DNA from: Xanthomonas sp. DAR 35659
Lineage (GTDB): Bacteria; Pseudomonadota; Gammaproteobacteria; Xanthomonadales; Xanthomonadaceae
DNA: 64,000 nt
Reading direction: 5' to 3'
Assembly (NCBI RefSeq): GCF_041242975.1
Contig: NZ_CP162488.1
Coordinates: 734,001-798,000 of the forward strand
The position numbers were made by a program, and so were the translations under genes. Position 1 is the first letter of the stretch; each line of letters opens with the position of its first letter. The notes beneath the pieces were generated by a model, which was not told the origin of the DNA, ran no database searches, and worked only from the letters and a program-made list of their open reading frames with translations. Positions 1 to 64,000 of the stretch are shown piece after piece.

Positions 1-1022
1 CCGCGCACCAGGGCGAAGTCGCGGGCCTGGTAGCGGATGCCGTCCTGCTGCTTGTAGCTGCCGTCGTGTTCCTCGTCGACCACGATCAGCCCGGCCTGCG
101 GCAGCGGCACGAACACCGCCGAGCGGGTGCCGACCACGACCCGCGCCTCGCCGCGCCAGGCGGCGGTCCAGACCCGCGCGCGCTCGTTGTCGGTGAGGCC
201 GGAATGCAGCGCGTGCACCGGCACGCCCAGGCGCGCGCGGAACCGCGCCAGGGTCTGCGGGGTCAGGCCGATCTCCGGCACCAGCACCAGCGCCTGGCCG
301 CCGCGCGCCAGGCAGGCGGCGATGGCCTGCAGGTAGACCTCGGTCTTGCCGCTGCCGGTGACGCCGTCGAGCAGGAACGGGGCGAAGCCCGGCGCGGCGA
401 CGATGGCGTCGATCGCGGCCTGCTGCTCGTCGTTCGGGGTGGGGCCGGGCTGCGGCCGCGGCGCCGCGGCACTGGCCGGCACCGCGATGCGTTCGGCGAA
501 GCCGCGCTTGGCCAGGCTGCGCGCGGCGCTGCGCCAGTCGTCCATCGCCTGGTCCAGCCGGTCCTCGTCCAGCGGCCCGGCGCGCAGCAACTCGGCGAAG
601 CGGTGCGGGCGGGTGCCGGCACGGGCGCGGTGGCTGGCGCCGGCTTCGGTCAGGCGCCAGGCCCAGGCGTGGGTGTCCGGCAAGGCCTCGCCGCGGCGCA
701 GGGTCACCGGCAGCGCGGTCGCCAGCACCTCGCCCAGCGGCGCGTGGCTGTAGCGCGCCAGCCAGTGCAGGGAGTCGGCCAGTTCGCCGTGCAGCAGCGG
801 CACCGGGTCGAGCCAGGCCAGCGCCGCGCGCAGGCCGTCGCCGTCCTCGACCTGGCCCAGGGCGGCGACCACCCCGCTCAACTCGCGGTTGCCGAAGGGC
901 ACCTTCAGGCGGCGGCCGAGATCGTCCGCCGCGGCGGCGCTGCCGGGCGGCGGCAGGTAGTCGAACAACTGCGGCAACGGCAGCGGCAGGGCGACGCGAA
1001 GGGTGGCGAGGGGGGGCGGCAT
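1..1022 (-). CDS. priA: Primosomal replication protein N' (helicase PriA), N-terminal part; gene runs off the window
   Basis: PriA is the superfamily 2 DNA helicase that recognises stalled forks and starts reassembly of the replisome. About 340 codons are present, from the ATG at 1022 to the window edge. The N-terminal DNA-binding region starts around residues 8-45. The Walker A motif GVTGSGKTEVYL is at about residues 220-231 and the Walker B/DEXH box DEEH at 316-319, spaced as in PriA. Helicase motifs V-VI and the zinc cluster would lie outside the window. The family is typically about 730 aa. The start is chosen because the PriA N-terminus begins directly after it. The gene reads away from the 460-bp non-coding region that carries two DnaA boxes. 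The identification is firm. Confidence 0.95.
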   Translation of the reverse strand, partial: MPPPLATLRVALPLPLPQLFDYLPPPGSAAAADDLGRRLKVPFGNRELSGVVAALGQVEDGDGLRAALAWLDPVPLLHGELADSLHWLARYSHAPLGEVLATALPVTLRRGEALPDTHAWAWRLTEAGASHRARAGTRPHRFAELLRAGPLDEDRLDQAMDDWRSAARSLAKRGFAERIAVPASAAAPRPQPGPTPNDEQQAAIDAIVAAPGFAPFLLDGVTGSGKTEVYLQAIAACLARGGQALVLVPEIGLTPQTLARFRARLGVPVHALHSGLTDNERARVWTAAWRGEARVVVGTRSAVFVPLPQAGLIVVDEEHDGSYKQQDGIRYQARDFALVR

Positions 1023-1485
1023 CGGCCGTAGTCTAGCGGCCGGGCGCGGGTGCCTCGCGCTCGCCGTGCGCGGTGGCGGGACTGAGCCAGTTGCGGGCGA
1101 TTGCTCCCGCCAAAGTGATAAACAAGTCGTAAATCGTTGCCGCGCCTGGGGAATCGAGTTTATCCACACGCGCTGTGGATAAAGCTGTGTACGACGCCCA
1201 TGCTCCACGCCGTGAAGACGGATTCACAAGCCTCTGCCACAAGTTGGACAAAAAAGCGCCAATCGAATATATGTCTTGAATAACAACAACTTGGCCGTGA
1301 AACATGGCTGCAACATGATTTCGCGAGGGGCTTGACAGGGGCGCCCCCAGCCGCTTCGGCGTGCTGTGCACAACCCGCCCCGGCGATGGGCCCGGCTGGC
1401 GCCTGAAGCGGCTGATCGGCAGGCGTTTGTCAAGCGCGCGGCGCGGCGGCGGCCTCGCTATCATCGCGCCGATGATGGAGTTCCG
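1023..1485. other. Non-coding region between divergent priA and DUF3106 gene
   Basis: This gene-free stretch of 463 bp is noticeably richer in A+T around 1100-1320 than its flanks. It must hold the promoters of the two divergent genes. The only discrete signal I can name is the inverted pair of DnaA boxes at 1159-1183, listed separately. No convincing protein is encoded here; reading frames that cross it are shadows. Confidence 0.6.
1159..1183. promoter_or_regulatory. Inverted pair of perfect DnaA boxes upstream of priA
   Basis: TTTATCCACA at 1159-1168 and its exact reverse complement TGTGGATAAA at 1174-1183 are separated by 5 bp (CGCGC). Both contain the 9-bp DnaA consensus TTATCCACA without mismatch. 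The sequence is seen directly. DnaA binding, and any role in control of priA or of the initiator, is inference from the consensus. Confidence 0.7.
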
Positions 1486-2937
1486 ATGACCGCCGCGCCC
1501 CCCTCCGATGGCGCGGTCGCCGCGCCCGCCCTGGCCGCCTTCCTGCGTGGCGTCGAACGCCGTGCCGCGGTGCTGGCCGACCTGCAGAGCGGCAGCGCCG
1601 CGCGCGGGATGCCGGCGCTGGCCGCGGCCATGCGCGCCTTCCGCAGCCACGCCGCGGCCCTGCCGATGTCCGACTGGCCATTGCGCTTCTGGAAGCTGTT
1701 CGCCGCGGTGCCGACGCTGCGCCAGGCCGCCCCCGCCGCCGGCAGCGCGTGGCCGGCGCCGCTGGCGCACCTGGGCCAACTGACGGCGGCGGACCGTCTG
1801 GCGCTGCTGCTGCGGATCGTGGCCGGGCTGGACGAGCCGACCGCGGCGCAGGTCCTGGACCAGTCCACCGAGGCGTACCAGCAGGCCTTGGCGCGGGCCT
1901 GCCCGCGCGATGCCGACGGTCGTCCGGACGCGGCCGGCTGGCGCGCGCTCGCCGATGCCGCCCAGCAGCACCTGCGTGCGTTGCCGCCGGCGCGGCTGGA
2001 TGCTCTGGCCCAGTTGCGCGATGCGGCCATCGCCGCCGCCGTGCCCGCCGCTGCGTCGGCGGCGGCGTCCTCGGCGCCGGAGCGCGCGCCCGCGCCACGC
2101 CGGACGCAGGCACGCAGCCCGGTCCGGGCACGCCTGGCGGGCGCGGTGATCGTGCTCGTCGTGCTCGCCCTGGTCGGCACCTGGTGGTGGGATCGTGCGC
2201 CGTCGCGGCGCGCCATCGCCGACGCCGACGCCGGGACGAGCCTGGCGCTGGGCGATACCGGGCCGGTGCAGGTCGAGGAACTGCCGGCGGAGCCCGATGC
2301 GTCCACCGCGCCGCCGCTGCCGGCCGCGCCGCCGGCGCCGCTGCCGGAGCCGGCGGTCTACGACCTGGATTTCTTCGCCTGGTACGCGGCCGGAGCGCCG
2401 CCGGCGCGGATCGAGCGCAACCCGCCGACGGCCGAGGAAGCCGCCGCCACGGCGGCGCCCACCACCGCCGCCGCTGCAACGCCGGGACCAACCACGCCCG
2501 CCGCCGCCGACGTGCCACCAGCGCTGACCCCGGCGCAGTTGCGCGAACGCCAGGCCGCCTGGGACGCGCTGGATGCCGCGACCCAGGCGCGCTTGCGCCA
2601 GGTGGCCAGCGCCTTCGCGGGCCTGCCGGTGGAGCAGCAGCACACGCTGCGCGCGCAGTTCGCCGCGCTGGATACGCTGGAACGCCATGGCTGGCTGCTG
2701 GGCCCGGAACTGGGCGGCGAGTACTGGGCGCTGCAGCCGTTGTTCGGCTATGTGCCGGACGCGCAGCGCTCGGCCCTGCTGGGCTTGCTGCGGACCTTGC
2801 CGGCCGAACAGCGCGAGCACCTGGCGCTGTTGTCGCAGCGCACCCCGCCGCAGGAGCGCGCGGCCCTGCGCCGCGACCTGCTGGCGCAAGGCGCGGACAC
2901 GCGCGCGGCCTGGTTGCGCCAGCGCGCCGCACGCTGA
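1486..2937 (+). CDS. DUF3106-type membrane protein with sigma-region-4-like N-terminal part
   Basis: A 483-residue protein. The start at 1486 has GGAG 6 bp upstream; an earlier in-frame ATG at 1366 would add 40 low-complexity residues and is less likely. Residues about 64-140 (FWKLF... then LLLRIVAGLDE...VLDQSTEAY) resemble the helix-turn-helix region of ECF sigma factors. A single membrane segment lies at about 217-234. A Pro/Ala-rich linker follows, then a DUF3106-like C-terminal domain (about 350-483) with repeated short helices (LPVEQQ, LPAEQREHL). The layout suggests a cytoplasmic helical domain anchored to the membrane with a periplasmic helical tail. The function is unknown; the sigma resemblance is by eye and weak. 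Confidence 0.7.
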   Translation: MTAAPPSDGAVAAPALAAFLRGVERRAAVLADLQSGSAARGMPALAAAMRAFRSHAAALPMSDWPLRFWKLFAAVPTLRQAAPAAGSAWPAPLAHLGQLTAADRLALLLRIVAGLDEPTAAQVLDQSTEAYQQALARACPRDADGRPDAAGWRALADAAQQHLRALPPARLDALAQLRDAAIAAAVPAAASAAASSAPERAPAPRRTQARSPVRARLAGAVIVLVVLALVGTWWWDRAPSRRAIADADAGTSLALGDTGPVQVEELPAEPDASTAPPLPAAPPAPLPEPAVYDLDFFAWYAAGAPPARIERNPPTAEEAAATAAPTTAAAATPGPTTPAAADVPPALTPAQLRERQAAWDALDAATQARLRQVASAFAGLPVEQQHTLRAQFAALDTLERHGWLLGPELGGEYWALQPLFGYVPDAQRSALLGLLRTLPAEQREHLALLSQRTPPQERAALRRDLLAQGADTRAAWLRQRAAR

Positions 2938-3010
2938 GCGCTGTATCGGCGGCTCTGGATTCTTCGCGCTCGACTCCGCGAGTCGCTTTCGCGCCGGACC
3001 CTCACCCCAA

Positions 3011-3033
3011 CCCCTCTCCCGAGGGGAGAGGGG
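3011..3033. terminator. GC-rich hairpin after the DUF3106 gene, dispersed-repeat type
   Basis: CCCCTCTCCC (3011-3020) pairs with GGGAGAGGGG (3024-3033) across a 3-nt loop. There is no T-tract, so it is either a factor-assisted terminator or a copy of the dispersed palindromes common in Xanthomonas genomes. It lies in the 227-bp gap before the MATE gene. Confidence 0.5.
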
Positions 3034-3164
3034 CTAGAAGCGCTTCGCTTCCGCCTTCCCGAATCTGCGGCAAACGATCGCACAGGTTAAACTGCCGCCC
3101 CTTCGCCACCCGGCGCCGGCGCTTTCCGCGCGGCCGCAGTCGGCGGAATCGCCAGAGTCTTGCA

Positions 3165-4532
3165 ATGTCTTCGTCCTCCACCCCGGCCTCGGTCCGGGGC
3201 CGCGAACTGCGCAGTACCGCGCAGCTCGCCCTGCCGCTGGTCCTGGGACACGTCTCCGCCGGCCTGATCAGCTTCGTCGACAACGTGATCGCCGGGCACC
3301 ACGGCACCCGCACGCTGGCCTCGGTGACGGTCGGCACCGCGCTGCTGTGGCTGCCGATGATGATTCCGATCGGCACCCTGATCGCCCTGACGGCGTCGGT
3401 CTCGCAGCTCGACGGCGGCAAGCGCCATGCGCAGATCGGGCCGATGTTCCGCCAGGCGCTGTGGCTGTCGCTGGGCCTGGGCGTGCTGATGTTCGCGTTT
3501 CTCAGCCTGGCCCCGCTGGCGCTGCCGCGGATGGGCATCGCGTCGGAGATCGTGCCCGGCGCGCGCGATTTCCTGCACGCGATCCGCTGGGGCGTGCCGG
3601 CGATGGTGCTGTACTTCTGCATGCGCTATCTCAGCGAGGGCATGCACTGGACGCTGCCGACCATGTTGCTCGGCTTCGGCGGCCTGCTGGTGCTGGCGCC
3701 GCTGGGCTACGTGCTGACCTTCGGCCTGTTCGGGCTGCGCGAGCGCGGCGCCGGCGGGTTGGGCATGGCCTCGGCGATCATGATGTGGCTGCAGGCGCTG
3801 TGTTTCGCGATCTATCTGGCGCGCTCCAAGCGCTTCGCGCCGCTGCGCCTGTTCGCCACCTTCGAGGCGCCGGACCTGCGCGCCATCGCCGGGCTGCTCA
3901 AGACCGGCTTGCCGATCGGCGTCACCATCCTGATGGAAGGCGGCCTGTTCATCGTCACCGCGCTGCTGATCGCGCGGCTGGGCGAGGTGCCGGCGGCCGC
4001 GCACCAGATCGCGATCAACGTCGCGCAGCTGTGCTTCATGGTGCCGATGGGCGTGGGCGAGGCGACCACGGTGCGGGTCGGCCGCGCCGCCGGCGCCGGC
4101 GATGCGGTGGGCGTGCGCGGGGCGGCGTGGGCTGGCTATGCGATCGTACTCGGCACCCAGGCGCTGTCGGCGCTGGTTCTGCTGTTCGGCCACGACGCCA
4201 TCGTCGGCGTCTATACCCGCGACATCGCGGTGGCCGGCCTGGCGTCCACGTTGCTGCTGTACGCGGCCACGTTCCAGTTCCCGGACGGGGTGCAGGTGCT
4301 GTCGGCCGGCGCGCTGCGCGGCCTCAAGGACACCCGCGTGCCGATGTTGCTTGCCCTGTGCTCCTACTGGGGCCTGGGCATGCCGCTGGGCGCCGGGCTC
4401 GGCCTGTGGCTGGGCTGGGGGCCGCAGGGCATGTGGATCGGGCTGATCCTGGGCCTGACCGCGGCCGCGGTGATGATGGCCGCGCGCTTCCGGCTCAGCA
4501 GCGGGCGCCTGCTGGCCGCCGCGACCCCCTGA
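3165..4532 (+). CDS. MATE family multidrug/Na+ (or H+) antiporter, NorM-like
   Basis: A 455-residue inner-membrane protein with about 12 hydrophobic segments in two halves, as expected for MATE exporters. These use a cation gradient to expel organic cations and drugs. The N-terminus (ELRSTAQLALPLVLGH, then a VDNVIAGHHG segment) and the half-repeat around residues 245-300 (LKTGLPIGVTILMEGGLF, then AAHQIAINVAQL) are typical of the NorM branch. Length and ends agree with the family. The start ATG at 3165 directly precedes the first helix. The neighbours give no substrate hint. Confidence 0.9.
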   Translation: MSSSSTPASVRGRELRSTAQLALPLVLGHVSAGLISFVDNVIAGHHGTRTLASVTVGTALLWLPMMIPIGTLIALTASVSQLDGGKRHAQIGPMFRQALWLSLGLGVLMFAFLSLAPLALPRMGIASEIVPGARDFLHAIRWGVPAMVLYFCMRYLSEGMHWTLPTMLLGFGGLLVLAPLGYVLTFGLFGLRERGAGGLGMASAIMMWLQALCFAIYLARSKRFAPLRLFATFEAPDLRAIAGLLKTGLPIGVTILMEGGLFIVTALLIARLGEVPAAAHQIAINVAQLCFMVPMGVGEATTVRVGRAAGAGDAVGVRGAAWAGYAIVLGTQALSALVLLFGHDAIVGVYTRDIAVAGLASTLLLYAATFQFPDGVQVLSAGALRGLKDTRVPMLLALCSYWGLGMPLGAGLGLWLGWGPQGMWIGLILGLTAAAVMMAARFRLSSGRLLAAATP

Positions 4533-4607
4533 CTTCAGGCGCATGTGCGGTGCCGGCGCAGCCGGTATGCTGCGCACGCGCAAGACGCTTTCCTTCCGGA
4601 GCTTTCC

Positions 4608-6506
4608 ATGAACCAACCCGTGCGTCGCAGTCCCCTCGCCAGCTTCTTCGTTGGCCTGTGGGATGTGATGAACTTCACCCGCCGGCTGATCTTCAACCTG
4701 GTGTTCTTCGGCTTCCTGCTGGTGGTCCTGCTGGCGATGGTGTTCGCGATGGGGCGCGGCGACGGCGCCAAGACGCTGCGCGAGCGCACCACCTTGCTGA
4801 TCGCGCCGGAAGGCAAAGTGGTCGAGCAGTTCAGCGCCGACCCGGTCAGCCGCGCGCTGGCCAAGGCGATGGGCGACAAGGACGCGCAGGAGATCCAGTT
4901 GCGCGACCTGATCCGCGCGCTGGAAGCGGCCAAGACCGATCCCAAGATCGAGCGCGTGGCGCTGCGCCTGGACAAGCTGCAGCCGGGCGGCTTCGCCTCG
5001 GTGCGCGAAGTGGCCGCGGCGCTGCAGGACCTGCGCGCCTCCGGCAAGCAGGTGGTGGCCTACAGCGACAGCCTGAGCCAGTGGCAGTACCTGCTGGCCG
5101 CGCAGGCCAACGAGGTCTACCTGGACCCGATGGGCTCGGTGGTGCTGGAAGGCCTGGGCCGCTATCGCCAGTATTTCCGCACCGGCCTGCAGGACAAGCT
5201 CGGCGTGGACGTGCACCTGTTCAAGGTCGGCGAATACAAGTCCGCTGCCGAGCCGTACGTGCTCGACGCGGCCTCGCCGGCGGCCAAGGAAGCCGACCTG
5301 TTCTGGATGAACGACGTGTGGCAGCGCTATCTGGCCGATGTCGGCAAGGCGCGCAAGCTGGCGCCCGCGCAACTCGCCGCGGGCATCGACACCATGCCCG
5401 AGGGAATCGCCGCGGCCGGTGGCGACATGGCCAAGTTCGCCCTGCAGCAGAAGCTGGTGGACGGGCTGAAGACCCGCGAGGACGTCGAGCAACTGCTGAC
5501 CAAGCGCGGCGTGGCCGACGACGATGCCGACACCGGCTATCGCAACGTCAACCTGGACGCCTATCTGCAGCAGCTCGATCTGCGCCGCTCGCCGGTGGAT
5601 TCGCGGCCGCAGGTGGCGGTGGTGGTCGCGGCGGGCGAGATCAGCGGCGGCGAGCAGCCGGCTGGGCGCATCGGCGGCGAATCGACCGCGGCGCTGCTGC
5701 GCCAGGCGCGCGACGACGACGGGGTCAAGGCGGTGGTGCTGCGTGTGGATTCGCCGGGCGGCGAAGTGTTCGCCTCCGAGCAGATCCGCCGCGAGGTGGT
5801 GGCGCTGAAGGCCGCCGGCAAGCCGGTGGTGGTGTCGATGGGCGATCTGGCCGCGTCCGGTGGATATTGGATCAGCATGAACGCCGATCGCATCTACGCC
5901 GACCCGTCGACGATCACCGGCTCGATCGGCATCTTCGGCATGATCCCCAACCTGACCCGCACCTTGGACAAGATCGGCGTGCATACCGACGGTGTCGGCA
6001 CCACCCGCTTCGCCGGCGCCTTCGACGTCACCCGGCCGATGGACCCGGCGGTGGGGCAGATGATCCAGTCGGTGATCAACAAGGGCTATGCCGATTTCAC
6101 CGGCCGTGTCGCGCAGGCGCGCAACAAGCCGGTCGAGGCGATCGACCAGGTCGCGCGCGGCCGCGTGTGGAGCGGCGCGCAGGCCAAGGAACGCGGGCTG
6201 GTGGACGCGTTCGGCGGGTTCAAGGACGCGGTGGCCGACGCGGCGGCGCGCGCCAAGCTGGGCGACAAGGACAAGTACCGGGTGCGTTACATCGAGAAGC
6301 CGGCCTCGCCGTTCGCGCAGTTCGTCAGCGGCTTCGCCGGCAGCCGCATGGGCGCGTGGATGCTGGGCGATTCGGCGATGGCGCACGCGCTGCTGGCGCG
6401 GCAGCTGCCGGAGCTGGATACCCAGTTGCGTTTCGTCCAGGACGCGACCGACAAGCGCGACGGCGCGCCGGTCAAGGCGCTGGCCTATTGCTTCTGCGGC
6501 CTGTGA
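4608..6506 (+). CDS. sppA: Signal peptide peptidase SppA, long (67K) form
   Basis: A 632-residue membrane-bound serine protease of the SppA long form, which degrades cleaved signal peptides. An N-terminal membrane helix covers about residues 23-45. Two ClpP-like domains follow. The catalytic lysine is K211 in GEYKSAAEPY and the nucleophile S417 in LAASGGYW, matching the K209/S409 pair of the E. coli enzyme. The start at 4608 has a GGAG-containing leader (TTCCGGAGCTTTCC). The gene ends before a strong terminator shared with the converging lipoprotein gene. Confidence 0.95.
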   Translation: MNQPVRRSPLASFFVGLWDVMNFTRRLIFNLVFFGFLLVVLLAMVFAMGRGDGAKTLRERTTLLIAPEGKVVEQFSADPVSRALAKAMGDKDAQEIQLRDLIRALEAAKTDPKIERVALRLDKLQPGGFASVREVAAALQDLRASGKQVVAYSDSLSQWQYLLAAQANEVYLDPMGSVVLEGLGRYRQYFRTGLQDKLGVDVHLFKVGEYKSAAEPYVLDAASPAAKEADLFWMNDVWQRYLADVGKARKLAPAQLAAGIDTMPEGIAAAGGDMAKFALQQKLVDGLKTREDVEQLLTKRGVADDDADTGYRNVNLDAYLQQLDLRRSPVDSRPQVAVVVAAGEISGGEQPAGRIGGESTAALLRQARDDDGVKAVVLRVDSPGGEVFASEQIRREVVALKAAGKPVVVSMGDLAASGGYWISMNADRIYADPSTITGSIGIFGMIPNLTRTLDKIGVHTDGVGTTRFAGAFDVTRPMDPAVGQMIQSVINKGYADFTGRVAQARNKPVEAIDQVARGRVWSGAQAKERGLVDAFGGFKDAVADAAARAKLGDKDKYRVRYIEKPASPFAQFVSGFAGSRMGAWMLGDSAMAHALLARQLPELDTQLRFVQDATDKRDGAPVKALAYCFCGL

Positions 6507-6569
6507 TCCGGGCCTGACGGCGTTCCGCGTTCGCCGATCGGCGGACGCGGCGCAAGTCACATCACACGA

Positions 6570-6594
6570 CGCCGGCGCAAGCCGGCGTTTTTTA
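6570..6594. terminator. Rho-independent terminator between sppA and the lipoprotein gene
   Basis: CGCCGGC (6570-6576), GCAA loop, GCCGGCG (6581-6587), followed by TTTTTTATT on the plus strand. It sits after sppA, and the stop codon of the converging minus-strand gene (6592-6594) lies inside the T-tract. Confidence 0.85.
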
Positions 6595-6819
6595 TTGTCC
6601 GGTGGCCGCGTCGATCGCCGCGTTCTGCGCGGCGGCGGCCTGCGCGGTCGCGGCCTGCGCCTGCTTGGCCCGGTCCAGCGGCTGCGCGATCGCCGCGCGC
6701 AGCGCGGTCGCCTGCGGCTCGGGCGGCTTGTCCGCCGGTTTCGGCGGCGCCGGCTTGCACGCCGCCAGCGCGGCCAGCAGCGGGAGTGCCAACGTCGTCA
6801 AGCGCAATGAAGCGTGCAT
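6592..6819 (-). CDS. Small predicted lipoprotein
   Basis: A 75-residue protein. The signal peptide ([21 protein letters not shown]) ends in a lipobox LAAC with the lipidated cysteine at residue 21. A Pro/Lys then Ala/Gln-rich mature part (about residues 22-75) contains an amphipathic helix pattern ([19 protein letters not shown]). It is likely an outer-membrane or periplasmic lipoprotein, resembling short Lpp/OprI-type or DUF-type lipoproteins of Xanthomonas only in layout. The function is unknown. The ATG at 6819 is the start that makes a proper signal peptide. Confidence 0.7.
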
Positions 6820-6882
6820 AGGGGCGACCTCGTCGAGCGTGACGGGTATCCTACGCCCACCCCGGCGCAGACAGGCAAGACG

Positions 6883-7656
6883 ATGCAGCACCGTTGGCGG
6901 CTGGACGGACAGACCGCATTGATCACCGGCGCCAGTGCCGGCATCGGCCTGGCGATCGCGCGCGAATTGCTCGGCTTCGGCGCGGACCTGCTGTTGGTGG
7001 CGCGCGATATCGACGCGCTGGAAGCGGCGCGCGACGAGTTGCTCGACGCCTTTCCCGAGCGCCGGGTCCTGGCGCTGGCCGCCGATGTCGCCGACGACGA
7101 GGACCGCCGCGAGATCCTGGACTGGGTCGAGGACCATGCCGACGGCCTGCACCTGCTGATCAACAACGCCGGCGGCAACGTCAGCAAGGCCGCGGTGGAC
7201 TACACCGAGGACGAGTGGCGCGGCATCTTCGAGACCAACCTGTTCTCGGCCTTCGAGCTGTCGCGCTATGCGCATCCGCTGCTGGCGCGGCACGCGGCCG
7301 CGGCGATCGTCAACGTCGGCAGCGTGTCCGGGCTGACCCATGTGCGCAGCGGCGCGCCCTACGGCATGACCAAGGCCGCGCTGCACCAGTTGACCCGCAA
7401 CCTCGCCGCCGAGTGGGCCGAGGACGGCATCCGGGTCAATGCGGTGGCGCCGTGGTACATCCGCACCCGCCGCACCTCCGGGCCGCTGTCGGATCCGGAC
7501 TACTACGAGCAGGTGATCGAGCGCACGCCGATGCGGCGGATCGGCGAGCCGGAGGAAGTGGCCGCGGCGGTCGGCTTCCTGTGCCTGCCGGCGGCCAGCT
7601 ACATCACCGGCGAGTGCATCGCGGTGGATGGCGGGTTCCTGCGTTACGGGTTCTAG
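6883..7656 (+). CDS. Short-chain dehydrogenase/reductase (SDR), tropinone-reductase-like
   Basis: A 257-residue classical SDR. The NAD(P) motif TGASAGIG is at residues 15-22 and the structural NNAG at 94-97. The catalytic triad is S147 (NVGSVSG), Y160 and K164 (YGMTK), and the C-terminal IDGG-type end reads [10 protein letters not shown]. The arrangement and the TRRTSGPL...[19 protein letters not shown] region are like bacterial homologues of plant tropinone reductases. The substrate cannot be told from sequence. The gene stands alone between a divergent lipoprotein gene and an inverted repeat. The start ATG at 6883 is followed immediately by the [12 protein letters not shown] strand. Confidence 0.9.
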
Positions 7657-7718
7657 AGCAGGCTTTGCTGGCAACGGTGGGCGTATCTCCATCTCGTCGC
7701 GGTCGTGCACGACGCCCT

Positions 7719-7788
7719 TGTAGGAGCGGCTTTAGCCGCGACCGAACGTTCTCGGTAGAGCCCGGTCGCGGCTAAAGCCGCTCCTACA
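7719..7788. repeat. Dispersed inverted repeat, Xanthomonas REP-like, 26-bp arms
   Basis: The left arm (starting TGTAGGAGCGGCTTTAGC, about 7720-7744) and right arm (about 7763-7788) are reverse complements over about 25 bp, with an 18-bp loop. The right arm overlaps the stop codon of the minus-strand gene that ends at 7784. Confidence 0.85.
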
Positions 7789-8527
7789 GGGGATGCGTCG
7801 CGTTGGGGTCCGGCGCGTTGCAACTGCTCGCGTCGAGCAATTGCTGGCGACGCAGGAATTCCTGCCGCAGCGGTTCGGCATGTTCGGACACGGCGAAGCG
7901 CCAGTGCGTCTCGGCTTCGGCCACGTAGCTCTTCCAGGCATCGCAGACGTCGGCCGCGGGCAGCGCGTCGCAGTGATCGCGCAGTACTTCGCAGGCGCTG
8001 CCGCCGGTCCGGTCGGGGCTGCCGTCCAGGCCGACGGTGCGCAAGGGGACGCAGCGCGGCTCCGGCTCGGCGACTTCGCCGACATAGCGTTGCTGCTCGC
8101 GGGTAACGCAGGCGTACAGCGGAGGCGGCGGCAGGCGTGGCGCGGCCTCCACGGCAGCGGATGGCGAGGGCGAATCGGACGGGGTGGCGGCCGTCGTCGC
8201 GGATGCATTCGCCGGCGTGGAGGCAGATGCAGGATCGGAGCCCGGCGCAGAACCAGACGCTGCAGCGGCGGCAGGCGCGGCAACACCTGCTGCTGCAGGC
8301 GTCGCCGCCGGTACTGCGACCGACGCCGCGGCGGGTGCGTACGTAGGCGCGCGCCCGACGCCCTGCATGCGCTTCTTTTCCTGGCGCATGCCCTTGGGGC
8401 AGGGCTGGTTCTGCAGGAGCAATCCGCCCTGCGCGTCGGTGCAGCGGTAGAACACCACTTCTTCGGCCTGCGCGGCACCGCCGCAGGCGCAGGCGAGTAA
8501 CGCGAGCAACAACGCACGCCAGTGCAT
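7784..8527 (-). CDS. Periplasmic DUF4124-type protein with long Ala/Pro linker
   Basis: A 247-residue protein with signal peptide (LLLALLACACGGAAQA). A DUF4124-like segment (VVFYRCTDAQGGLLLQNQPCPKG, residues about 24-46) is followed by a low-complexity Ala/Ser/Pro stretch (about 60-125). The C-terminal domain carries paired cysteines (YACVTREQQ...RCVPLR...ACEVLRDHC...VCDAWK). It looks secreted and disulphide-bonded; the function is unknown. The ATG overlaps the stop of the upstream paralogue (TGATG), so the two are translationally coupled. The TAG stop lies within the arm of the inverted repeat, so the present C-terminus may have been set by insertion of that repeat. Confidence 0.75.
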   Translation of the reverse strand: MHWRALLLALLACACGGAAQAEEVVFYRCTDAQGGLLLQNQPCPKGMRQEKKRMQGVGRAPTYAPAAASVAVPAATPAAAGVAAPAAAAASGSAPGSDPASASTPANASATTAATPSDSPSPSAAVEAAPRLPPPPLYACVTREQQRYVGEVAEPEPRCVPLRTVGLDGSPDRTGGSACEVLRDHCDALPAADVCDAWKSYVAEAETHWRFAVSEHAEPLRQEFLRRQQLLDASSCNAPDPNATHPL

Positions 8528-9237
8528 CAGGTGCCGCCGCAATCGCGGTCCAGGCGCGCGTCGATGCCGCGCTGTTCGAGTTCCAGCGCGCGGCGCTCGC
8601 TCTGCAGCGCGCTGTTGTAGCGCCGGATCAGTTCCCAGCGGCGGTCGCTCAGGCGCGCGCACACTTCCTGCGGCGGCAGGGCGTTGCAGGTATCTCGGAC
8701 CAGGGTGCTGCCGGCCGGCACCACCACGCTGCCGCCGACGGGATACTCGGGCCGCGGCGGCCGTGGGCCGCCGCCGTGATGCGGGCCGTAGCCGTAGCCG
8801 TAGCCGCCGACATGGCCGACCGCCCACAGCGGCACCCAGCGCGGATTGCCCTCGTTGTTGTCGCTGGTGTAGCGCTCGCCTTCGCTGGTGACGCATTCGT
8901 ACATCGGCTGCGGCGGCTGCACGGTGACGATGCGGATCTCGCGTTGCGGCAGCGGCGCCGGCGCAGCGGCCGCCTGCGCCGGGTCGGTGCTGAGCGTGGT
9001 GGTCGGGCGCGGCGGCGGATCGCGCGGGCGCTGCATGTCCCGCACCTGCTGCTCGCGCGCGTTCTCGCACGGCGTGTTCTGCAGGCTGACCGCGCCGGTG
9101 CCGCCGATGCAGCGGTAGATGCGTACCGCCCCCTGCCCGCCGTCGCTGGCGATGGTCTGGGTGCGCTGCGCCCACGCGGCGCCGGCCAGCGTCAACAGGG
9201 CGGACAGCAACAGGACGGGGCGGGCGAGGGCAGGCAT
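8527..9237 (-). CDS. Periplasmic DUF4124-type protein, paralogue of its downstream neighbour
   Basis: A 236-residue protein with cleavable signal peptide (VLLLSALLTLAGAAWA). A DUF4124 motif (VRIYRCIGGTGAVSLQNTPC, residues about 38-57) is followed by a Pro-rich spacer. The C-terminal part (MYECVTSEGERYTSDNNEG, a Gly/Tyr/His-rich patch, then TCNALPPQEVCARLSDRRWELIRRYNSA) lines up with the C-terminus of the next gene, which shares the spacing of its four cysteines. The two genes are an operon with a 1-nt stop/start overlap. The role is unknown; proteins of this kind are common in Xanthomonas and Lysobacter. Confidence 0.75.
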   Translation of the reverse strand: MPALARPVLLLSALLTLAGAAWAQRTQTIASDGGQGAVRIYRCIGGTGAVSLQNTPCENAREQQVRDMQRPRDPPPRPTTTLSTDPAQAAAAPAPLPQREIRIVTVQPPQPMYECVTSEGERYTSDNNEGNPRWVPLWAVGHVGGYGYGYGPHHGGGPRPPRPEYPVGGSVVVPAGSTLVRDTCNALPPQEVCARLSDRRWELIRRYNSALQSERRALELEQRGIDARLDRDCGGT

Positions 9238-9302
9238 GCGCGCATCTTGCGCGCCTTCGCCGGCCAGGGAAAGCCGGCGCGGAGTGGAGCAACCCGCTGC
9301 GC

Positions 9303-9863
9303 TCAGGCGCGCAGGATCTCGCCGCTGGCGGCGTCGCGGATCGGCGTGGGCTGGGCCAGGCCGCCGGTGTCGCCACCGACCACGCCGTCGAGCGCCGCCA
9401 ACAGGTTCGGATCCAGCTCGGCGCGCTGCCGCGCCGGCGGCTCGCCGCCAAGGTTGGCGCTGGTCGAGACCAGCGCGCCGCCCCAGGCCCGGCACAGCGC
9501 CGCCACGACCGGATGCGCGCTGATCCGCACCGCGATGCCGTGGTGCGCGCCGGTGATCCACGGCGGCGCACTCGCGGCGGCGGGCAGGATCCAGGTGTGC
9601 GGCCCCGGCCAACTGGCCAGCGCCGCGGCCAGGCGTGCCGGCGGCAGCGCCGACAGGTCGAGCAGCGGGCGCAGGGGGTCCAGTTCGGCGGCGACCACGA
9701 TCAGCCCCTTGTCCACGGGCCGCTGCTTGATCCGCAGCAGACGGGTGACGGCGGCCTCGTCGTGCGGATCGCAGCCCAGGCCCCACACGGCTTCGGTGGG
9801 ATAGGCGATCACGCCGCCCTGGCGCAGGACGGCGACGGCTTGGTTCGGCGACAGGTCGGTCAT
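9303..9863 (-). CDS. tsaC: Threonylcarbamoyl-AMP synthase (Sua5/YciO/YrdC family)
   Basis: A 186-residue protein matching short-form TsaC/YrdC (about 190 aa). TsaC makes threonylcarbamoyl-AMP from threonine, bicarbonate and ATP for the t6A modification of ANN-decoding tRNAs. Family features are the N-terminal GGVIAYPTEAVWGLGCDP, KQRPVDKGL for nucleotide binding, the AVRISAHP strand and the STSANLGGEP signature. The start at 9863 fits the family; an ATG 12 codons upstream is possible. Closeness to topA and dprA recalls the yrdD-tsaC neighbourhood of E. coli. Confidence 0.92.
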   Translation of the reverse strand: MTDLSPNQAVAVLRQGGVIAYPTEAVWGLGCDPHDEAAVTRLLRIKQRPVDKGLIVVAAELDPLRPLLDLSALPPARLAAALASWPGPHTWILPAAASAPPWITGAHHGIAVRISAHPVVAALCRAWGGALVSTSANLGGEPPARQRAELDPNLLAALDGVVGGDTGGLAQPTPIRDAASGEILRA

Positions 9864-9957
9864 GCGCGCATCATGCGGCACGTCCTCGTCTAAGAACAAT
9901 GAGGGACGGTTGGGCGGGACTCGGGATGTCGCGAGTTCGCAGTCGTGCCGCTTTTCT

Positions 9958-10019
9958 GTGGGAGGGGCTTCAGCCCCGACGCATTATCGGCACGGCGTCG
10001 GGGCTGAAGCCCCTCCCAC
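9958..10019. repeat. Dispersed inverted repeat with 25-bp arms
   Basis: The arm at 9958-9982 begins GTGGGAGGGGCTTCAGCCCC, and the arm at 9995-10019 is its exact reverse complement, with a 12-bp loop. It belongs to the same general class as the repeats at 7719 and 34545 but has a different arm sequence. It fills most of the gap between tsaC and the end of topA. Confidence 0.85.
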
Positions 10020-10149
10020 GGAAAGCCGCGGTGTCGCGGCTCTTGGTCGCCGAGCGATGTCGTGGGCTCCGCAAAGCGGGCGGCTCGGCGGCCGCGCTTG
10101 CGCTATCGGAGGCGGCGGCTCGGCCGCCCCGGGCCATCCGCAGGACGGC

Positions 10150-12636
<2,487 letters not shown>

Positions 12637-12736
12637 GGCGGGTCGGGCTTCGATGGGCGGGGCGGGCGCCCTGGGGGCGGTAGGGTGGCGCAATTGCTCC
12701 GGTTAGTGAAGCGTTGCGGTACTTCAGAGCGGCCGA

Positions 12737-12760
12737 CGCCCGGGGTTGGTACCCCGGGCG
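12737..12760. other. Strong GC hairpin upstream of topA
   Basis: CGCCCGGGG (12737-12745), a 6-nt loop and CCCCGGGCG (12752-12760). There is no T-tract on either side. It lies between the end of the RDD gene and the start of topA, so it may end the RDD-side transcript or act in the topA leader. Confidence 0.5.
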
Positions 12761-12892
12761 TTCAGCTGCGTCCCTCTTTTATTAGTGGGCATGTCTGGCG
12801 GTGGCTGTCAAGCGCCCTGGGGGCGCGCCTGCTGGCACGAGGGCGCCGCCGCCTTGGCCGCCGTCGCGTTCCGGGACGTGCGTCCCGGCGCG

Positions 12893-13834
12893 TCAGTGCC
12901 AGTTGCCGCTGGCGGCCACGCCGATCAGCAGCGCCAGCACCAGCACGACGCCGGCGATCAGCACGCCGAACAGCGACAGGATCACCACGGTGACCGTGCC
13001 GAGCTTGCGCTGCTGCCATTCCGGGTGGTCGGTGTAGGCCCACTTGTCCACCACCAGGGTGTCGCACATCATGTCGTGCAAGGCCTGCTTGCGCTCGGTG
13101 AAGGCCGCCATCAGGAAGCCGATGCACAGGGTCAGGCTGCTCACCAGGAAGCCGAAGTAGCGGCCGATGCCGCGGCCGAGGCTGATGCGACGGCCGTCGC
13201 TGCGTACCACCTTGATGCCGACCGCCATCTTGCCCAGGGTGGCCTGCTTGGCCGAGGCGTGGAACATGCCGAAGTACAGCGCCGTCATCGCCAGCGGCAG
13301 CAGGTACACCATCACCAGCATGATGATGCCGCCCGGGTTGTTGAAGTCGGGGCTGCCGCTGCCCAGGGCGCTGAAGCCGAAGAAGCCGATCAGCAGCACC
13401 ATCTGGACCATCTGCGACACGATGCCGACCAGCGTGCCGTCGATCAGGTAGGCGGCGGTGCGCTTCCAGAATCCGGCCTGCACCACCTCGCCGCCGGCGA
13501 CGAACTGCGGCTCCGCGGCCAGTGTGGCGGCCGGGGCGGCATACGGCGAGTGCGGCTCCGTGCCGGCCTCGGTCGCGGATGAGGCCCAGGCCGCCGGCGC
13601 GGCTGGCGCGGCGGGAGGGAGTTCGGCCGTTGCGCTCGGCGGCAGCGCCGCCGGCGCCTGGGTCAGGCCCAGTTCGTCGACGAAATCGGCCAACGGATGC
13701 CATTCGCTCAGACCGTCGCGCCAGACCAGCGTGGTCAGGTCCACCTCGCCGCGCTGGAAGCGCTGCTGCAGGTCGTCGGCCGGCATCGGTCCATGGCGCT
13801 GCTTGGCAGCGTCTGCGTAGTACCACTCAGTCAT
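12893..13834 (-). CDS. GYF_2-domain plus RDD-family membrane protein
   Basis: A 313-residue protein. The N-terminal GYF_2-like domain (residues about 2-50: WYYADAAKQRHGPM, then LVWRDGLSEWHPL) is followed by a Pro/Ala-rich linker to about 100. The C-terminal RDD domain has about 5 hydrophobic segments and the conserved F/W-K-R-xx-A-Y-x-I-D-G entry (FWKRTAAYLIDGTLVG) and RRISLGRGIGRYFGF. RDD proteins are integral membrane proteins of poorly defined transport function, some implicated in Na+/H+ exchange. The start is set by the GYF_2 N-terminus. The next gene upstream begins with the same GYF_2 domain, so the pair may act together. Confidence 0.8.
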   Translation of the reverse strand: MTEWYYADAAKQRHGPMPADDLQQRFQRGEVDLTTLVWRDGLSEWHPLADFVDELGLTQAPAALPPSATAELPPAAPAAPAAWASSATEAGTEPHSPYAAPAATLAAEPQFVAGGEVVQAGFWKRTAAYLIDGTLVGIVSQMVQMVLLIGFFGFSALGSGSPDFNNPGGIIMLVMVYLLPLAMTALYFGMFHASAKQATLGKMAVGIKVVRSDGRRISLGRGIGRYFGFLVSSLTLCIGFLMAAFTERKQALHDMMCDTLVVDKWAYTDHPEWQQRKLGTVTVVILSLFGVLIAGVVLVLALLIGVAASGNWH

Positions 13835-13871
13835 TCCGGTTCCCCAGGTTGCGATCGAAATCCATTTCCGC

Positions 13872-14600
13872 TCATCCGCCGCGGCAACGCGCGGGCAGGT
13901 AGCGGTCGTCCAGCTCGGAACTGCAGTTCCAGGCCGCGGACTGCGCATCGTAATCCAGCCACAGCGCCTTGCCATCCAGCTTGTCGTTGCCGGGCGCGTG
14001 CAGGGTGGCTTCCAGGCCGCAGTGGCCGTTGTCGAAGCGGCCGATGCGGATCCGCGAGATCAGCTTGTCGGCATAGCGCTCGGCCTCGCCGAAGCCGGGA
14101 TCGCCGTTGACCGGGCAGCGCCCTTGCTGCCGGGCGAAGTCGACGATGCGGGCCTGCAGCGTGATGGTGCTGTCGAGTATCAGCGCCGCCTTGGCACGCA
14201 GGGTGTAGTCCCGGTACGCCGGAAAGACGATGGCGGCGATGATGCCGAGCAGCGCGATCAGCAACAGGCCGCCCACCGCCACCACGATCGCGCCGACGCA
14301 GCCGCCGGACAGGCCTGGCCGCGGCGGCGTGGCGGCCGGCGCGAGCGACGGAGGGCTAGGAGGGGATGTGGGCGGCGCAGGCGGCAGTGGTGGTGGCATG
14401 GCTGCCGCGGGCAACCCTAGTTCCGCGGTGAGCGCATGCAGCGGTCGCCACTCCGGCATACCCTCGCGCCATAACAGGGTGGCGCGGTCCAGCAGCCCTT
14501 CGCGCACCCGTTCGCGCAGCGTCTCCGCGTCCAGCGGGCCATGCCGCTCGCGCGCGGCGTCGATGTAATACCACGCGTCCAAGGCGGGGCCCTCCTGCAT
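13872..14600 (-). CDS. GYF_2-domain protein fused to a pilin-like membrane segment
   Basis: A 242-residue protein. Residues about 8-60 form a GYF_2-like domain (AWYYIDAARERHGPL, LLWREGMPEWRPL) closely similar to that of the next gene. A Pro-rich linker follows (about 65-95). The hydrophobic helix (about 100-128) runs into FPAYRDYTLRAKAALILDSTITLQ, which is the pattern seen at the end of the N-terminal helix of type IV pilins (IPAYQDY.IRA). The remaining domain has cysteines at about 160-230. A prepilin cleavage site is not visible because the helix is internal. The function is unknown; the pilin resemblance is by eye. Confidence 0.7.
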   Translation of the reverse strand: MQEGPALDAWYYIDAARERHGPLDAETLRERVREGLLDRATLLWREGMPEWRPLHALTAELGLPAAAMPPPLPPAPPTSPPSPPSLAPAATPPRPGLSGGCVGAIVVAVGGLLLIALLGIIAAIVFPAYRDYTLRAKAALILDSTITLQARIVDFARQQGRCPVNGDPGFGEAERYADKLISRIRIGRFDNGHCGLEATLHAPGNDKLDGKALWLDYDAQSAAWNCSSELDDRYLPARCRGG

Positions 14601-14635
14601 CCGTGCGTGCTGCCGTTCGTCGGCGGCTCAGTGCC

Positions 14636-15109
14636 TCAGTGCACCGGCTCCGGCTCGTCGACGAACATCTGCGTTTCCATCCAGGCGTAGGCCGCCTCGG
14701 CGCCGGGCTGGTTGAACAGCACCATCAGCACCACCCACTTCAGGTCGTCCAGGTCCAGTTCGTCCTGATCCAGGGCCATGGCCCGGTCCAGCACCAGTTC
14801 GCGCTGGTCGCTGTCGAGGATGCCGTGCTGTTCCAGGAACAGCAGGAAGCCGCGGCATTCCACGTCGAGCTTGTCCAGCTCCGGGCCGTGGTAGATGCGG
14901 ATCGGGCCATCGATGCGCGGCTGCGCCACGGCCGGGCGCTGGTCGGCCAGCGCATCCAGCCAATCGAACGCCTTGCTGATTTCGGTGGGGCTGAAGCCGG
15001 CCTGGATCAGGCCATTCTGGAGGGAGTCGCGATCGCGGACCGGGTCCGCATCCTCGCTGAAATAGTGTTCGAACAGGTACAGCAGGACATCCAGAATGCT
15101 CTCTTTCAT
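14636..15109 (-). CDS. smg: Smg family protein (DUF494)
   Basis: A 157-residue acidic helical protein of the Smg/DUF494 family, which sits next to dprA/smf in many gammaproteobacteria; its function is not known. The start [17 protein letters not shown] is the conserved N-terminus of the family. The length agrees with E. coli Smg (157 aa). It lies just downstream of dprA in the same direction with a 43-bp gap. Confidence 0.92.
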
Positions 15110-15152
15110 TGCCCCTCGGCCTGCGTCGCGAGACGCTGTGGAGGTGAAGAAA

Positions 15153-16307
15153 CTAGGGTTTGCGGGTGTAACGACCGCGTTCGACCGCCACGTAGCCATC
15201 CAGTTCCATGGCCAGCAGCATGGAGGACGCCGCCGCGGCCGTCAATCCGGTGCGCGCGATCAATGAATCCATACAGGTGGGGTCGTGACCCAGCGCTTGC
15301 CACAAGCGCTGGTAGTCGGGATCGGAGAAGGGCGGGGCGACGCGGTGATCGTCGGTGCTCCCCTCAGTGGGGGCGGCCAGGCGGCCGCGCAAGGCGTCGG
15401 CCAGTTCGGCGGCCAACGGGGCGACCCCGGCCAGCACTTCCTCGGCCGATTCCACCAGACCGGCACCGTCGCGGATCAGGCGATGGCAGCCGCGCGCCAT
15501 CGGGTTGTGGATCGACCCGGGCAGTGCGAACACCTCGCGCCCGGCCTCCGCGGCCAGGCGCGCGGTGATCAGCGCGCCGGAGCGGGCGGCGGCCTCGATC
15601 ACCAGGGTCGCCAGGCTCAGCCCGGCGATGATGCGGTTGCGCGCCGGGAAGTGGCCGGGGCGTGGCGGGGTCCCCGGCGGATGCTCGCTGACCACGGCGC
15701 CCCGTGCGGCGATGCGCTCGCGCAAGGCCGCATGCTGGTGCGGATAGGCCAGATCCACGCCGGTGCCGACCACCGCCACGGTGCGTCCGTCCTGGCGCGA
15801 CAGCGCGGCCGCATGCGCGGCGGCATCGACCCCGGCGGCCATGCCGCTGGTCACCGTCAGCCCGGCCGCGGCCAGCGCCAGGGCGAAACGCGCCGCGTTG
15901 TCGCGACCGCCGGCACTGGGCGCGCGGCTGCCGACCACCGCCACCGCCGGATGCCAGAGCGCCGCCGGGTCGCCTTCCAGGTAGAGCGCCAGCGGCGGGT
16001 TGGGGGCGCGCAGCAGCAGTGCCGGGTAGTCGGGGTCGTGGCAACCGAGCAAATGCCGGCACGGCTGCGCCAGCCAGGCCTGCGCCGCGTCCATGGCCGC
16101 GGCGTCGGGGCGGCGCAGTGCCGCGATCTGCGCCGCGTCCAGTCCGGCCGCACGCCAGGCGACGGGGCCGGCGTTCAGTGCGGCGGCGGGACTGCCGCAC
16201 TGCTCGAGCAGGCGCTTGCGCGGGGCGCTGGCGCCTCCGGCCAGCGACAGGGCCAGCAGCGCCGGATCGGCGCCGGTGCAGGAGGCGGGGCTGGGCAGGG
16301 CGGACAT
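15153..16307 (-). CDS. dprA: DNA processing protein DprA/Smf
   Basis: A 384-residue protein. DprA loads RecA on incoming single-stranded DNA during natural transformation. The Rossmann core has [11 protein letters not shown] (about residue 125), [13 protein letters not shown] (about 155), [11 protein letters not shown] and [12 protein letters not shown] (about 221-232). A C-terminal winged-helix part ([26 protein letters not shown]) closes the protein. It is in an operon-like order with lysM gene and smg. A 12-bp-stem hairpin separates it from the upstream LysM gene. Confidence 0.95.
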
Positions 16308-16351
16308 GGCGGTTCCCGTGGCGGCGACCGTCCCAGCCTGGGCCGCAGACG

Positions 16352-16377
16352 CAGACGGCGCCCTCGGGCGCCGTCTG
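16352..16377. other. Perfect 12-bp-stem hairpin between LysM gene and dprA
   Basis: CAGACGGCGCCC (16352-16363) pairs with GGGCGCCGTCTG (16366-16377) over a 2-nt loop. No T-tract follows on either strand. It may end or attenuate transcription from the LysM gene into dprA. Confidence 0.55.
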
Positions 16378-16409
16378 TCGCGGATGTAGGAATTGTCCGC
16401 GGGCGCGGG

Positions 16410-17543
16410 TCAGCGCGCGTCCGGATGCTTGGCGTCGTAGCCGATCCGGACCGGCTTGATCCCGTCCATCACCAGCGCGTAGCTGACCTTGTCGAAGGTG
16501 CGGAACACCATCGCGTGCCCGGCGAACTCGTCGGGCAGGGCCACGGTGCCGCGGCCGCCGCTGAAGCCGTCGTCGTCGCGCGAGGTGTTCGGGCGCTGCA
16601 CGCGGTCGTTGACGTGGGTGCCGTGGCGCCACAGCGAGACCACGGTGCCGTTGTCGATGCCCTCGCGGCGTCCGCCGGAGAGCGCGATCACGTCGTGCGG
16701 ACCGGCCGCGCTGAACGCATCGGCCACCGCCAGCACCCGCACGCGGGCCTCCAGCGCCTGCGCCGAGGGCGGATGCGGGATGAACTGCAGGTCGTAGGGC
16801 TGCGCCTCGACCGCGATCAGGCGATCGCCGGGGCGCACTTCGCGGGCGCTGTCCTGCAGCAGCAGCGCGGTGGCCTGGTTGCCCATGGCGGCGCGGGTGA
16901 CGGTGCCGACGTTGACCTGGGCCAGTTCGTAGCCGAGCGTCTCGCGGCGCCTGTTGTCCGGCGCCACGAAGGTCCGCCACAGGTTGCCGCTGCCCGGCGT
17001 GCTGCGGCCGTCGTTGTTCAGGTCTTCGCTGAGCTTGGGCAGTTCGTAGCGGACCGTCGGCCGCACCACCGCGTAACGCTGCCCGACCTGGGCGGTGTCG
17101 AGCCCGGTCGCATAGACCACCTGCCCGCTGGTGGCGCGCAGGCGGTTGTCCTCGGCGCCGACCACGTAGGGCAGGCCGTCGATGCTGTCGGTCACGCGCA
17201 GGTTCTTCAGGAACGGTTCCACGTCCGCCAGCGGGATCGCGTCGATCGGCGCGTCCTGGCGCGGGCCGGGCTTGACCGTGGCGCGGGCCACGCGGTCCAG
17301 GTAGGCCAGGCTGAGCACGTCGCCGGGGTAGATCAGGTGCGGGTTCTGCACCTGCGGGTTGGCCTGCCAGATTTCCGGCCACAGCCACGGCTTGCCGAGG
17401 AAGCGCCCGGCGATGTCCCACAGCGTGTCGCCCTTGCGCACCACGTAGGTGTCAGGGTGTTCGGCCGCCATGCTCGCGGAAGCGGCATAGGTCGCCACGG
17501 TAAGCATCGCCACGGCGACGACCGTACGGAGTCGATTGAACAT
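16410..17543 (-). CDS. Periplasmic LysM peptidoglycan-binding protein
   Basis: A 377-residue protein with a signal peptide (residues 1-26, ending SMAA) and one LysM domain (about 32-80: YVVRKGDTLWDIAGRFLGKPWLWPEIW, then PHLIYPGDVLSL). The unclassified C-terminal domain of about 290 residues is largely beta-rich in appearance. Proteins of this architecture are found divergent from def and upstream of dprA in many gammaproteobacteria, where they are annotated as LysM or YgaU-like. It probably binds murein; no enzymatic motif is seen. The start at 17543 is required for the signal peptide. It is divergent from def across 136 bp. Confidence 0.85.
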   Translation of the reverse strand: MFNRLRTVVAVAMLTVATYAASASMAAEHPDTYVVRKGDTLWDIAGRFLGKPWLWPEIWQANPQVQNPHLIYPGDVLSLAYLDRVARATVKPGPRQDAPIDAIPLADVEPFLKNLRVTDSIDGLPYVVGAEDNRLRATSGQVVYATGLDTAQVGQRYAVVRPTVRYELPKLSEDLNNDGRSTPGSGNLWRTFVAPDNRRRETLGYELAQVNVGTVTRAAMGNQATALLLQDSAREVRPGDRLIAVEAQPYDLQFIPHPPSAQALEARVRVLAVADAFSAAGPHDVIALSGGRREGIDNGTVVSLWRHGTHVNDRVQRPNTSRDDDGFSGGRGTVALPDEFAGHAMVFRTFDKVSYALVMDGIKPVRIGYDAKHPDAR

Positions 17544-17679
17544 GAGTGCGAAGCCTGATTCCCCAACAGGTCCGCGCACTATAGTCCAGAACCCAGGGCG
17601 CGGCGCAAGCGCCGGCGAGAACGCGGTAGAATCGTCCGGTCTTGCCGAATGATCCGGCGCCCCCACCTTGGGTACCGTT

Positions 17680-18192
17680 ATGGCCCTGCTCCCCATCCTC
17701 GAATTCCCCGACCCCCGCCTGCGCACCAAGGCGGTGCCGGTGGATCCCGCCGAAGTCGTCTCCCCGGCGTTCCAGCGCCTGCTCGACGACATGTTCGCGA
17801 CCATGTACGAAGCCCCCGGCATCGGCCTGGCGGCCAGCCAGGTGGACGTGCACAAGCGCTTCATGGTGATCGACGTCAGCGAGGAAAAGAACACCCCGCA
17901 GGTGTTCATCAATCCGCAGATCGTGCAGCGCGACGGCGAGCAGGTGTACCAGGAAGGCTGCCTGTCGGTGCCCGGCATCTATGCCGACGTGACCCGCGCC
18001 AACGCCATCACCGTGCGCTATCTCGATCGCCAGGGCAAGCCGCAGGAACTGGCGGCCGACGGCCTGCTGGCGGTGTGCGTGCAGCACGAGATGGACCACC
18101 TCGACGGCAAGCTGTTCGTCGACTACCTGTCCCCGCTCAAGCGCGAAATGGTGCGCAAGAAACTGGCCAAGGCGCGCAAGCACGTAGCTTGA
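17680..18192 (+). CDS. def: Peptide deformylase
   Basis: A 170-residue metallohydrolase that removes the N-formyl group from new proteins. All three motifs are intact: GIGLAASQ (residues 47-54), EGCLS (92-96, metal ligand C94) and HEMDH (136-140, ligands H136/H140 and catalytic E137). The length is that of type I enzymes. The start at 17680 gives the usual [12 protein letters not shown]-terminus; a start 4 codons upstream is less family-like. It is followed by fmt, its pathway partner, after 112 bp holding an inverted repeat. Confidence 0.96.
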
Positions 18193-18197
18193 AGGCC

Positions 18198-18297
18198 GGG
18201 ATTCGGGAATGGGGAATCGGGAATCGTAAGCGCGGTGCCCGTGCCATTTCCGGGTCGGCGCGCTTCTTCCATTCCCCATTCCCTATTCCCGGTTCCC
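18198..18297. repeat. Heptamer-rich inverted repeat between def and fmt
   Basis: The left part (about 18198-18225) is a run of GGGATTC/GGGAATG/GGGAATC units. The right part (about 18271-18297) is the opposite-strand run ATTCCCCATTCCCTATTCCC. The arms can pair imperfectly across about 45 bp. They use the same GGGAATN heptamer as the tandem array at 31954-31995. Confidence 0.75.
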
Positions 18298-18304
18298 AGC
18301 CTCC

Positions 18305-19228
18305 ATGAAACTCGTCTTCGCCGGTACGCCGGACTTCGCCGTGCCGTCGTTGCGCGCGGCCGCGCAGCGCCATGAAGTGGTCGCGGTCTATACCCAGCCG
18401 GATCGGCCCGCCGGGCGCGGCCGCGGGTTGACGCCGTCGCCGGTCAAGCTGGAGGCGGTGGCGCGCGGCATTCCGGTGCTGCAGCCGGACACCCTGCGTT
18501 CGCCGGAGGCGTTGCAGGCCCTGCGCGCGCTGCAGCCGGACCTGATGGTGGTGGTGGCCTACGGCCTGATCCTGCCCAAGGCGGTGCTGGCGATCCCGAC
18601 CCACGGCTGCTGGAACGTGCACGCCTCGCTGCTGCCGCGCTGGCGCGGCGCCGCGCCGATCCAGCGCGCGATCGAGGCCGGCGACAGCGAGACCGGGGTG
18701 TGCCTGATGCAGATGGAAGCGGGGCTGGACACCGGCCCGGTGCTGATGTCGCAGCGCACCCCGATCGGCGACAGCGAGACCGGCGGGCAGTTGCACGACC
18801 GCCTGGCCGCGCTCGGCGCGCAGGTGCTGGCCGACGGCCTGGGCCTGCTGCGCGCCGGCATCCGCCCGGTGCCGCAACCGCAGCCCGACGCCGGCGTCAC
18901 CTACGCGCACAAGCTGGACAAGGCGCAGGCGCGGCTGGACTGGCAGCAGCCGGCGACGCAGCTGGCGTTGCGGGTGCGCGCCTTCAACCCGTGGCCGATC
19001 ACCGAGGCGGTGCTGGCCGGCGAGCGCGTGCGCGTGCATGGCGCGGTGGCGCTGGACCTGGCCCACGCGCAGCCGCCGGGCACGGTGCTGGCCGCCTCCA
19101 AGCAAGGCATCGACATCGCCTGCGGCCAGGGCGCGTTGCGCCTGCGCGTGCTGCAGCGCGAAGGCGGCAAGGCGATCACCGCCGCCGACTATCTCAACGC
19201 CCGGCGCGACCTGCCGGTGCTGGCCTGA
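18305..19228 (+). CDS. fmt: Methionyl-tRNA formyltransferase
   Basis: A 307-residue enzyme that formylates initiator Met-tRNA with 10-formyl-THF. The N-terminal Rossmann domain starts [15 protein letters not shown]. The catalytic loop is [20 protein letters not shown] (about residues 105-124), followed by GLDTGPVL. The C-terminal OB-like domain (from about 205) includes [11 protein letters not shown]. The length agrees with E. coli Fmt (315 aa). It is followed by rsmB after 16 bp, the conserved def-fmt-rsmB order. Confidence 0.96.
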
Positions 19229-19244
19229 ACCGGCGCAGCCGGCG

Positions 19245-20564
19245 ATGACCGCGCCCGCCGATGCCGTGCTGCCGCCGGGCGTGGCGCCGCGCGTGGCCGC
19301 CGCGCGCGTGCTGGTCGCGGTGATCGATCGCGGCCGTTCGCTGAAGGCCGAACTGGCCGCGGCGCTGCCGGCCTTGCCCGATCCGCGCGATCGCGCACTG
19401 GTGGAGGCGATCTGCTTCGCGGTGCTGCGCCGGCGTCCCGCCTACGAGGCGGCGCTGCGGCTGTGGCTGCAGAAGCAGTTGCCGCAGCGCGACGCCGAGC
19501 TGCGCATGCTGCTGATGGCCGGCTTCGCCCAGCTCGACGTGCTCGGCCTGGCCCCGCACGCGGCGCTGTCGGCGACGGTGGAGGCGGCGCGGGCACTGGA
19601 CCGGTCGCGCCAGGCGGGGATGGTCAACGCCCTGCTGCGGCGTGCGTTGCGCGAAGGCATGCCGGCGGTCGCCGCCGATGCCGGCTGGCCGTTGTGGCTG
19701 CGCGATGCGCTGCGCGCCGACTGGCCCGACCAGGCCGAGGCGATCTTCGCCGCCAGCCAGCAGCCGGCACCGCTGTGGCTGCGGGTGAACCGCCAGCGCA
19801 TCGCGCGCGACGCCTATCTGCAGCGGCTGGCCGAGGCCGGCATCGCCGCGCGGGCGGCGCCGGACCTGGCCGATGCGCTCCATCTGGCCGAGTCGGTGGC
19901 GATGAGCGCCTTGCCCGGCTTCGCCGACGGCTGGGTCTCGGTGCAGGACGGCGCGGCGCAACAGGTCGCCGACGTGCTGGCGCCGGCGCCGGGCGCGCGC
20001 GTGCTCGATGCCTGCGCCGCGCCTGGCGGCAAGTCCGCGCACCTGCTCGAACGCGATCCGACGCTGCGCCTGACCGCGCTGGACGTGGACGCGCGCCGCC
20101 TGGCGCGGGTGCGCGAGACCTTCGAACGCACCGGCGCCGGCGCGCAGGCGCAGTTGCAGGTGGCCGATGCGGCGCAGCCGGACGGCTGGTGGGACGGGGT
20201 GCCGTTCGACGCGGTGCTGCTGGATGCGCCGTGCTCGGCCACCGGCATCGTGCGCCGCCAGCCGGACGTGCTGCTGCACCGCCGGCGCGAGGATGTGGTC
20301 GCCCTGCAGGCGCTGCAGGCGCGGCTGCTGGACGCCGGCTGGCGGGTGCTGCGGCCGGGCGGGGTGCTGGTCTATGCGACCTGCTCGCTGCTGCAGGACG
20401 AGAATGCGCGCCAGGTGCAGGCGTTCCTGGCGCGGACCGCCGATGCGGCCGTCGAGGACCCCGGCGCCGCCTGCGGCCACCCCGCCGGCGGCGGCCGCCA
20501 GCGCCTGCCCGGCGAGCAGGAGCGGGACGGCTTCTTCTATGCGCGGCTGCGCAAGACGGCGTGA
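19245..20564 (+). CDS. rsmB: 16S rRNA (cytosine-967-C5)-methyltransferase
   Basis: A 439-residue protein (Sun/Fmu/RsmB). An N-terminal NusB-like RNA-binding domain (about 1-140) precedes a SAM-dependent RNA m5C methyltransferase domain. The SAM motif is [15 protein letters not shown], and DAPCSATG carries C330. YATCSLL carries C380, the nucleophile corresponding to C375 of the E. coli enzyme. The length matches the family (429 in E. coli). It is third in the def-fmt-rsmB series. Confidence 0.95.
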
Positions 20565-20589
20565 AGCCGCCCCGGTATCATCCCGTCCC

Positions 20590-22305
20590 ATGCTGAACAC
20601 CCGCGCGTCCCGAGAATTCTGGTTGCTGGCCCTCCTTGCGCTGCTGGTGCTCGGCGCCGGCCTTGGTCTGCGCGATCCGCATCCGGCCGACGAGCCGCGT
20701 TTCGCGCTGGTCGCCAAGCAGATGGTGGACAGCGGCAACTGGCTGTTCCCGCACCGCGGCACCGAGCTGTACTCGGACAAGCCGCCGATGCTGATGTGGC
20801 TGCAGGCCTCGTTCTACACCGTGTTCGGCAACTGGCGGGTGGCGTTCCTGCTGCCGTCGCTGCTGGCCGCGCTGGGCACGCTGGCCTGCGTCTACGACCT
20901 GGGCCGGCGCCTGTGGACGCGCCGGGTCGGCATGTACGCGGCGTACGCGCTGCTGTTCGCGTTCCACTTCACCTACCAGGCGAAGAAGGCGCAGATCGAT
21001 CCGCTGGTGGTGTTCTACATCACCCTGGCCAACTACGGCCTGTTGCGCCACCTGCTGCGTGGGCCCGACTGGCGCATGTGGGCGCTGGGCTGGTTCGCCG
21101 CCGGCCTGGGCACGATCACCAAGGGCGTGGGCGCGCTGGCGCTGCTGATGCTGGTGCCGGCCGCGGTGGCGTCGTTGGCGCAGTGGCGCGGGGTGCGGGT
21201 CGGCGTGCGCGATCCGCGCTTCTGGTTGGGGCCGCTGGCGTTCCTGGGCGCGGTGTCGATCTGGCTGGTGCCGATGGTGACCACGGCGTTGTCGGCGCAC
21301 GAGCCGGAGTACCGCGCCTACCTCAACGACATCCTGTTCCGGCAGACCGCCGGGCGCTACACCAAGTCCTGGGACCACCCGCACGGGCCGTTCTACTTCT
21401 TCGGGGTGATGCCGAGCATGTGGCTGCCGCTGCTGCTGGCGCTGCCGTGGGCGATTCCGGCCTGGGCGCGGCGGCTGCGCCGGCGCGACCCGCGCTACCT
21501 GCTGCCGCTGGCGTGGTGGGCGCTGATCGTGCTGTTCTTCTCGATCCCGACCGGCAAGCGCGACGTCTACATCCTGCCGGCGCTGCCGATGCTGTGCCTG
21601 GCGATGGCGCCGCTGATCCCCGGCTTGCTGCGCAGGACCGGGGTCAAGCGGCTGCTGTTGGCCTTCACCGTGGTGCTGACCGTGGCGCTGGGCGGTGTCG
21701 GCGCGGCGATCCTGGCCGGGCATGGCTTCCGTGCGCAGATGATGGAGGAGCGCGGGGTCGATCTGCACACGGTGCAGACCCTGGCCTGGATCCTGCTGGC
21801 GATCGGCCTGTGGGGCGTGGCCAGCCTGGCGGTGTTCGCGCGGCGGCGTCCGGAGCTGGCCCTGGCATCGACGCTGACCATGCTGTGGGTGCTGGCCGGG
21901 CTGCTGGTGTATCCGCTGATCAACATGTCCAGCTCCGCGCGGGGCGTGATGGAAGCGGTCGGGCGCCGCATCGGGCCGGATGCGGAACTGGGGCTGGTGG
22001 CATGGAAGGAACAGAACCTGTTGATGGCCGATCGCGCCGCGACCACTTTCGGCTTCGTGGTGCCCTGGGACGAGCAGTTGCGGCGTGGCGTCGCCTGGCA
22101 GGCGCAGGCGCCGCAGCGCCGCTGGCTGCTGGTGCAGGAAGCGGCGATGCTCGGCTGCATCGACCGCGGCGCCAGCACCCTGGCCGGCGTCTCCAACCGC
22201 CGCAACTGGTGGCTGGTGCCGGCCGCCGCCGTGCACGGTCAATGCGTGGTCACCAATAGCGACCGCGATCGCCTGCGCGAGCAGGACAAGGACCGCTTCG
22301 AGTGA
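20590..22305 (+). CDS. ArnT/PMT-family membrane glycosyltransferase
   Basis: A 571-residue integral membrane protein with about 11-12 hydrophobic segments. The first periplasmic loop has RDPHPADEPRFALVAKQMVDSGNW, with the D-E pair of GT-C/GT83 enzymes, then SDKPPMLMWLQASFY. This is the ArnT/PMT_2 pattern. Such enzymes transfer a sugar from an undecaprenyl-phosphate carrier to lipid A or another envelope acceptor. Here it may be L-Ara4N or another sugar; the arn synthesis genes are not in the window. It starts 25 bp after rsmB and is followed by four envelope-glycan genes in the same direction. Confidence 0.85.
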   Translation: MLNTRASREFWLLALLALLVLGAGLGLRDPHPADEPRFALVAKQMVDSGNWLFPHRGTELYSDKPPMLMWLQASFYTVFGNWRVAFLLPSLLAALGTLACVYDLGRRLWTRRVGMYAAYALLFAFHFTYQAKKAQIDPLVVFYITLANYGLLRHLLRGPDWRMWALGWFAAGLGTITKGVGALALLMLVPAAVASLAQWRGVRVGVRDPRFWLGPLAFLGAVSIWLVPMVTTALSAHEPEYRAYLNDILFRQTAGRYTKSWDHPHGPFYFFGVMPSMWLPLLLALPWAIPAWARRLRRRDPRYLLPLAWWALIVLFFSIPTGKRDVYILPALPMLCLAMAPLIPGLLRRTGVKRLLLAFTVVLTVALGGVGAAILAGHGFRAQMMEERGVDLHTVQTLAWILLAIGLWGVASLAVFARRRPELALASTLTMLWVLAGLLVYPLINMSSSARGVMEAVGRRIGPDAELGLVAWKEQNLLMADRAATTFGFVVPWDEQLRRGVAWQAQAPQRRWLLVQEAAMLGCIDRGASTLAGVSNRRNWWLVPAAAVHGQCVVTNSDRDRLREQDKDRFE

Positions 22306-22360
22306 GCCGCCGTCGCGCCCGCGCGGATCGCCACCTCGTCGCCGCGCAGGAGGGCGACGC

Positions 22361-23398
22361 ATGCCGACGCGCCTGATCCGGGTCATCAGCCGCGACAACG
22401 GCGGCGGCCTGAGCCGCGACCTGCAGGTGGTCGCCGACGTGCTGCGCAGCGGCGGCCGCTATCGGGTGGAGGTGCTCGGCTTCGGCACCGTGCGTTTCGC
22501 CAATCACCTGCGCGAACTGCGCCTGGCGCTGCGCAGCCTGCTGCGCGGCCGCGCCGACCTGCAGATCTTCCTGGAGCGGGTCTATCCGCGCTGCCTGGGG
22601 GCTGGCCGGCGCAACGCGCTGGTGCCCAATCCGGAATGGTTCCGGCACAAATGGCTGCGCTGGCTGCCGCGTTTCGGGCGCGTGCTGTGCAAGACCCGGC
22701 AGGCCGAACGGCGCTTCGCCGCGCTGGGCCCGGCGACCGCGTTCATCGGCTTCTGCAGCGACGATTGCTACCGCCCCGAGATCCCGCGCGAGCGCGCCTG
22801 CCTGCACGTGGCCGGGCGCAGTTCGGCCAAGGGCACCGCGGTGCTGCTGCAGACCTGGGCGCGGCACCCGGAATGGCCGCGGCTGACGGTGGTCCAGAGC
22901 ACCAAGAAGTCGCGCCCGATCCAGGCCGAGAACATCGACTACCTGACCGGCTACCTGGACCAGCACGAACTGCGCCGGCTGCAGAACGCGCATCGCTTCC
23001 ACCTGTGCCCGTCCGAGGTCGAGGGCTTCGGCCACTACATCATGGAAGCGCTCAGCGTCGGTGCGGTGGTGATCACCACCGATGGCGCGCCGATGAACGA
23101 ACTGGTGAGCGCCGAGCGCGGCATCCTGATCGCGCCGGTCGGCGAGGGCGAGGACAACTTCGGCGTGCGTTACCGGATCGACGCGGCCGGGATCGAGCGG
23201 GCGATGGCGCAGGCGCTGGCGCTGGCGCCGATGCAATGCGACGCGCTGGGCACGGCGGCGCGCGCCTTCTTCGAGGCGCGCCAGCGCGAGTTCGGCGAGC
23301 GCCTGCAGGCGGCGGTGGCCGATCTGCTCGGCGATGCGCCGCCGCCGGCCGCCGCGGCGGCGACCGGCGCGGACCGCGTCCAGGTCAGGTCGGGTTAG
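22361..23398 (+). CDS. GT-B glycosyltransferase (family 4-like)
   Basis: A 345-residue putative glycosyltransferase. The C-terminal donor domain has RRLQNAHRFHLCPSEVEGFGHYIMEALSVGAVVITTDGAPMNE (the E-x7-E motif region of GT4, here EGFGHYIMEA; residues about 206-250) and a conserved GxxxxP-like turn. The N-terminal half is poorly conserved. The start at 22361 has a strong RBS (GGAGGG, 7 bp upstream). The place between an ArnT-like enzyme and an O-antigen-ligase-like protein suggests LPS core or surface glycan assembly in the cytoplasm; the sugar is unknown. Confidence 0.8.
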   Translation: MPTRLIRVISRDNGGGLSRDLQVVADVLRSGGRYRVEVLGFGTVRFANHLRELRLALRSLLRGRADLQIFLERVYPRCLGAGRRNALVPNPEWFRHKWLRWLPRFGRVLCKTRQAERRFAALGPATAFIGFCSDDCYRPEIPRERACLHVAGRSSAKGTAVLLQTWARHPEWPRLTVVQSTKKSRPIQAENIDYLTGYLDQHELRRLQNAHRFHLCPSEVEGFGHYIMEALSVGAVVITTDGAPMNELVSAERGILIAPVGEGEDNFGVRYRIDAAGIERAMAQALALAPMQCDALGTAARAFFEARQREFGERLQAAVADLLGDAPPPAAAAATGADRVQVRSG

Positions 23399-23451
23399 GG
23401 GTCGCGCTTGGATCATCGCCCCCCTCCGTCTTGCCGCGCGCGCTGTCCCCC

Positions 23452-24750
23452 ATGACCGAAGACCTCCCGCCGCACCGCGCTGCGCCGTCGTTGGCCGCGT
23501 CCCCGCACCACGCGGCGACCGCGTGGGGCGCCGCGCTCGGCCTGCTGTGCCTGCCGGCTCTGGTGGTCAGCATGCCGGGCGGGTTGCTGCCGTTCGGCGT
23601 GCTGTTGCTGGCCACCAGCCTGCTGGCGCTGCGGCGCATGCGCCACGCCGCGGCCGGGCTGCAGCCGTCGCTGCGCTGGCTCACCGTGCTGGCGCTGTTG
23701 GTGATCGGGCTGTCGGCGATCTCGCTGTTGCACTTCGACCAGCCGCTGAAGGACATCGACAACCGCACCCGGTTCCTGGTGCTGCCCTGGGCGGCGCTGT
23801 GGGCCTACGCGCTGCATCCGCCGCGGCAGTGGCTGTGGTGGGGCGCGCTGCTGGGTATCTTCGCCACCCTGGTGCTGGCGAGCGTGCAGGTGCTGCACGG
23901 CGATCCGCGCGCCGAGGGCTGGACCAACGCGATCGTGCTCGCCGACGTGGTGCTGATGCTGATGGTGCTGGCGGTGTTCTGCCGGCCGCCCGGCCGCGGG
24001 GCATGGACCCTGGTGGCGCTCGCCGCCGGCTGCGTGACCATCGTGCTCAGCGGCAGCCGCGGCGTGTGGCTGGGCATGCTGGCGCTGCTGGTCGCCACCG
24101 CGCTGTGCGCGCGCTGGCGCAGCGGGGCGATGCGGCTGGCGATCCTCGGCGCGATCGCGGCGCTGGCCGCGGTGCTGGTGCTGAGCGTGCCGGCGCTGAC
24201 CAAGCAGACCCGTCTGGCCGAACTGCACCACGACGTGCAGCGCTACGAGCGCGGCGACAGCGATTCCTCGGCCGGCGCGCGCATCGAGCGCCTGCAGGTG
24301 GCGGCCGCCACCTTCGTCGAGCACCCGCTGGCCGGGGTCGGCGTGGGCCGTTTCGACAAGGCGATGCTGCGCCTGCCCGATTGCCGCAGCGTCACCTGGG
24401 TGGAGCGCTGCCACCTGGGCCATGCGCACAACGACCTGGCCGAATGGAGCGCGACCCAGGGCGTGCCCGGCACGCTGCTGATCGTGCTGGTCTACGGCCT
24501 GCCGCTGTGGCTGCTGCTGCGCCTGTACCGGCGTCGTGCGCAGCCCGGATTCCATGGGCCGGCCGCGGCCGGGATCATGGTGGTGGTGGCCTACATCCTG
24601 TGCGGCATGACCCAGTCGATGTTCGCGCACCAGGTCACCACCGGCTTCTACGTATCGCTGGTCGGGGTGTTGATCGGGCTGGCGGCCCGCGCCGCCGCCG
24701 CGCCTTCGCCGCGCGATGGCGCCGCTGTAGGGGCTGGCGGAAGCCGGTAG
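23452..24750 (+). CDS. O-antigen ligase / Wzy-family membrane protein
   Basis: A 432-residue protein with about 11 hydrophobic segments and the large periplasmic loop typical of the Wzy_C/WaaL family. The loop (about residues 260-345) contains SARIERLQVAAATFVEHPLAGVGVGRF and RCHLGHAHNDLAEWSATQGV. The H-N-x-x-L/Y motif (HAHNDLAEW) and the preceding SGSRGVWLG are signatures of ligases. It probably joins polymer to lipid A-core in the periplasm. WaaL versus Wzy cannot be decided from sequence alone. Confidence 0.85.
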   Translation: MTEDLPPHRAAPSLAASPHHAATAWGAALGLLCLPALVVSMPGGLLPFGVLLLATSLLALRRMRHAAAGLQPSLRWLTVLALLVIGLSAISLLHFDQPLKDIDNRTRFLVLPWAALWAYALHPPRQWLWWGALLGIFATLVLASVQVLHGDPRAEGWTNAIVLADVVLMLMVLAVFCRPPGRGAWTLVALAAGCVTIVLSGSRGVWLGMLALLVATALCARWRSGAMRLAILGAIAALAAVLVLSVPALTKQTRLAELHHDVQRYERGDSDSSAGARIERLQVAAATFVEHPLAGVGVGRFDKAMLRLPDCRSVTWVERCHLGHAHNDLAEWSATQGVPGTLLIVLVYGLPLWLLLRLYRRRAQPGFHGPAAAGIMVVVAYILCGMTQSMFAHQVTTGFYVSLVGVLIGLAARAAAAPSPRDGAAVGAGGSR

Positions 24751-24832
24751 ACTGCCGGTCCCGCATCGCCGCACGGCGCCGTCCGCGCCGCGACCGCCGC
24801 TTGCACCGCTCCTTATTCGGATACCGCGCGCC

Positions 24833-25666
24833 ATGGCCGACGCCGCCGCCACGACCCTGCCGCTGAGCCTGGTGGTGATGACCTATAACGAGGCCGCCAA
24901 CATCGCGCGCTGCCTGGACAGCGTGCCGTTCGCCGCCGACAAGCTGGTGGTGGACTGCGGCAGCACCGACGACACCGTGGCGATCGCCCGCGCGCACGGC
25001 GCGCGCGTGGTCGAGCAGGCCTGGCTGGGCTTCGGCGCGCAGCGCAACTTCGCCTCCACCCAGGCCGCGCACGACTGGATCCTGGTGCTGGACGCGGACG
25101 AATTCCTGTCCGACGCGTTGCGCGCCGAGTGCCTGGCGCGGCTGCCGCAACTGCTCGCCGAGGACCGCGTGGACGCGGTGTGGTTGCGCCGCAGCACCTG
25201 GTACATGGGCGCGCCGATGCGCTGGTACAGACCCATGGTCGGCGAGCGCCTGGCGCGGCTGTACCACCGTGGCCGCGCGCGCTGGAGCGATGCGCGGGTG
25301 CACGAATCGCTGCGCTTCGACGGCGCCAGCGCCGAGTTAGCGCCGCCGTTCAACCACCTGCACAACCCGACCCTGGTGCACAAGCAATTGAAGGTGCTGC
25401 GCTACGCCGAACTCAAGGCGCTCGGCTGGCGCGACAAGCGCAAGCCGGTGAGAATGTGGCAGAGCCCGTTCGTGTTCGCCGGCGCCTTCCTCAAGGACTA
25501 TCTGCTGCGGCTGGCGTTCCTCGATGGCTGGCGCGGCTTCGTGGTGGCGCAGACCGCGGCCAGCTACGCGCTGTACAAGCGCATGCGCTACTACGAGATG
25601 CAGCTCAACCCGGCCTCGGTGGAGCAGGCGCGGGCGCAACTGCAACGGCACGATCTGGAGCACTGA
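24833..25666 (+). CDS. Family 2 glycosyltransferase, KdtX/WaaE-like (LPS core)
   Basis: A 277-residue GT-A enzyme. The N-terminal LSLVVMTYNEAANIARCLDSV, the VDCGSTDDT donor site (residues about 44-52) and LVLDADEFLS (DxD-type, about 86-95) are as in LPS core beta-1,4-glucosyltransferases of the KdtX/WaaE group. The C-terminal region (FNHLHNPTLVHKQLKVLRYAELKALGWRDK and LKDYLLRLAFLDGWRGF) also fits. It acts at the cytoplasmic membrane face on the core. It overlaps the next gene by 1 nt (TGATG), so the two are coupled. Confidence 0.88.
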   Translation: MADAAATTLPLSLVVMTYNEAANIARCLDSVPFAADKLVVDCGSTDDTVAIARAHGARVVEQAWLGFGAQRNFASTQAAHDWILVLDADEFLSDALRAECLARLPQLLAEDRVDAVWLRRSTWYMGAPMRWYRPMVGERLARLYHRGRARWSDARVHESLRFDGASAELAPPFNHLHNPTLVHKQLKVLRYAELKALGWRDKRKPVRMWQSPFVFAGAFLKDYLLRLAFLDGWRGFVVAQTAASYALYKRMRYYEMQLNPASVEQARAQLQRHDLEH

Positions 25667-26703
25667 TGAGCAAGCACTATCTGCTGTACGGATCCGAACG
25701 CTATGCGCTGGCGATCCTGCGCCCGCTGCAGGCGGCGATCCGCGCGCGCGGCGACGCCGCGGCGTGGTTCTTCGACGGCCCCGGCGCCGAGGACCTGAGC
25801 GCCGACGAGCGCCACCTGGCCACGGTGGAGGAGGTGCTGGCGTGGAATCCGTATGCGGTGATCACCTCCAGCAACGCGGTGCCGCATTTCTTCCCGGGCG
25901 TGAAGGTCGAGACCTTCCACGGCTTCGACGCCGGCAAGCCGCGGCACATCTACGTGCGCGGCTTCTTCGATCTGTACTGCACCACCGGCCCGCGCGATAC
26001 CGCGGCGTTCGGTGCGCTGGCGCGCAAGCTCGGCCACTTCGCGGTCAAGGAAACCGGCTTCCCCAAGATCGATCCGTTCATGCGCGAGATCGGCGCGGGG
26101 CTGGCGCCGGTGCGGCAGCCGCCGGTGATCCTGTACCACTCCACGTTTTCGCCGTCGTGGAGCGCCGCCGGCATCCTCTACGACGAGGTCGCGCGGCTTT
26201 CGCGCACTGGCGAATGGCGCTGGATCGTCACCTTCCACCCGAAGATGGACCCGGAGATGGTCGCGCGCTACCGCGCGCTGGAAAGCGAGTACCTGCATTT
26301 CGCCGACAACGACAACATACTGGAACTGTTCCCGCAGGTGGACATGATGTGCTCGGATACCTCGTCCGCGCTCAACGAGTTCCTGCTCACCTACAAGCCG
26401 GTGGTGACCTTCAAGAACCGCCGTCCGGGGCCGCAGCTGATCGACATCGACGATCCGGCGCAGTTCGAGCCGGCGATCCGCCGCGCGCTGCAGCGGCCGC
26501 CGGAACTGATGGCGGCGATCCGCGACTTCGCCGATGGTCTGCATCCCTACCGCGACGGCCAGTCCAGCGAGCGGGTACTGCGCGCGATCGACGACTTCGT
26601 CGCCGAGGGCGCGCGCAATCCGCGGCGCAAACCGCTGAACCTGTGGCGCAAGCTGAAGATCCGCCGCCGCATCGGCTATTGGGGTCGCGGCGCGCGCCGC
26701 TGA
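25666..26703 (+). CDS. CDP-glycerol:glycerophosphate glycerophosphotransferase-like protein
   Basis: A 345-residue protein of the TagF/TarF-like GT-B family, best known from teichoic acid synthesis. Supporting regions are VIIYHSTFSPSWSA-like (residues about 151-165, VILYHSTFSPSWSAAG), WRWIVTFHPKMDPEM with the family HPK motif, and VDMMCSDTSSALNEFLLTYKPVVTF (the S/T-S donor site). Gram-negative members occur in LPS and capsule clusters. Translational coupling with the KdtX-like gene points to decoration of the LPS core. Whether the donor is CDP-glycerol is not shown by sequence. Confidence 0.8.
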   Translation: MSKHYLLYGSERYALAILRPLQAAIRARGDAAAWFFDGPGAEDLSADERHLATVEEVLAWNPYAVITSSNAVPHFFPGVKVETFHGFDAGKPRHIYVRGFFDLYCTTGPRDTAAFGALARKLGHFAVKETGFPKIDPFMREIGAGLAPVRQPPVILYHSTFSPSWSAAGILYDEVARLSRTGEWRWIVTFHPKMDPEMVARYRALESEYLHFADNDNILELFPQVDMMCSDTSSALNEFLLTYKPVVTFKNRRPGPQLIDIDDPAQFEPAIRRALQRPPELMAAIRDFADGLHPYRDGQSSERVLRAIDDFVAEGARNPRRKPLNLWRKLKIRRRIGYWGRGARR

Positions 26704-26725
26704 GGCGCGCCGCGACGACCGCCGC

Positions 26726-28246
26726 TCACCAGCGCAGCTTGCGCTGCGCCAGCGCTTGGCCCAATTGCCGGTACAGCGTCCGTGCCTCGGCGTCCGGCAG
26801 CAGCCGCACGCGCAGCGGCGGCTCGCCGTGGCGGGCGCCGGCGGTGTCCAGCCATAGCGTCGCGGTGCCGCACAGGCGGTCCAGCGGCGAACGGCTCAGG
26901 TGCAGCGCCTGCAGCTTGTCCAGTTCGGCCAGCCGCCACCAGCGCCGCCACCAGCCGCCGCGCACCGCCACGTAGCGCGCGTCCAGCGCATAGCCCATGC
27001 GCTGCGCCTGGCGCCAGGACTTGAACGCCGACCACGGCAGCCACAGCAGGAGCAGCGCGGCCCAGGCGCCGAACGTGCGCCACAGCCCGGCGCAGAGCAG
27101 CGGCACCAGCAGCCATGCCGGCAGCGACAGGCGCCACCAGTAGCGCGTGGCGATGCCGTGCCAGTGCGCTGGCGGCCAGGCGATCCGCGGCAGCAGCCGC
27201 TGCAGCAACGCATCGCAGGCCGCCGGCGTCGCCAGCGGCGCCAGTTCCTTGAGCGCGTGGTCGTGCGTGTGATGCGACTGGATCACCGCGGTGTCGATGT
27301 GCAGGCTGCGCCGCCGCAGCAGGCGCTGCAGGACGCTCTCGTGCAGGGTCCAGGCCTGGATCCGGCGCCGCGCCACGCTGTTGCGCAGCCGCGTCAGCAG
27401 GCCGCGCTCCACGGTCAGCCGGCGCTCGCTCTCGCTGAGCCGGAAGCCGTGGTACTGCACCAGCGCCAGCCCCATCGACAGCACGCGCATCAGCAGCAAC
27501 AGCGTCGCCAGCATCAGCGCGAAGGTCGCCGCGCCGGCCATCCAGCCCAGCTGCAGCTGCGTGGCGTAGCCGAACAGTTGCCGCCCGTAGTGCTCGATCG
27601 CATTGGAGATCATGCGCTCGGGAAACAGGTGGTAGGTGGCGCCGAAGGCGGTCAGCACCACCACCATGCCGCGGTTGGAAATCAGCCCCTGGCGCAGCAC
27701 CTCGGCGGTGGACAGCGCCAGCAGCAGTTCGCTGTCCGGCGCCGCCGGCGCGACGCTGCCATCCATGGCCGCCGCGCCGTCGGTGGTCGGCGCGCGGTGG
27801 CGGATCTGCTGTTCCAGCGCCAGCGCCTGGTCCAGCCGCAGCACCCGCATCTGCGCCTCCGGCTTGGTGCCGCCGGCCGACTCCAGGCGTACCTCGGCCA
27901 CGCCGAACAGGCGATGCAGCAGCGACTGGTGCACCGCCACGTTGTGGATGCGCGCGAACGGGATCTCGCGCAGGCTGCGTTCCAGCCAGCCGCTGCGGAT
28001 GCTCAGGCTGTCGCGGCCGATGCGGTATTGGTAGGTGAGGTAGCGCAGCAGCGACACCGCGATCAGGGCGCTGCCCACCGCCAGCATCACCAACTGATCG
28101 GCATGGTCGTGGCGGCCGTCGCGGCTGCCGAACACCAGCAGCGCCAGCAGCGGCACCAGGAACTGCCGGAGGTGCTGCAGCAGCACGAACAGCCACGACC
28201 ACGGATGCAGGCGCCGCACCGGCGCCTCGTGCTCGGTGTCGGCCAT
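26726..28246 (-). CDS. Membrane protein with bacterial PH (bPH_2/YdbT-type) domains
   Basis: A 506-residue YdbT-like protein. Two N-terminal membrane helices (about 18-40 and 53-70) are followed by a first bPH_2 unit (YQYRIGRDSLSIRSGWLERSLREIPFARIHNVAVHQSLLHRLFGV). Further hydrophobic pairs follow, with a second unit (GFRLSESERRLTVERGLLTRL...RRRIQAWTLHESVLQRLL) and a third (MGYALDARYVAVRGGWWRR...LDKLQALHLSRSPLDRLCGTATLWLD). E. coli and Bacillus relatives (YdbT/YdbS) are membrane proteins of uncertain function, linked in Bacillus to bacteriocin resistance. The ATG at 28246 lies 5 bp after the stop of the partner gene. Confidence 0.85.
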   Translation of the reverse strand: MADTEHEAPVRRLHPWSWLFVLLQHLRQFLVPLLALLVFGSRDGRHDHADQLVMLAVGSALIAVSLLRYLTYQYRIGRDSLSIRSGWLERSLREIPFARIHNVAVHQSLLHRLFGVAEVRLESAGGTKPEAQMRVLRLDQALALEQQIRHRAPTTDGAAAMDGSVAPAAPDSELLLALSTAEVLRQGLISNRGMVVVLTAFGATYHLFPERMISNAIEHYGRQLFGYATQLQLGWMAGAATFALMLATLLLLMRVLSMGLALVQYHGFRLSESERRLTVERGLLTRLRNSVARRRIQAWTLHESVLQRLLRRRSLHIDTAVIQSHHTHDHALKELAPLATPAACDALLQRLLPRIAWPPAHWHGIATRYWWRLSLPAWLLVPLLCAGLWRTFGAWAALLLLWLPWSAFKSWRQAQRMGYALDARYVAVRGGWWRRWWRLAELDKLQALHLSRSPLDRLCGTATLWLDTAGARHGEPPLRVRLLPDAEARTLYRQLGQALAQRKLRW

Positions 28247-28251
28247 GCCGC

Positions 28252-28806
28252 TCACAGCGCGTCGTCGTCGTGATCGAGCTGGCGCGCCAGGCGCTCGCGC
28301 AGGCGTTCGGCGTCGGCCTGGTCCAGGCCGGGCACGGCGACGGCGGTGTGGCGGGTACCGGCGGTATGCACCACCAGGGTGGCCAGCCGCACCGCGCGTT
28401 CCAGCGGGCCGCGGCGCAGGTCCAGGTGCTGCACGCGCGAGATCGGCACATGCGTCTCGCTCTGCCACAGGCGCCCGCGCAACACGTCCAGGCCCTGGGC
28501 ATCGAGCCGCCAACGGATGCGCCGGTGGCGCACGAAGCCGATCCAGGCGCCGCACAGGCTGCCCACCGCCGCCGCGGCGGCGCCCAGGGCCAGCGCATGC
28601 AGGCTGTGCAGGCTGAGGCCGACGATGGCCGCGCCGACCATCAGGCTGAGCCCGAGCATGCAGCCGCCGCCCAGCGCGGCCAGCCAGGCGCCGCGCAATG
28701 GCACCGGCTGCCACTGCGCGGACTGCCACTCCGTGGACGTCTCGGCGGCGGAAACGCCGTGCGCAGGTGCGGCGGAAGGGGCGTCCATGGGCGGCGGTAC
28801 GGTCAC
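28252..28806 (-). CDS. Membrane protein with one bacterial PH domain (YdbS-like)
   Basis: A 184-residue protein (178 if the second ATG at 28788 is used). Two hydrophobic helices (about 43-65 and 70-90) are followed by a single bPH_2 domain (RIRWRLDAQGLDVLRGRLWQSETHVPISRVQHLDLRRGPLERAVRLATLVVHTAG). It ends 5 bp before the YdbT-like gene, the ydbS-ydbT pairing seen in many bacteria. The two products probably form one membrane complex. The function is unknown. Confidence 0.85.
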   Translation of the reverse strand: MTVPPPMDAPSAAPAHGVSAAETSTEWQSAQWQPVPLRGAWLAALGGGCMLGLSLMVGAAIVGLSLHSLHALALGAAAAAVGSLCGAWIGFVRHRRIRWRLDAQGLDVLRGRLWQSETHVPISRVQHLDLRRGPLERAVRLATLVVHTAGTRHTAVAVPGLDQADAERLRERLARQLDHDDDAL

Positions 28807-28936
28807 GTCAGGGTCTCGGGGCGAGCAGGCAGGCGCGGTCTGGCCTGCGATCCTAACGCGGGATCACGCGGCGTGCGCCGCGCGTCTCAGCCCGGCGAGC
28901 GCTCGCGGGCGGGCGGCACGCGCCGCCGTGTCGGAC

Positions 28937-30061
28937 TCAGCGCGCCGCGCGCAACAGCGCGTCCACGTCCAGCGCGTGGCCGGCGCGGGCCGCCTTGGTG
29001 CGCAGATAGCCTTCGTTCTCGGCAGTGATGGTGCCGGTGACCGGAATGCGTTCGACCACCTCGATGCCGGCCGCGCGCAGGCGCTCGGCCTTGGACGGGT
29101 TGTTGGTGAGCAGGCGCACGCGGGCGATGCCCAGCCCGCGCAGCATCGCCACCGCGCTGCCGTAGCGGCGCTCGTCGGCGCCGAAGCCCAGTTGCGCGTC
29201 GGCGTCGATGGTGTCCAGGCCGTCGTGCTGGTAGCCGTAGGCGCGCATCTTGGTGGCGATGCCGGTGCCGCGGCCTTCCTGGTCCAGGTACAGCAGCACG
29301 CCGCCGCCGAGTTCCCTGAGCTTGGCCAGGCCGTGCCGCAACTGGTCGCCGCAGTCGCACTTGAGCGAGCCGAACAGGTCGCCGGTCAGGCACGAGGAAT
29401 GCACGCGCACCGGGACCGGCGCGGACAGGTCGGGTTGGCCGATCAGGATCGCGACCTGGTCGCGCTGCGCCACGCCGCCGCGGAACACCGCGAACTCGCT
29501 GTCGCCCAGATCGCGCAGCGGCACCCGGGTGCGGGTCACCAGCTCGTAGCTGCCGGCCGCTGCCAGCGCACAGCCCTGTTCCAGGTCCTCCAACTGCAGC
29601 GACTGGCAGCCCTGGAAGGCGCTGGCCTGCGCGCCCAGCTCCACCGCGATCATCGCCGGCAGCAGCAGGCCCAGGCGCGCGATTTCCACGGCGCCGGCGT
29701 CCAGCGCGTCGCCGGCCTCCCAGTGCGCCGGGACCTGGCCGTCGCGCAGGTAGGCCAGGGTGGCCAGGGCGTCGTAGGAACGGTCGGCGAGGGGGATGCG
29801 CGCACCCTGCGGCGCGGCCAGGCCCAATACCTGCGCGCGCGGCGGGGTCAGAAACAGGTAGTGCTGTTGCGCCGCCGCCTGGGCGAACGCCAGATAGGAC
29901 TGCTCGGTGCTGCTGTCGAGAGCCAGCACTGCGCGCGCCTGGCCGGCGCGGGTCTCGACGATCACCGGGCGGCCGGCGCGCAACTCCGACGCGGCGCGCT
30001 CGCTGCGGATGGTGGCGGGATCGCCGAACGGGTGCGCGGCAGTGGGGGCGGGGCTGGTCAT
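28937..30061 (-). CDS. GTP cyclohydrolase II-type protein with degenerate N-terminal domain
   Basis: A 374-residue protein. The C-terminal half (about 195-374) is a complete RibA domain. It has the zinc site SSCLTGDLFGSLKCDCGDQL (three Cys), YLDQEGRGTGIATKMRAYGYQ with the catalytic region, and RLLTNNPSKAERL. RibA opens the GTP ring in the first step of riboflavin synthesis. The N-terminal part (about 20-180) occupies the place of the RibB domain of RibBA (RPVIVETRAG...) but lacks the DDEDRENEGD acidic motif, so it is probably not a dihydroxybutanone phosphate synthase. It stands alone, not in a rib operon, so it could be a second, specialised copy. Confidence 0.82.
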   Translation of the reverse strand: MTSPAPTAAHPFGDPATIRSERAASELRAGRPVIVETRAGQARAVLALDSSTEQSYLAFAQAAAQQHYLFLTPPRAQVLGLAAPQGARIPLADRSYDALATLAYLRDGQVPAHWEAGDALDAGAVEIARLGLLLPAMIAVELGAQASAFQGCQSLQLEDLEQGCALAAAGSYELVTRTRVPLRDLGDSEFAVFRGGVAQRDQVAILIGQPDLSAPVPVRVHSSCLTGDLFGSLKCDCGDQLRHGLAKLRELGGGVLLYLDQEGRGTGIATKMRAYGYQHDGLDTIDADAQLGFGADERRYGSAVAMLRGLGIARVRLLTNNPSKAERLRAAGIEVVERIPVTGTITAENEGYLRTKAARAGHALDVDALLRAAR

Positions 30062-30337
30062 GCACGACTCCAGATGGGGGAGCGGCCGCTGCGGTTCAAG
30101 GCCGCCGCGACGCCCGGGCCGGGCGCCGCGCCGGCGCGCGACACGGATCCGGACCGCCATTGTCGCCGGTTTGGCCGCGGTGCCCGCATCCGTGCGCTGG
30201 AACGCACCGTGCGCCGCCTGGCACGTGGCGCATGCAACCTTTCCCGCCGGCGCCTGCCGGATGCGGTTGCGCGGCCAGGCATGTTCAACCGCGACCATTT
30301 CATTTCTACTACGCCGGTATCGCTTCCGGGACCCCAC

Positions 30338-30859
30338 ATGCACCTCGTCGAATGCACCGAGCAGCGCCATGCCGCCGCGATCCTGGAGATCTTCAACGAG
30401 GCTATCGTTCATTCCACCGCCCTGTACGACTACCGCCCGCGCCCGCCGGAGAGCATGGTCGGCTGGTTCGCCGCCAAGCGCGCCGGCGGGTTCCCGGTGA
30501 TCGGGGTCGAGGACGCGGCCGGCAGCCTGCTCGGCTTCGCCAGCTACGGCACCTTCCGCGCCTGGCCGGCGTTCAAGTACAGCGTCGAGCATTCGGTGTA
30601 CGTGCACCGCGACCACCGCGGCAAGGGCCTGGGGCGGCGCCTGCTGCTGGCCCTGGTCGAGGCGGCGCGGGAACGCGGCGTGCACGTGCTGGTGGGCGGC
30701 ATCGACGCCAGCAACGCCGGCAGCATCGCCCTGCACGAGCAACTGGGCTTCGTGCACGCCGGCACCGTGCGCGAGGCCGGCTTCAAGTTCGGGCGCTGGC
30801 TGGATCTGGCCTTCTACCAGCGCATCCTGGCCAGCCCGGCCGATCCGCACGACGATTGA
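30338..30859 (+). CDS. GNAT N-acetyltransferase, phosphinothricin/methionine-sulfone type
   Basis: A 173-residue GNAT. The N-terminal HAAAILEIFNEAIVHSTALYDYRPRP, the acetyl-CoA loop HRDHRGKGLGRRLL (Q/RxxGxG/A) and the C-terminal HEQLGFVHAGTVREAGFKFGRWLDLAFYQR are those of the Pat/MddA group. That group acetylates phosphinothricin, methionine sulfone or sulfoximine. It is likely detoxification of amino-acid analogues. The start at 30338 is the conserved N-terminus. It is divergent from the ribA-like gene across 276 bp that I cannot assign further. Confidence 0.88.
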   Translation: MHLVECTEQRHAAAILEIFNEAIVHSTALYDYRPRPPESMVGWFAAKRAGGFPVIGVEDAAGSLLGFASYGTFRAWPAFKYSVEHSVYVHRDHRGKGLGRRLLLALVEAARERGVHVLVGGIDASNAGSIALHEQLGFVHAGTVREAGFKFGRWLDLAFYQRILASPADPHDD

Positions 30860-30878
30860 CGCGGCGCGGCCGCCGCGG

Positions 30879-31793
30879 CTAATGCGGATGTTTGGCCGTG
30901 GCGTAGGGATTGGGCTCGGCCGGATCCGGGCGCAGCGTGTAGCGCTTGTAGGTCCACTGGTACTGCGCCGGGTCGCGGCGCGCCACCGCCTCCACGCCCT
31001 CGTTCAGCGCGGTCGCCGCGCGCAGCGGGTCCGGGTCGGCGATCGCCTCCGGCGCCGGCCGCACGTGCAGGGCGAACTCCAGGTCCTCGCCGACGCGCTC
31101 GCACCAGGCGAACAGCACGATCGCGCCGGTGCGCTCGGCCAGCCGGTTGACCAGGGTCATGGTCAGCGCCGGCACGCCGAAGAACGGCGCGAACACGCCG
31201 TCGCCGGCCTTGGGCTGCTGGTCGGGCAGGATGCCGACCGCGCCGCCGTCCTTGAGCACCTTGAACAGCTGCCGCACCGCCGGCCCCTCGGCGCGCACCT
31301 GGCGGATGTTGTCGCCGCTGCGCACCTTCTGCAGGAAGGCGTCGCCGACCGCGGAGTCGGGCGCGCGATAGACGATGGCGATGTCCCCGCGCGAGGCCAG
31401 CCACTGGTTGAGCAGTTCCCAGTTGCCGAAGTGCGGCGCGGCCACGATCACCCCGCGGCCGGACGCCAGCGCGGCGTCGTACAGCTCCTGGCCGTGGCGC
31501 TGGCGCAGCCGCGCCAGGTTCCGCGCCGGCGGCCGGGTCCACAGCAGCAGCGTCTCGAACGCCTGGCGCGCGGTGGAGCGCAGCACGTCGCGCTGCAGCC
31601 TGGCGCGTTCGCCGGGTGGCAGTTCCGGGTAGGCCAGTTCCAGGTTGCGGCGGGTGACCCGGCTTTCGCGCGCGTTCTTGCGCAGCCACAGCCAGGCCAG
31701 GCCGTCGGCCAGGCGGCGCAGCCAGGGCCAGGGCAGGCGCGCCACGGCGGCGGCGCAGCGGTACAACAGGGTCGCGAGCGTTGCGGGCTTCAT
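30879..31793 (-). CDS. LpxL/HtrB-family lipid A (Kdo2-lipid A) acyltransferase
   Basis: A 304-residue protein with an N-terminal membrane anchor (about residues 18-38). The acyltransferase core contains H121-FGNWE (HX4E in APHFGNWELL), the ILPDQQPKAGDGVFAPFFG acceptor loop (about 183-201), and the NRLAERTGAIVLFAWCERV strand. These match secondary acyltransferases that add laurate or myristate to lipid A from acyl-ACP. The length agrees with LpxL (306 aa). It is divergent from dtd. LpxL versus LpxM specificity is not decided. Confidence 0.88.
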   Translation of the reverse strand: MKPATLATLLYRCAAAVARLPWPWLRRLADGLAWLWLRKNARESRVTRRNLELAYPELPPGERARLQRDVLRSTARQAFETLLLWTRPPARNLARLRQRHGQELYDAALASGRGVIVAAPHFGNWELLNQWLASRGDIAIVYRAPDSAVGDAFLQKVRSGDNIRQVRAEGPAVRQLFKVLKDGGAVGILPDQQPKAGDGVFAPFFGVPALTMTLVNRLAERTGAIVLFAWCERVGEDLEFALHVRPAPEAIADPDPLRAATALNEGVEAVARRDPAQYQWTYKRYTLRPDPAEPNPYATAKHPH

Positions 31794-31953
31794 CGCCTCA
31801 GTTTATCCGCTGCGCCGATCGCGCCCGACCGCGCGCGGCCGCAGCGCCCGACCGGCGTCACGGATCGGCGCACGCGCAGGCCGGGCAGCCTTCCGCCCGG
31901 CGCGTCACCTCGGCGATGATGCGGCGGCATCACCGCGCCGCGAGCGATGCCGC

Positions 31954-31995
31954 CAATCCCCAATCCCCAATCCCCAATCCCCAATCCCCAATCCC
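31954..31995. repeat. Tandem heptamer array (CAATCCC) x6
   Basis: Six perfect head-to-tail copies of CAATCCC lie directly upstream of dtd, ending 11 bp before its start codon. The reverse complement GGGATTG is the same family as the heptamers at 18198-18297. Copy number is likely to vary between strains and could alter spacing in the dtd leader. Confidence 0.9.
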
Positions 31996-32006
31996 GGCTC
32001 CTCGCC

Positions 32007-32447
32007 ATGCTCTCCCTGATCCAACGCGTCATCCAGGCCTCGGTCAGCGTCGACGACCAGGTCGTCGGCCGCATCGGCCCGGGCCTGCTGGCGCTGGTCG
32101 CGGTGGAGCCGGGCGACGACGAGGCCACCTTCCAGCGCATGGCCGAGCGCCTGCTCGGCTATCGGGTATTCGGCGATGCCAGCGGGCGCATGAACCGCTC
32201 GCTGCGCGACACCGGCGGCGGGCTGCTGCTGGTCAGCCAGTTCACCCTGGCGGCCGACACCCGTTCGGGGATGCGCCCCAGCTTCACCACCGCCGCCGCG
32301 CCGGCCGAGGCTGAACGCGGCTTCAACCGATTGCGGGAAATTTGCCGGGAACGTCACCCGCCAGGGGTGGAAAGCGGGCGCTTCGGTGCCCATATGGTCG
32401 TCAGCCTGGTCAACGACGGCCCGGTTACCTTCCTGCTCCGGCCATAG
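32007..32447 (+). CDS. dtd: D-aminoacyl-tRNA deacylase
   Basis: A 146-residue enzyme that hydrolyses D-amino acids (and glycine) mis-charged on tRNA. The start [18 protein letters not shown] is the family N-terminus (E. coli MIALIQRVTRASV). The active-site motifs are [13 protein letters not shown] (SQFTL, residues about 76-80) and the C-terminal [14 protein letters not shown] (NxGP cis-Pro motif). The length (145 in E. coli) matches. The heptamer array is immediately upstream, so the RBS is not a clean GGAGG. Confidence 0.95.
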
Positions 32448-32509
32448 GCGACCGGAGCGTTCCTGGCGGAGCCATTCAGACTCCTTGTCCGGCAAGCGGC
32501 GGTCCGGGC

Positions 32510-32518
32510 TGTTATAAT
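32510..32518 (+). promoter_or_regulatory. Extended -10 promoter element for rpoD
   Basis: TGTTATAAT (TGn followed by perfect TATAAT at 32513-32518) lies 45 bp upstream of the rpoD start codon. A -35 at proper spacing is not convincing (TTGTCC at 32485 is 22 bp away). This is consistent with an extended -10 promoter that needs little -35 contact. Start mapping is inference. Confidence 0.6.
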
Positions 32519-32562
32519 GCTAGGTTCACTCATTCATCTACCTGCCGGTGGCGCGAGCACTC

Positions 32563-34422
<1,860 letters not shown>

Positions 34423-34449
34423 TCGAGCACGGTTCGCGGCAACGAAAAA

Positions 34450-34474
34450 GCCCCGCCATGTGCGGGGCTTTTTT
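34450..34474 (+). terminator. Rho-independent terminator of rpoD
   Basis: GCCCCGC (34450-34456), 5-nt loop, GCGGGGC (34462-34468) and TTTTTT (34469-34474), 28 bp after the rpoD stop. An A-run precedes the stem, so it can also act on the minus strand. Confidence 0.92.
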
Positions 34475-34544
34475 GTGGGCGTGGAGTTGGAGTGTCGTGC
34501 ATGGCACGGTCATGCGTTGTCATGACCATCGCCAGCCATCCTTT

Positions 34545-34611
34545 GTGGGAGCCACTGCAGTCGCGACAGGCGTTCCTGGTAAAGCCTCGTCGCGACTGAA
34601 GTCGCTCCCAC
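34545..34611. repeat. Dispersed inverted repeat in the 330-bp gap after rpoD
   Basis: GTGGGAGCCACTGCAGTCGC (from 34545) and its near reverse complement ending at 34611 (GTCGCGACTGAAGTCGCTCC...) form a long imperfect hairpin. A partial further copy starts at about 34636 (TTGTGGGAGGGACTTCAGTC) with GTCGCGACTGAAGCCGC at about 34694. Apart from the rpoD terminator these repeats account for most of 34423-34751; no gene is seen there. Confidence 0.8.
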
Positions 34612-34751
34612 AGGGAGTAAGTCTGGATTCCTTGTGGGAGGGACTTCAGTCCCGACGACGGACGGTGTCAGGTGGCTTTGGGCTTCGCTTGTCGCGACTG
34701 AAGCCGCTGCATGCACAAGTTCCTGCACTGGCTCAACGCCATTGTTTTGCT

Positions 34752-36038
34752 TTACGCGAATGCCTTGCTGCCGCGCATCACCGCCAGCACATCATGGCAG
34801 GCGCCCATGGTGTGGTAGTCGGTCTTGCCGGCCGGGCTCTTCTCGTCGCTGTAGCTGCGGTTGTCGCGGCTGAGGATGCGGAACCAGGCGCCGTAGCGGT
34901 GGTCGACCAGATGCTCCCACGAGTACGCCCACAGCTTGTCGTAGGCGGCGCGGTAGCTGGCATCGCCGGTGGCGGCCAGCAGCCGCGAGGCGGCGGCGAT
35001 GGCTTCGGCCTGCACCCAGAAGTACTTGTCGTTGTCGCAGAAGTAGGTGGGCGCCGCGGCCACGTCCGGTACGCCGACCACCGGCGCCTCTTCGGTGCCG
35101 GAGGCGAAGCCGTAGACGATGCCGCCATGCTGCGCGTCCCAGCCGTGCGCCAACGCGGTGTCGAACAGGTATCGCGCGGTCGGCAGCAGCCACTCCGGCG
35201 CGGTGCCGGCGGCCGTCTGCAGGTGCCCGTGCAGCAGCACCAGCAGCTTCGACCACTCGACCTGGTGGCCGGGCTGGAAGCCCCACGGACGGAACAGGTG
35301 CTTGGGGTTGTCGCGGTTGTAGTCCCAGTCCACCTGCCAGTGCGCGTCGTAGTGTTCCCACACCAGGCCGCCGGCCAGTGCCGCCTGGCGGCGCGTGATG
35401 TTGTCGGCGAGCAGCAGCGCGCGTTGCAGGTAGCGAGGTTCGGCGCTGGCCTCGTAGGCGGCGATCAGCGCTTCGCACAGGTGCATGTTGGCGTTCTGGC
35501 CGCGGTAGCTGGAGAACTGCCATTCGGGCGTAGCCTCGTCGCGGTACAGGCCGGCGGCGGCGTCCCAGTAGCGGGTCTCCAGCAGTTGCCAGGTCTCGTC
35601 CATCCACGCGTCGGTGTCCAGGCCGGCCTTCTTCGCGGTGGCATAGGCCAGCAGCACGAAGGCGGCGCCGTAGGCGTGCTGGGTGCGGTCCTCGGCCACG
35701 CCGTCGCGCAGGGTCCACACGTAGCCGCCACTGGCGGTATCGCGGTGCGCGTCGCGCAGGTAGCGCAGGCCGTGGCGCGCGGCGTCCAGGTACTCGGCGG
35801 CCAGCGCCGAGTCGGCGAACTCGATCGCCGCCATCGCGTAGTTGAAGACGAAGCGGGTGCTGCTGACCAGGTGGCGATGGCCGGCGTCGTACACGCTGCC
35901 GTCGTCGCGGAAGTAGTGGAAGAAGCCGCCCGCCGGGTCGATCGCGCGCGGGTGGTAGAAGGCCATGGTGTCGGCGATGTGCGCGCGCAGCACGGCGGCG
36001 TCGGCGAAGTCGGGCAGGGGCGTGACAGGCAGGTTCAT
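34752..36038 (-). CDS. AGE-family epimerase/isomerase, probable D-mannose isomerase
   Basis: A 428-residue (alpha/alpha)6-barrel protein of the N-acylglucosamine 2-epimerase superfamily. Recognisable regions are GGFFHYFRDDGSVYDAGHRHLVSSTRFVFNYA (residues about 38-68), RDDT/AEDRTQHAYGAAFVLLAYA, WEHYDAHW, PWGFQPGHQVEWSKLL with the catalytic histidine area, and FWVQAEAIAA. Mannose isomerases and mannobiose epimerases share these. The neighbours (sugar importer, LacI regulator, GH92 mannosidase) favour conversion of mannose to fructose in the cytoplasm. It is 83 bp downstream of the MFS gene, probably one operon. Confidence 0.82.
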   Translation of the reverse strand: MNLPVTPLPDFADAAVLRAHIADTMAFYHPRAIDPAGGFFHYFRDDGSVYDAGHRHLVSSTRFVFNYAMAAIEFADSALAAEYLDAARHGLRYLRDAHRDTASGGYVWTLRDGVAEDRTQHAYGAAFVLLAYATAKKAGLDTDAWMDETWQLLETRYWDAAAGLYRDEATPEWQFSSYRGQNANMHLCEALIAAYEASAEPRYLQRALLLADNITRRQAALAGGLVWEHYDAHWQVDWDYNRDNPKHLFRPWGFQPGHQVEWSKLLVLLHGHLQTAAGTAPEWLLPTARYLFDTALAHGWDAQHGGIVYGFASGTEEAPVVGVPDVAAAPTYFCDNDKYFWVQAEAIAAASRLLAATGDASYRAAYDKLWAYSWEHLVDHRYGAWFRILSRDNRSYSDEKSPAGKTDYHTMGACHDVLAVMRGSKAFA

Positions 36039-36121
36039 GCGATCGCTAGGAGCCAGTAGGGGAGGGAGGGAAATGGCCAGGCACCGCGCGGCGGCCGCGT
36101 GCCGCCACGCTGTGCCGCGGC

Positions 36122-37447
36122 TCAATGCGGCGCGCGCCCGGCGGGTGCGGCGGCGGGCGTGGCCGCCGTCAGCGTGGGCGACAAGCGCGAGCCGAACAGG
36201 CCATACCAGACGATGTAGGCGTAGCACAGCAATGGAATCACGAAGGCGTGCTGGATGCCGATCACGTCGGCCAGCGCGCCCTGCGCAAGCGGCACGATGG
36301 CGCCGCCGACGATGCCCATGATCAGCAGGCTGGAAGCCTTGCTGGTCAGCGGGCCCAGGCGCTCGATGGCCACGGTGAAGATGGTCGGGAACATGATCGA
36401 GTTGAACAGGCCGATCGCGATCACGCTCCACATCGCCACATGGCCGGTGCTGACCATGGTGACGATCAGCAGCAGCGACGCCACCCCGGCGAACAGCGCC
36501 AGCAGCCTGCGCGCCGGGATCACCTGCAGCAGCGCCGCGCCGGCGAAGCGGCCGATCATCGCGCCGAGCCAGTAGAACGAAAGATAGCGGCTGGCGACGG
36601 CTTCGGTCAGGCCGCCGGTGGTCGGGCCGGAGATGTAGTTGATCAGGAAGCTGCCGATCGCCACTTCCGCGCCGACGTACATGAAGATCGCGATCACACC
36701 CCAGGCCAGGTGCCAGTGGTTGAGGACGTCGATGTATTCGCCCAGCGAGTCGACCAGGCTGCGCGGCTTGCCGGCGGCCTCCGCGTCGTCCTCGCGCAGC
36801 GAGGGAATACGCATCACCAGCACGAACACCGCCAGCAGCAGCAGGCCGCCGGCCAGCATCAGGTAGGGCACTTCCACCGAGCGCGCCTGCTCGACGCGGT
36901 AGGCCGCCAATTGGTCCGGGTTCATCGCCGCCAGTTGGTCGGCGCCGAGCACCACGCCGGCCAGAATCAGCGGGCCGATCAACCAAGGAAATACGGTGGT
37001 GCCCAGCGAGTTCAATGCCTGCGCGAAGTTCAGCCGGCTCGGCGCGGTGTCCGGGTTGCCGATCAGGCTGATGTAGGGATTGGCCGCCACCTGCAGCAGG
37101 GTGATGCCGCTGGCCAGCACGAACAGCGCGGTCAGGAACAGCGGGTAGGACGGCAGGCGCGCGGCCGGATAGAACATCGCCGCGCCGATCGCCGCCACCA
37201 CCAGGCCGATGACGACGCTGGCCTTGTAACCGACCCGCGACACCACCGCGCCGGCCGGCAGCGACATCAGGAAGTACGCGCCGAAGAAGGTGAACTGGAT
37301 CAGCATCGACTGCGCGTAGTTCATCTGGAACACGGCTTTCAGATGCGGGATCAGCACATCGTTGAGGCTGGTCAGGCCGCCCCAGGTGAAGAAGATCATG
37401 CTGACCACCGCGATGGCGGCGGTGTTGGACAGCGGACGACGGCTCAT
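36122..37447 (-). CDS. MFS sugar:H+ symporter of the FucP/GluP type
   Basis: A 441-residue, 12-segment major facilitator of the fucose/glucose/galactose permease group. It has the conserved TWGGLTSLNDVLIPHLKAVF (first helix and loop), FGAYFLMSLPAGAVVSRVGYK, and LNFAQALNSLGTTVFPWLIGP. It likely imports mannose or another hexose across the inner membrane. Its ATG overlaps the stop of the lacI-type gene (ATGA), so the regulator is co-transcribed with it. Confidence 0.88.
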   Translation of the reverse strand: MSRRPLSNTAAIAVVSMIFFTWGGLTSLNDVLIPHLKAVFQMNYAQSMLIQFTFFGAYFLMSLPAGAVVSRVGYKASVVIGLVVAAIGAAMFYPAARLPSYPLFLTALFVLASGITLLQVAANPYISLIGNPDTAPSRLNFAQALNSLGTTVFPWLIGPLILAGVVLGADQLAAMNPDQLAAYRVEQARSVEVPYLMLAGGLLLLAVFVLVMRIPSLREDDAEAAGKPRSLVDSLGEYIDVLNHWHLAWGVIAIFMYVGAEVAIGSFLINYISGPTTGGLTEAVASRYLSFYWLGAMIGRFAGAALLQVIPARRLLALFAGVASLLLIVTMVSTGHVAMWSVIAIGLFNSIMFPTIFTVAIERLGPLTSKASSLLIMGIVGGAIVPLAQGALADVIGIQHAFVIPLLCYAYIVWYGLFGSRLSPTLTAATPAAAPAGRAPH

Positions 37448-38493
37448 GCAGCGACTCCGGGGACGGGCGAGAGGACGACCCGGCTGCTGGCGCGCAGGCA
37501 CAGCCGGGACGGGGCGATGGTAAGCGCAGGCAGCGGCTGCTGCCGGCGCAAGGCGTCCAGCACCAGCTGCGCGGCCTGCATGCCGCGTTCGCGCGGGGCG
37601 ACGGCGACGGTGGACAGCGGCGGGGTGGCGACCGCGGCTTCGGCGATGTCGTCGAAGCCGATCAATGCGTAGTCGCGGCCGGCGATGCGGCCGCGCTCGG
37701 CCAGGCCGCTGGCCAGGCCCAGCGCGACCACGTCGTTGTAGCAGACCAGCGCGGTCGGCAGCGGATCGCGGGCGCACACGGCGCCGGCCTGGCGCGCGGC
37801 TTCCAGCCGGGTCGGCGCGCACTCGATCAGCCACGCCGGATCGGCGGCGATGCCAGCGGCGGCCAGCGCCTCGCGGTAGCCGGCGCGGCGCTCGGCGCAG
37901 GAGCTGGACTGGCGGTGCCCGCCAAAGAAGGCGATGGCGCGGTGGCCCTGCGCCAGCAGGTGTTCGGTGGCCAGGTGCGCGCCGCGGCGGTTGTCCAGCG
38001 CCAGCAGCGGCCAGTCGCCGTCCAGGGCGCGGTTGAACACCAGCACCGGCAGCCGCGTGCCCAGCAACTGGCGCAGCCGCGCCGCGTCGGTGTGCTCGGT
38101 CGGCGAGAGGATCAGCGCCGCCGGGTGGTGCTCGATCAGCGAGGCCAGCACGCTGTGCTGGCGCTCCGGCGATTCGCCGGTGCTGCCCATCAGCATCACG
38201 TAGCCGGCCTCGGCCAGCACCGCGTCCACGCCGCCGGCGAACTCGGCGAAGAACGGGTTGGCCAGGTCGTTGACCACCAGCGCCACCGCGTTGGACGCGC
38301 GCCCGCGCAGGCTGGCCGCGCCGCGGTGGTAGACGTAGCCCTGCCGCGCGATCTCCGCCGCCACCCGCGCGCGCGTGTCCGCGTGCACCAGCGGGCTGTT
38401 GCGCAGCACCAGCGACACGGTCGCGCGCGACACGCCGCAGGCGGCGGCGATGTCGGACACGGTGACGCGTTTGTCGGGGGCGGGCGGCGGCAC
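37444..38493 (-). CDS. LacI-family transcriptional regulator of the mannoside unit
   Basis: A 349-residue regulator. The N-terminal HTH and hinge (VTVSDIAAACGVSRATVSLVLRNSPLV, residues about 7-33, then ARVAAEIARQGYVYHRGAASLRG) are followed by a periplasmic-binding-protein-like effector domain (SNAVALVVNDLANPFFAEFAGGVD; GRDYALIGFDDIAEAAVATPPLSTV). The start codon is GTG at 38493. It is divergent from the GH92 gene and overlaps the MFS gene. It probably represses both sides until a mannose-derived ligand is present. Confidence 0.92.
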   Translation of the reverse strand: MPPPAPDKRVTVSDIAAACGVSRATVSLVLRNSPLVHADTRARVAAEIARQGYVYHRGAASLRGRASNAVALVVNDLANPFFAEFAGGVDAVLAEAGYVMLMGSTGESPERQHSVLASLIEHHPAALILSPTEHTDAARLRQLLGTRLPVLVFNRALDGDWPLLALDNRRGAHLATEHLLAQGHRAIAFFGGHRQSSSCAERRAGYREALAAAGIAADPAWLIECAPTRLEAARQAGAVCARDPLPTALVCYNDVVALGLASGLAERGRIAGRDYALIGFDDIAEAAVATPPLSTVAVAPRERGMQAAQLVLDALRRQQPLPALTIAPSRLCLRASSRVVLSPVPGVAA

Positions 38494-38500
38494 GGCGATT

Positions 38501-38606
38501 AGACCGGTTCAAAAGGCCGCTCATCCTGCGCCGTCGTGATCCGCGACGCATTTTGCAGTGCAGCAAAGCGCGCGGCGGCTTTTGTGGTATCCGTTTGGAC
38601 CGATTC
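38501..38606. promoter_or_regulatory. Two candidate LacI-type operators in the divergent lacI/GH92 region
   Basis: AGACCGGTTC at 38501-38510 and GGACCGATTC at 38597-38606 share GACCGRTTC and are both partly dyad-symmetric around CG, as LacI-family operators are. One abuts the GTG start of the regulator, and the other is 17 bp before the ATG of the mannosidase gene. A further inverted pair TTTGC-N6-GCAAA lies between them. Operator function is inferred from position and symmetry. Confidence 0.45.
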
Positions 38607-38623
38607 GATCCGGGGAGGATGCC

Positions 38624-41005
38624 ATGCGTAGCACCTTGATCAGGCGCGCGGCCGCCGCGCTGCTGCTGACCGCGCTGTGGCCGGCCACGCAGGCGGCCAG
38701 CCAGGCCGCCGCCAGTGCGGGCGAGCGCGCGGTCGCCGCGGTGGATCCGTTCATCGGGACCGGCGGCGAGGGCCACACCTATCCCGGCGCCACGGTACCG
38801 TTCGGCATGGTCCAGCTGAGCCCGGACACGCGTATCCAGCCGCGCAAGGACGCCTATGGCTGGGCCGCCGGTTACCGCTACGACGACCGTAGCCTGGTCG
38901 GCTTCTCGCACACGCATTTCTCCGGCACCGGCCATTCCGACCTGGGCGACGTGCTGCTGATGCCGATCAGCGGCGCGGTGCGTCTGGAACGCGGCGACCC
39001 GGACAAACCGGGCAGCGGCTACAGCTCGCGCTTCCGCCACGACGACGAGCGCGCCGAGCCCGGCTACTACGCGGTGACCCTGGACGATTACAAGGTGCGC
39101 GCCGAACTCACCGCCAGCGCGCGCGCCGGCGTGCATCGCTACACCTTTCCCAAGGGCCAGCCGGCGCACGTGCTGCTGGACCTGCGCACCAGCATGTACG
39201 ACTACCCCGGCAAGATCAGTTGGTCGCGGTTGCGCGTGCGCGCCGACGGCACCGTCACCGGCTTCCGCGAGACGCGCGGCTGGGCGCCTGGCCGGCAGTT
39301 GTACTTCGCCCTGCGCTTCTCGCAGCCGCTGCGCGGCCATGCCCTGCACAACACCGAACAGGACATCCCGTACAAGGGCTTTCCGCCGCCGGGCGACAAG
39401 GACCCCACGCAGCGCGCGCAGATCGAAGGCCGCCAGCTGGTGGCCAGCTTCGACTTCGGCCAGGCCACGCGCGAGCCGCTGCTGGTGAAGGTGTCGATCT
39501 CGCCGGTCAACGAGGACAGCGCCATCGCCAACCTCGATGCCGAGGTGCCGGGCTGGGACTTCGACGGCGTGCGCCGCGCCGCCCGCGCGCAGTGGGCGCA
39601 GGCGCTGGGTGCGGTGGACGTGGTCGCGTCGCCGCAGCAGCGCACCCAGTTCTACACCGCGCTGTACCACAGCCTGCTCGGTCCCACGCTGTTCATGGAC
39701 AGCGACGGCCGCTACCGCGGGCCGGACAACGCGGTGCACCAGGCGCAGGGCTACACCAATTACTCGACGTTCTCGCTGTGGGACACCTACCGCGCGCTGC
39801 ATCCGTTGCTGACCCTGGTGCAGCCGCCGCAACGCACCAACGACATCGTCAACTCGCTGCTCGCGCATCGCCGCGACAGCCCCTACGGCGTGCTGCCGGT
39901 ATGGTCGTTCCAGGGCCTGGAGACCTGGTGCATGATCGGCTACCACGCTGTGCCGGTGATCGCCGATGCCTATATGAAGGGCATCCGTGGCTACGACACC
40001 AACGCCGCGCTCGACGCCATGGTGGCCAGCGCAAACTACGGCCCCTACGACGGCATCGCCCAGTACCGCGAACTGGGCTACGTGCCGATCGACGAGGAAG
40101 GCGAGGCGGCGTCCAAGACCCTGGAATACGCCTTCGACGACTGGACCATCGCGCGCATGGCGCAGGCGATGGGCCGCAACAAGGTGGCCGGCGCATTCGA
40201 AAAGCGCGCCGGCAACTGGCGCCACGCCTTCGACGCCGAGACCGGCTTCATGCGCGCGCGCAAGCGCGACGGCAGCTTCCGCACCCCGTTCGATCCGGAC
40301 GCCAGCGGCTACGGCAGCGACTACACCGAAGGCAACGCCTGGCAATACTCCTGGTACGTGCCGCAGGACGTGGCCGGCCTGGCCCGCGCGCATGGCGGCG
40401 AGGACAAGCTGCTGGCGCGGCTGGACCAGGTGTTCGACGCCAAGGTCGATCCCAAGGTGTTCGAGCACATGGAGGACATCACCGGATTGATCGGCTGGTA
40501 CGCGCATGGCAACGAGCCCAGCCATCACGTCGCGTATCTGTATGCCTACGCCGGGCAGCCGTGGCGCACCCAGGCGCGGTTGGCGCAGATCATGCGCAGC
40601 CAGTACGCCGCGCGTCCGGACGGCCTGGCCGGCAACGACGACCTGGGGCAGATGTCGGCCTGGTACGTGTTCACCGCGCTGGGCTTCTATCCGGTGGCGC
40701 CGGCCAGCAACCAGTACATCATCGGCCGCCCGTTCCTGCCGCGCGCCACCCTGGCGCTGCCCAACGGCAAGCGCTTCACGGTGATCGCCGACGGCCTGGA
40801 CGACGCGCATCCCTACATCGGCGGCGTCACCCTCAACGGGCGCCCGCTGAACCGCGCGTTCCTGCGCCACGAGGAGATCATGGCCGGCGGCGAGTTGCGC
40901 TTCACCCTGCAGGCCGAGCCGAACACGGCCTGGGCCGCGGGCGAGGGCGTGGAACGGCCCTATTCGATGAGCGCAGGCGTGGAGGCTGCGCAACGGAGGG
41001 AGTAG
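38624..41005 (+). CDS. Secreted GH92 alpha-mannosidase
   Basis: A 793-residue protein with signal peptide (about residues 1-25: LIRRAAAALLLTALWPATQA). The GH92 N-terminal domain has VDPFIGTGGEGHTYPGATVPFG and SHTHFSGTGHSD. The (alpha/alpha)6 catalytic domain has TALYHSLLGPTLFMDSDGRY, DEEGEAASKTLEYAFDDW, TEGNAWQYSWYVPQD and the NDDLGQMSAWYVFTALGFYPVAP signature. GH92 enzymes are Ca2+-dependent exo-alpha-mannosidases acting on N-glycans or mannans. It is divergent from lacI-mfs-isomerase, giving a complete path: release, uptake and isomerisation of mannose. The start at 38624 has GGAGG upstream (GGGGAGGATGCC). Confidence 0.92.
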   Translation: MRSTLIRRAAAALLLTALWPATQAASQAAASAGERAVAAVDPFIGTGGEGHTYPGATVPFGMVQLSPDTRIQPRKDAYGWAAGYRYDDRSLVGFSHTHFSGTGHSDLGDVLLMPISGAVRLERGDPDKPGSGYSSRFRHDDERAEPGYYAVTLDDYKVRAELTASARAGVHRYTFPKGQPAHVLLDLRTSMYDYPGKISWSRLRVRADGTVTGFRETRGWAPGRQLYFALRFSQPLRGHALHNTEQDIPYKGFPPPGDKDPTQRAQIEGRQLVASFDFGQATREPLLVKVSISPVNEDSAIANLDAEVPGWDFDGVRRAARAQWAQALGAVDVVASPQQRTQFYTALYHSLLGPTLFMDSDGRYRGPDNAVHQAQGYTNYSTFSLWDTYRALHPLLTLVQPPQRTNDIVNSLLAHRRDSPYGVLPVWSFQGLETWCMIGYHAVPVIADAYMKGIRGYDTNAALDAMVASANYGPYDGIAQYRELGYVPIDEEGEAASKTLEYAFDDWTIARMAQAMGRNKVAGAFEKRAGNWRHAFDAETGFMRARKRDGSFRTPFDPDASGYGSDYTEGNAWQYSWYVPQDVAGLARAHGGEDKLLARLDQVFDAKVDPKVFEHMEDITGLIGWYAHGNEPSHHVAYLYAYAGQPWRTQARLAQIMRSQYAARPDGLAGNDDLGQMSAWYVFTALGFYPVAPASNQYIIGRPFLPRATLALPNGKRFTVIADGLDDAHPYIGGVTLNGRPLNRAFLRHEEIMAGGELRFTLQAEPNTAWAAGEGVERPYSMSAGVEAAQRRE

Positions 41006-41707
41006 TGCATTCGGTCGGGTGGGTTCGTGGGCGGCACAAGCGCGGGGCTCGCCGCACTCACGCTTGCCGGCCCCGCCCCGGTTTTTCCGCGGCATGCACT
41101 GTCCGTTGGCTTCGGCGTCGCGGCGCTTGACTCGCAGCGGCGCGTATTGACGCGGAGGCAAAGTGCGGCGGAGGCGCGCCATCGCGATTGCCCATCTTCT
41201 GTGTGCAGTCGCTGGACTGCTGGACAGCGTCCGCCGCGGTACGGCTGCCCAGGATTTGGACGATACGTTTTCTCGCGTCCGTTAGCCTTTTCACGAGGCA
41301 CGCCTGTAGCACTGCCGCAGCGCGACACGTCCAGATCCCGCTCCACTGCGATACGTGAAAATGCCGTGACGTTAACGCGACGACGCCGTTGCGCGTCGCC
41401 GCGTGGGTGCAGCGCAACGCCCCGGATGGCGGTGTTTTGCGCCGCGTCCGTGTCGTGGCGCCGGAGCCGTACGCCAGTGTCAGCGTTTGCGGCTGCTTAA
41501 TGGCATGAACACATTTCATTGGCATGCCCTGTGGTCTCGTTGCGCCGTCGCATCGCTTCGAGCGGCATCGGCACCGAATCCGATCGTGGATGCGGCACAG
41601 CGTGCGGATGCGTTCCGTCTCCGTCCTGCGACGGCCGATCCGGCTGCCGATGACGCGTCGTGGCGGTCCGGATCGTGCACTCCCCATTACGCGAACGGGA
41701 TCTTCGA
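41006..41707. other. 702-bp region without a convincing gene upstream of glgE
   Basis: The GC content drops, and codon use in every frame looks random: frames on both strands are rich in Arg/Ser/Pro and have no recognisable domain or RBS. It presumably holds the promoter of the glgE-treS-glgB operon. A small hairpin GCAGTC-GCTG-GACTGC lies at about 41211-41226. I see no clear promoter consensus, RNA gene or repeat. Confidence 0.5.
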
Positions 41708-44700
41708 ATGCATGTCTGCCTGCTGTCCCCATCGACCCCCCAAGACGCGGATGCGCTCGACGCCGCCATGGCCGCGGCGCACGCCAACGGCTGCGACCAC
41801 GTGGTGCTGCCCAGCCCGTTCGCGCAGGATCCGCAAGGCCGGCTGACCGATCCGGCGGCCGACGATGCGGCCGGCGACGCGCGGCTGCAGCAGTGGCTGG
41901 CGCTGGCGCAGAAGCACGGTTTGAAGCTGCTGGTGGATCTGCGCATCGACGAAATCGGCGGCGGCAGCCGCTTGCTGCAGGAACATCCGCACTGGTTCCG
42001 CGCACGCACCTCGGCGCTGCCCGATCCGCGCGCGCAACGCGGCGCGCCGGAAATCGCGCAGGGCCGCTTCGCCTACGCCGAGGAAGGCGCCGGGCTTGCG
42101 CAGTGGTGGAGCGAACGCCTGCGCGACTGGTTGCGCGGCGGGCTGGCCGGTTTTCGCGTGCTGCAGCCGCAACGCGTGCCGGCATCGCTATGGCGCGGCC
42201 TGATCGCCGGCGTGCATGCGCACCTGCCCTCGACCACCTTCCTGGCCTGGACCCCGGGCCTGGGCCTGGAGGCGCTGCGTGGACTGCGCGGCGCCGGCTT
42301 CGACGCGGCGTTTTCCTCGCTGGCCTGGTGGGACGGCCGTGGCGATTGGTTCTTCGACGAGGACGTGGCGTTGCGCGGCCTGGCGCGCCGCGTCGTCGCC
42401 ACCATCGATCCGGAGACCGCGACCGAGGCGCCGCTGCCGCGCACGCAACGCGCGCGGCTGGCTGCCGCGTTCGGCGACGCTTCGGCGATCGCCGGTTCAG
42501 CCGCGCTGGCGGCGCCGGCCGACGATGCCGTGGCGCCGCCTTTCCTGGCGCCGCCCGAGGCCATGGCCGAGTTGCGCCTGCGCCCGCTGCTGCGCGACGG
42601 CGCCCTGACCGCCGTCGCGGTCGAGCCGCGTGGCGCCGCGCCTTGGCTGGTCTTGCTCAACAGCGACCGCGACCACCTGCTGCCGGTGCCCGGCGCGGCG
42701 TTGCTGCGCCTGCTCGGCGACAGCGAAGCCCTTGTCAGCGACCAGGGCGAGCCGATCCAGGGCGACCAGGGCGGCACCCTGGAAGCGGGCGAGGTGCGCG
42801 TCTACCGCAGCGTGCCGGCGCGGCCGGTGCTGGCGTCGGCGCGCGCACGCACGCCGGCCGATGTCGCCGCCGGCGCGGCGCGCGTCTGCATCGAAGCGGT
42901 GACGCCGTCGGTCGACGACGGCCGCTTCCCGGTCAAGCGCACCGTCGGCGATCGCATCTGCGTGGAGGCCGACGCCTTCTGCGATGGCCACGACCGCATC
43001 GCGGTGGCGCTGCTGTGGCGCGCCGCCGACGCGCGCAGCTGGTCCAGCGCGCCGATGCGCGCGCTGGGCAACGACCGCTGGCGCGGCGAATTCCCGCTGG
43101 AGCGGCTGGGCCGCTACGAGTTCCGCGTCGAGGCCTGGCGCGACCTTTTCGCCACGACCCACGCCGACCTGGAAAAGAAGCGCGCCGCCGGCACCCTGCT
43201 GCCGGTGGACGTGCAGGAAGCGCTGGCCCAGGTCGAGGCCGCGCGCGCGCGCAGCCGCGGCGCACTGGCGGCGCGGCTGAAGGCCATCGTGGCGCGCGCC
43301 ACCCGTGCCGACGATCCCGCCGCCCGCGCCGAGATCCTGCTGGAGCCGGGCACCGCCGAGGCGATGGCGCGTGCCGACGACAAGCCGTTCCGCACCGAAT
43401 ACCCGATGACCTTCCGGGTCGAGGCCGAGCGCCGCGGCGCGCACTTCTCCAGTTGGTACGAACTGTTCCCGCGCTCGCAGAGCGGCGACCCCGCCCGCCA
43501 CGGCACCTTCGACGACGTCGTCGCCCGGCTGCCGCACATCCGCGCGATGGGCTTCGACGTGCTGTACATGCCGCCGATCCATCCCATCGGCGAGAAGAAC
43601 CGCAAGGGCCGCAATAACTCGGTGACCGCGCAACCTGGCGAACCCGGCAGCCCGTACGCGATCGGCTCGGCCGAAGGCGGACACACTGAGGTGCACGCCG
43701 AACTCGGCGGACTGGAAGGCTTCCGCCGGCTGCGCGCCGCCGCCGCCGAGCAGGGCCTGGAACTGGCGCTGGACTTCGCCATCCAGTGCGCGCCGGACCA
43801 TCCCTGGCTGCGCGAGCATCCGGACTGGTTCACCTGGCGCGCCGACGGCTCGATCCCGTACGCGGAGAATCCGCCGAAGAAATACCAGGACATCGTCAAC
43901 GTCGATTTCTACGCCAGCGGCGCGGTGCCGGAGCTGTGGAATGCGTTGCGCGATGCGGTGCTGTTCTGGGTCAACGAGGGCGTCCACCTGTTCCGCGTCG
44001 ACAACCCGCACACCAAGCCGTTCCCGTTCTGGGAATGGTTGATCGCCGAGGTGCGCGGCCGCCATCCGCAGGTGGTGTTCCTGTCCGAAGCCTTCACCCG
44101 GCCCAAGCCGATGTACCGGCTGGCCAAGGTCGGCTTCTCGCAGTCCTACACCTATTTCACCTGGCGCCAGCACAAGGCCGAACTGCAGGCCTACATCGAG
44201 GAACTCAACAGCGGCATTCCGCGCGAATGCTTCCGCCCGCATTTCTTCGTCAACACGCCGGACATCAACCCGGTGTTCCTGCAGCGCAGCGGCCGCGCCG
44301 GCCACCTGATCCGCGCCGCGCTCGCCACCACGCTGTCCGGCCTGTGGGGCATGTACCAGGGTTTCGAACTGTGCGAAGCCACGCCCCTGGCGCCGGGCAA
44401 GGAGGAATACCTGGACTCGGAGAAGTACCAGCTGCGCGCCTGGCCCGAGCGCGCGCCCGGCGACATCGTCGACGAGATCACCCGCCTCAACCTGCTGCGC
44501 CGCCAGCATCCGGAACTGCAGTCGCACCTGGGCACGCGCTTCTACGTGGCGCACAACGACCAGGTGCTGTACTTCGGCAAGTTCCTCGACGAGGCGCACC
44601 TGGCGCGCAGCCGCAGCCTGGTGCTGGTGGCGGTCAGCCTGGATCCGCATGCCGCGCAGGAGGCGCAGATCGAAGTGCCGCTGTGGGAACTGGGCCTGCC

Positions 44701-44832
44701 CGATCACGCCAGCGTCGCCGCGCAGGACCTGTGGGACGGCCATGCCTTCGCCTGGCACGGCAAGCAACAGACCATTCGCCTCGATCCGTCGCGGCCGTTT
44801 TCCCTGTGGCGCATCCGCGCCGGAGCCAGTGC

Positions 44833-44836
<4 letters not shown>
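41708..44836 (+). CDS. glgE: Alpha-1,4-glucan:maltose-1-phosphate maltosyltransferase GlgE with an N-terminal inactive GH13-like copy
   Basis: A 1042-residue protein. Residues about 380-1042 are a full GlgE (GH13_3), which extends linear alpha-1,4-glucan using maltose-1-phosphate. The nucleophile is D765 ([10 protein letters not shown]), the acid/base E794 ([10 protein letters not shown]) and the third acid D852 (NTPDINP), with spacing of 29 and 87 as in GlgE. Residues 1-about 340 are a second GH13-like domain: EHPHWF and [11 protein letters not shown] line up with EHPDWF and [11 protein letters not shown]. There the nucleophile position is L152 and the acid/base position, again 29 residues on, is W181, so it is catalytically dead. 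It overlaps treS-mak by 4 nt (ATGA). Confidence 0.92.
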
Positions 44837-48188
<3,352 letters not shown>

Positions 48189-48192
<4 letters not shown>

Positions 48193-50375
48193 GTGATGCC
48201 GTCCACGTCTGGGACGACGCGACGCTGCGCGCCCTCGCCACTGCGCGCCACGGCGACCCGTTCGCCGTGCTCGGCGCGCACCGCATCGGCGACGCCCGCG
48301 TGCTGCGCAGCTACCTGCCCGGCGCCGACGCGGTGGTGGCGGTGCTCGACGATGGCCGCGAGGTGCCGTTGCAGGAAGGCCCGAATCCCGGCTTCTTCGC
48401 CGCGCCGTTGCCGGACGACGGCCGCTACCGGCTACGCATCCGCTGGCCTGGTGGCGAGCAGGAGACCGAGGACGCCTACGCCTTCGGCCCGCAACTCAGC
48501 GATTTCGACCTGCACCTGATCGCCGAAGGCCACCACCTGCACCTGGCCGACGCGCTGGGCGCCAACGTGGTCGAGGTGGACGGCGTGCGCGGCACCCGCT
48601 TCGCGGTGTGGGCACCCAACGCCTCGCGCGTGGCGGTGATCGGCGACTTCAACAGCTGGGACGCGCGCCGCCACCCGATGCGCCTGCGCCACCAGGCCGG
48701 CGTGTGGGAGCTGTTCATGCCCGGCGTCGGCCCCGGCGAACACTACAAATACGCCCTGCGCGGCCCGCGCGGCGAAGACCTGCCGGCCAAGGCCGACCCG
48801 GTCGCGCGGCAGGCGGAACTGGCGCCGGGTACCGCGTCCATCGTCCCCGATCCCGCGCCGTTCCAGTGGCGCGACGACGCCTGGATGGCGACGCGCGCGC
48901 GCCGCCATGGCCCACAGGCGCCGATCAGCGTGTACGAAGTGCACGCCGGCTCGTGGATGCACGGCGACGACGGCAGCATGCTCGACTGGGACGGCCTGGC
49001 CGAGCGCCTGATTCCCTACGTCGCCGACATGGGCTTCACCCATATCGAACTGATGCCGGTCACCGAACACCCGTTCGGCGGCTCCTGGGGCTACCAGCCG
49101 CTGGGCCTGTTCGCGCCCACCGCGCGCTTCGGCACGCCCGAGGGCTTCGCCCGCTTCGTCGACCGCTGCCACCGCGAGGACATCGGCGTCATCGTCGACT
49201 GGGTACCCGCGCATTTCCCCACCGACGCCCACGGCCTGGCCCATTTCGACGGCACCTCGCTGTACGAACACGCCGACCCGCGCGAAGGTTTCCACCGCGA
49301 CTGGAACACCCTCATCTACAACCACGGCCGACGCGAAGTCTCCGGCTTCCTGATCGCCAGCGCCCTGGAATTCCTGCAGCGCTACCACGTCGACGGCCTG
49401 CGCGTGGACGCCGTCGCCTCCATGCTCTACCGCGACTACAGCCGCAACGCCGGCGAGTGGGTGCCCAACATCCACGGCGGCCGCGAGAACTACGAGACCA
49501 TCGCCTTCCTGCGCCGTCTCAACCAGGTCGTCGCCGAACACGCCCCGGGCGCCATCACCATCGCCGAGGAATCCACCGCCTGGCCCGGCGTCACGGCGGA
49601 TCTGGCGCATGGCGGCCTGGGCTTCAACTACAAGTGGAACATGGGCTGGATGCACGACAGCCTGCACTACATCCAGCTCGACCCGATCTACCGCCGCTAC
49701 CACCACGGCGAGATGACCTTCAGCATGGTCTACGCGTATTCCGAGCGTTTCATGCTGCCCATCTCCCACGACGAAGTGGTGCATGGCAAGCGCTCCCTGC
49801 TCGGGCGCATGCCCGGCGACGACTGGCAGCGCTTCGCCAACCTGCGCGCCTACCTCGGCTTCATGTACACCCACCCGGGGCGCAAGCTGCTGTTCATGGG
49901 CTGCGAAATCGCCCAGCCCACCGAGTGGAACCACGACGCCGCGCTGCCCTGGCACCTGCTCGACCAGCCCAACCACCGCGGCATCCAGCGCCTGGTGCGC
50001 GACCTCAACCGCCTCTACGCCGACCACCCCGCACTGCACGCCCTCGACGACGACCCCGACGGCTTCGCCTGGGTCATCGGCGACGACGCCGGCAACAGCC
50101 TGTTCGCCTACTTGCGCAAAGCCCAGGGCAGCGACACTCCATTGTTGGTGGTGGCCAACCTCACCCCGCAGGTGCACCACGGCTACCGCATCGGTGTTCC
50201 CCGCGGCGGCCGCTGGCGCGAACTGCTGAACTCCGACGCGGAGATCTACGGTGGTAGCAACACCGGCAATGGCGGCAGCGTGCGCAGCGAGAACGTCGGG
50301 GCGCATGGGCATCCGGCGTCGCTGGCGTTGACCGTGCCGCCGCTGGCGGTGTTGGTGCTGGGGTTGGAGGATTAG
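48189..50375 (+). CDS. glgB: 1,4-alpha-glucan branching enzyme
   Basis: A 728-residue protein, the same length as E. coli GlgB. An N-terminal N1 domain (about 1-110) is followed by CBM48 ([21 protein letters not shown]). The GH13_9 core has nucleophile D407 ([15 protein letters not shown]), acid/base E460 ([13 protein letters not shown]) and [10 protein letters not shown]-terminal beta domain closes it. It introduces alpha-1,6 branches into the glucan made by GlgE. It is third in the overlapping glgE-treS-glgB operon (ATGA with treS). The last 40 residues are Gly/Ser/Asn-rich. Confidence 0.96.
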
Positions 50376-50499
50376 AGGCGCAGTTGATCGGTTGCACTAA
50401 GGCCGAGAGCCGACGCGTGCGCGGCCATGGTGGCGCACGCGCTATCCTCGTGCGCGTCTCGCACCACTCGGCCGGGCAGGGGATGCAAGGGAAAGGCGC

Positions 50500-50865
50500 A
50501 TGGATGACATCCTGAAGTCGCTGCGGGCGGACGTCGATAACCAGCAAAGCGACGACGGCTACTTTTCGCTGGGCTTCCTGATCGAACAAGAACGTCCCGG
50601 GCTGCCGTACAACATCGGGCTCTGCCGGGACGAGATCGAGGATCCCGGGTGCCTCTACATCGAGGCCGACGACCAGATCCATGGGTTCACGACCAGGCGG
50701 GCGAGATTCGCGTTCAACGGAAACGTACTCGCCATCGAACTGCTGGATGACCATGTGTTCCACTGGAGCGGAAGCAAGGTCGTGAGGATCATTGTGCCGG
50801 AGGGGCAGGCGCAGGAAGTCGCTGCTTGCGTCGCGAGCATGTTCTCTGGCATTGGGGGCCAGTAG
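50500..50865 (+). CDS. Small hypothetical protein, possibly immunity-protein-like
   Basis: A 121-residue acidic, soluble protein with no signal peptide. It has an alternating beta pattern (YFSLGFLIEQE, CLYIEADDQIHGFTTRRARFAF, LAIELLDDHVF, KVVRIIVP) and an acidic C-terminal helix (EGQAQEVAACVASMFSG). The layout recalls Imm10-type immunity proteins, but the likeness is weak and by eye. It lies between glgB and the displaced 5' half of the tRNA gene, so it is chromosomal or left from an older insertion. Codon use is less GC-extreme than that of its neighbours. Confidence 0.55.
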   Translation: MDDILKSLRADVDNQQSDDGYFSLGFLIEQERPGLPYNIGLCRDEIEDPGCLYIEADDQIHGFTTRRARFAFNGNVLAIELLDDHVFHWSGSKVVRIIVPEGQAQEVAACVASMFSGIGGQ

Positions 50866-51105
50866 CGGCGTTCGCTGTTTGTGGCTGGCGGAAGGTTGTG
50901 GCCCCTGCTGATGGGTGTCAGCACGGCCCGCTGCCGTTTTCACGCGTGGGGGTACGCTGCGTGGAGCCCCGACGCTCCCGTCCCGGGAAGACAGCGCGCC
51001 ACGTCGAACTGTAAACTCCACGTTGCTTCGGCGCCTCTACCGGCGAGTACGCCAGAGGCGCCAAGCCGGCGGCCGACGCATCGCCCGCCCGCTCCGGACG
51101 CATCC

Positions 51106-51146
51106 GGGCCTATAGCTCAACGGTTAGAGCAGAGGACTCATAATCC
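51106..51146 (+). repeat. Left attachment site: displaced 5' half of the tRNA(CAT) gene
   Basis: 41 bp identical to the first 41 bases of the intact tRNA at 62346. It includes the acceptor 5' strand, D-arm and anticodon arm up to TCATAATCC. After 51146 the sequence diverges and no T-arm or 3' acceptor follows, so it cannot make a tRNA. It probably still sits behind the tRNA gene's original promoter. Confidence 0.93.
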
Positions 51147-51284
51147 GGTTCGGCTGAGTTTCCGCCAGCTGTCGATTCGCTCAAAATGCCTTGAAAAGCG
51201 TCTGTTTTCGCGGATATGGGTGCGCGTTCGCTTTCCAGTTTCCGCGGTGAAACTCCGGGAATTTCCGGCATCTCTACACCGGAA

Positions 51285-51518
51285 CTACACGCTGCTTTCT
51301 CGCTCTGCGATGCGTGCTGCCATCCAGTCCTCGACCTCCGATTCAACCCAGGCCGACAGTGTTCCGCCCAGCGGCACCGGCTTGGGGAAGCTGCCGACTC
51401 GGATTCGATCGTACAGGGTCGACTTCGGCAGGCCTGTGCGCGCCAGCACCTCACGAATGCGCAGGAAGCGCAGCGGGTGCCGTCCGGATGCAAGGCCAGA
51501 GTTGGGTTCGCTGTTCAT
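51285..51518 (-). CDS. AlpA-family regulator, left end of the element
   Basis: A 77-residue protein. The core FLRIREVLARTGLPKSTLYDRIRVGSFPKPVPLG (residues about 18-51) is the MerR-like helix-turn-helix of AlpA (P4/CP4-57 type). The acceptor W in LSAWVESEVEDWMAARIAERE also fits. AlpA proteins activate integrase or excision genes in cryptic prophages and phage-inducible islands. It lies 140 bp inside the left attachment site and reads toward it. It could act as a recombination directionality factor now that the nearby excisionase is broken. Confidence 0.88.
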   Translation of the reverse strand: MNSEPNSGLASGRHPLRFLRIREVLARTGLPKSTLYDRIRVGSFPKPVPLGGTLSAWVESEVEDWMAARIAERESSV

Positions 51519-51620
51519 TGGATGAGGCGTCGATCTGCTGAGCCGCTGACAGCATAATGCTGTCCGATCTTGTCACCCTCGCTACGTACGATCGGTCACC
51601 GCCAATTCGAGGTGCTCGAG

Positions 51621-51818
51621 ATGCTGCTGATGACGGTGATCGCGTGGAGATTTAAGTACTTCGCCGAGGGATCGGCGCCAACTGAACTGACCGTTCGTCG
51701 CTGGCTGCAATCCGGCTCTCTCCCCGGCATGAAGATCGGCGGCACCTGGTAAGTGGACGAGCATGCCTGGCTTGCCGGAGGCAACGAATTGGTGCTGCGT
51801 GTTCTGAGGAATTGCTGA
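51621..51818 (+). pseudogene. Excisionase-like gene interrupted by an in-frame stop
   Basis: From ATG 51621 (RBS-like GAGGTGCTCGAG upstream) the frame reads MLLMTVIAWRFKYFAEG, then ELTVRRWLQSGSLPGMKIGGTW. A TAA at 51750-51752 follows, and the frame then continues VDEHAWLAGGNELVLRVLRNC to a TGA at 51816. Small excisionases of Xanthomonas elements have a tyrosine or similar residue at this point (G-T/W-Y-V-D/N). One base change (TAT/TAC to TAA) would explain the break. The winged-helix fold needs the lost part, so loss of function is likely unless the stop is read through. Confidence 0.72.
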
Positions 51819-51893
51819 GCGTTTGCGCGCCAGCGTAGCTAGGCAAGCTGCGGCCCGCGTTGAAGCAGTCCAACGAGCAGCAGGCAAAGAAAA

Positions 51894-51909
51894 CCCCGCC
51901 GAAGCGGGG
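51894..51909 (-). terminator. Terminator after hicA (minus strand)
   Basis: CCCCGC-TTCG-GCGGGG followed on the minus strand by TTTTCTTTG, starting 9 bp after the hicA stop. This is a classic UUCG-loop intrinsic terminator. Confidence 0.88.
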
Positions 51910-51917
51910 TATCGGTA

Positions 51918-52106
51918 TCAGAACCGGTGGCTGATGCCAGCCTCTTTCATGATGCTGTTGGCGGTGTGCCTCGACTTGCAGACGTGGTTCACGCTGACGC
52001 AGTGCTTGCCATTGGTCCAGATGTCGTGAGAGCCCTTGCCATGCCGCAGAAACTGCCAACCGTTCTTGCGCAGGATTTCCTTAACCTGCTTCTCGTACCC
52101 ATTCAT
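51918..52106 (-). CDS. hicA: HicA-type mRNA interferase toxin
   Basis: A 62-residue protein with the dsRBD-like HicA fold. Residues 1-31 read MNGYEKQVKEILRKNGWQFL, then RHGKGSHDIWTN with the catalytic histidine H27 in GKGSHDIW. The second half is KHCVSVNHVCKSRHTANSIMKEAGI. HicA cleaves mRNA without the ribosome. Its ATG overlaps the stop of the upstream gene (ATGA), giving antitoxin-first order. It probably stabilises the element. Confidence 0.9.
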   Translation of the reverse strand: MNGYEKQVKEILRKNGWQFLRHGKGSHDIWTNGKHCVSVNHVCKSRHTANSIMKEAGISHRF

Positions 52107-52375
52107 GCATGGGCGATCCGATCCCGATATCGGATTGAAGCCACGGCGCGCGGGCCGATGTCAGAAGGCTTGCAGACCAGTTCGGGTATCAGATCGCGCG
52201 CTTCTGCCATCACGCCATCGAGCGTCTCAGCTTCGACTACCAGGCCGCGCACGTCCGGACTCGTGCCGATGAAAACGCCGGCTTCTTCATCGCGAACGAC
52301 TTCAACGAGGATCGTGGTTGTGATGCCGAGCTTGGCAATTATGTGGCCCAACGGCCAACCGTAGCGATAGTACAT
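52103..52375 (-). CDS. hicB: HicB-type antitoxin (DUF1902-like)
   Basis: A 90-residue protein from ATG 52375, which has GGAG 6 bp upstream; longer in-frame starts up to 52531 run through a terminator and are rejected. The core LVEVVRDEEAGVFIGTSPDVRGLVVEAETLDGVMAEARDLIPELV (residues about 23-67) is the partial RNase-H-like HicB fold (DUF1902/UPF0150). No C-terminal HTH or RHH is visible, so autoregulation by DNA binding is uncertain. It is coupled to hicA by a 4-nt overlap. Confidence 0.85.
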   Translation of the reverse strand: MYYRYGWPLGHIIAKLGITTTILVEVVRDEEAGVFIGTSPDVRGLVVEAETLDGVMAEARDLIPELVCKPSDIGPRAVASIRYRDRIAHA

Positions 52376-52403
52376 GCTCACTCCGACTCTCCTTGCCATG
52401 GTG

Positions 52404-52434
52404 GTGAAAAGAAAGCCGCCCTTCCAAGGGCGGC
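52404..52434 (-). terminator. Terminator upstream of hicB (minus strand)
   Basis: GCCGCCCTT-GG-AAGGGCGGC (arms 52415-52423 and 52426-52434), followed on the minus strand by TTTCTTTTC. It ends only 29 bp before the hicB start, so it insulates hicBA from the tail-protein gene upstream. The rest of 52435-52773 contains no gene that I can support. Confidence 0.85.
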
Positions 52435-52773
52435 CGCTGGACGTACTTGCAGCGGCGCCGCTTTCGATCACTTCGACAAAAAGTGTAACCCCCTTTCGAT
52501 GAAACAAACAGCATTTAGCGTTGACAATCATGATGAATGGTGCGTTGCGTAGACGGACGGTTCATCCGGCCCGGTTACCTGTGCTTTGACATCTACATAG
52601 CGGCCGAGTTCCATGTTTCTTGAAACATCAAGGGGTTGCGACCCGGGCTAAGGCTTGGAGGTTTGGCGGGGGATCGGCTAGCTGAACGGAATTCCTGAAC
52701 CACTTACATCGGGGTTGGGGAAGCCGTTACAGCCTCCAGAGTGCGTTGACCTGACTTTCCGCCAGGTTCAGCC

Positions 52774-53379
52774 CTACGCCTGATCCTCTGCGAAGATGCC
52801 GGCGCTGATGACGGCCGAGCCGGCCCACGTATCGCCGTAGGCGACCGGCACGGGGTTGCCCTGGGCCTGCATGTTCACCGGGCCATTGAACGCGTAGCTG
52901 GGCTTGTTGGCCGGGCTGTCCTGCGCGCCCAAGCCCTTCTGCGTAGGCGACAGCATCTGCACCACACCGCCGATCACCATGGCGACACCGGCGTTGATCA
53001 GCGGCGTACCGATCCACGCGAGGGAACCGCTGGAAAGGATGTTGATCGCCGCACCTGCAATGATCAGCACCGCGCCGACGATCGTCTGCAATGTGCCGCC
53101 GCGCTTCGATCCCTGCAGCACCGGCGCGATGCGGATCATCTCGTCGCCCGGCGGATCGTGTAGCTGGTCCTCGCTGAGGTTGCGCCGGCCGTTGAAGACC
53201 GAGAACACCATGCCCCGATCCTTGGCGCCCATGAGGAACGCCTGGAAGCCGGGGAGCTGTACCGAGAGCGCTCGGATCGCCTCGGCCGGCGACGCCACCG
53301 CCAGACGGAATTCCTTGCCGAAGCGGGCACGCAGGGCGCCGTAGAGGCGGACGATGCGCACCTTGGGTTGCTGGATCAT
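52774..53379 (-). CDS. Lambda-type phage tail assembly protein I
   Basis: A 201-residue protein matching gpI of lambda-like siphophages. The N-terminal ubiquitin-like domain is VRIVRLYGALRARFGKEFRLAVASPAEAIRALSVQLPGFQAFL. A Gly/Ala/Ile-rich hydrophobic stretch follows (residues about 98-150). The family C-terminus is PSYAFNGPVNMQAQGNPVPVAYGD...SAVISAGIFAEDQ. It is full length, with no other tail gene (K, L, J) near. gpI is needed to build the tail tip but is not in the finished tail. It starts at ATG 53379 with AGGAGGA and overlaps the preceding stop by 1 nt, so it is part of a two-gene unit. Confidence 0.9.
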   Translation of the reverse strand: MIQQPKVRIVRLYGALRARFGKEFRLAVASPAEAIRALSVQLPGFQAFLMGAKDRGMVFSVFNGRRNLSEDQLHDPPGDEMIRIAPVLQGSKRGGTLQTIVGAVLIIAGAAINILSSGSLAWIGTPLINAGVAMVIGGVVQMLSPTQKGLGAQDSPANKPSYAFNGPVNMQAQGNPVPVAYGDTWAGSAVISAGIFAEDQA

Positions 53380-53690
53380 CAGTTCCTCCTTTCGCTGGGA
53401 GAGATTGCGCCGAAAGCTACGTGCTGGGTGGCGACTTGGTCGGCGCCGATGGTCAAGACGCGGAGCATCGGGTCTGGCCCGTCGACGTCGAAGGCGACCA
53501 TGAGCCGTTCGCCGCGGCCGAGAGCATTGCCGATCGAATGGGCCGCGTCCGGGGTCCTGGATGCTGCCTGTGCCACCAACCGCGGGCACAGCTCCCTGCA
53601 GGCCGCCATCACCGCGCTGATCTCGGCGCGCAGGTCGGGCGCCACCTCAAATCTCTGCTGATCCGTAGCGTTCATGTGATCCGCTGCCAT
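53379..53690 (-). CDS. Hypothetical protein coupled to the tail assembly protein gene
   Basis: A 103-residue protein. It starts at ATG 53690 with GGAGG 7 bp upstream. It is mostly soluble: residues 6-50 are helical (DLRAEISAVMAACRELCPRLVAQAAS) and 60-95 beta-like (ERLMVAFDVDG, MLRVLTIGADQVATQHVAF). No family is recognised. The TGATG junction couples it to the tail protein I gene. It may be a partner or modifier of that protein, or simply a passenger. Confidence 0.7.
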   Translation of the reverse strand: MAADHMNATDQQRFEVAPDLRAEISAVMAACRELCPRLVAQAASRTPDAAHSIGNALGRGERLMVAFDVDGPDPMLRVLTIGADQVATQHVAFGAISPSERRN

Positions 53691-53737
53691 TGCATCGCCT
53701 CCGGCTTCTGGTGTTTGAAAAGGGACCTGTGAAACAA

Positions 53738-53757
53738 GATCCCGCCGGAGCGGGATC
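53738..53757 (-). terminator. Probable terminator ending the leftward operon
   Basis: GATCCCGC-TCCG-GCGGGATC read on the minus strand, followed by TTGTTTC. It lies between the 81-aa gene (stop 53858) and the 103-aa gene (start 53690), so the tail-protein pair may have its own promoter. Confidence 0.7.
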
Positions 53758-53857
53758 CGACCGCCTCACACTCAACCCAAGTGCAGCGGCTGCCGGGCGT
53801 TGTTGCGGACACCTCCCGGCTGGTCCGGCGCAAAGGAGCAACTCTCCGCGCGGTTGC

Positions 53858-54103
53858 TCAGTGCAGTCTCGACCTGAGGCGCGGCACGAGCGGAGTGGGG
53901 AGCGCGACCTGGCCGGTTTCCACGAGGTCATCGAACTGGCCCTCGACGTAGTCGTCGCAGCGTCCAGCGACGGCGTCGCTACCCAGCACCGCTTTGACTA
54001 CGCGGCGCCGGACGTCTGCGTCGCTGTCGTGGTCGGTCACATCTACGGCGGGCGCCAGGCGCGCAGCATTCGATACCAGCGCGGCGCGGCTCATGCGTGC
54101 CAC
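53858..54103 (-). CDS. Small RRRVV/RCDDY protein, copy 2 of a duplicated module
   Basis: An 81-residue protein of unknown family. Residues about 22-60 (VTDHDSDADVRRRVVKAVLG, then RCDDYVEGQFDDLVE) align without gaps to the 85-residue product of 54831-55088. It overlaps the preceding coiled-coil gene by 13 nt. The second halves differ: here a basic tail (LPTPLVPRLRSRLH). Clustered charged residues and the CDDY motif suggest a small interaction domain. No function is known to me. Confidence 0.75.
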   Translation of the reverse strand: MARMSRAALVSNAARLAPAVDVTDHDSDADVRRRVVKAVLGSDAVAGRCDDYVEGQFDDLVETGQVALPTPLVPRLRSRLH

Positions 54104-54753
54104 TCCGCATTGCGCGGATTGCCTGCAGCAGCATCCTTCTCGCCGCCGCCGCGCACTATCCCAATGTTGCCGCTGTGCGAGCCGGCATCGCGGTGCATGG
54201 ACGTGCGCTGGCCGCGCGACAGCGGGCTCAGCACCGCCAGCCTGTCGATCGTGGCAGCTGCTGCCGATTGCTCCGGCCTGGGCGTGATGCCGGCGGCGTT
54301 CAACCGGCCGCGCGCCTGAGCGATTCCCAGATACAGCTGTTCCACCGCATCGAACGAAGTCTCCAGCTCCCGCTGCTTCGCCTCCGCGCCTTCGATGGCG
54401 GCCACCAGGCGCTGCTGCAGATCGGGCAGGCCTTCATCGGCTTCCCTGAGCAGCGCGAGGTTGCGGAGCTGGCAGAGACTGTCATGCATGGCCCGCATAC
54501 GGTCCCGCTCGATCGACAGCTGATCGAACTCCTTTTGCATCTTCGCGATCTCTTCCACGCTGCCGCTGATCAGCAGCTTCCGGTAGAGCGGGCCGTTGTT
54601 CGCAGAACGCGGGCCGGCGATTGCGATCTCTTCCCAGCGGGCATTGTAGCGGCCAAGCTCGGGCTGCAGCTGGGCCAGCATGCTGCTGACCTCCTGCGAG
54701 CTCAACGGATTGTCGCGGCTGATTGCTCTGCGGATATCTTCGACGATGGACAT
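54091..54753 (-). CDS. Coiled-coil protein of unknown function, copy 2 of a duplicated module
   Basis: A 220-residue, largely helical protein. Residues about 50-150 align gap-free with the product of 55188-55841: NNGPLYRKLLISGSVEEIAK versus NRGTEYSRVLSFGATEELAS, then EFDQL...LRNLALLREADEGLPDLQQRL versus EFQQL...LRRAQAAREAQAALPDLQGKL. The heptad pattern suggests a coiled coil. The C-terminal 50 residues are polar, of low order, and unlike those of copy 1. GGAG lies 6 bp before the ATG at 54753. No family is recognised. Confidence 0.78.
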   Translation of the reverse strand: MSIVEDIRRAISRDNPLSSQEVSSMLAQLQPELGRYNARWEEIAIAGPRSANNGPLYRKLLISGSVEEIAKMQKEFDQLSIERDRMRAMHDSLCQLRNLALLREADEGLPDLQQRLVAAIEGAEAKQRELETSFDAVEQLYLGIAQARGRLNAAGITPRPEQSAAAATIDRLAVLSPLSRGQRTSMHRDAGSHSGNIGIVRGGGEKDAAAGNPRNAEWHA

Positions 54754-54830
54754 GAAATCTCCGGTATGTGGTTGCTGGATCTGGGCGCAGGTCGTTGGCG
54801 ATGGGGCGGCTATTGGGTCGCCTACGACTA

Positions 54831-55088
54831 TCAGCGGCTAAGGCGCCCCGGCGACGTGATCACTTGCGCCTTCGGCTTCATCTTGTTCTGGACGATGGAG
54901 TCGAAGACACCGTGGATGTAGTCATCGCATCGGTCTTTAATTTTCGCTTCGCCGACCACGCTCACGACCACGCGCCGGCGGATCTCTGCGCTTGTATCTG
55001 CGTCTTGAATTTGCATGTCGGGGGCCACCGTTTGGACGTCGAAGAGCAGCTTTGCACGGGCGTTTACTTGGTCAGTAAAAGTGCTCAC
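54831..55088 (-). CDS. Small RRRVV/RCDDY protein, copy 1 of a duplicated module
   Basis: An 85-residue protein starting at GTG 55088, which overlaps the TGA of a 29-codon frame (GTGA). Residues about 27-68 (DADTSAEIRRRVVVSVVG, then RCDDYIHGVFDSIVQ) are the counterpart of the 81-residue protein at 53858-54103. The N-terminus (STFTDQVNARAKLLFDVQTVAPDMQIQ) has no equivalent motif there. Unknown family. Confidence 0.75.
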   Translation of the reverse strand: MSTFTDQVNARAKLLFDVQTVAPDMQIQDADTSAEIRRRVVVSVVGEAKIKDRCDDYIHGVFDSIVQNKMKPKAQVITSPGRLSR

Positions 55089-55174
55089 GGGATATCCTTC
55101 CTGGCCTGCTTGGCCTCTGCAGCGGCAACCAAGCCGCTGCTGTCGACAGAAGAGCCAAGCTCTGCTAGATCCAT
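55085..55174 (-). CDS. Very small protein (29 aa) with strong RBS inside the duplicated region
   Basis: An open frame of 29 residues, MDLAELGSSVDSSGLVAAAE then AKQARKDIP. Its ATG is at 55174 with GGAGG 7 bp upstream, and its TGA overlaps the GTG start of the next gene. It may be a true micro-protein, or a leader frame that couples translation of the 85-residue protein to the operon. There is no counterpart in the second copy of the module. Confidence 0.5.
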   Translation of the reverse strand: MDLAELGSSVDSSGLVAAAEAKQARKDIP

Positions 55175-55187
55175 GGTTCGGCCTCCT

Positions 55188-55841
55188 TCAGTTGGAAAAG
55201 TTCGACAGTGCAGACTCAAGCATCGGGCTGGCGCGGGGCTTCCAATCACCGACTTTGACGCCAAGCTCGGCTTCCAGCATGTCGCGCCAGTCAGGCCGGA
55301 TGAAGTTCGCGCCTTGAATTGGTGACGCCAGGCCGATCAAGCGGTCGACGGTTTCGAATGAAGCCGCAGCGCCGATAAATGTGGTCCCTACGAGAGAGTG
55401 GCGGGCGAGCTTGACTGCCTGCAGCGCTTCGTTGACGTCGTTCAGAGAGGACAGCCATGCAGCCCGTGCGGCGGCGGCCGACGCCAGCGACTGCTCCAGC
55501 TTGCCCTGCAGGTCGGGAAGCGCTGCCTGCGCTTCCCTGGCTGCCTGCGCGCGCCGTAGGTTGCCCAGAGAGCTGCACTGCGCCAGCACTCGCTCCTGTT
55601 GCTCCTGCAGCTGCTGGAACTCCTGCCGGATAGATGCCAGTTCTTCCGTGGCCCCGAAGCTGAGGACGCGGGAGTATTCCGTGCCACGGTTGTGCTGGTG
55701 GTCTCCTGGATGGATCGCCTTCAGCCGAGCGGCGTTCTTGTCTCGCAGCGGACGCAGCTCAGTCAGCAGATCATCCAATTGGCTGGTGCTGGTTTCATCG
55801 GAGGCTGCCGCAGCCGCAGCGCGATCGAGGATATCGGTCAT
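55188..55841 (-). CDS. Coiled-coil protein of unknown function, copy 1 of a duplicated module
   Basis: A 217-residue protein. An N-terminal Ala-rich helix is followed by a long heptad region (about 50-150: EYSRVLSFGATEELASIRQEFQQL, then LRRAQAAREAQAALPDLQG). The more ordered C-terminal part (ASFETVDRLIGLASPIQGAN, then DWRDMLEAELGVKVGDW) is absent from copy 2. It is paralogous to 54091-54753 over about 100 residues. It starts 12 bp after the stop of the upstream gene. No signal peptide or membrane segment is present. Function unknown. Confidence 0.78.
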   Translation of the reverse strand: MTDILDRAAAAAASDETSTSQLDDLLTELRPLRDKNAARLKAIHPGDHQHNRGTEYSRVLSFGATEELASIRQEFQQLQEQQERVLAQCSSLGNLRRAQAAREAQAALPDLQGKLEQSLASAAAARAAWLSSLNDVNEALQAVKLARHSLVGTTFIGAAASFETVDRLIGLASPIQGANFIRPDWRDMLEAELGVKVGDWKPRASPMLESALSNFSN

Positions 55842-55853
55842 GTTCGTCTCCGG

Positions 55854-56282
55854 CTATCGCTGGAAGTACTGGCGGCCGGCCTGCAGCGCTTCGACGGAGT
55901 CGAGGTAAGCAGCCATGGCAGGATTGGATCGCTCGATCGATTCACGGGCAGCGGCTTCGGCTTGGTGGCGGTCGGCGATCGCCTGTACCTGCCGTGCGCT
56001 CGAGATTGAGGCGTCCAGGGTTCGTTGGTTGGCCGCTGCGTTGGATCCGCAGACCCGCCCGCCTTGGCGCAGCCACTCCTGGTGATCGGCCATTGCCTGG
56101 GCGCGAGCTGCCGCAACATCGTCGTGTGCCGCTATCGCTTGTTGTGTGGAGTCCATGAGTGTCATTCGGATGGAGATGCGCTCGCCGTCCTTCAGCACGC
56201 GACTCTTTCGCTTGCCGAACTCGTCAAACTCGTCGGGAACCACGTTCCCGTACCGGTCGTAGATCACGCTGTGTGCGGTCAT
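55854..56282 (-). CDS. Hypothetical protein of the element operon
   Basis: A 142-residue protein. The N-terminal beta-like part (VIYDRYGNVVPDEFDEFGKRKSRVLKDGERISIRMTL, residues 6-42) is followed by a long Ala/Gln/Asp-rich helix (about 45-140). The N-terminal pattern looks like a small viral or element protein that keeps a conserved DRYGNVV...DGERI core, but I cannot name a family. Its ATG overlaps the stop of the preceding gene (ATGA). Confidence 0.7.
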   Translation of the reverse strand: MTAHSVIYDRYGNVVPDEFDEFGKRKSRVLKDGERISIRMTLMDSTQQAIAAHDDVAAARAQAMADHQEWLRQGGRVCGSNAAANQRTLDASISSARQVQAIADRHQAEAAARESIERSNPAMAAYLDSVEALQAGRQYFQR

Positions 56283-56785
56283 GCTCTATCTCCTGGGGTG
56301 CCGCTAGGCGGCGGTGGGAATGGGCAGGGCAGCCCAGCGGTGCCGTGAATCTCAGCCAGCGTGCGTGCGTCGCTCGATCCCATCTTGTCCCAGAGGTCGG
56401 TCTGTCGCCAAAACTGCTTCTCGGCCTCTGGGTCGATGCGCCCTACCGCCTCGATGAAGTCGACCATCACGCCCACGCTGACGCTTTTGGGCTCGGGTAC
56501 GGGACCGATTTCGAGACCTCTCAGCGTGGCTGCATACGCCTCCGCTGCCTGATTGGGCGTCATGTCTGGGGTGATGGTCTGGATACCGAGCATCCAATGA
56601 TCAGAGGGACCACGGATTGCGTCTTGCACCTGACTCGCCTGCTCAACCAGATGGCCGTAGTCGACAGTGAGATTGTAGACGGCGGCCCACATCGCCAGGT
56701 CGGCCGCTGATATCGGCGGACGTGCTGCAGACCGCATTGCGGTGGCCTCTACGGCGCGAATACGACGCTTCAGTTCATTTCGCAC
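56279..56785 (-). CDS. Hypothetical protein downstream of the DUF5681 gene
   Basis: A 168-residue protein using GTG 56785, with GGAGG 6 bp upstream. A longer frame to 56977 lies entirely inside the DUF5681 gene in another frame and is rejected. It is helical (NELKRRIRAVEATAMRSA, DLAMWAAVYNLTVDYGHLVEQASQVQDAIRG, DMTPNQAAEAYAATLRGLEIG) with a polar Pro-rich end. It overlaps the DUF5681 stop by 11 nt. Unknown family; its place suggests joint action with DUF5681. Confidence 0.72.
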   Translation of the reverse strand: MRNELKRRIRAVEATAMRSAARPPISAADLAMWAAVYNLTVDYGHLVEQASQVQDAIRGPSDHWMLGIQTITPDMTPNQAAEAYAATLRGLEIGPVPEPKSVSVGVMVDFIEAVGRIDPEAEKQFWRQTDLWDKMGSSDARTLAEIHGTAGLPCPFPPPPSGTPGDRA

Positions 56786-57236
56786 GGTCACCCTCCAGCG
56801 CCCTGAGGCGCGCGTCGAAGTCAGCCGCCTCGAAGGCCATGGAAAACGTCTGTACACAGCGCGATAGGCGCTCGGCCTCGCCGGAGGTGAGGGTTCCATC
56901 AGCTGCGCCCTGCAGGATCGCCTGGAGGGTCTTGGGGACGTCCGCCGGCGAGGTGGGGACGGGCAGGTCGATCGCAAGCACGCGCTCGCGTGAGGGAGGA
57001 GAGACTCGTTCGAGGCAGAGCCTGAGCGCAGTGCTGTCGCCGGCCAACGCTAGGTCGATGGCCTTGCGCATTAGCTGCTTGGATTCCCCTTCCAGCAGCT
57101 TCAGAGCTGCGATGGTGGCTTTGTTGCGTGCACCGCGGCGTTTGCCTGGGTTCCCCGGTCCGAAGCGTCCACGGCTGTCACGTGGCGCCGTATCCGTTCC
57201 GCTAATTCGGTCGTTGCTCTTCGTCATGGGTGCCAT
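56775..57236 (-). CDS. DUF5681 domain protein
   Basis: A 153-residue protein (150 if the ATG at 57227 is used). The N-terminal basic motif RDSRGRFGPGNPGKRRGARNKAT (residues about 19-41) followed by a helical stretch (ALKLLEGESKQLMRKAIDLALAGDSTALRLCLERVSPPSR) is the DUF5681 pattern. It is found widely next to phage terminase-like and mobile genes; a nucleic-acid role is suspected in the literature but not proven. It overlaps the upstream stop by about 30 nt and the downstream start by 11 nt. It is the only named family in this part of the operon. Confidence 0.82.
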   Translation of the reverse strand: MAPMTKSNDRISGTDTAPRDSRGRFGPGNPGKRRGARNKATIAALKLLEGESKQLMRKAIDLALAGDSTALRLCLERVSPPSRERVLAIDLPVPTSPADVPKTLQAILQGAADGTLTSGEAERLSRCVQTFSMAFEAADFDARLRALEGDRAK

Positions 57237-57840
57237 TGCACCCGCTACGCAAACGGTCTTGTAGCTTGACCCGCTTTTTTCTCGGGCTGATCAGTCCCTT
57301 TTTCCGCAGGGCCTGGCGGATGGCGTCCCTCCTGTGCTCAGGAAACCTTCTGGCACAGATGCTGACCAGTTCGTGCTCGCTGTAGCGCACGCCGTTTCCT
57401 GTGCCATCAATGCGGCCGGTGGCATAAGCAAACAAGCGCGCGTGCCATTCCGGCTCTCGCTTGTTCTTGCCACCGGCCGCTCCGCCCTTGATGACCGCCA
57501 CTCCCCTGCTGAGGGGATATGCCTTCTCGGCATCGTCCAACGTCCAGAAGGCGCCATGCAGGTGCTGCCGGATCTCTGGATCATGCAAGGCTGCTGGTCG
57601 GTCTCCCAGGGCGCGCTCTCGAGCATCCAGGCGGTCTACGCGAAACTGGAGAGCTACCCGGCGCCGCTCAAGGTCGGCAAGGTTCCCGCGCCAGTCCTGT
57701 TCGATCGCAGCGAATCGGCGAAGCAGATGGGCTGACAGCGGATCATCAGGCGCGATGCTGTTGATCAGCTCCCAGAGCGCCAGTTCCGCGGGGTCGTTGC
57801 TGTAGCTATGGATTAGCAGCGGCATGTCTTCGTCATTCAT
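57202..57840 (-). CDS. Hypothetical protein, first gene after the iteron region
   Basis: A 212-residue protein from ATG 57840; the longer frame to 57945 has no support. The N-terminal acidic helical part (DPAELALWELINSIAPDDPLSAHLLRRFAAIEQDWRGNLADLERRRVALQFRVDRLDARE) contains a coiled-coil-like segment. The C-terminal winged-helix-like part is basic (GVRYSEHELVSICARRFPEHRRDAIRQALRKKGLISPRKKRVKLQDRLR). The C-terminus could bind DNA. It is the first gene of the leftward operon after the repeat region, so it is likely controlled from there. Confidence 0.72.
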   Translation of the reverse strand: MNDEDMPLLIHSYSNDPAELALWELINSIAPDDPLSAHLLRRFAAIEQDWRGNLADLERRRVALQFRVDRLDARERALGDRPAALHDPEIRQHLHGAFWTLDDAEKAYPLSRGVAVIKGGAAGGKNKREPEWHARLFAYATGRIDGTGNGVRYSEHELVSICARRFPEHRRDAIRQALRKKGLISPRKKRVKLQDRLRSGCNGTHDEEQRPN

Positions 57841-58005
57841 GCGGTAGTTCCTCGCGTGCGCAATGCCTGCGGAAAGGTCAGCATTCGTCAACAGGGGCCG
57901 GGTGCCCAGGGCGATGCTACCTGCATGCCGTGGCCTTTCATGCACCCCGGCACGCCAGCACCGTGGCGGCCTGGCTGAAGGGCGGTGCGGTCACTGCGGC
58001 TGCGC

Positions 58006-58042
58006 CGAAACCGTTCGGCATACGGTTTGGGGAACGGTTTCG
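58006..58042. repeat. 11-bp inverted repeat
   Basis: CGAAACCGTTC (58006-58016) and GAACGGTTTCG (58032-58042) are exact reverse complements across 15 bp. They lie about 170 bp before the start of the leftward gene at 57840. Confidence 0.8.
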
Positions 58043-58090
58043 CAAAATCCAATTTTGGGCTTTGCTTGGAAATCAACCATCTGCAGAGCC

Positions 58091-58124
58091 GGAAGCCTTC
58101 CCGGAAGCCTTCGGGGAAGCCTTC
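58091..58124. repeat. Three direct repeats GGAAGCCTTC at 12-bp period
   Basis: Perfect 10-bp copies at 58091, 58103 and 58115. Each contains the odd palindrome GAAG-C-CTTC. Confidence 0.85.
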
Positions 58125-58190
58125 CGCTGCCGCTGCGGCCGAATCGCCCGGGCGGTGAGCGCTCATGGAGTGCTCGATGAGCCGCGCGCC

Positions 58191-58222
58191 TGCTAGTAGC
58201 AGCCGATTTCGTGCTAGTAGCA
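58191..58222. repeat. Two direct repeats TGCTAGTAGCA at 21-bp period
   Basis: Perfect 11-bp copies at 58191-58201 and 58212-58222, spaced two helical turns apart and directly adjoining the inverted repeat at 58223. Confidence 0.8.
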
Positions 58223-58253
58223 TGCGAACGCATCGATTTAGCATGCGTTCGCA
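58223..58253. repeat. Inverted repeat built on TGCGAACGCA
   Basis: TGCGAACGCAT (58223-58233) and ATGCGTTCGCA (58243-58253) can form an 11-bp stem with a 9-nt loop. Each arm carries TGCG-WW-CGCA, which recurs in the regulator/integrase control region at 60510. Confidence 0.8.
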
Positions 58254-58385
58254 GTGCGACCGCATCACCGTTCGCCGAACGCTCGTCGATCGCTCGCCGA
58301 TTTGGCCGCCGTGGTGCTGGAGCGGTAATCCAGAGCCTGGATCAGCAGCAGAAACGCGCACATGCCCTGGTAATACTTTTAAGGT

Positions 58386-58531
58386 GTTCACGGGGCGAAC
58401 AACGTTGGGGGCGAAAACAGCCGTTACTAGTTCACGGGGCGAACAAGTCAGCGATTTCTTGTTCACGGGGCGAACAAGGCGAGCTGCGACTAGTTCACGG
58501 GGCGAACAAGCGTTGTTCACGGGGCGAACAA
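58386..58531. repeat. Array of five perfect 17-bp iterons
   Basis: GTTCACGGGGCGAACAA occurs at 58386, 58430, 58461, 58493 and 58515, all in the same orientation and without mismatch. Start-to-start distances of 44, 31, 32 and 22 bp are close to 4, 3, 3 and 2 helical turns. Each copy has GTTC/GAAC dyad arms; copies 3 and 5 extend to TTGTTC/GAACAA. The array ends 12 bp from the stop codon of the winged-helix gene. Spacers are 27, 14, 15 and 5 bp, so it is not a CRISPR array. Confidence 0.92.
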
Positions 58532-58543
58532 CTCTTTGCGTTT

Positions 58544-59017
58544 TCACGCAGCGCTCCTGAGCTTCGTTTCAGGGATCGATTTGCGCGCCCCGGTGGTTCT
58601 GCTGAAGTCCGGCCTCTTCTCTTTCCAGGCATTGGTCGGCTTGGGCGAAAGACCCCAGCCAGCGTCCAGCGGCTTCTCCTTTTTGTGGTCGACTCGACGC
58701 CAGCTGAAGGCGTGCAGGTTCTCTTTGTTCCTGCCGCCCTGCTGGGTGCGCTCGATGATTCCATAGTGCTCAAGCTCGCGCACCGCGAGGTACAGGGTCG
58801 CTGACGAGTTCCACCCCACGTGCTGCATCAGGGACCAGGACGCGCACAAGTAGCCGTTGTTGAACCCGGTGTACTGCGCGCCGAGGTCATGGAGCAGCTT
58901 GTGCGCCCAAGCGCTAAGGCGGATGAAGTTCGGATGGCGCAGGAGCGTGTATGGCACCACGAAGGCTGAGCCTCCGTCGATGTCGTCCCACCGGTTGTCT
59001 TGCTTCTTCCTGCCCAT
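58544..59017 (-). CDS. Winged-helix protein beside the iterons, possible replication or partition initiator
   Basis: A 157-residue protein. SAFVVPYTLLRHPNFIRLSAWAHKLLHDLGAQYTGFNNGYLCASWSLMQHVGWNSSATLYLAVRELEHYGIIERTQQGG (residues about 17-95) is a winged-helix/HTH region of a type common on plasmids, islands and prophages of gammaproteobacteria. The basic tail (KEKRPDFSRTTGARK) is disordered. The iteron array starts 12 bp after its stop codon, which suggests it may bind there. Replication function is an inference from position; a transcription-factor role is equally possible. It starts 10 bp after the upstream stop. Confidence 0.72.
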   Translation of the reverse strand: MGRKKQDNRWDDIDGGSAFVVPYTLLRHPNFIRLSAWAHKLLHDLGAQYTGFNNGYLCASWSLMQHVGWNSSATLYLAVRELEHYGIIERTQQGGRNKENLHAFSWRRVDHKKEKPLDAGWGLSPKPTNAWKEKRPDFSRTTGARKSIPETKLRSAA

Positions 59018-59027
59018 GTGCGCTCGC

Positions 59028-59246
59028 TCAGGCAGCCACGCGCGACAGCTGCTTGGTCAGCAGTCGCCGGTTGTGCTCGCACACGGCGCGATCGTTGGCG
59101 TACTGGGGTGCGGTGCACCCCATGCCGATGAGCGTGTCCAGAGCGCTCTCCGCGGCCTTCGTGCTGGCCAGCCAGCGCTCGACCTGCGCACGCGGCACGT
59201 CGCGTAGTTGGCGCGCCGTGAGGCAACGCATGGGGCGGTAGTTCAT
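59028..59246 (-). CDS. Small hypothetical protein
   Basis: A 72-residue basic helical protein (TARQLRDVPRAQVERWLASTKAAESALDTLIGMG, then NDRAVCEHNRRLLTKQLSRVAA). Unknown family. It is 10 bp before the winged-helix gene and 9 bp after the previous stop, so it is part of one leftward operon. Confidence 0.65.
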   Translation of the reverse strand: MNYRPMRCLTARQLRDVPRAQVERWLASTKAAESALDTLIGMGCTAPQYANDRAVCEHNRRLLTKQLSRVAA

Positions 59247-59255
59247 GGGGCCTCC

Positions 59256-59468
59256 TCAGTGTGATGCGGGCGGCAGAAGCCGGTCGATGCCGGTGAGCAC
59301 CTGCGCCATGCCCCAGGCGGTGTTGATCGGAGTGGCGGGATTGCTCGACCACATCTCGACGAAAGTCGACGACACGGCGTCGGGCGTGAAGTCGTCATCG
59401 TCGATTTCAGGAAGGGACGACGCGCGGAGCATCTCGGTCAGCTCTTTCAGCAGCTTTTTCCTGTTCAT
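59256..59468 (-). CDS. Small acidic hypothetical protein
   Basis: A 70-residue protein. A basic N-terminal helix (NRKKLLKELTEMLRASS) is followed by an acidic patch (LPEIDDDDFTPDAVSSTFVEMW). Its ATG overlaps the stop of the preceding gene (ATGA). No family is recognised. Confidence 0.65.
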   Translation of the reverse strand: MNRKKLLKELTEMLRASSLPEIDDDDFTPDAVSSTFVEMWSSNPATPINTAWGMAQVLTGIDRLLPPASH

Positions 59469-59893
59469 TCGCGCTCTCCGATCTGCTGCTCAGCGACACG
59501 TGCGCCGCGTGGGAGCGGGAGGTCCGTTTGCTTCAATGGACCGCGCTTCTTTTTCAGCCGGCGCACGATCTTGTCCGACGGGAATCGCAGCATCTGGCAC
59601 GTGTCCAGCTTGTCCGCACCCCTCCAGGCATCCACCCTGGCCAAGTACTTCAGCCTTTCAATCTGGGCTTCCGTATCGTTGCCCTCGTAGAGTTCCCGGT
59701 CTCTCCGGACGCTTTCTCTCATGGCTTTGCTGACTGTCTCGAAAGCGATAGCGACACCATCGTGCCCGAAGCAATCCAGGTGTTCGAAACGCAGTCGAAG
59801 GATGAACAAGCAAGCGGCGTTGGTGTCGAGCGCGTTCTGCAGCAGACGGGCACGCTGCACGTTTCCCGAGAGTTGGTGTATCGTTGCGGACAT
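59465..59893 (-). CDS. Hypothetical protein of the element's early operon
   Basis: A 142-residue protein, helical and charged. It has two cysteines in CLFILRLRFEHLDCFGHDGVAI. The central acidic/basic helix is DRELYEGNDTEAQIERLKYLARVDAWRGADKL, and the C-terminus is very basic (DKIVRRLKKKRGPLKQ). It may bind nucleic acid. It overlaps the next gene by 4 nt. I do not recognise a family. Confidence 0.65.
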   Translation of the reverse strand: MSATIHQLSGNVQRARLLQNALDTNAACLFILRLRFEHLDCFGHDGVAIAFETVSKAMRESVRRDRELYEGNDTEAQIERLKYLARVDAWRGADKLDTCQMLRFPSDKIVRRLKKKRGPLKQTDLPLPRGARVAEQQIGERE

Positions 59894-59959
59894 GGTCGTT
59901 CCTCGTGAGGGTTCGGTCTGAAATTCGACGGCTCGGGCGCTGGCACGCTCGGGCCGTTT

Positions 59960-60178
59960 CTATTTGCTGGTGCTGATCGGGTTGCTGGTCAACTTGGCCG
60001 CCAGCGCACGCGCGCTCTGCATTGCCAGCAGCGGTTCGGCGTACTTGGCGGCTAGGGCGGCTCGGTGGGCATCGAATCGAGCAGAGATCGCCGCGGCGAG
60101 TTGCTCCCGCGACTGGGTGTTCGAACGCGGGCGAGGCGCACGTATCGTGGCCGGCTGGGCGAGCTCTATGCTTTGCAT
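59960..60178 (-). CDS. Small hypothetical protein, Ala/Arg-rich
   Basis: A 72-residue protein: a Pro/Arg-rich N-terminus, then an amphipathic helix (QLAAAISARFDAHRAALAAKYAEPLLAMQSARALAAKLTS). The RBS is AAGGAACGAACTGACC before ATG 60178. It lies between the AlpA-like gene (77 bp upstream) and the 142-aa gene. Unknown family. Confidence 0.6.
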   Translation of the reverse strand: MQSIELAQPATIRAPRPRSNTQSREQLAAAISARFDAHRAALAAKYAEPLLAMQSARALAAKLTSNPISTSK

Positions 60179-60255
60179 GGTCAGTTCGTTCCTTGTCAGG
60201 GTTCGGGGTGGCTTCAGCGGCTCGTTCCGGAGGGAGCCGGGCGGGCCGCCTCTCT

Positions 60256-60480
60256 TCAGCCGGCGAGAGCACGGCTGTTGGTCGTCTCGACGACGGATCC
60301 CTCGATGTAGGCGTCAAGGTCGGCGCGGCGGTAGAAAACCCGGCCGCCCAACCGGACGTAGCGCGGGCCGCGGCCTTCGTGGCGCATTTTTTCCAGAGTC
60401 GAGTTGCTCAGGCCGAGATATGAGGCGGCCTCGGGTCCTTTGAGGCGATTTGCAGCAAGTTCGGAGGGCTTGGTGGTCAT
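60256..60480 (-). CDS. AlpA/excisionase-type helix-turn-helix regulator
   Basis: A 74-residue protein of the HTH_17 (excisionase/MerR-like) type: LKGPEAASYLGLSNSTLEKMRHEGRGPRYVRLGGRVFYRRADLDAYIEG (residues about 13-61). The layout matches small regulators that act as AlpA-type activators or directionality factors. It is divergent from the Arc-like repressor gene across a 122-bp control region and is the first gene of the leftward operon. It probably governs the switch between quiescence and excision/replication. Confidence 0.88.
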   Translation of the reverse strand: MTTKPSELAANRLKGPEAASYLGLSNSTLEKMRHEGRGPRYVRLGGRVFYRRADLDAYIEGSVVETTNSRALAG

Positions 60481-60509
60481 GAGTGTGGGCTCTTGTTTGT
60501 GCGTTACAA

Positions 60510-60582
60510 TGCGAACGCAGATAAAGCCTACTACTGGTTTTTGTGGATGGCAATGGTTTTTTGCGTTATCTTTGCGTTCGCG
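60510..60582. promoter_or_regulatory. Divergent control region with TGCGWWCGCA sites
   Basis: TGCGAACGCA at 60510-60519 and the inverted near-copy TGCGTTCGCG at 60573-60582 flank the centre of the divergent region, with TGCGTT half-sites at about 60500 and 60562. The same 10-bp site occurs twice in the repeat region (58223, 58244). It is a likely operator for the Arc-like or AlpA-like protein; which one is not shown. Confidence 0.6.
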
Positions 60583-60602
60583 CCCAACTCTGCAGAAATC
60601 GC

Positions 60603-61175
60603 ATGTCTCAAACCCCCAAGAAGAAGCCGGGAAGGCCGCCCAAGCCCGAGAAGGAGAGGGCAGGAAACTTCAGTGTCCGGCTACCCCCGGAGTTGCGCGG
60701 CAGGATTGAGGCGGCAGCGGAAACGGCCGCGCGATCCGTCAACGCGGACATCGTGGCGCGCCTTGAAGAGTCCTTTGACTGGCGTGTTGCGCTTCCTGCT
60801 GAGTTGAAGGATCGCCTTACTCAGGCGGCGTTCCATGCCAACAGGACCCTCGAAGCTGAGGTTGCGAGGCGCTTGGCGACGAGCTTCGACTCGTTGGAGA
60901 CCGTCACTTTCGCGAACCGAACGGAAGAGCTCCGCTTGGTTCAGCAGGAGATCCAGTCTCACGAGAAAACGTTGGCGGAGGTACGGGAACCGGGCGTCGC
61001 ACCCGAGGGCTACGTCAGCCAAGTCGAGCGCGCTCTGGCCAGACTCATCGCTCATCGCGATCGTCTCAATGAAGATATCCAGGAAGTGATCGAGCGCTGG
61101 GATCAGCCCCTCTCGGTGCTCGGGAGCCTTGAACTGGACATCGAGGAGTACGAAAGGATTGGGCAGAAGAAATGA
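60603..61175 (+). CDS. Arc-family ribbon-helix-helix repressor (two RHH units) with C-terminal coiled coil
   Basis: A 190-residue protein from ATG 60603. A basic AT-hook-like leader (KKKPGRPPKPEKER) is followed by one RHH unit (NFSVRLPPELRGRIEAAAETAARSVNADIVARLEESF, residues about 23-59). A second shorter unit is WRVALPAELKDRLTQAAFHANRTLEAEVARRLATSF (about 60-95), then a helical C-terminus. Arc-type proteins bind operator pairs as dimers of dimers; tandem units could replace that. It overlaps the integrase gene (ATGA), so repressor and integrase are made together. It is divergent from the AlpA-like gene and is the likely master repressor. Confidence 0.85.
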   Translation: MSQTPKKKPGRPPKPEKERAGNFSVRLPPELRGRIEAAAETAARSVNADIVARLEESFDWRVALPAELKDRLTQAAFHANRTLEAEVARRLATSFDSLETVTFANRTEELRLVQQEIQSHEKTLAEVREPGVAPEGYVSQVERALARLIAHRDRLNEDIQEVIERWDQPLSVLGSLELDIEEYERIGQKK

Positions 61176-62335
61176 CCGCCTTCGCCAAGCTCACTCGCGC
61201 CGGCATGCGCGGCCTGCAGCCTGGCCAGTCGCTGAGCGAGCACGGCATCACCTACACGCGCACCAGCGCCGGCGATGGCCGGTGGTCGGTCAACGTGATG
61301 GTCAACCGCCGGCGGCATCACCAGGTGGTCGGCCTGGAATCGGAGGGCTACACCCGCACGCAGGCTGAGGACGTTGTGAGCGCGCTGAAGGCCGCCAAGC
61401 GTTCCGCCGCACATGGGGTAGCTGGAAGCCGTCAGGCGCGCGTTCTGAGCATTTCCCAGGCTGCGGACGACTACCTGGCGTATCTGGCCAAGCATGATGG
61501 CCGCGACCTGGTGGCGAAGATGATGCGATTCCAGCAGCACCTTGTTCCGCACCTCGGGCAGCAGCAGGTCGCGCGCCTGACCGATGACGACTGGATGGCC
61601 TACGTCTCCAAGCGCAAGGCCGAAGGCGCGAGCCCGGCGACGATCAACCGGGAGCGGTCGGCGCTGCTGCACATGCTCAACACGATGCGTCGGCGCAAGC
61701 TGCTGGCCGCGGTGCCGCTGCTGGCGCGCCAGGCCGAGCCGGAGGGCAAGTTGGTCTACCTCACGCCGGCGGAGTCGCAGCGGCTGCTGAAGGCTGCAGC
61801 GAACGATCAATCGGACCTGGCGCACCGCTTCGTCATGGTGACGCTCTACACCGGCCTGCGGCACAGCGCGGCGCTGAACCTGCGCGCCGCCGACGTCGAC
61901 GTGGAGCGGCGCATCCTCTGGATCCGGCGCGACAAGGCCGGTCGGCGCGAGCAGGCAATGCCGCAGGTGCTGGCCGACTACCTGGGCGAGGTGATCGCCG
62001 ACATGGAGCAGGAGGCGTTCCTGTTCGCGTCGCCGCGCGCGAAGTCGGGCAGGGTCTACCAGATGAACGCTATCTTCGCTCGGTGCGTCGAGCGCGCCGG
62101 CATCAGCAAGCACGTGACGCCGCACACGATGCGCCACACCGCGGCGACGAACGCGGCGCACGCCGGCCTCGATGCCGCGACGATCCAGATGATGGGCGGA
62201 TGGAAGACACGCGCCATGGCGGAACGGTACACTCACGCCGCTTCGATGCGGGACGCGATGGATGCCCTCCAGAGTCGGCTGACAAGCCGCAGGGTTACAC
62301 CGAAATTGCAACGGCGATCGCGCAAATCCGCTTGA
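61172..62335 (+). CDS. int: Tyrosine recombinase integrase of the element
   Basis: A 387-residue integrase. An N-terminal arm-binding domain (about 1-85: TYTRTSAGDGRWSVNVMVNRRRHHQVVGLESEGYT) is followed by a SAM-like core-binding domain (about 90-170). The catalytic domain has R230 (TGLRHSAAL), H318 and R321 (HTMRH), W344 in place of the second H, and nucleophile Y353 (ERYTHAA). All catalytic residues are present. It ends 10 bp before the intact tRNA. It probably recombines at the anticodon-arm region of the tRNA. Its transcript may also run through the tRNA. Confidence 0.95.
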   Translation: MTAFAKLTRAGMRGLQPGQSLSEHGITYTRTSAGDGRWSVNVMVNRRRHHQVVGLESEGYTRTQAEDVVSALKAAKRSAAHGVAGSRQARVLSISQAADDYLAYLAKHDGRDLVAKMMRFQQHLVPHLGQQQVARLTDDDWMAYVSKRKAEGASPATINRERSALLHMLNTMRRRKLLAAVPLLARQAEPEGKLVYLTPAESQRLLKAAANDQSDLAHRFVMVTLYTGLRHSAALNLRAADVDVERRILWIRRDKAGRREQAMPQVLADYLGEVIADMEQEAFLFASPRAKSGRVYQMNAIFARCVERAGISKHVTPHTMRHTAATNAAHAGLDAATIQMMGGWKTRAMAERYTHAASMRDAMDALQSRLTSRRVTPKLQRRSRKSA

Positions 62336-62345
62336 AACCCTTTCA

Positions 62346-62421
62346 GGGCCTATAGCTCAACGGTTAGAGCAGAGGACTCATAATCCTTTGGTTCCAGGTT
62401 CGAATCCTGGTGGGCCCACCA
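62346..62421 (+). tRNA. tRNA with CAT anticodon (tRNA-Ile2 or tRNA-Met), right attachment site
   Basis: 76 nt including encoded CCA. The acceptor stem GGGCCTA/TGGGCCC (one G-T) is closed, and the anticodon loop is CT-CAT-AA. The T-loop is GGTTCGAATCC. A CAT anticodon and strong 5' GG favour tRNA-Ile2 (read as k2CAU after TilS action), but elongator Met cannot be excluded by eye. The first 41 nt are identical to 51106-51146, so the 5' half came with the element and the 3' half is chromosomal. Confidence 0.93.
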
Positions 62422-62476
62422 TCCAGACCGATGGCGATACTGTGGCGAAGTGGGCAATTCCGCTACGATTAGCGGG

Positions 62477-64000
62477 ATGAATCGCGAACAACTCAAAAAG
62501 CTCGAAAACGACCTGTGGTCCGCAGCCGATAAGCTGCGAGCCAACTCCGATCTCAAGGCCAGCGAGTACAGCACTCCAGTGCTGGGCTTGATCTTCCTAA
62601 AGTTCGCCGACAACAAATACCGCCAGCACCAAGCGGCCATCGAGCAGGAGTTCAAGAAGCTCCAGGGGACGCGTCGGGAGCGGAGCGAAGAAGAAATCGC
62701 CATCGAAAAGTGCGGCTTTTACCTCAAGCCGATTGCTCGTTATGACTACCTGCTCAACCTTCCGGAGCGGATGGACATCGCCCAGGCGATCCGCCTCGCG
62801 ATGGCCAGCATCGAAAAGACCAAGCCGGAACTGCAGGGCGTGCTGCCGCAGCAGGAGTACGACCGCTTCACCCGTAGCCCCAAGAACCAGCACATCCCCA
62901 AGGATCTGCTCAAACTCTTCTCCGACATCCCGGTGGATGCCACGGGCGACGTGTTCGGCCAGATCTACGAATACTTCCTGGCCAACTTCGCCCTCAGCGA
63001 GGGCCAAGGCGGCGGCGAGTTCTTTACGCCCCGCTCCGTCGTCAAGCTGATGACCGAGATCATCGAGCCTCATGGCGGCAAAGTGTTCGACCCCGCCTGT
63101 GGTTCCGGCGGCATGTTCGTGCAGTCGGCCGAGTTCATCCACCAGCACCAGGCGGACAAGGCCGCCGACTTGGACGTGTTCGTCTGCGGCACCGAAAAGA
63201 CCCTGGAAACCGTCAAGCTCGCCAAGATGAACCTCGCCGTGAACAACCTGCGCGGCGATATCAAGCAGGCCAACACCTACTACGAAGACCCCTTCAACGC
63301 CTTCGGCTCCTTCGACTACGTGATGGCCAACCCGCCGTTCAACGTGGACGACGTTACGCTGGACGCCGTGGAAAAGGACCGCCGCTTCAACGCCTACGGC
63401 GTGCCGCGCAACAAGACCAAGACCAAGGCCGCGGCGGGCAAGAACGGCAAGGAAAAAGCCGTCGATACCGTCCCGAACGCCAACTATCTGTGGATCAACC
63501 TCTTCGCCACGTCGCTGAAGCCCGGCGGCCGCGCCGCGCTGGTGATGGCCAACTCGGCCAGCGATGCCCGCCACTCCGAGGCCGAGATCCGCCGCACGCT
63601 GATCGAGCAAAACCTCATCTATGGCATGCTCACGCTGCCGTCCAACTTGTTCTACACTGTCACCCTGCCGGCCACGCTGTGGTTCTTCGACAAGGGCAAG
63701 ACCGATGACAAGGTGTTGTTCATCGACGCCCGCAACATCTTCACCCAGGTGGACCGCGCCCATCGCGAGCTGAGCGACGAGCAGATCCAGAACATCGCCC
63801 TGATCCCCCGCCTACACAAGGGCCGGAGGCAGGAATTCGTGGACCAGGTGGACCGCTATCTGCACCAGGGCATGGCGCAACTCAAGGACGCAGCCGAGCA
63901 CATGCCGACGCTGAGCGAACGCCTGCTGGCCTCGCTGGCCGAAGAAGCGGCCGATGCCGAGACTAGTCAGGCTGCCAAGGGCGCCATTGCGACGCTTCAG
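62477..64000 (+). CDS. hsdM: Type I restriction-modification system DNA methyltransferase subunit, truncated by the window end
   Basis: 508 codons are present from ATG 62477. An HsdM N-terminal helical domain (REQLKKLENDLWSAADKLRANSDLKASEYSTPVLGLIFLKFAD) is followed by a SAM-dependent N6-adenine methylase core. The core has GGGEFFTPRSVVKLM, motif I DPACGSGGMF (D205) and the catalytic motif IV NPPF (N285). Type I systems need HsdS and HsdR, which would follow to the right. It starts 55 bp after the tRNA, so it may be another horizontally acquired unit at the same site, outside the attachment repeats of the 11-kb element. The family is usually about 500-550 aa, so little is missing. Confidence 0.95.
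   Translation, partial: MNREQLKKLENDLWSAADKLRANSDLKASEYSTPVLGLIFLKFADNKYRQHQAAIEQEFKKLQGTRRERSEEEIAIEKCGFYLKPIARYDYLLNLPERMDIAQAIRLAMASIEKTKPELQGVLPQQEYDRFTRSPKNQHIPKDLLKLFSDIPVDATGDVFGQIYEYFLANFALSEGQGGGEFFTPRSVVKLMTEIIEPHGGKVFDPACGSGGMFVQSAEFIHQHQADKAADLDVFVCGTEKTLETVKLAKMNLAVNNLRGDIKQANTYYEDPFNAFGSFDYVMANPPFNVDDVTLDAVEKDRRFNAYGVPRNKTKTKAAAGKNGKEKAVDTVPNANYLWINLFATSLKPGGRAALVMANSASDARHSEAEIRRTLIEQNLIYGMLTLPSNLFYTVTLPATLWFFDKGKTDDKVLFIDARNIFTQVDRAHRELSDEQIQNIALIPRLHKGRRQEFVDQVDRYLHQGMAQLKDAAEHMPTLSERLLASLAEEAADAETSQAAKGAIATLQ

Follow-up and report, generated by a model that had tools for sequence, protein, structure and literature searches.

What do two neighbouring pairs of small genes, each encoding a larger protein (L) and a smaller one (S), do on the minus strand of a bacterial genome? 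The pairs, L1-S1 and L2-S2, lie in the window, by which we mean the whole stretch of DNA analysed (64,000 nucleotides). Their four open reading frames stand where a preliminary description had placed them, except for the beginning of S2: its stop end was correct, and the GTG at 54103 given as its start is probably to be replaced by the ATG at 54094, which overlaps the stop of L2 as ATGA. The GTG start of S1 shares bases with the stop of an ORF of 29 codons (55085-55174). The two pairs are true paralogues, as had been proposed, with alignment scores far above those of shuffled controls. The local score was 171 for L1 and L2 (1000 shuffles: mean 38.2, SD 6.9, maximum 72) and 135 for S1 and S2 (1000 shuffles: mean 25.9, SD 4.7, maximum 51). 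BLASTP in the two directions gave E values of 2e-15 (30% over 179 residues) and 2e-6 (35% over 99) for the L proteins, and of 4e-16 and 8e-11 (41% over 59) for the S proteins. S1 and S2 align without gaps over 59 residues. The gap-free alignment of about 100 residues described for the larger proteins was found as about 105 gapless columns, although these are preceded by one gap of a single residue near residue 45.

The pairs lie in an element next to a tRNA-Met gene, in a host genome that is a single contig of 5.4 Mb and belongs to the same bacterial family as genome G141. A 44-bp direct repeat of tRNA sequence marks both borders (98% identical, spacing 11240), which gives an element of 11.2 kb. 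Its G+C content is 62.8%, against 70.9% for bases 1-50000 of the window; the 1.6 kb past the tRNA-Met gene is also low (61.2%). The features are listed here from the integrase end.

51103-62386: the element, adjoining tRNA-Met, with the integrase at one end
62343..62386, plus strand: att copy overlapping tRNA-Met (62346-62421), integrase end
61172..62335, plus strand: tyrosine integrase (Pfam PF00589, E 5.9e-30)
60543..61175, plus strand: Arc-type ribbon-helix-helix regulator (Pfam Arc, E 5.5e-12)
60256..60480, minus strand: AlpA/HTH_17-type regulator (Pfam HTH_17, E 3.4e-12; AlpA at just E 0.029)
58544..59017, minus strand: candidate replication initiator, 157 aa (96% identical in sister element L030)
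58374..58532, no strand: five repeats with the palindromic core GTTC-ACGGGGC-GAAC, putative origin (repeat search)
57202..57945, minus strand: uncharacterised gene (relative in element L024, 29% over 199)
56775..57236, minus strand: DUF5681-like protein (74.5% identical in L024)
56279..56785, minus strand: uncharacterised gene, start uncertain (relatives in L024 and L025)
55854..56282, minus strand: X142, similar over a short stretch to the protease region of the helper head protease-scaffold
55188..55841, minus strand: L1, coiled-coil-like, pair 1 (paralogue of L2)
55085..55174, minus strand: 29-codon ORF with AGGAGG upstream
54831..55088, minus strand: S1, stand-alone scaffold C-terminal domain, pair 1 (profile matches)
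54091..54753, minus strand: L2, coiled-coil-like, pair 2 (paralogue of L1)
53858..54094, minus strand: S2, stand-alone scaffold C-terminal domain, pair 2 (profile matches; ATG start)
53379..53690, minus strand: 103-aa gene without family (Pfam, PHROGs)
52774..53379, minus strand: homologue of lambda tail-assembly protein I (Pfam PF06805, E 2.9e-9; PHROG_32, E 1.3e-68; start chosen in this analysis, ORF extending to 53589)
51918..52106, minus strand: HicA toxin-type gene (Pfam, E 1.3e-8)
51285..51518, minus strand: second AlpA-type regulator (Pfam AlpA, E 8e-17)
51103..51146, plus strand: att copy, a duplicated piece of tRNA-Met, at the distal end

Phage-inducible chromosomal islands (PICIs) are described, in the available parts of two sources, as elements of ~10-15 kb with an integrase, AlpA (in Gram-negative hosts), pri/rep genes and dependence on helper virions (PMC11364771, PMC6092414). 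The element has the size, its own integrase and AlpA-type regulators, and is without a complete set of virion genes. In scans of 20 (Pfam) and 11 (PHROGs) different element proteins, the only virion genes were tail gene I and the scaffold pieces, with no portal or capsid gene. From this gene content, the element is most likely a phage satellite. The family match of the candidate replication initiator is weak (PHROG_186, DnaD-like, E 0.09; other profile scans empty). The repeats beside it are origin-like and may serve in replication. The DUF5681-like protein matches its Pfam family at E 1.5e-4 with 22.7 bits, under the cut-off of 27.5, and a TerS-like role is a guess from its position; a search of viral contigs with the DUF5681 pair gave nothing useful.

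The integrase of the window element had a match at E <= 1e-80 in six of 297 genomes of the family, the host genome included. Four of the other five were read and gave the sister elements L030-L033, whose integrases are 70-97% identical to that of the window. Each has the att core of tRNA-Met at two places ~8-11 kb apart. Where the window has L and S, the sisters have head or tape-measure genes: a prohead protease and a capsid protein in L030, a capsid protein and a tape measure in L031, a tape-measure-like protein in L032 (26.4 bits, under the Pfam cut-off of 30.2) and a capsid protein in L033. S was not found in any of the four at E <0.1 (HMMs A4, A10). The integrase (97%) and the 157-aa gene are common to L030 and the window element, but L030 has neither L nor S; the L-S half thus looks like an exchangeable module, probably aimed at the assembly of helper particles. 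A further element, in genome G235, has an integrase of 54% identity.

The S proteins had been described as belonging to no known family. This did not hold for S, which matches the C-terminal end of PHROG_530, the head maturation protease (S1: residues 281-345 of 390, E 6.7e-9; S2: residues 285-341, E 7.2e-8). An HMM of 18 helper-type proteins, none of them from the window or from satellites, ranked S2 (2.7e-12), S1 (8.8e-12) and X142 (0.0083) at the top of 433 window ORFs, followed by an ORF at E 0.33. S aligns with the helper-type domain across most of its length. A two-row S profile matched 12 of 395 genomes of the family. S is a stand-alone gene in three of them (the host genome, G141 and G375), and in the other nine the domain lies near the C-terminus of proteins >350 residues long, one of which was run on Pfam and matched DUF2213 at E 1.7e-50. 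The AlphaFold model of S1 is a small helical domain (pLDDT 88). Among its five best Foldseek matches in BFVD, three carry the name of a head protein, a prohead protease or a DUF2213 protein, including the POR1 prohead protease (67 columns, rmsd 1.8), with TM-scores of ~0.6 on the query and Foldseek E >= 0.3 for all BFVD matches. No match was found in PDB with the S model (best E 3.8), and S1 matched itself alone among 5.8 billion proteins (3 candidates). Searches with S1 and L1 by tblastn against phage records, and with S1 against viral contigs, gave nothing useful. On the profile evidence, S1 and S2 are free-standing C-terminal domains of a DUF2213/PHROG_530 head protease-scaffold. Isolated S-like matches were also seen in G141 contig 53 (L026) and in the host genome (L027, G000 4063012), with no surrounding element.

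Relatives of the DUF2213 protein occurred in 1534 of 50,697 phage records, in 1228 of them over >=80% of the query. One helper protease fetched 77 loci from viral contigs, and in 69 of these a protein of >300 residues carries the S domain, in the 3' half of the gene after a coiled-coil-like stretch. The scaffold part begins with a VDG motif in 65 of the 69 proteins, and in 64 an in-frame ATG lies at most 15 residues ahead of it. A Shine-Dalgarno-like site precedes 50 of these 64 ATGs, compared with 99 of 396 other internal ATGs of the same genes; this count leaves out five proteins (four without the motif, one without the ATG), and many of the 69 are close kin and do not represent independent events. 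The layout resembles a scaffold gene nested inside a protease gene, and the nested product may well act as a scaffold. Such nesting is known from phage lambda, in which the Nu3 scaffold lies within protease gene C. In P2 the scaffold is part of the protease, according to the available text of PMC6893505. A Pam3 homologue is annotated 'head scaffold protein', and bases 1-24267 of phage CUB19 have no gene annotated as scaffold (gp5 'structural protein', gp6 'hypothetical', gp9 'capsid assembly protein F'). The helper protease alignment gave nothing useful against PDB sequences (best HflX, E 0.06). The protease domain PF09979 had no Pfam match in the element. A search for DUF2213 (PF09979) in the host genome was silent too, as it was in all 14 of 14 control genomes.

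L was read in the DNA of five elements, all with an integrase (window, L024, L025, L128 and L130). S follows four of the six L genes, that is in the window (twice), L024 and L025, and was not detected in L128 or L130 at E <0.1 (HMMs A4, A10). In the sequence read of L024, L025, L128 and L130, no copy of the tRNA-Met att core was found. In L024, a 144-residue gene encodes the scaffold start, the coiled coil and the C-terminal tail (positions 197-264 and 334-371 of a 373-position helper profile) and a 270-residue gene the DUF2213 protease (positions 2-180); tail gene I, L and S come after them in this order. Positions 270-333, which are those covered by S1 and S2, are absent from both genes, and S stands separately behind L. 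X142-type genes are present in the window, L025, L128, L130 and the Rhizobium element L034. X142 matches 28 of the 373 profile positions, and its family aligns with the helper protease in hhalign (E 2.5e-6, probability 88.8, 34 columns), and the reverse search with the X142 family found the L024 protease at E 5.3e-6. Searched singly, the genes gave 0.0083 (window), 0.0015 (L025), 0.0003 (L128), 0.042 (L034) and 0.83 (L130). The half neck protein of L034 matched HMM A10 at E 0.005, which was taken as chance.

L is rare, and for it the statement that no known family matches held in Pfam and PHROGs, where nothing rose above chance-level matches. Of 5.8 billion proteins, at least four matched L at E <= 1e-3 among the 7995 best candidates scored. 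Counted by genome, L turned up in 5 of 395 for the family (one match being doubtful), in 3 of 398 for the order, in 1 of 274 for the class and in 1 of 7 for the genus to which G141 belongs; these samples overlap, and those of family, order and class include the host genome. An L match in genome G336 (E 3e-4) lies inside a 680-residue frame. In the L1 model (pLDDT 73, with low values towards the C-terminus), shorter helices surround one of 86 residues; L1 and L2 are both rare coiled-coil-like proteins. PDB sequences gave nothing useful for L (best human AF-10, E 0.01), and its model found no convincing fold in BFVD (best a minor tail protein, E 0.009, TM-score 0.27). Kinship of L with the coiled coil of the scaffold was rejected (hhalign probability 0.2). 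A coiled-coil protein of L034 was not accepted as an L homologue either, since its hhalign E of 6e-4 came with a probability of 28 and the shuffle z ranged from -0.2 to 5.8 over seven comparisons.

These data also bear on the possibility that the element is a decaying prophage remnant, with genes left over from a phage head operon. Pieces of one phage protein are indeed scattered over several element genes. However, the frames are open and have a high third-position GC (0.72-0.81 in L1, S1, L2 and S2; 0.67-0.88 in six neighbouring genes), a portal or capsid gene is lacking among the proteins scanned, related gene sets occur in elements with other integrases and sites, and the L profile had 0 matches in the 77 helper-type loci. 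We regard a remnant as highly improbable.

The preliminary description had called the pairs a tandem duplication. The paralogy stands, but copying in place in the recent past is not what the sequences suggest, because L2 is closer to the L of L024 (36%) than to L1 (26%). L1 and L2 grouped together in 16% of 200 bootstrap replicates; this tree, weak with its seven long-branched rows, argues against a duplication that is young but leaves room for an old one. For S, the tree shows S1, S2 and the S of L024 apart from a branch (99/98) that holds 17 helper rows and the S of L025. The S genes may stem from separate captures, since the S of L025 sits among helper sequences (support 84/76). The S of L024 matches the helper profile at only E 0.43 and is at chance level against that of L025 (z 0.5); both are tied in via S1 and S2.

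We consider it on the whole probable that the L-S pairs are a satellite capsid-assembly module acting on helper head assembly. S would bind the major capsid protein or the scaffold of the helper at the site that the helper's own scaffold ordinarily occupies, and L would dimerise or form a core whose S partner is encoded alongside. The pair would then compete with the helper scaffold and redirect or poison helper heads in favour of the 11-kb satellite. Competition is suggested by the homology of S, its coupled helical partner and the satellite context, as for CpmB and Rcm. A single operon message, contact between L and S, capsid binding and any change in head size are steps that we infer. Most of the longer helper-type contigs measure ~45-56 kb, so that an element of 11.2 kb would need either several copies per full-size head or a smaller head. 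The preliminary description had mentioned interference with a helper phage, which fits the homology and the satellite context, the function itself being read from sequence; for an immunity or toxin function of L1, S1, L2 or S2 there was no match in the Pfam and PHROGs libraries.

It is also conceivable that L and S have unrelated jobs, with S acting on the helper scaffold or capsid, L elsewhere (tail or packaging), and their adjacency reflecting operon assembly. L128 and L130 have L with no detectable S, so that L must do something without S; a TerL-like gene directly precedes the X142-like gene and L in L130, and tail gene I is close to L-S in the window and in L024. The ATGA overlap of L and S in three of four pairs and the presence of the pair twice in the window argue the other way, and we think this explanation quite improbable. 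Unlikely, to a lesser degree, is that S is a dominant-negative fragment that jams helper heads as an anti-phage function, with no satellite-sized heads built. The window element has S without the rest of the scaffold, and there are mobile elements that block virion assembly: Tai is encoded by PICIs, P4-like satellites and prophages, and Tab by a prophage, both acting at the tail step in the available part of their descriptions. However, L024 still has a protease domain and the larger part of the scaffold beside L-S, which looks like use and not just blocking. An extension of the capsid-assembly module that we offer tentatively, and hold to be less than likely, is that a helper polyprotein was dismantled into a split scaffold, the order X142, L, S mirroring protease segment, coiled coil and C-terminal domain, and that the two non-identical pairs either act on two different types of helper capsid or combine into a mixed scaffold.

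Few satellite head-size switchers are named in the available parts of two sources, namely CpmAB, Ccm, Rcm, Sid and TcaP (PMC12409344, PMC10945586). CpmB of SaPI1 (72 aa, acting with CpmA) shares with the helper scaffold the C-terminal part that binds the capsid, and competes with that scaffold, according to the accessible text (PMC5644958). S resembles it by description in being small and helical and in sharing a C-terminal part of the helper scaffold. In that same text CpmB has a short RIIK motif and its own dimerisation domain, whereas S comprises an entire domain of ~60-70 residues, derived from a fusion of protease and scaffold, and is accompanied by L. Rcm of SaPIpT1028 is a multi-helical satellite protein proposed to resemble the helper scaffold and to compete with it, and the available text also proposes that a switcher mirrors the topology of the helper scaffold (PMC12409344), a proposal that fits S. 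Rcm is, by that partial description, a single staphylococcal protein, unlike the two-gene set here, one member of which is a DUF2213-type scaffold domain. Sid of P4 and TcaP of PLE are external scaffolds of satellites that set head size, and Sid is elongated, helical and prone to coiled coils, in the excerpts available (PMC6893505, PMC10945586). L1, predicted to be mostly one long helix, is like Sid as described there; neither Sid nor TcaP was among the matches of L in PDB sequences or BFVD folds. S is homologous to the C-terminal domain of the PHROG_530/DUF2213 protease and X142 to a short segment of its protease part; unlike that protein, S has neither protease nor coiled coil and is encoded on its own, in an element that resembles a satellite. 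PICIs with a capsid-protein homologue (SaPIbov5 with Ccm, PmCI172), as partly described, likewise carry a helper-type morphogenesis gene, as do L030, L031 and L033, whereas the window element has scaffold pieces and not a capsid protein.

Satellites that redirect heads via scaffold-like proteins are thus already known; what seems new is a whole split-off domain of a DUF2213-type nested scaffold, paired with L and present twice. No report of a satellite with a split DUF2213-type scaffold and L was among the matches listed in searches of the open-licence literature. If our reading is true, it would add a further head-size switcher, from the family of Marilutibacter (Lysobacter) maris (Lysobacteraceae), made from a recognisable helper-scaffold domain and offering a docking site open to testing, along with two natural variants next to each other. 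It would also suggest a nested-scaffold function for the C-terminal half of DUF2213 proteins. Five elements at one tRNA gene with different helper morphogenesis genes would offer a system in which to study how satellites change the step that they attack.

The probable phage satellite in the window has sister elements in genomes G250, G227, G116 and G190 (L030-L033), which carry a related integrase and use the same tRNA-Met site. Their helper morphogenesis genes form small sets that differ by element (capsid protein, prohead protease, tape-measure protein). Inside the window satellite, a homologue of lambda tail-assembly protein I (gpI) is located at 52774-53379 (55.6% identity to its best phage match), and a homologue is also present in L024, another element with the larger coiled-coil-like protein L. 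In L130 (7839-10277 and 10459-11913), a further element with L, the X142-like gene (related to window gene 55854-56282) and the L gene directly follow a gene that resembles TerL (E 8.5e-5 in Pfam, slightly short of the cut-off), and a cytosine DNA methylase gene comes next. The element of Rhizobium rosettiformans (L034, 9953-14854) contains DUF5681 and an X142-type gene, together with a tape-measure-like gene (524 aa) and half of a neck protein.

At window 58374-58532 lie five repeats whose palindromic core is GTTC-ACGGGGC-GAAC; they may be an origin or sites to which a regulator binds. Between L1 and S1, the large and small genes of one paralogous pair, an ORF of 29 codons with a strong ribosome-binding site (55085-55174) overlaps the S1 start with its stop codon.

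The profile of S, the free-standing homologue of the C-terminal domain of the helper-type DUF2213 protease-scaffold, gave short isolated matches at L026 6221-6478 and in the Xanthomonas genome itself (G000:C1:4063012-4063140). No element was seen around either match, and both may be due to chance. In the DUF2213-type genes of helper-type viral-contig loci (L044-L120), an in-frame internal ATG is conserved in the 3' half, often accompanied by a Shine-Dalgarno-like site. The 3' half of these genes is probably a nested scaffold gene.
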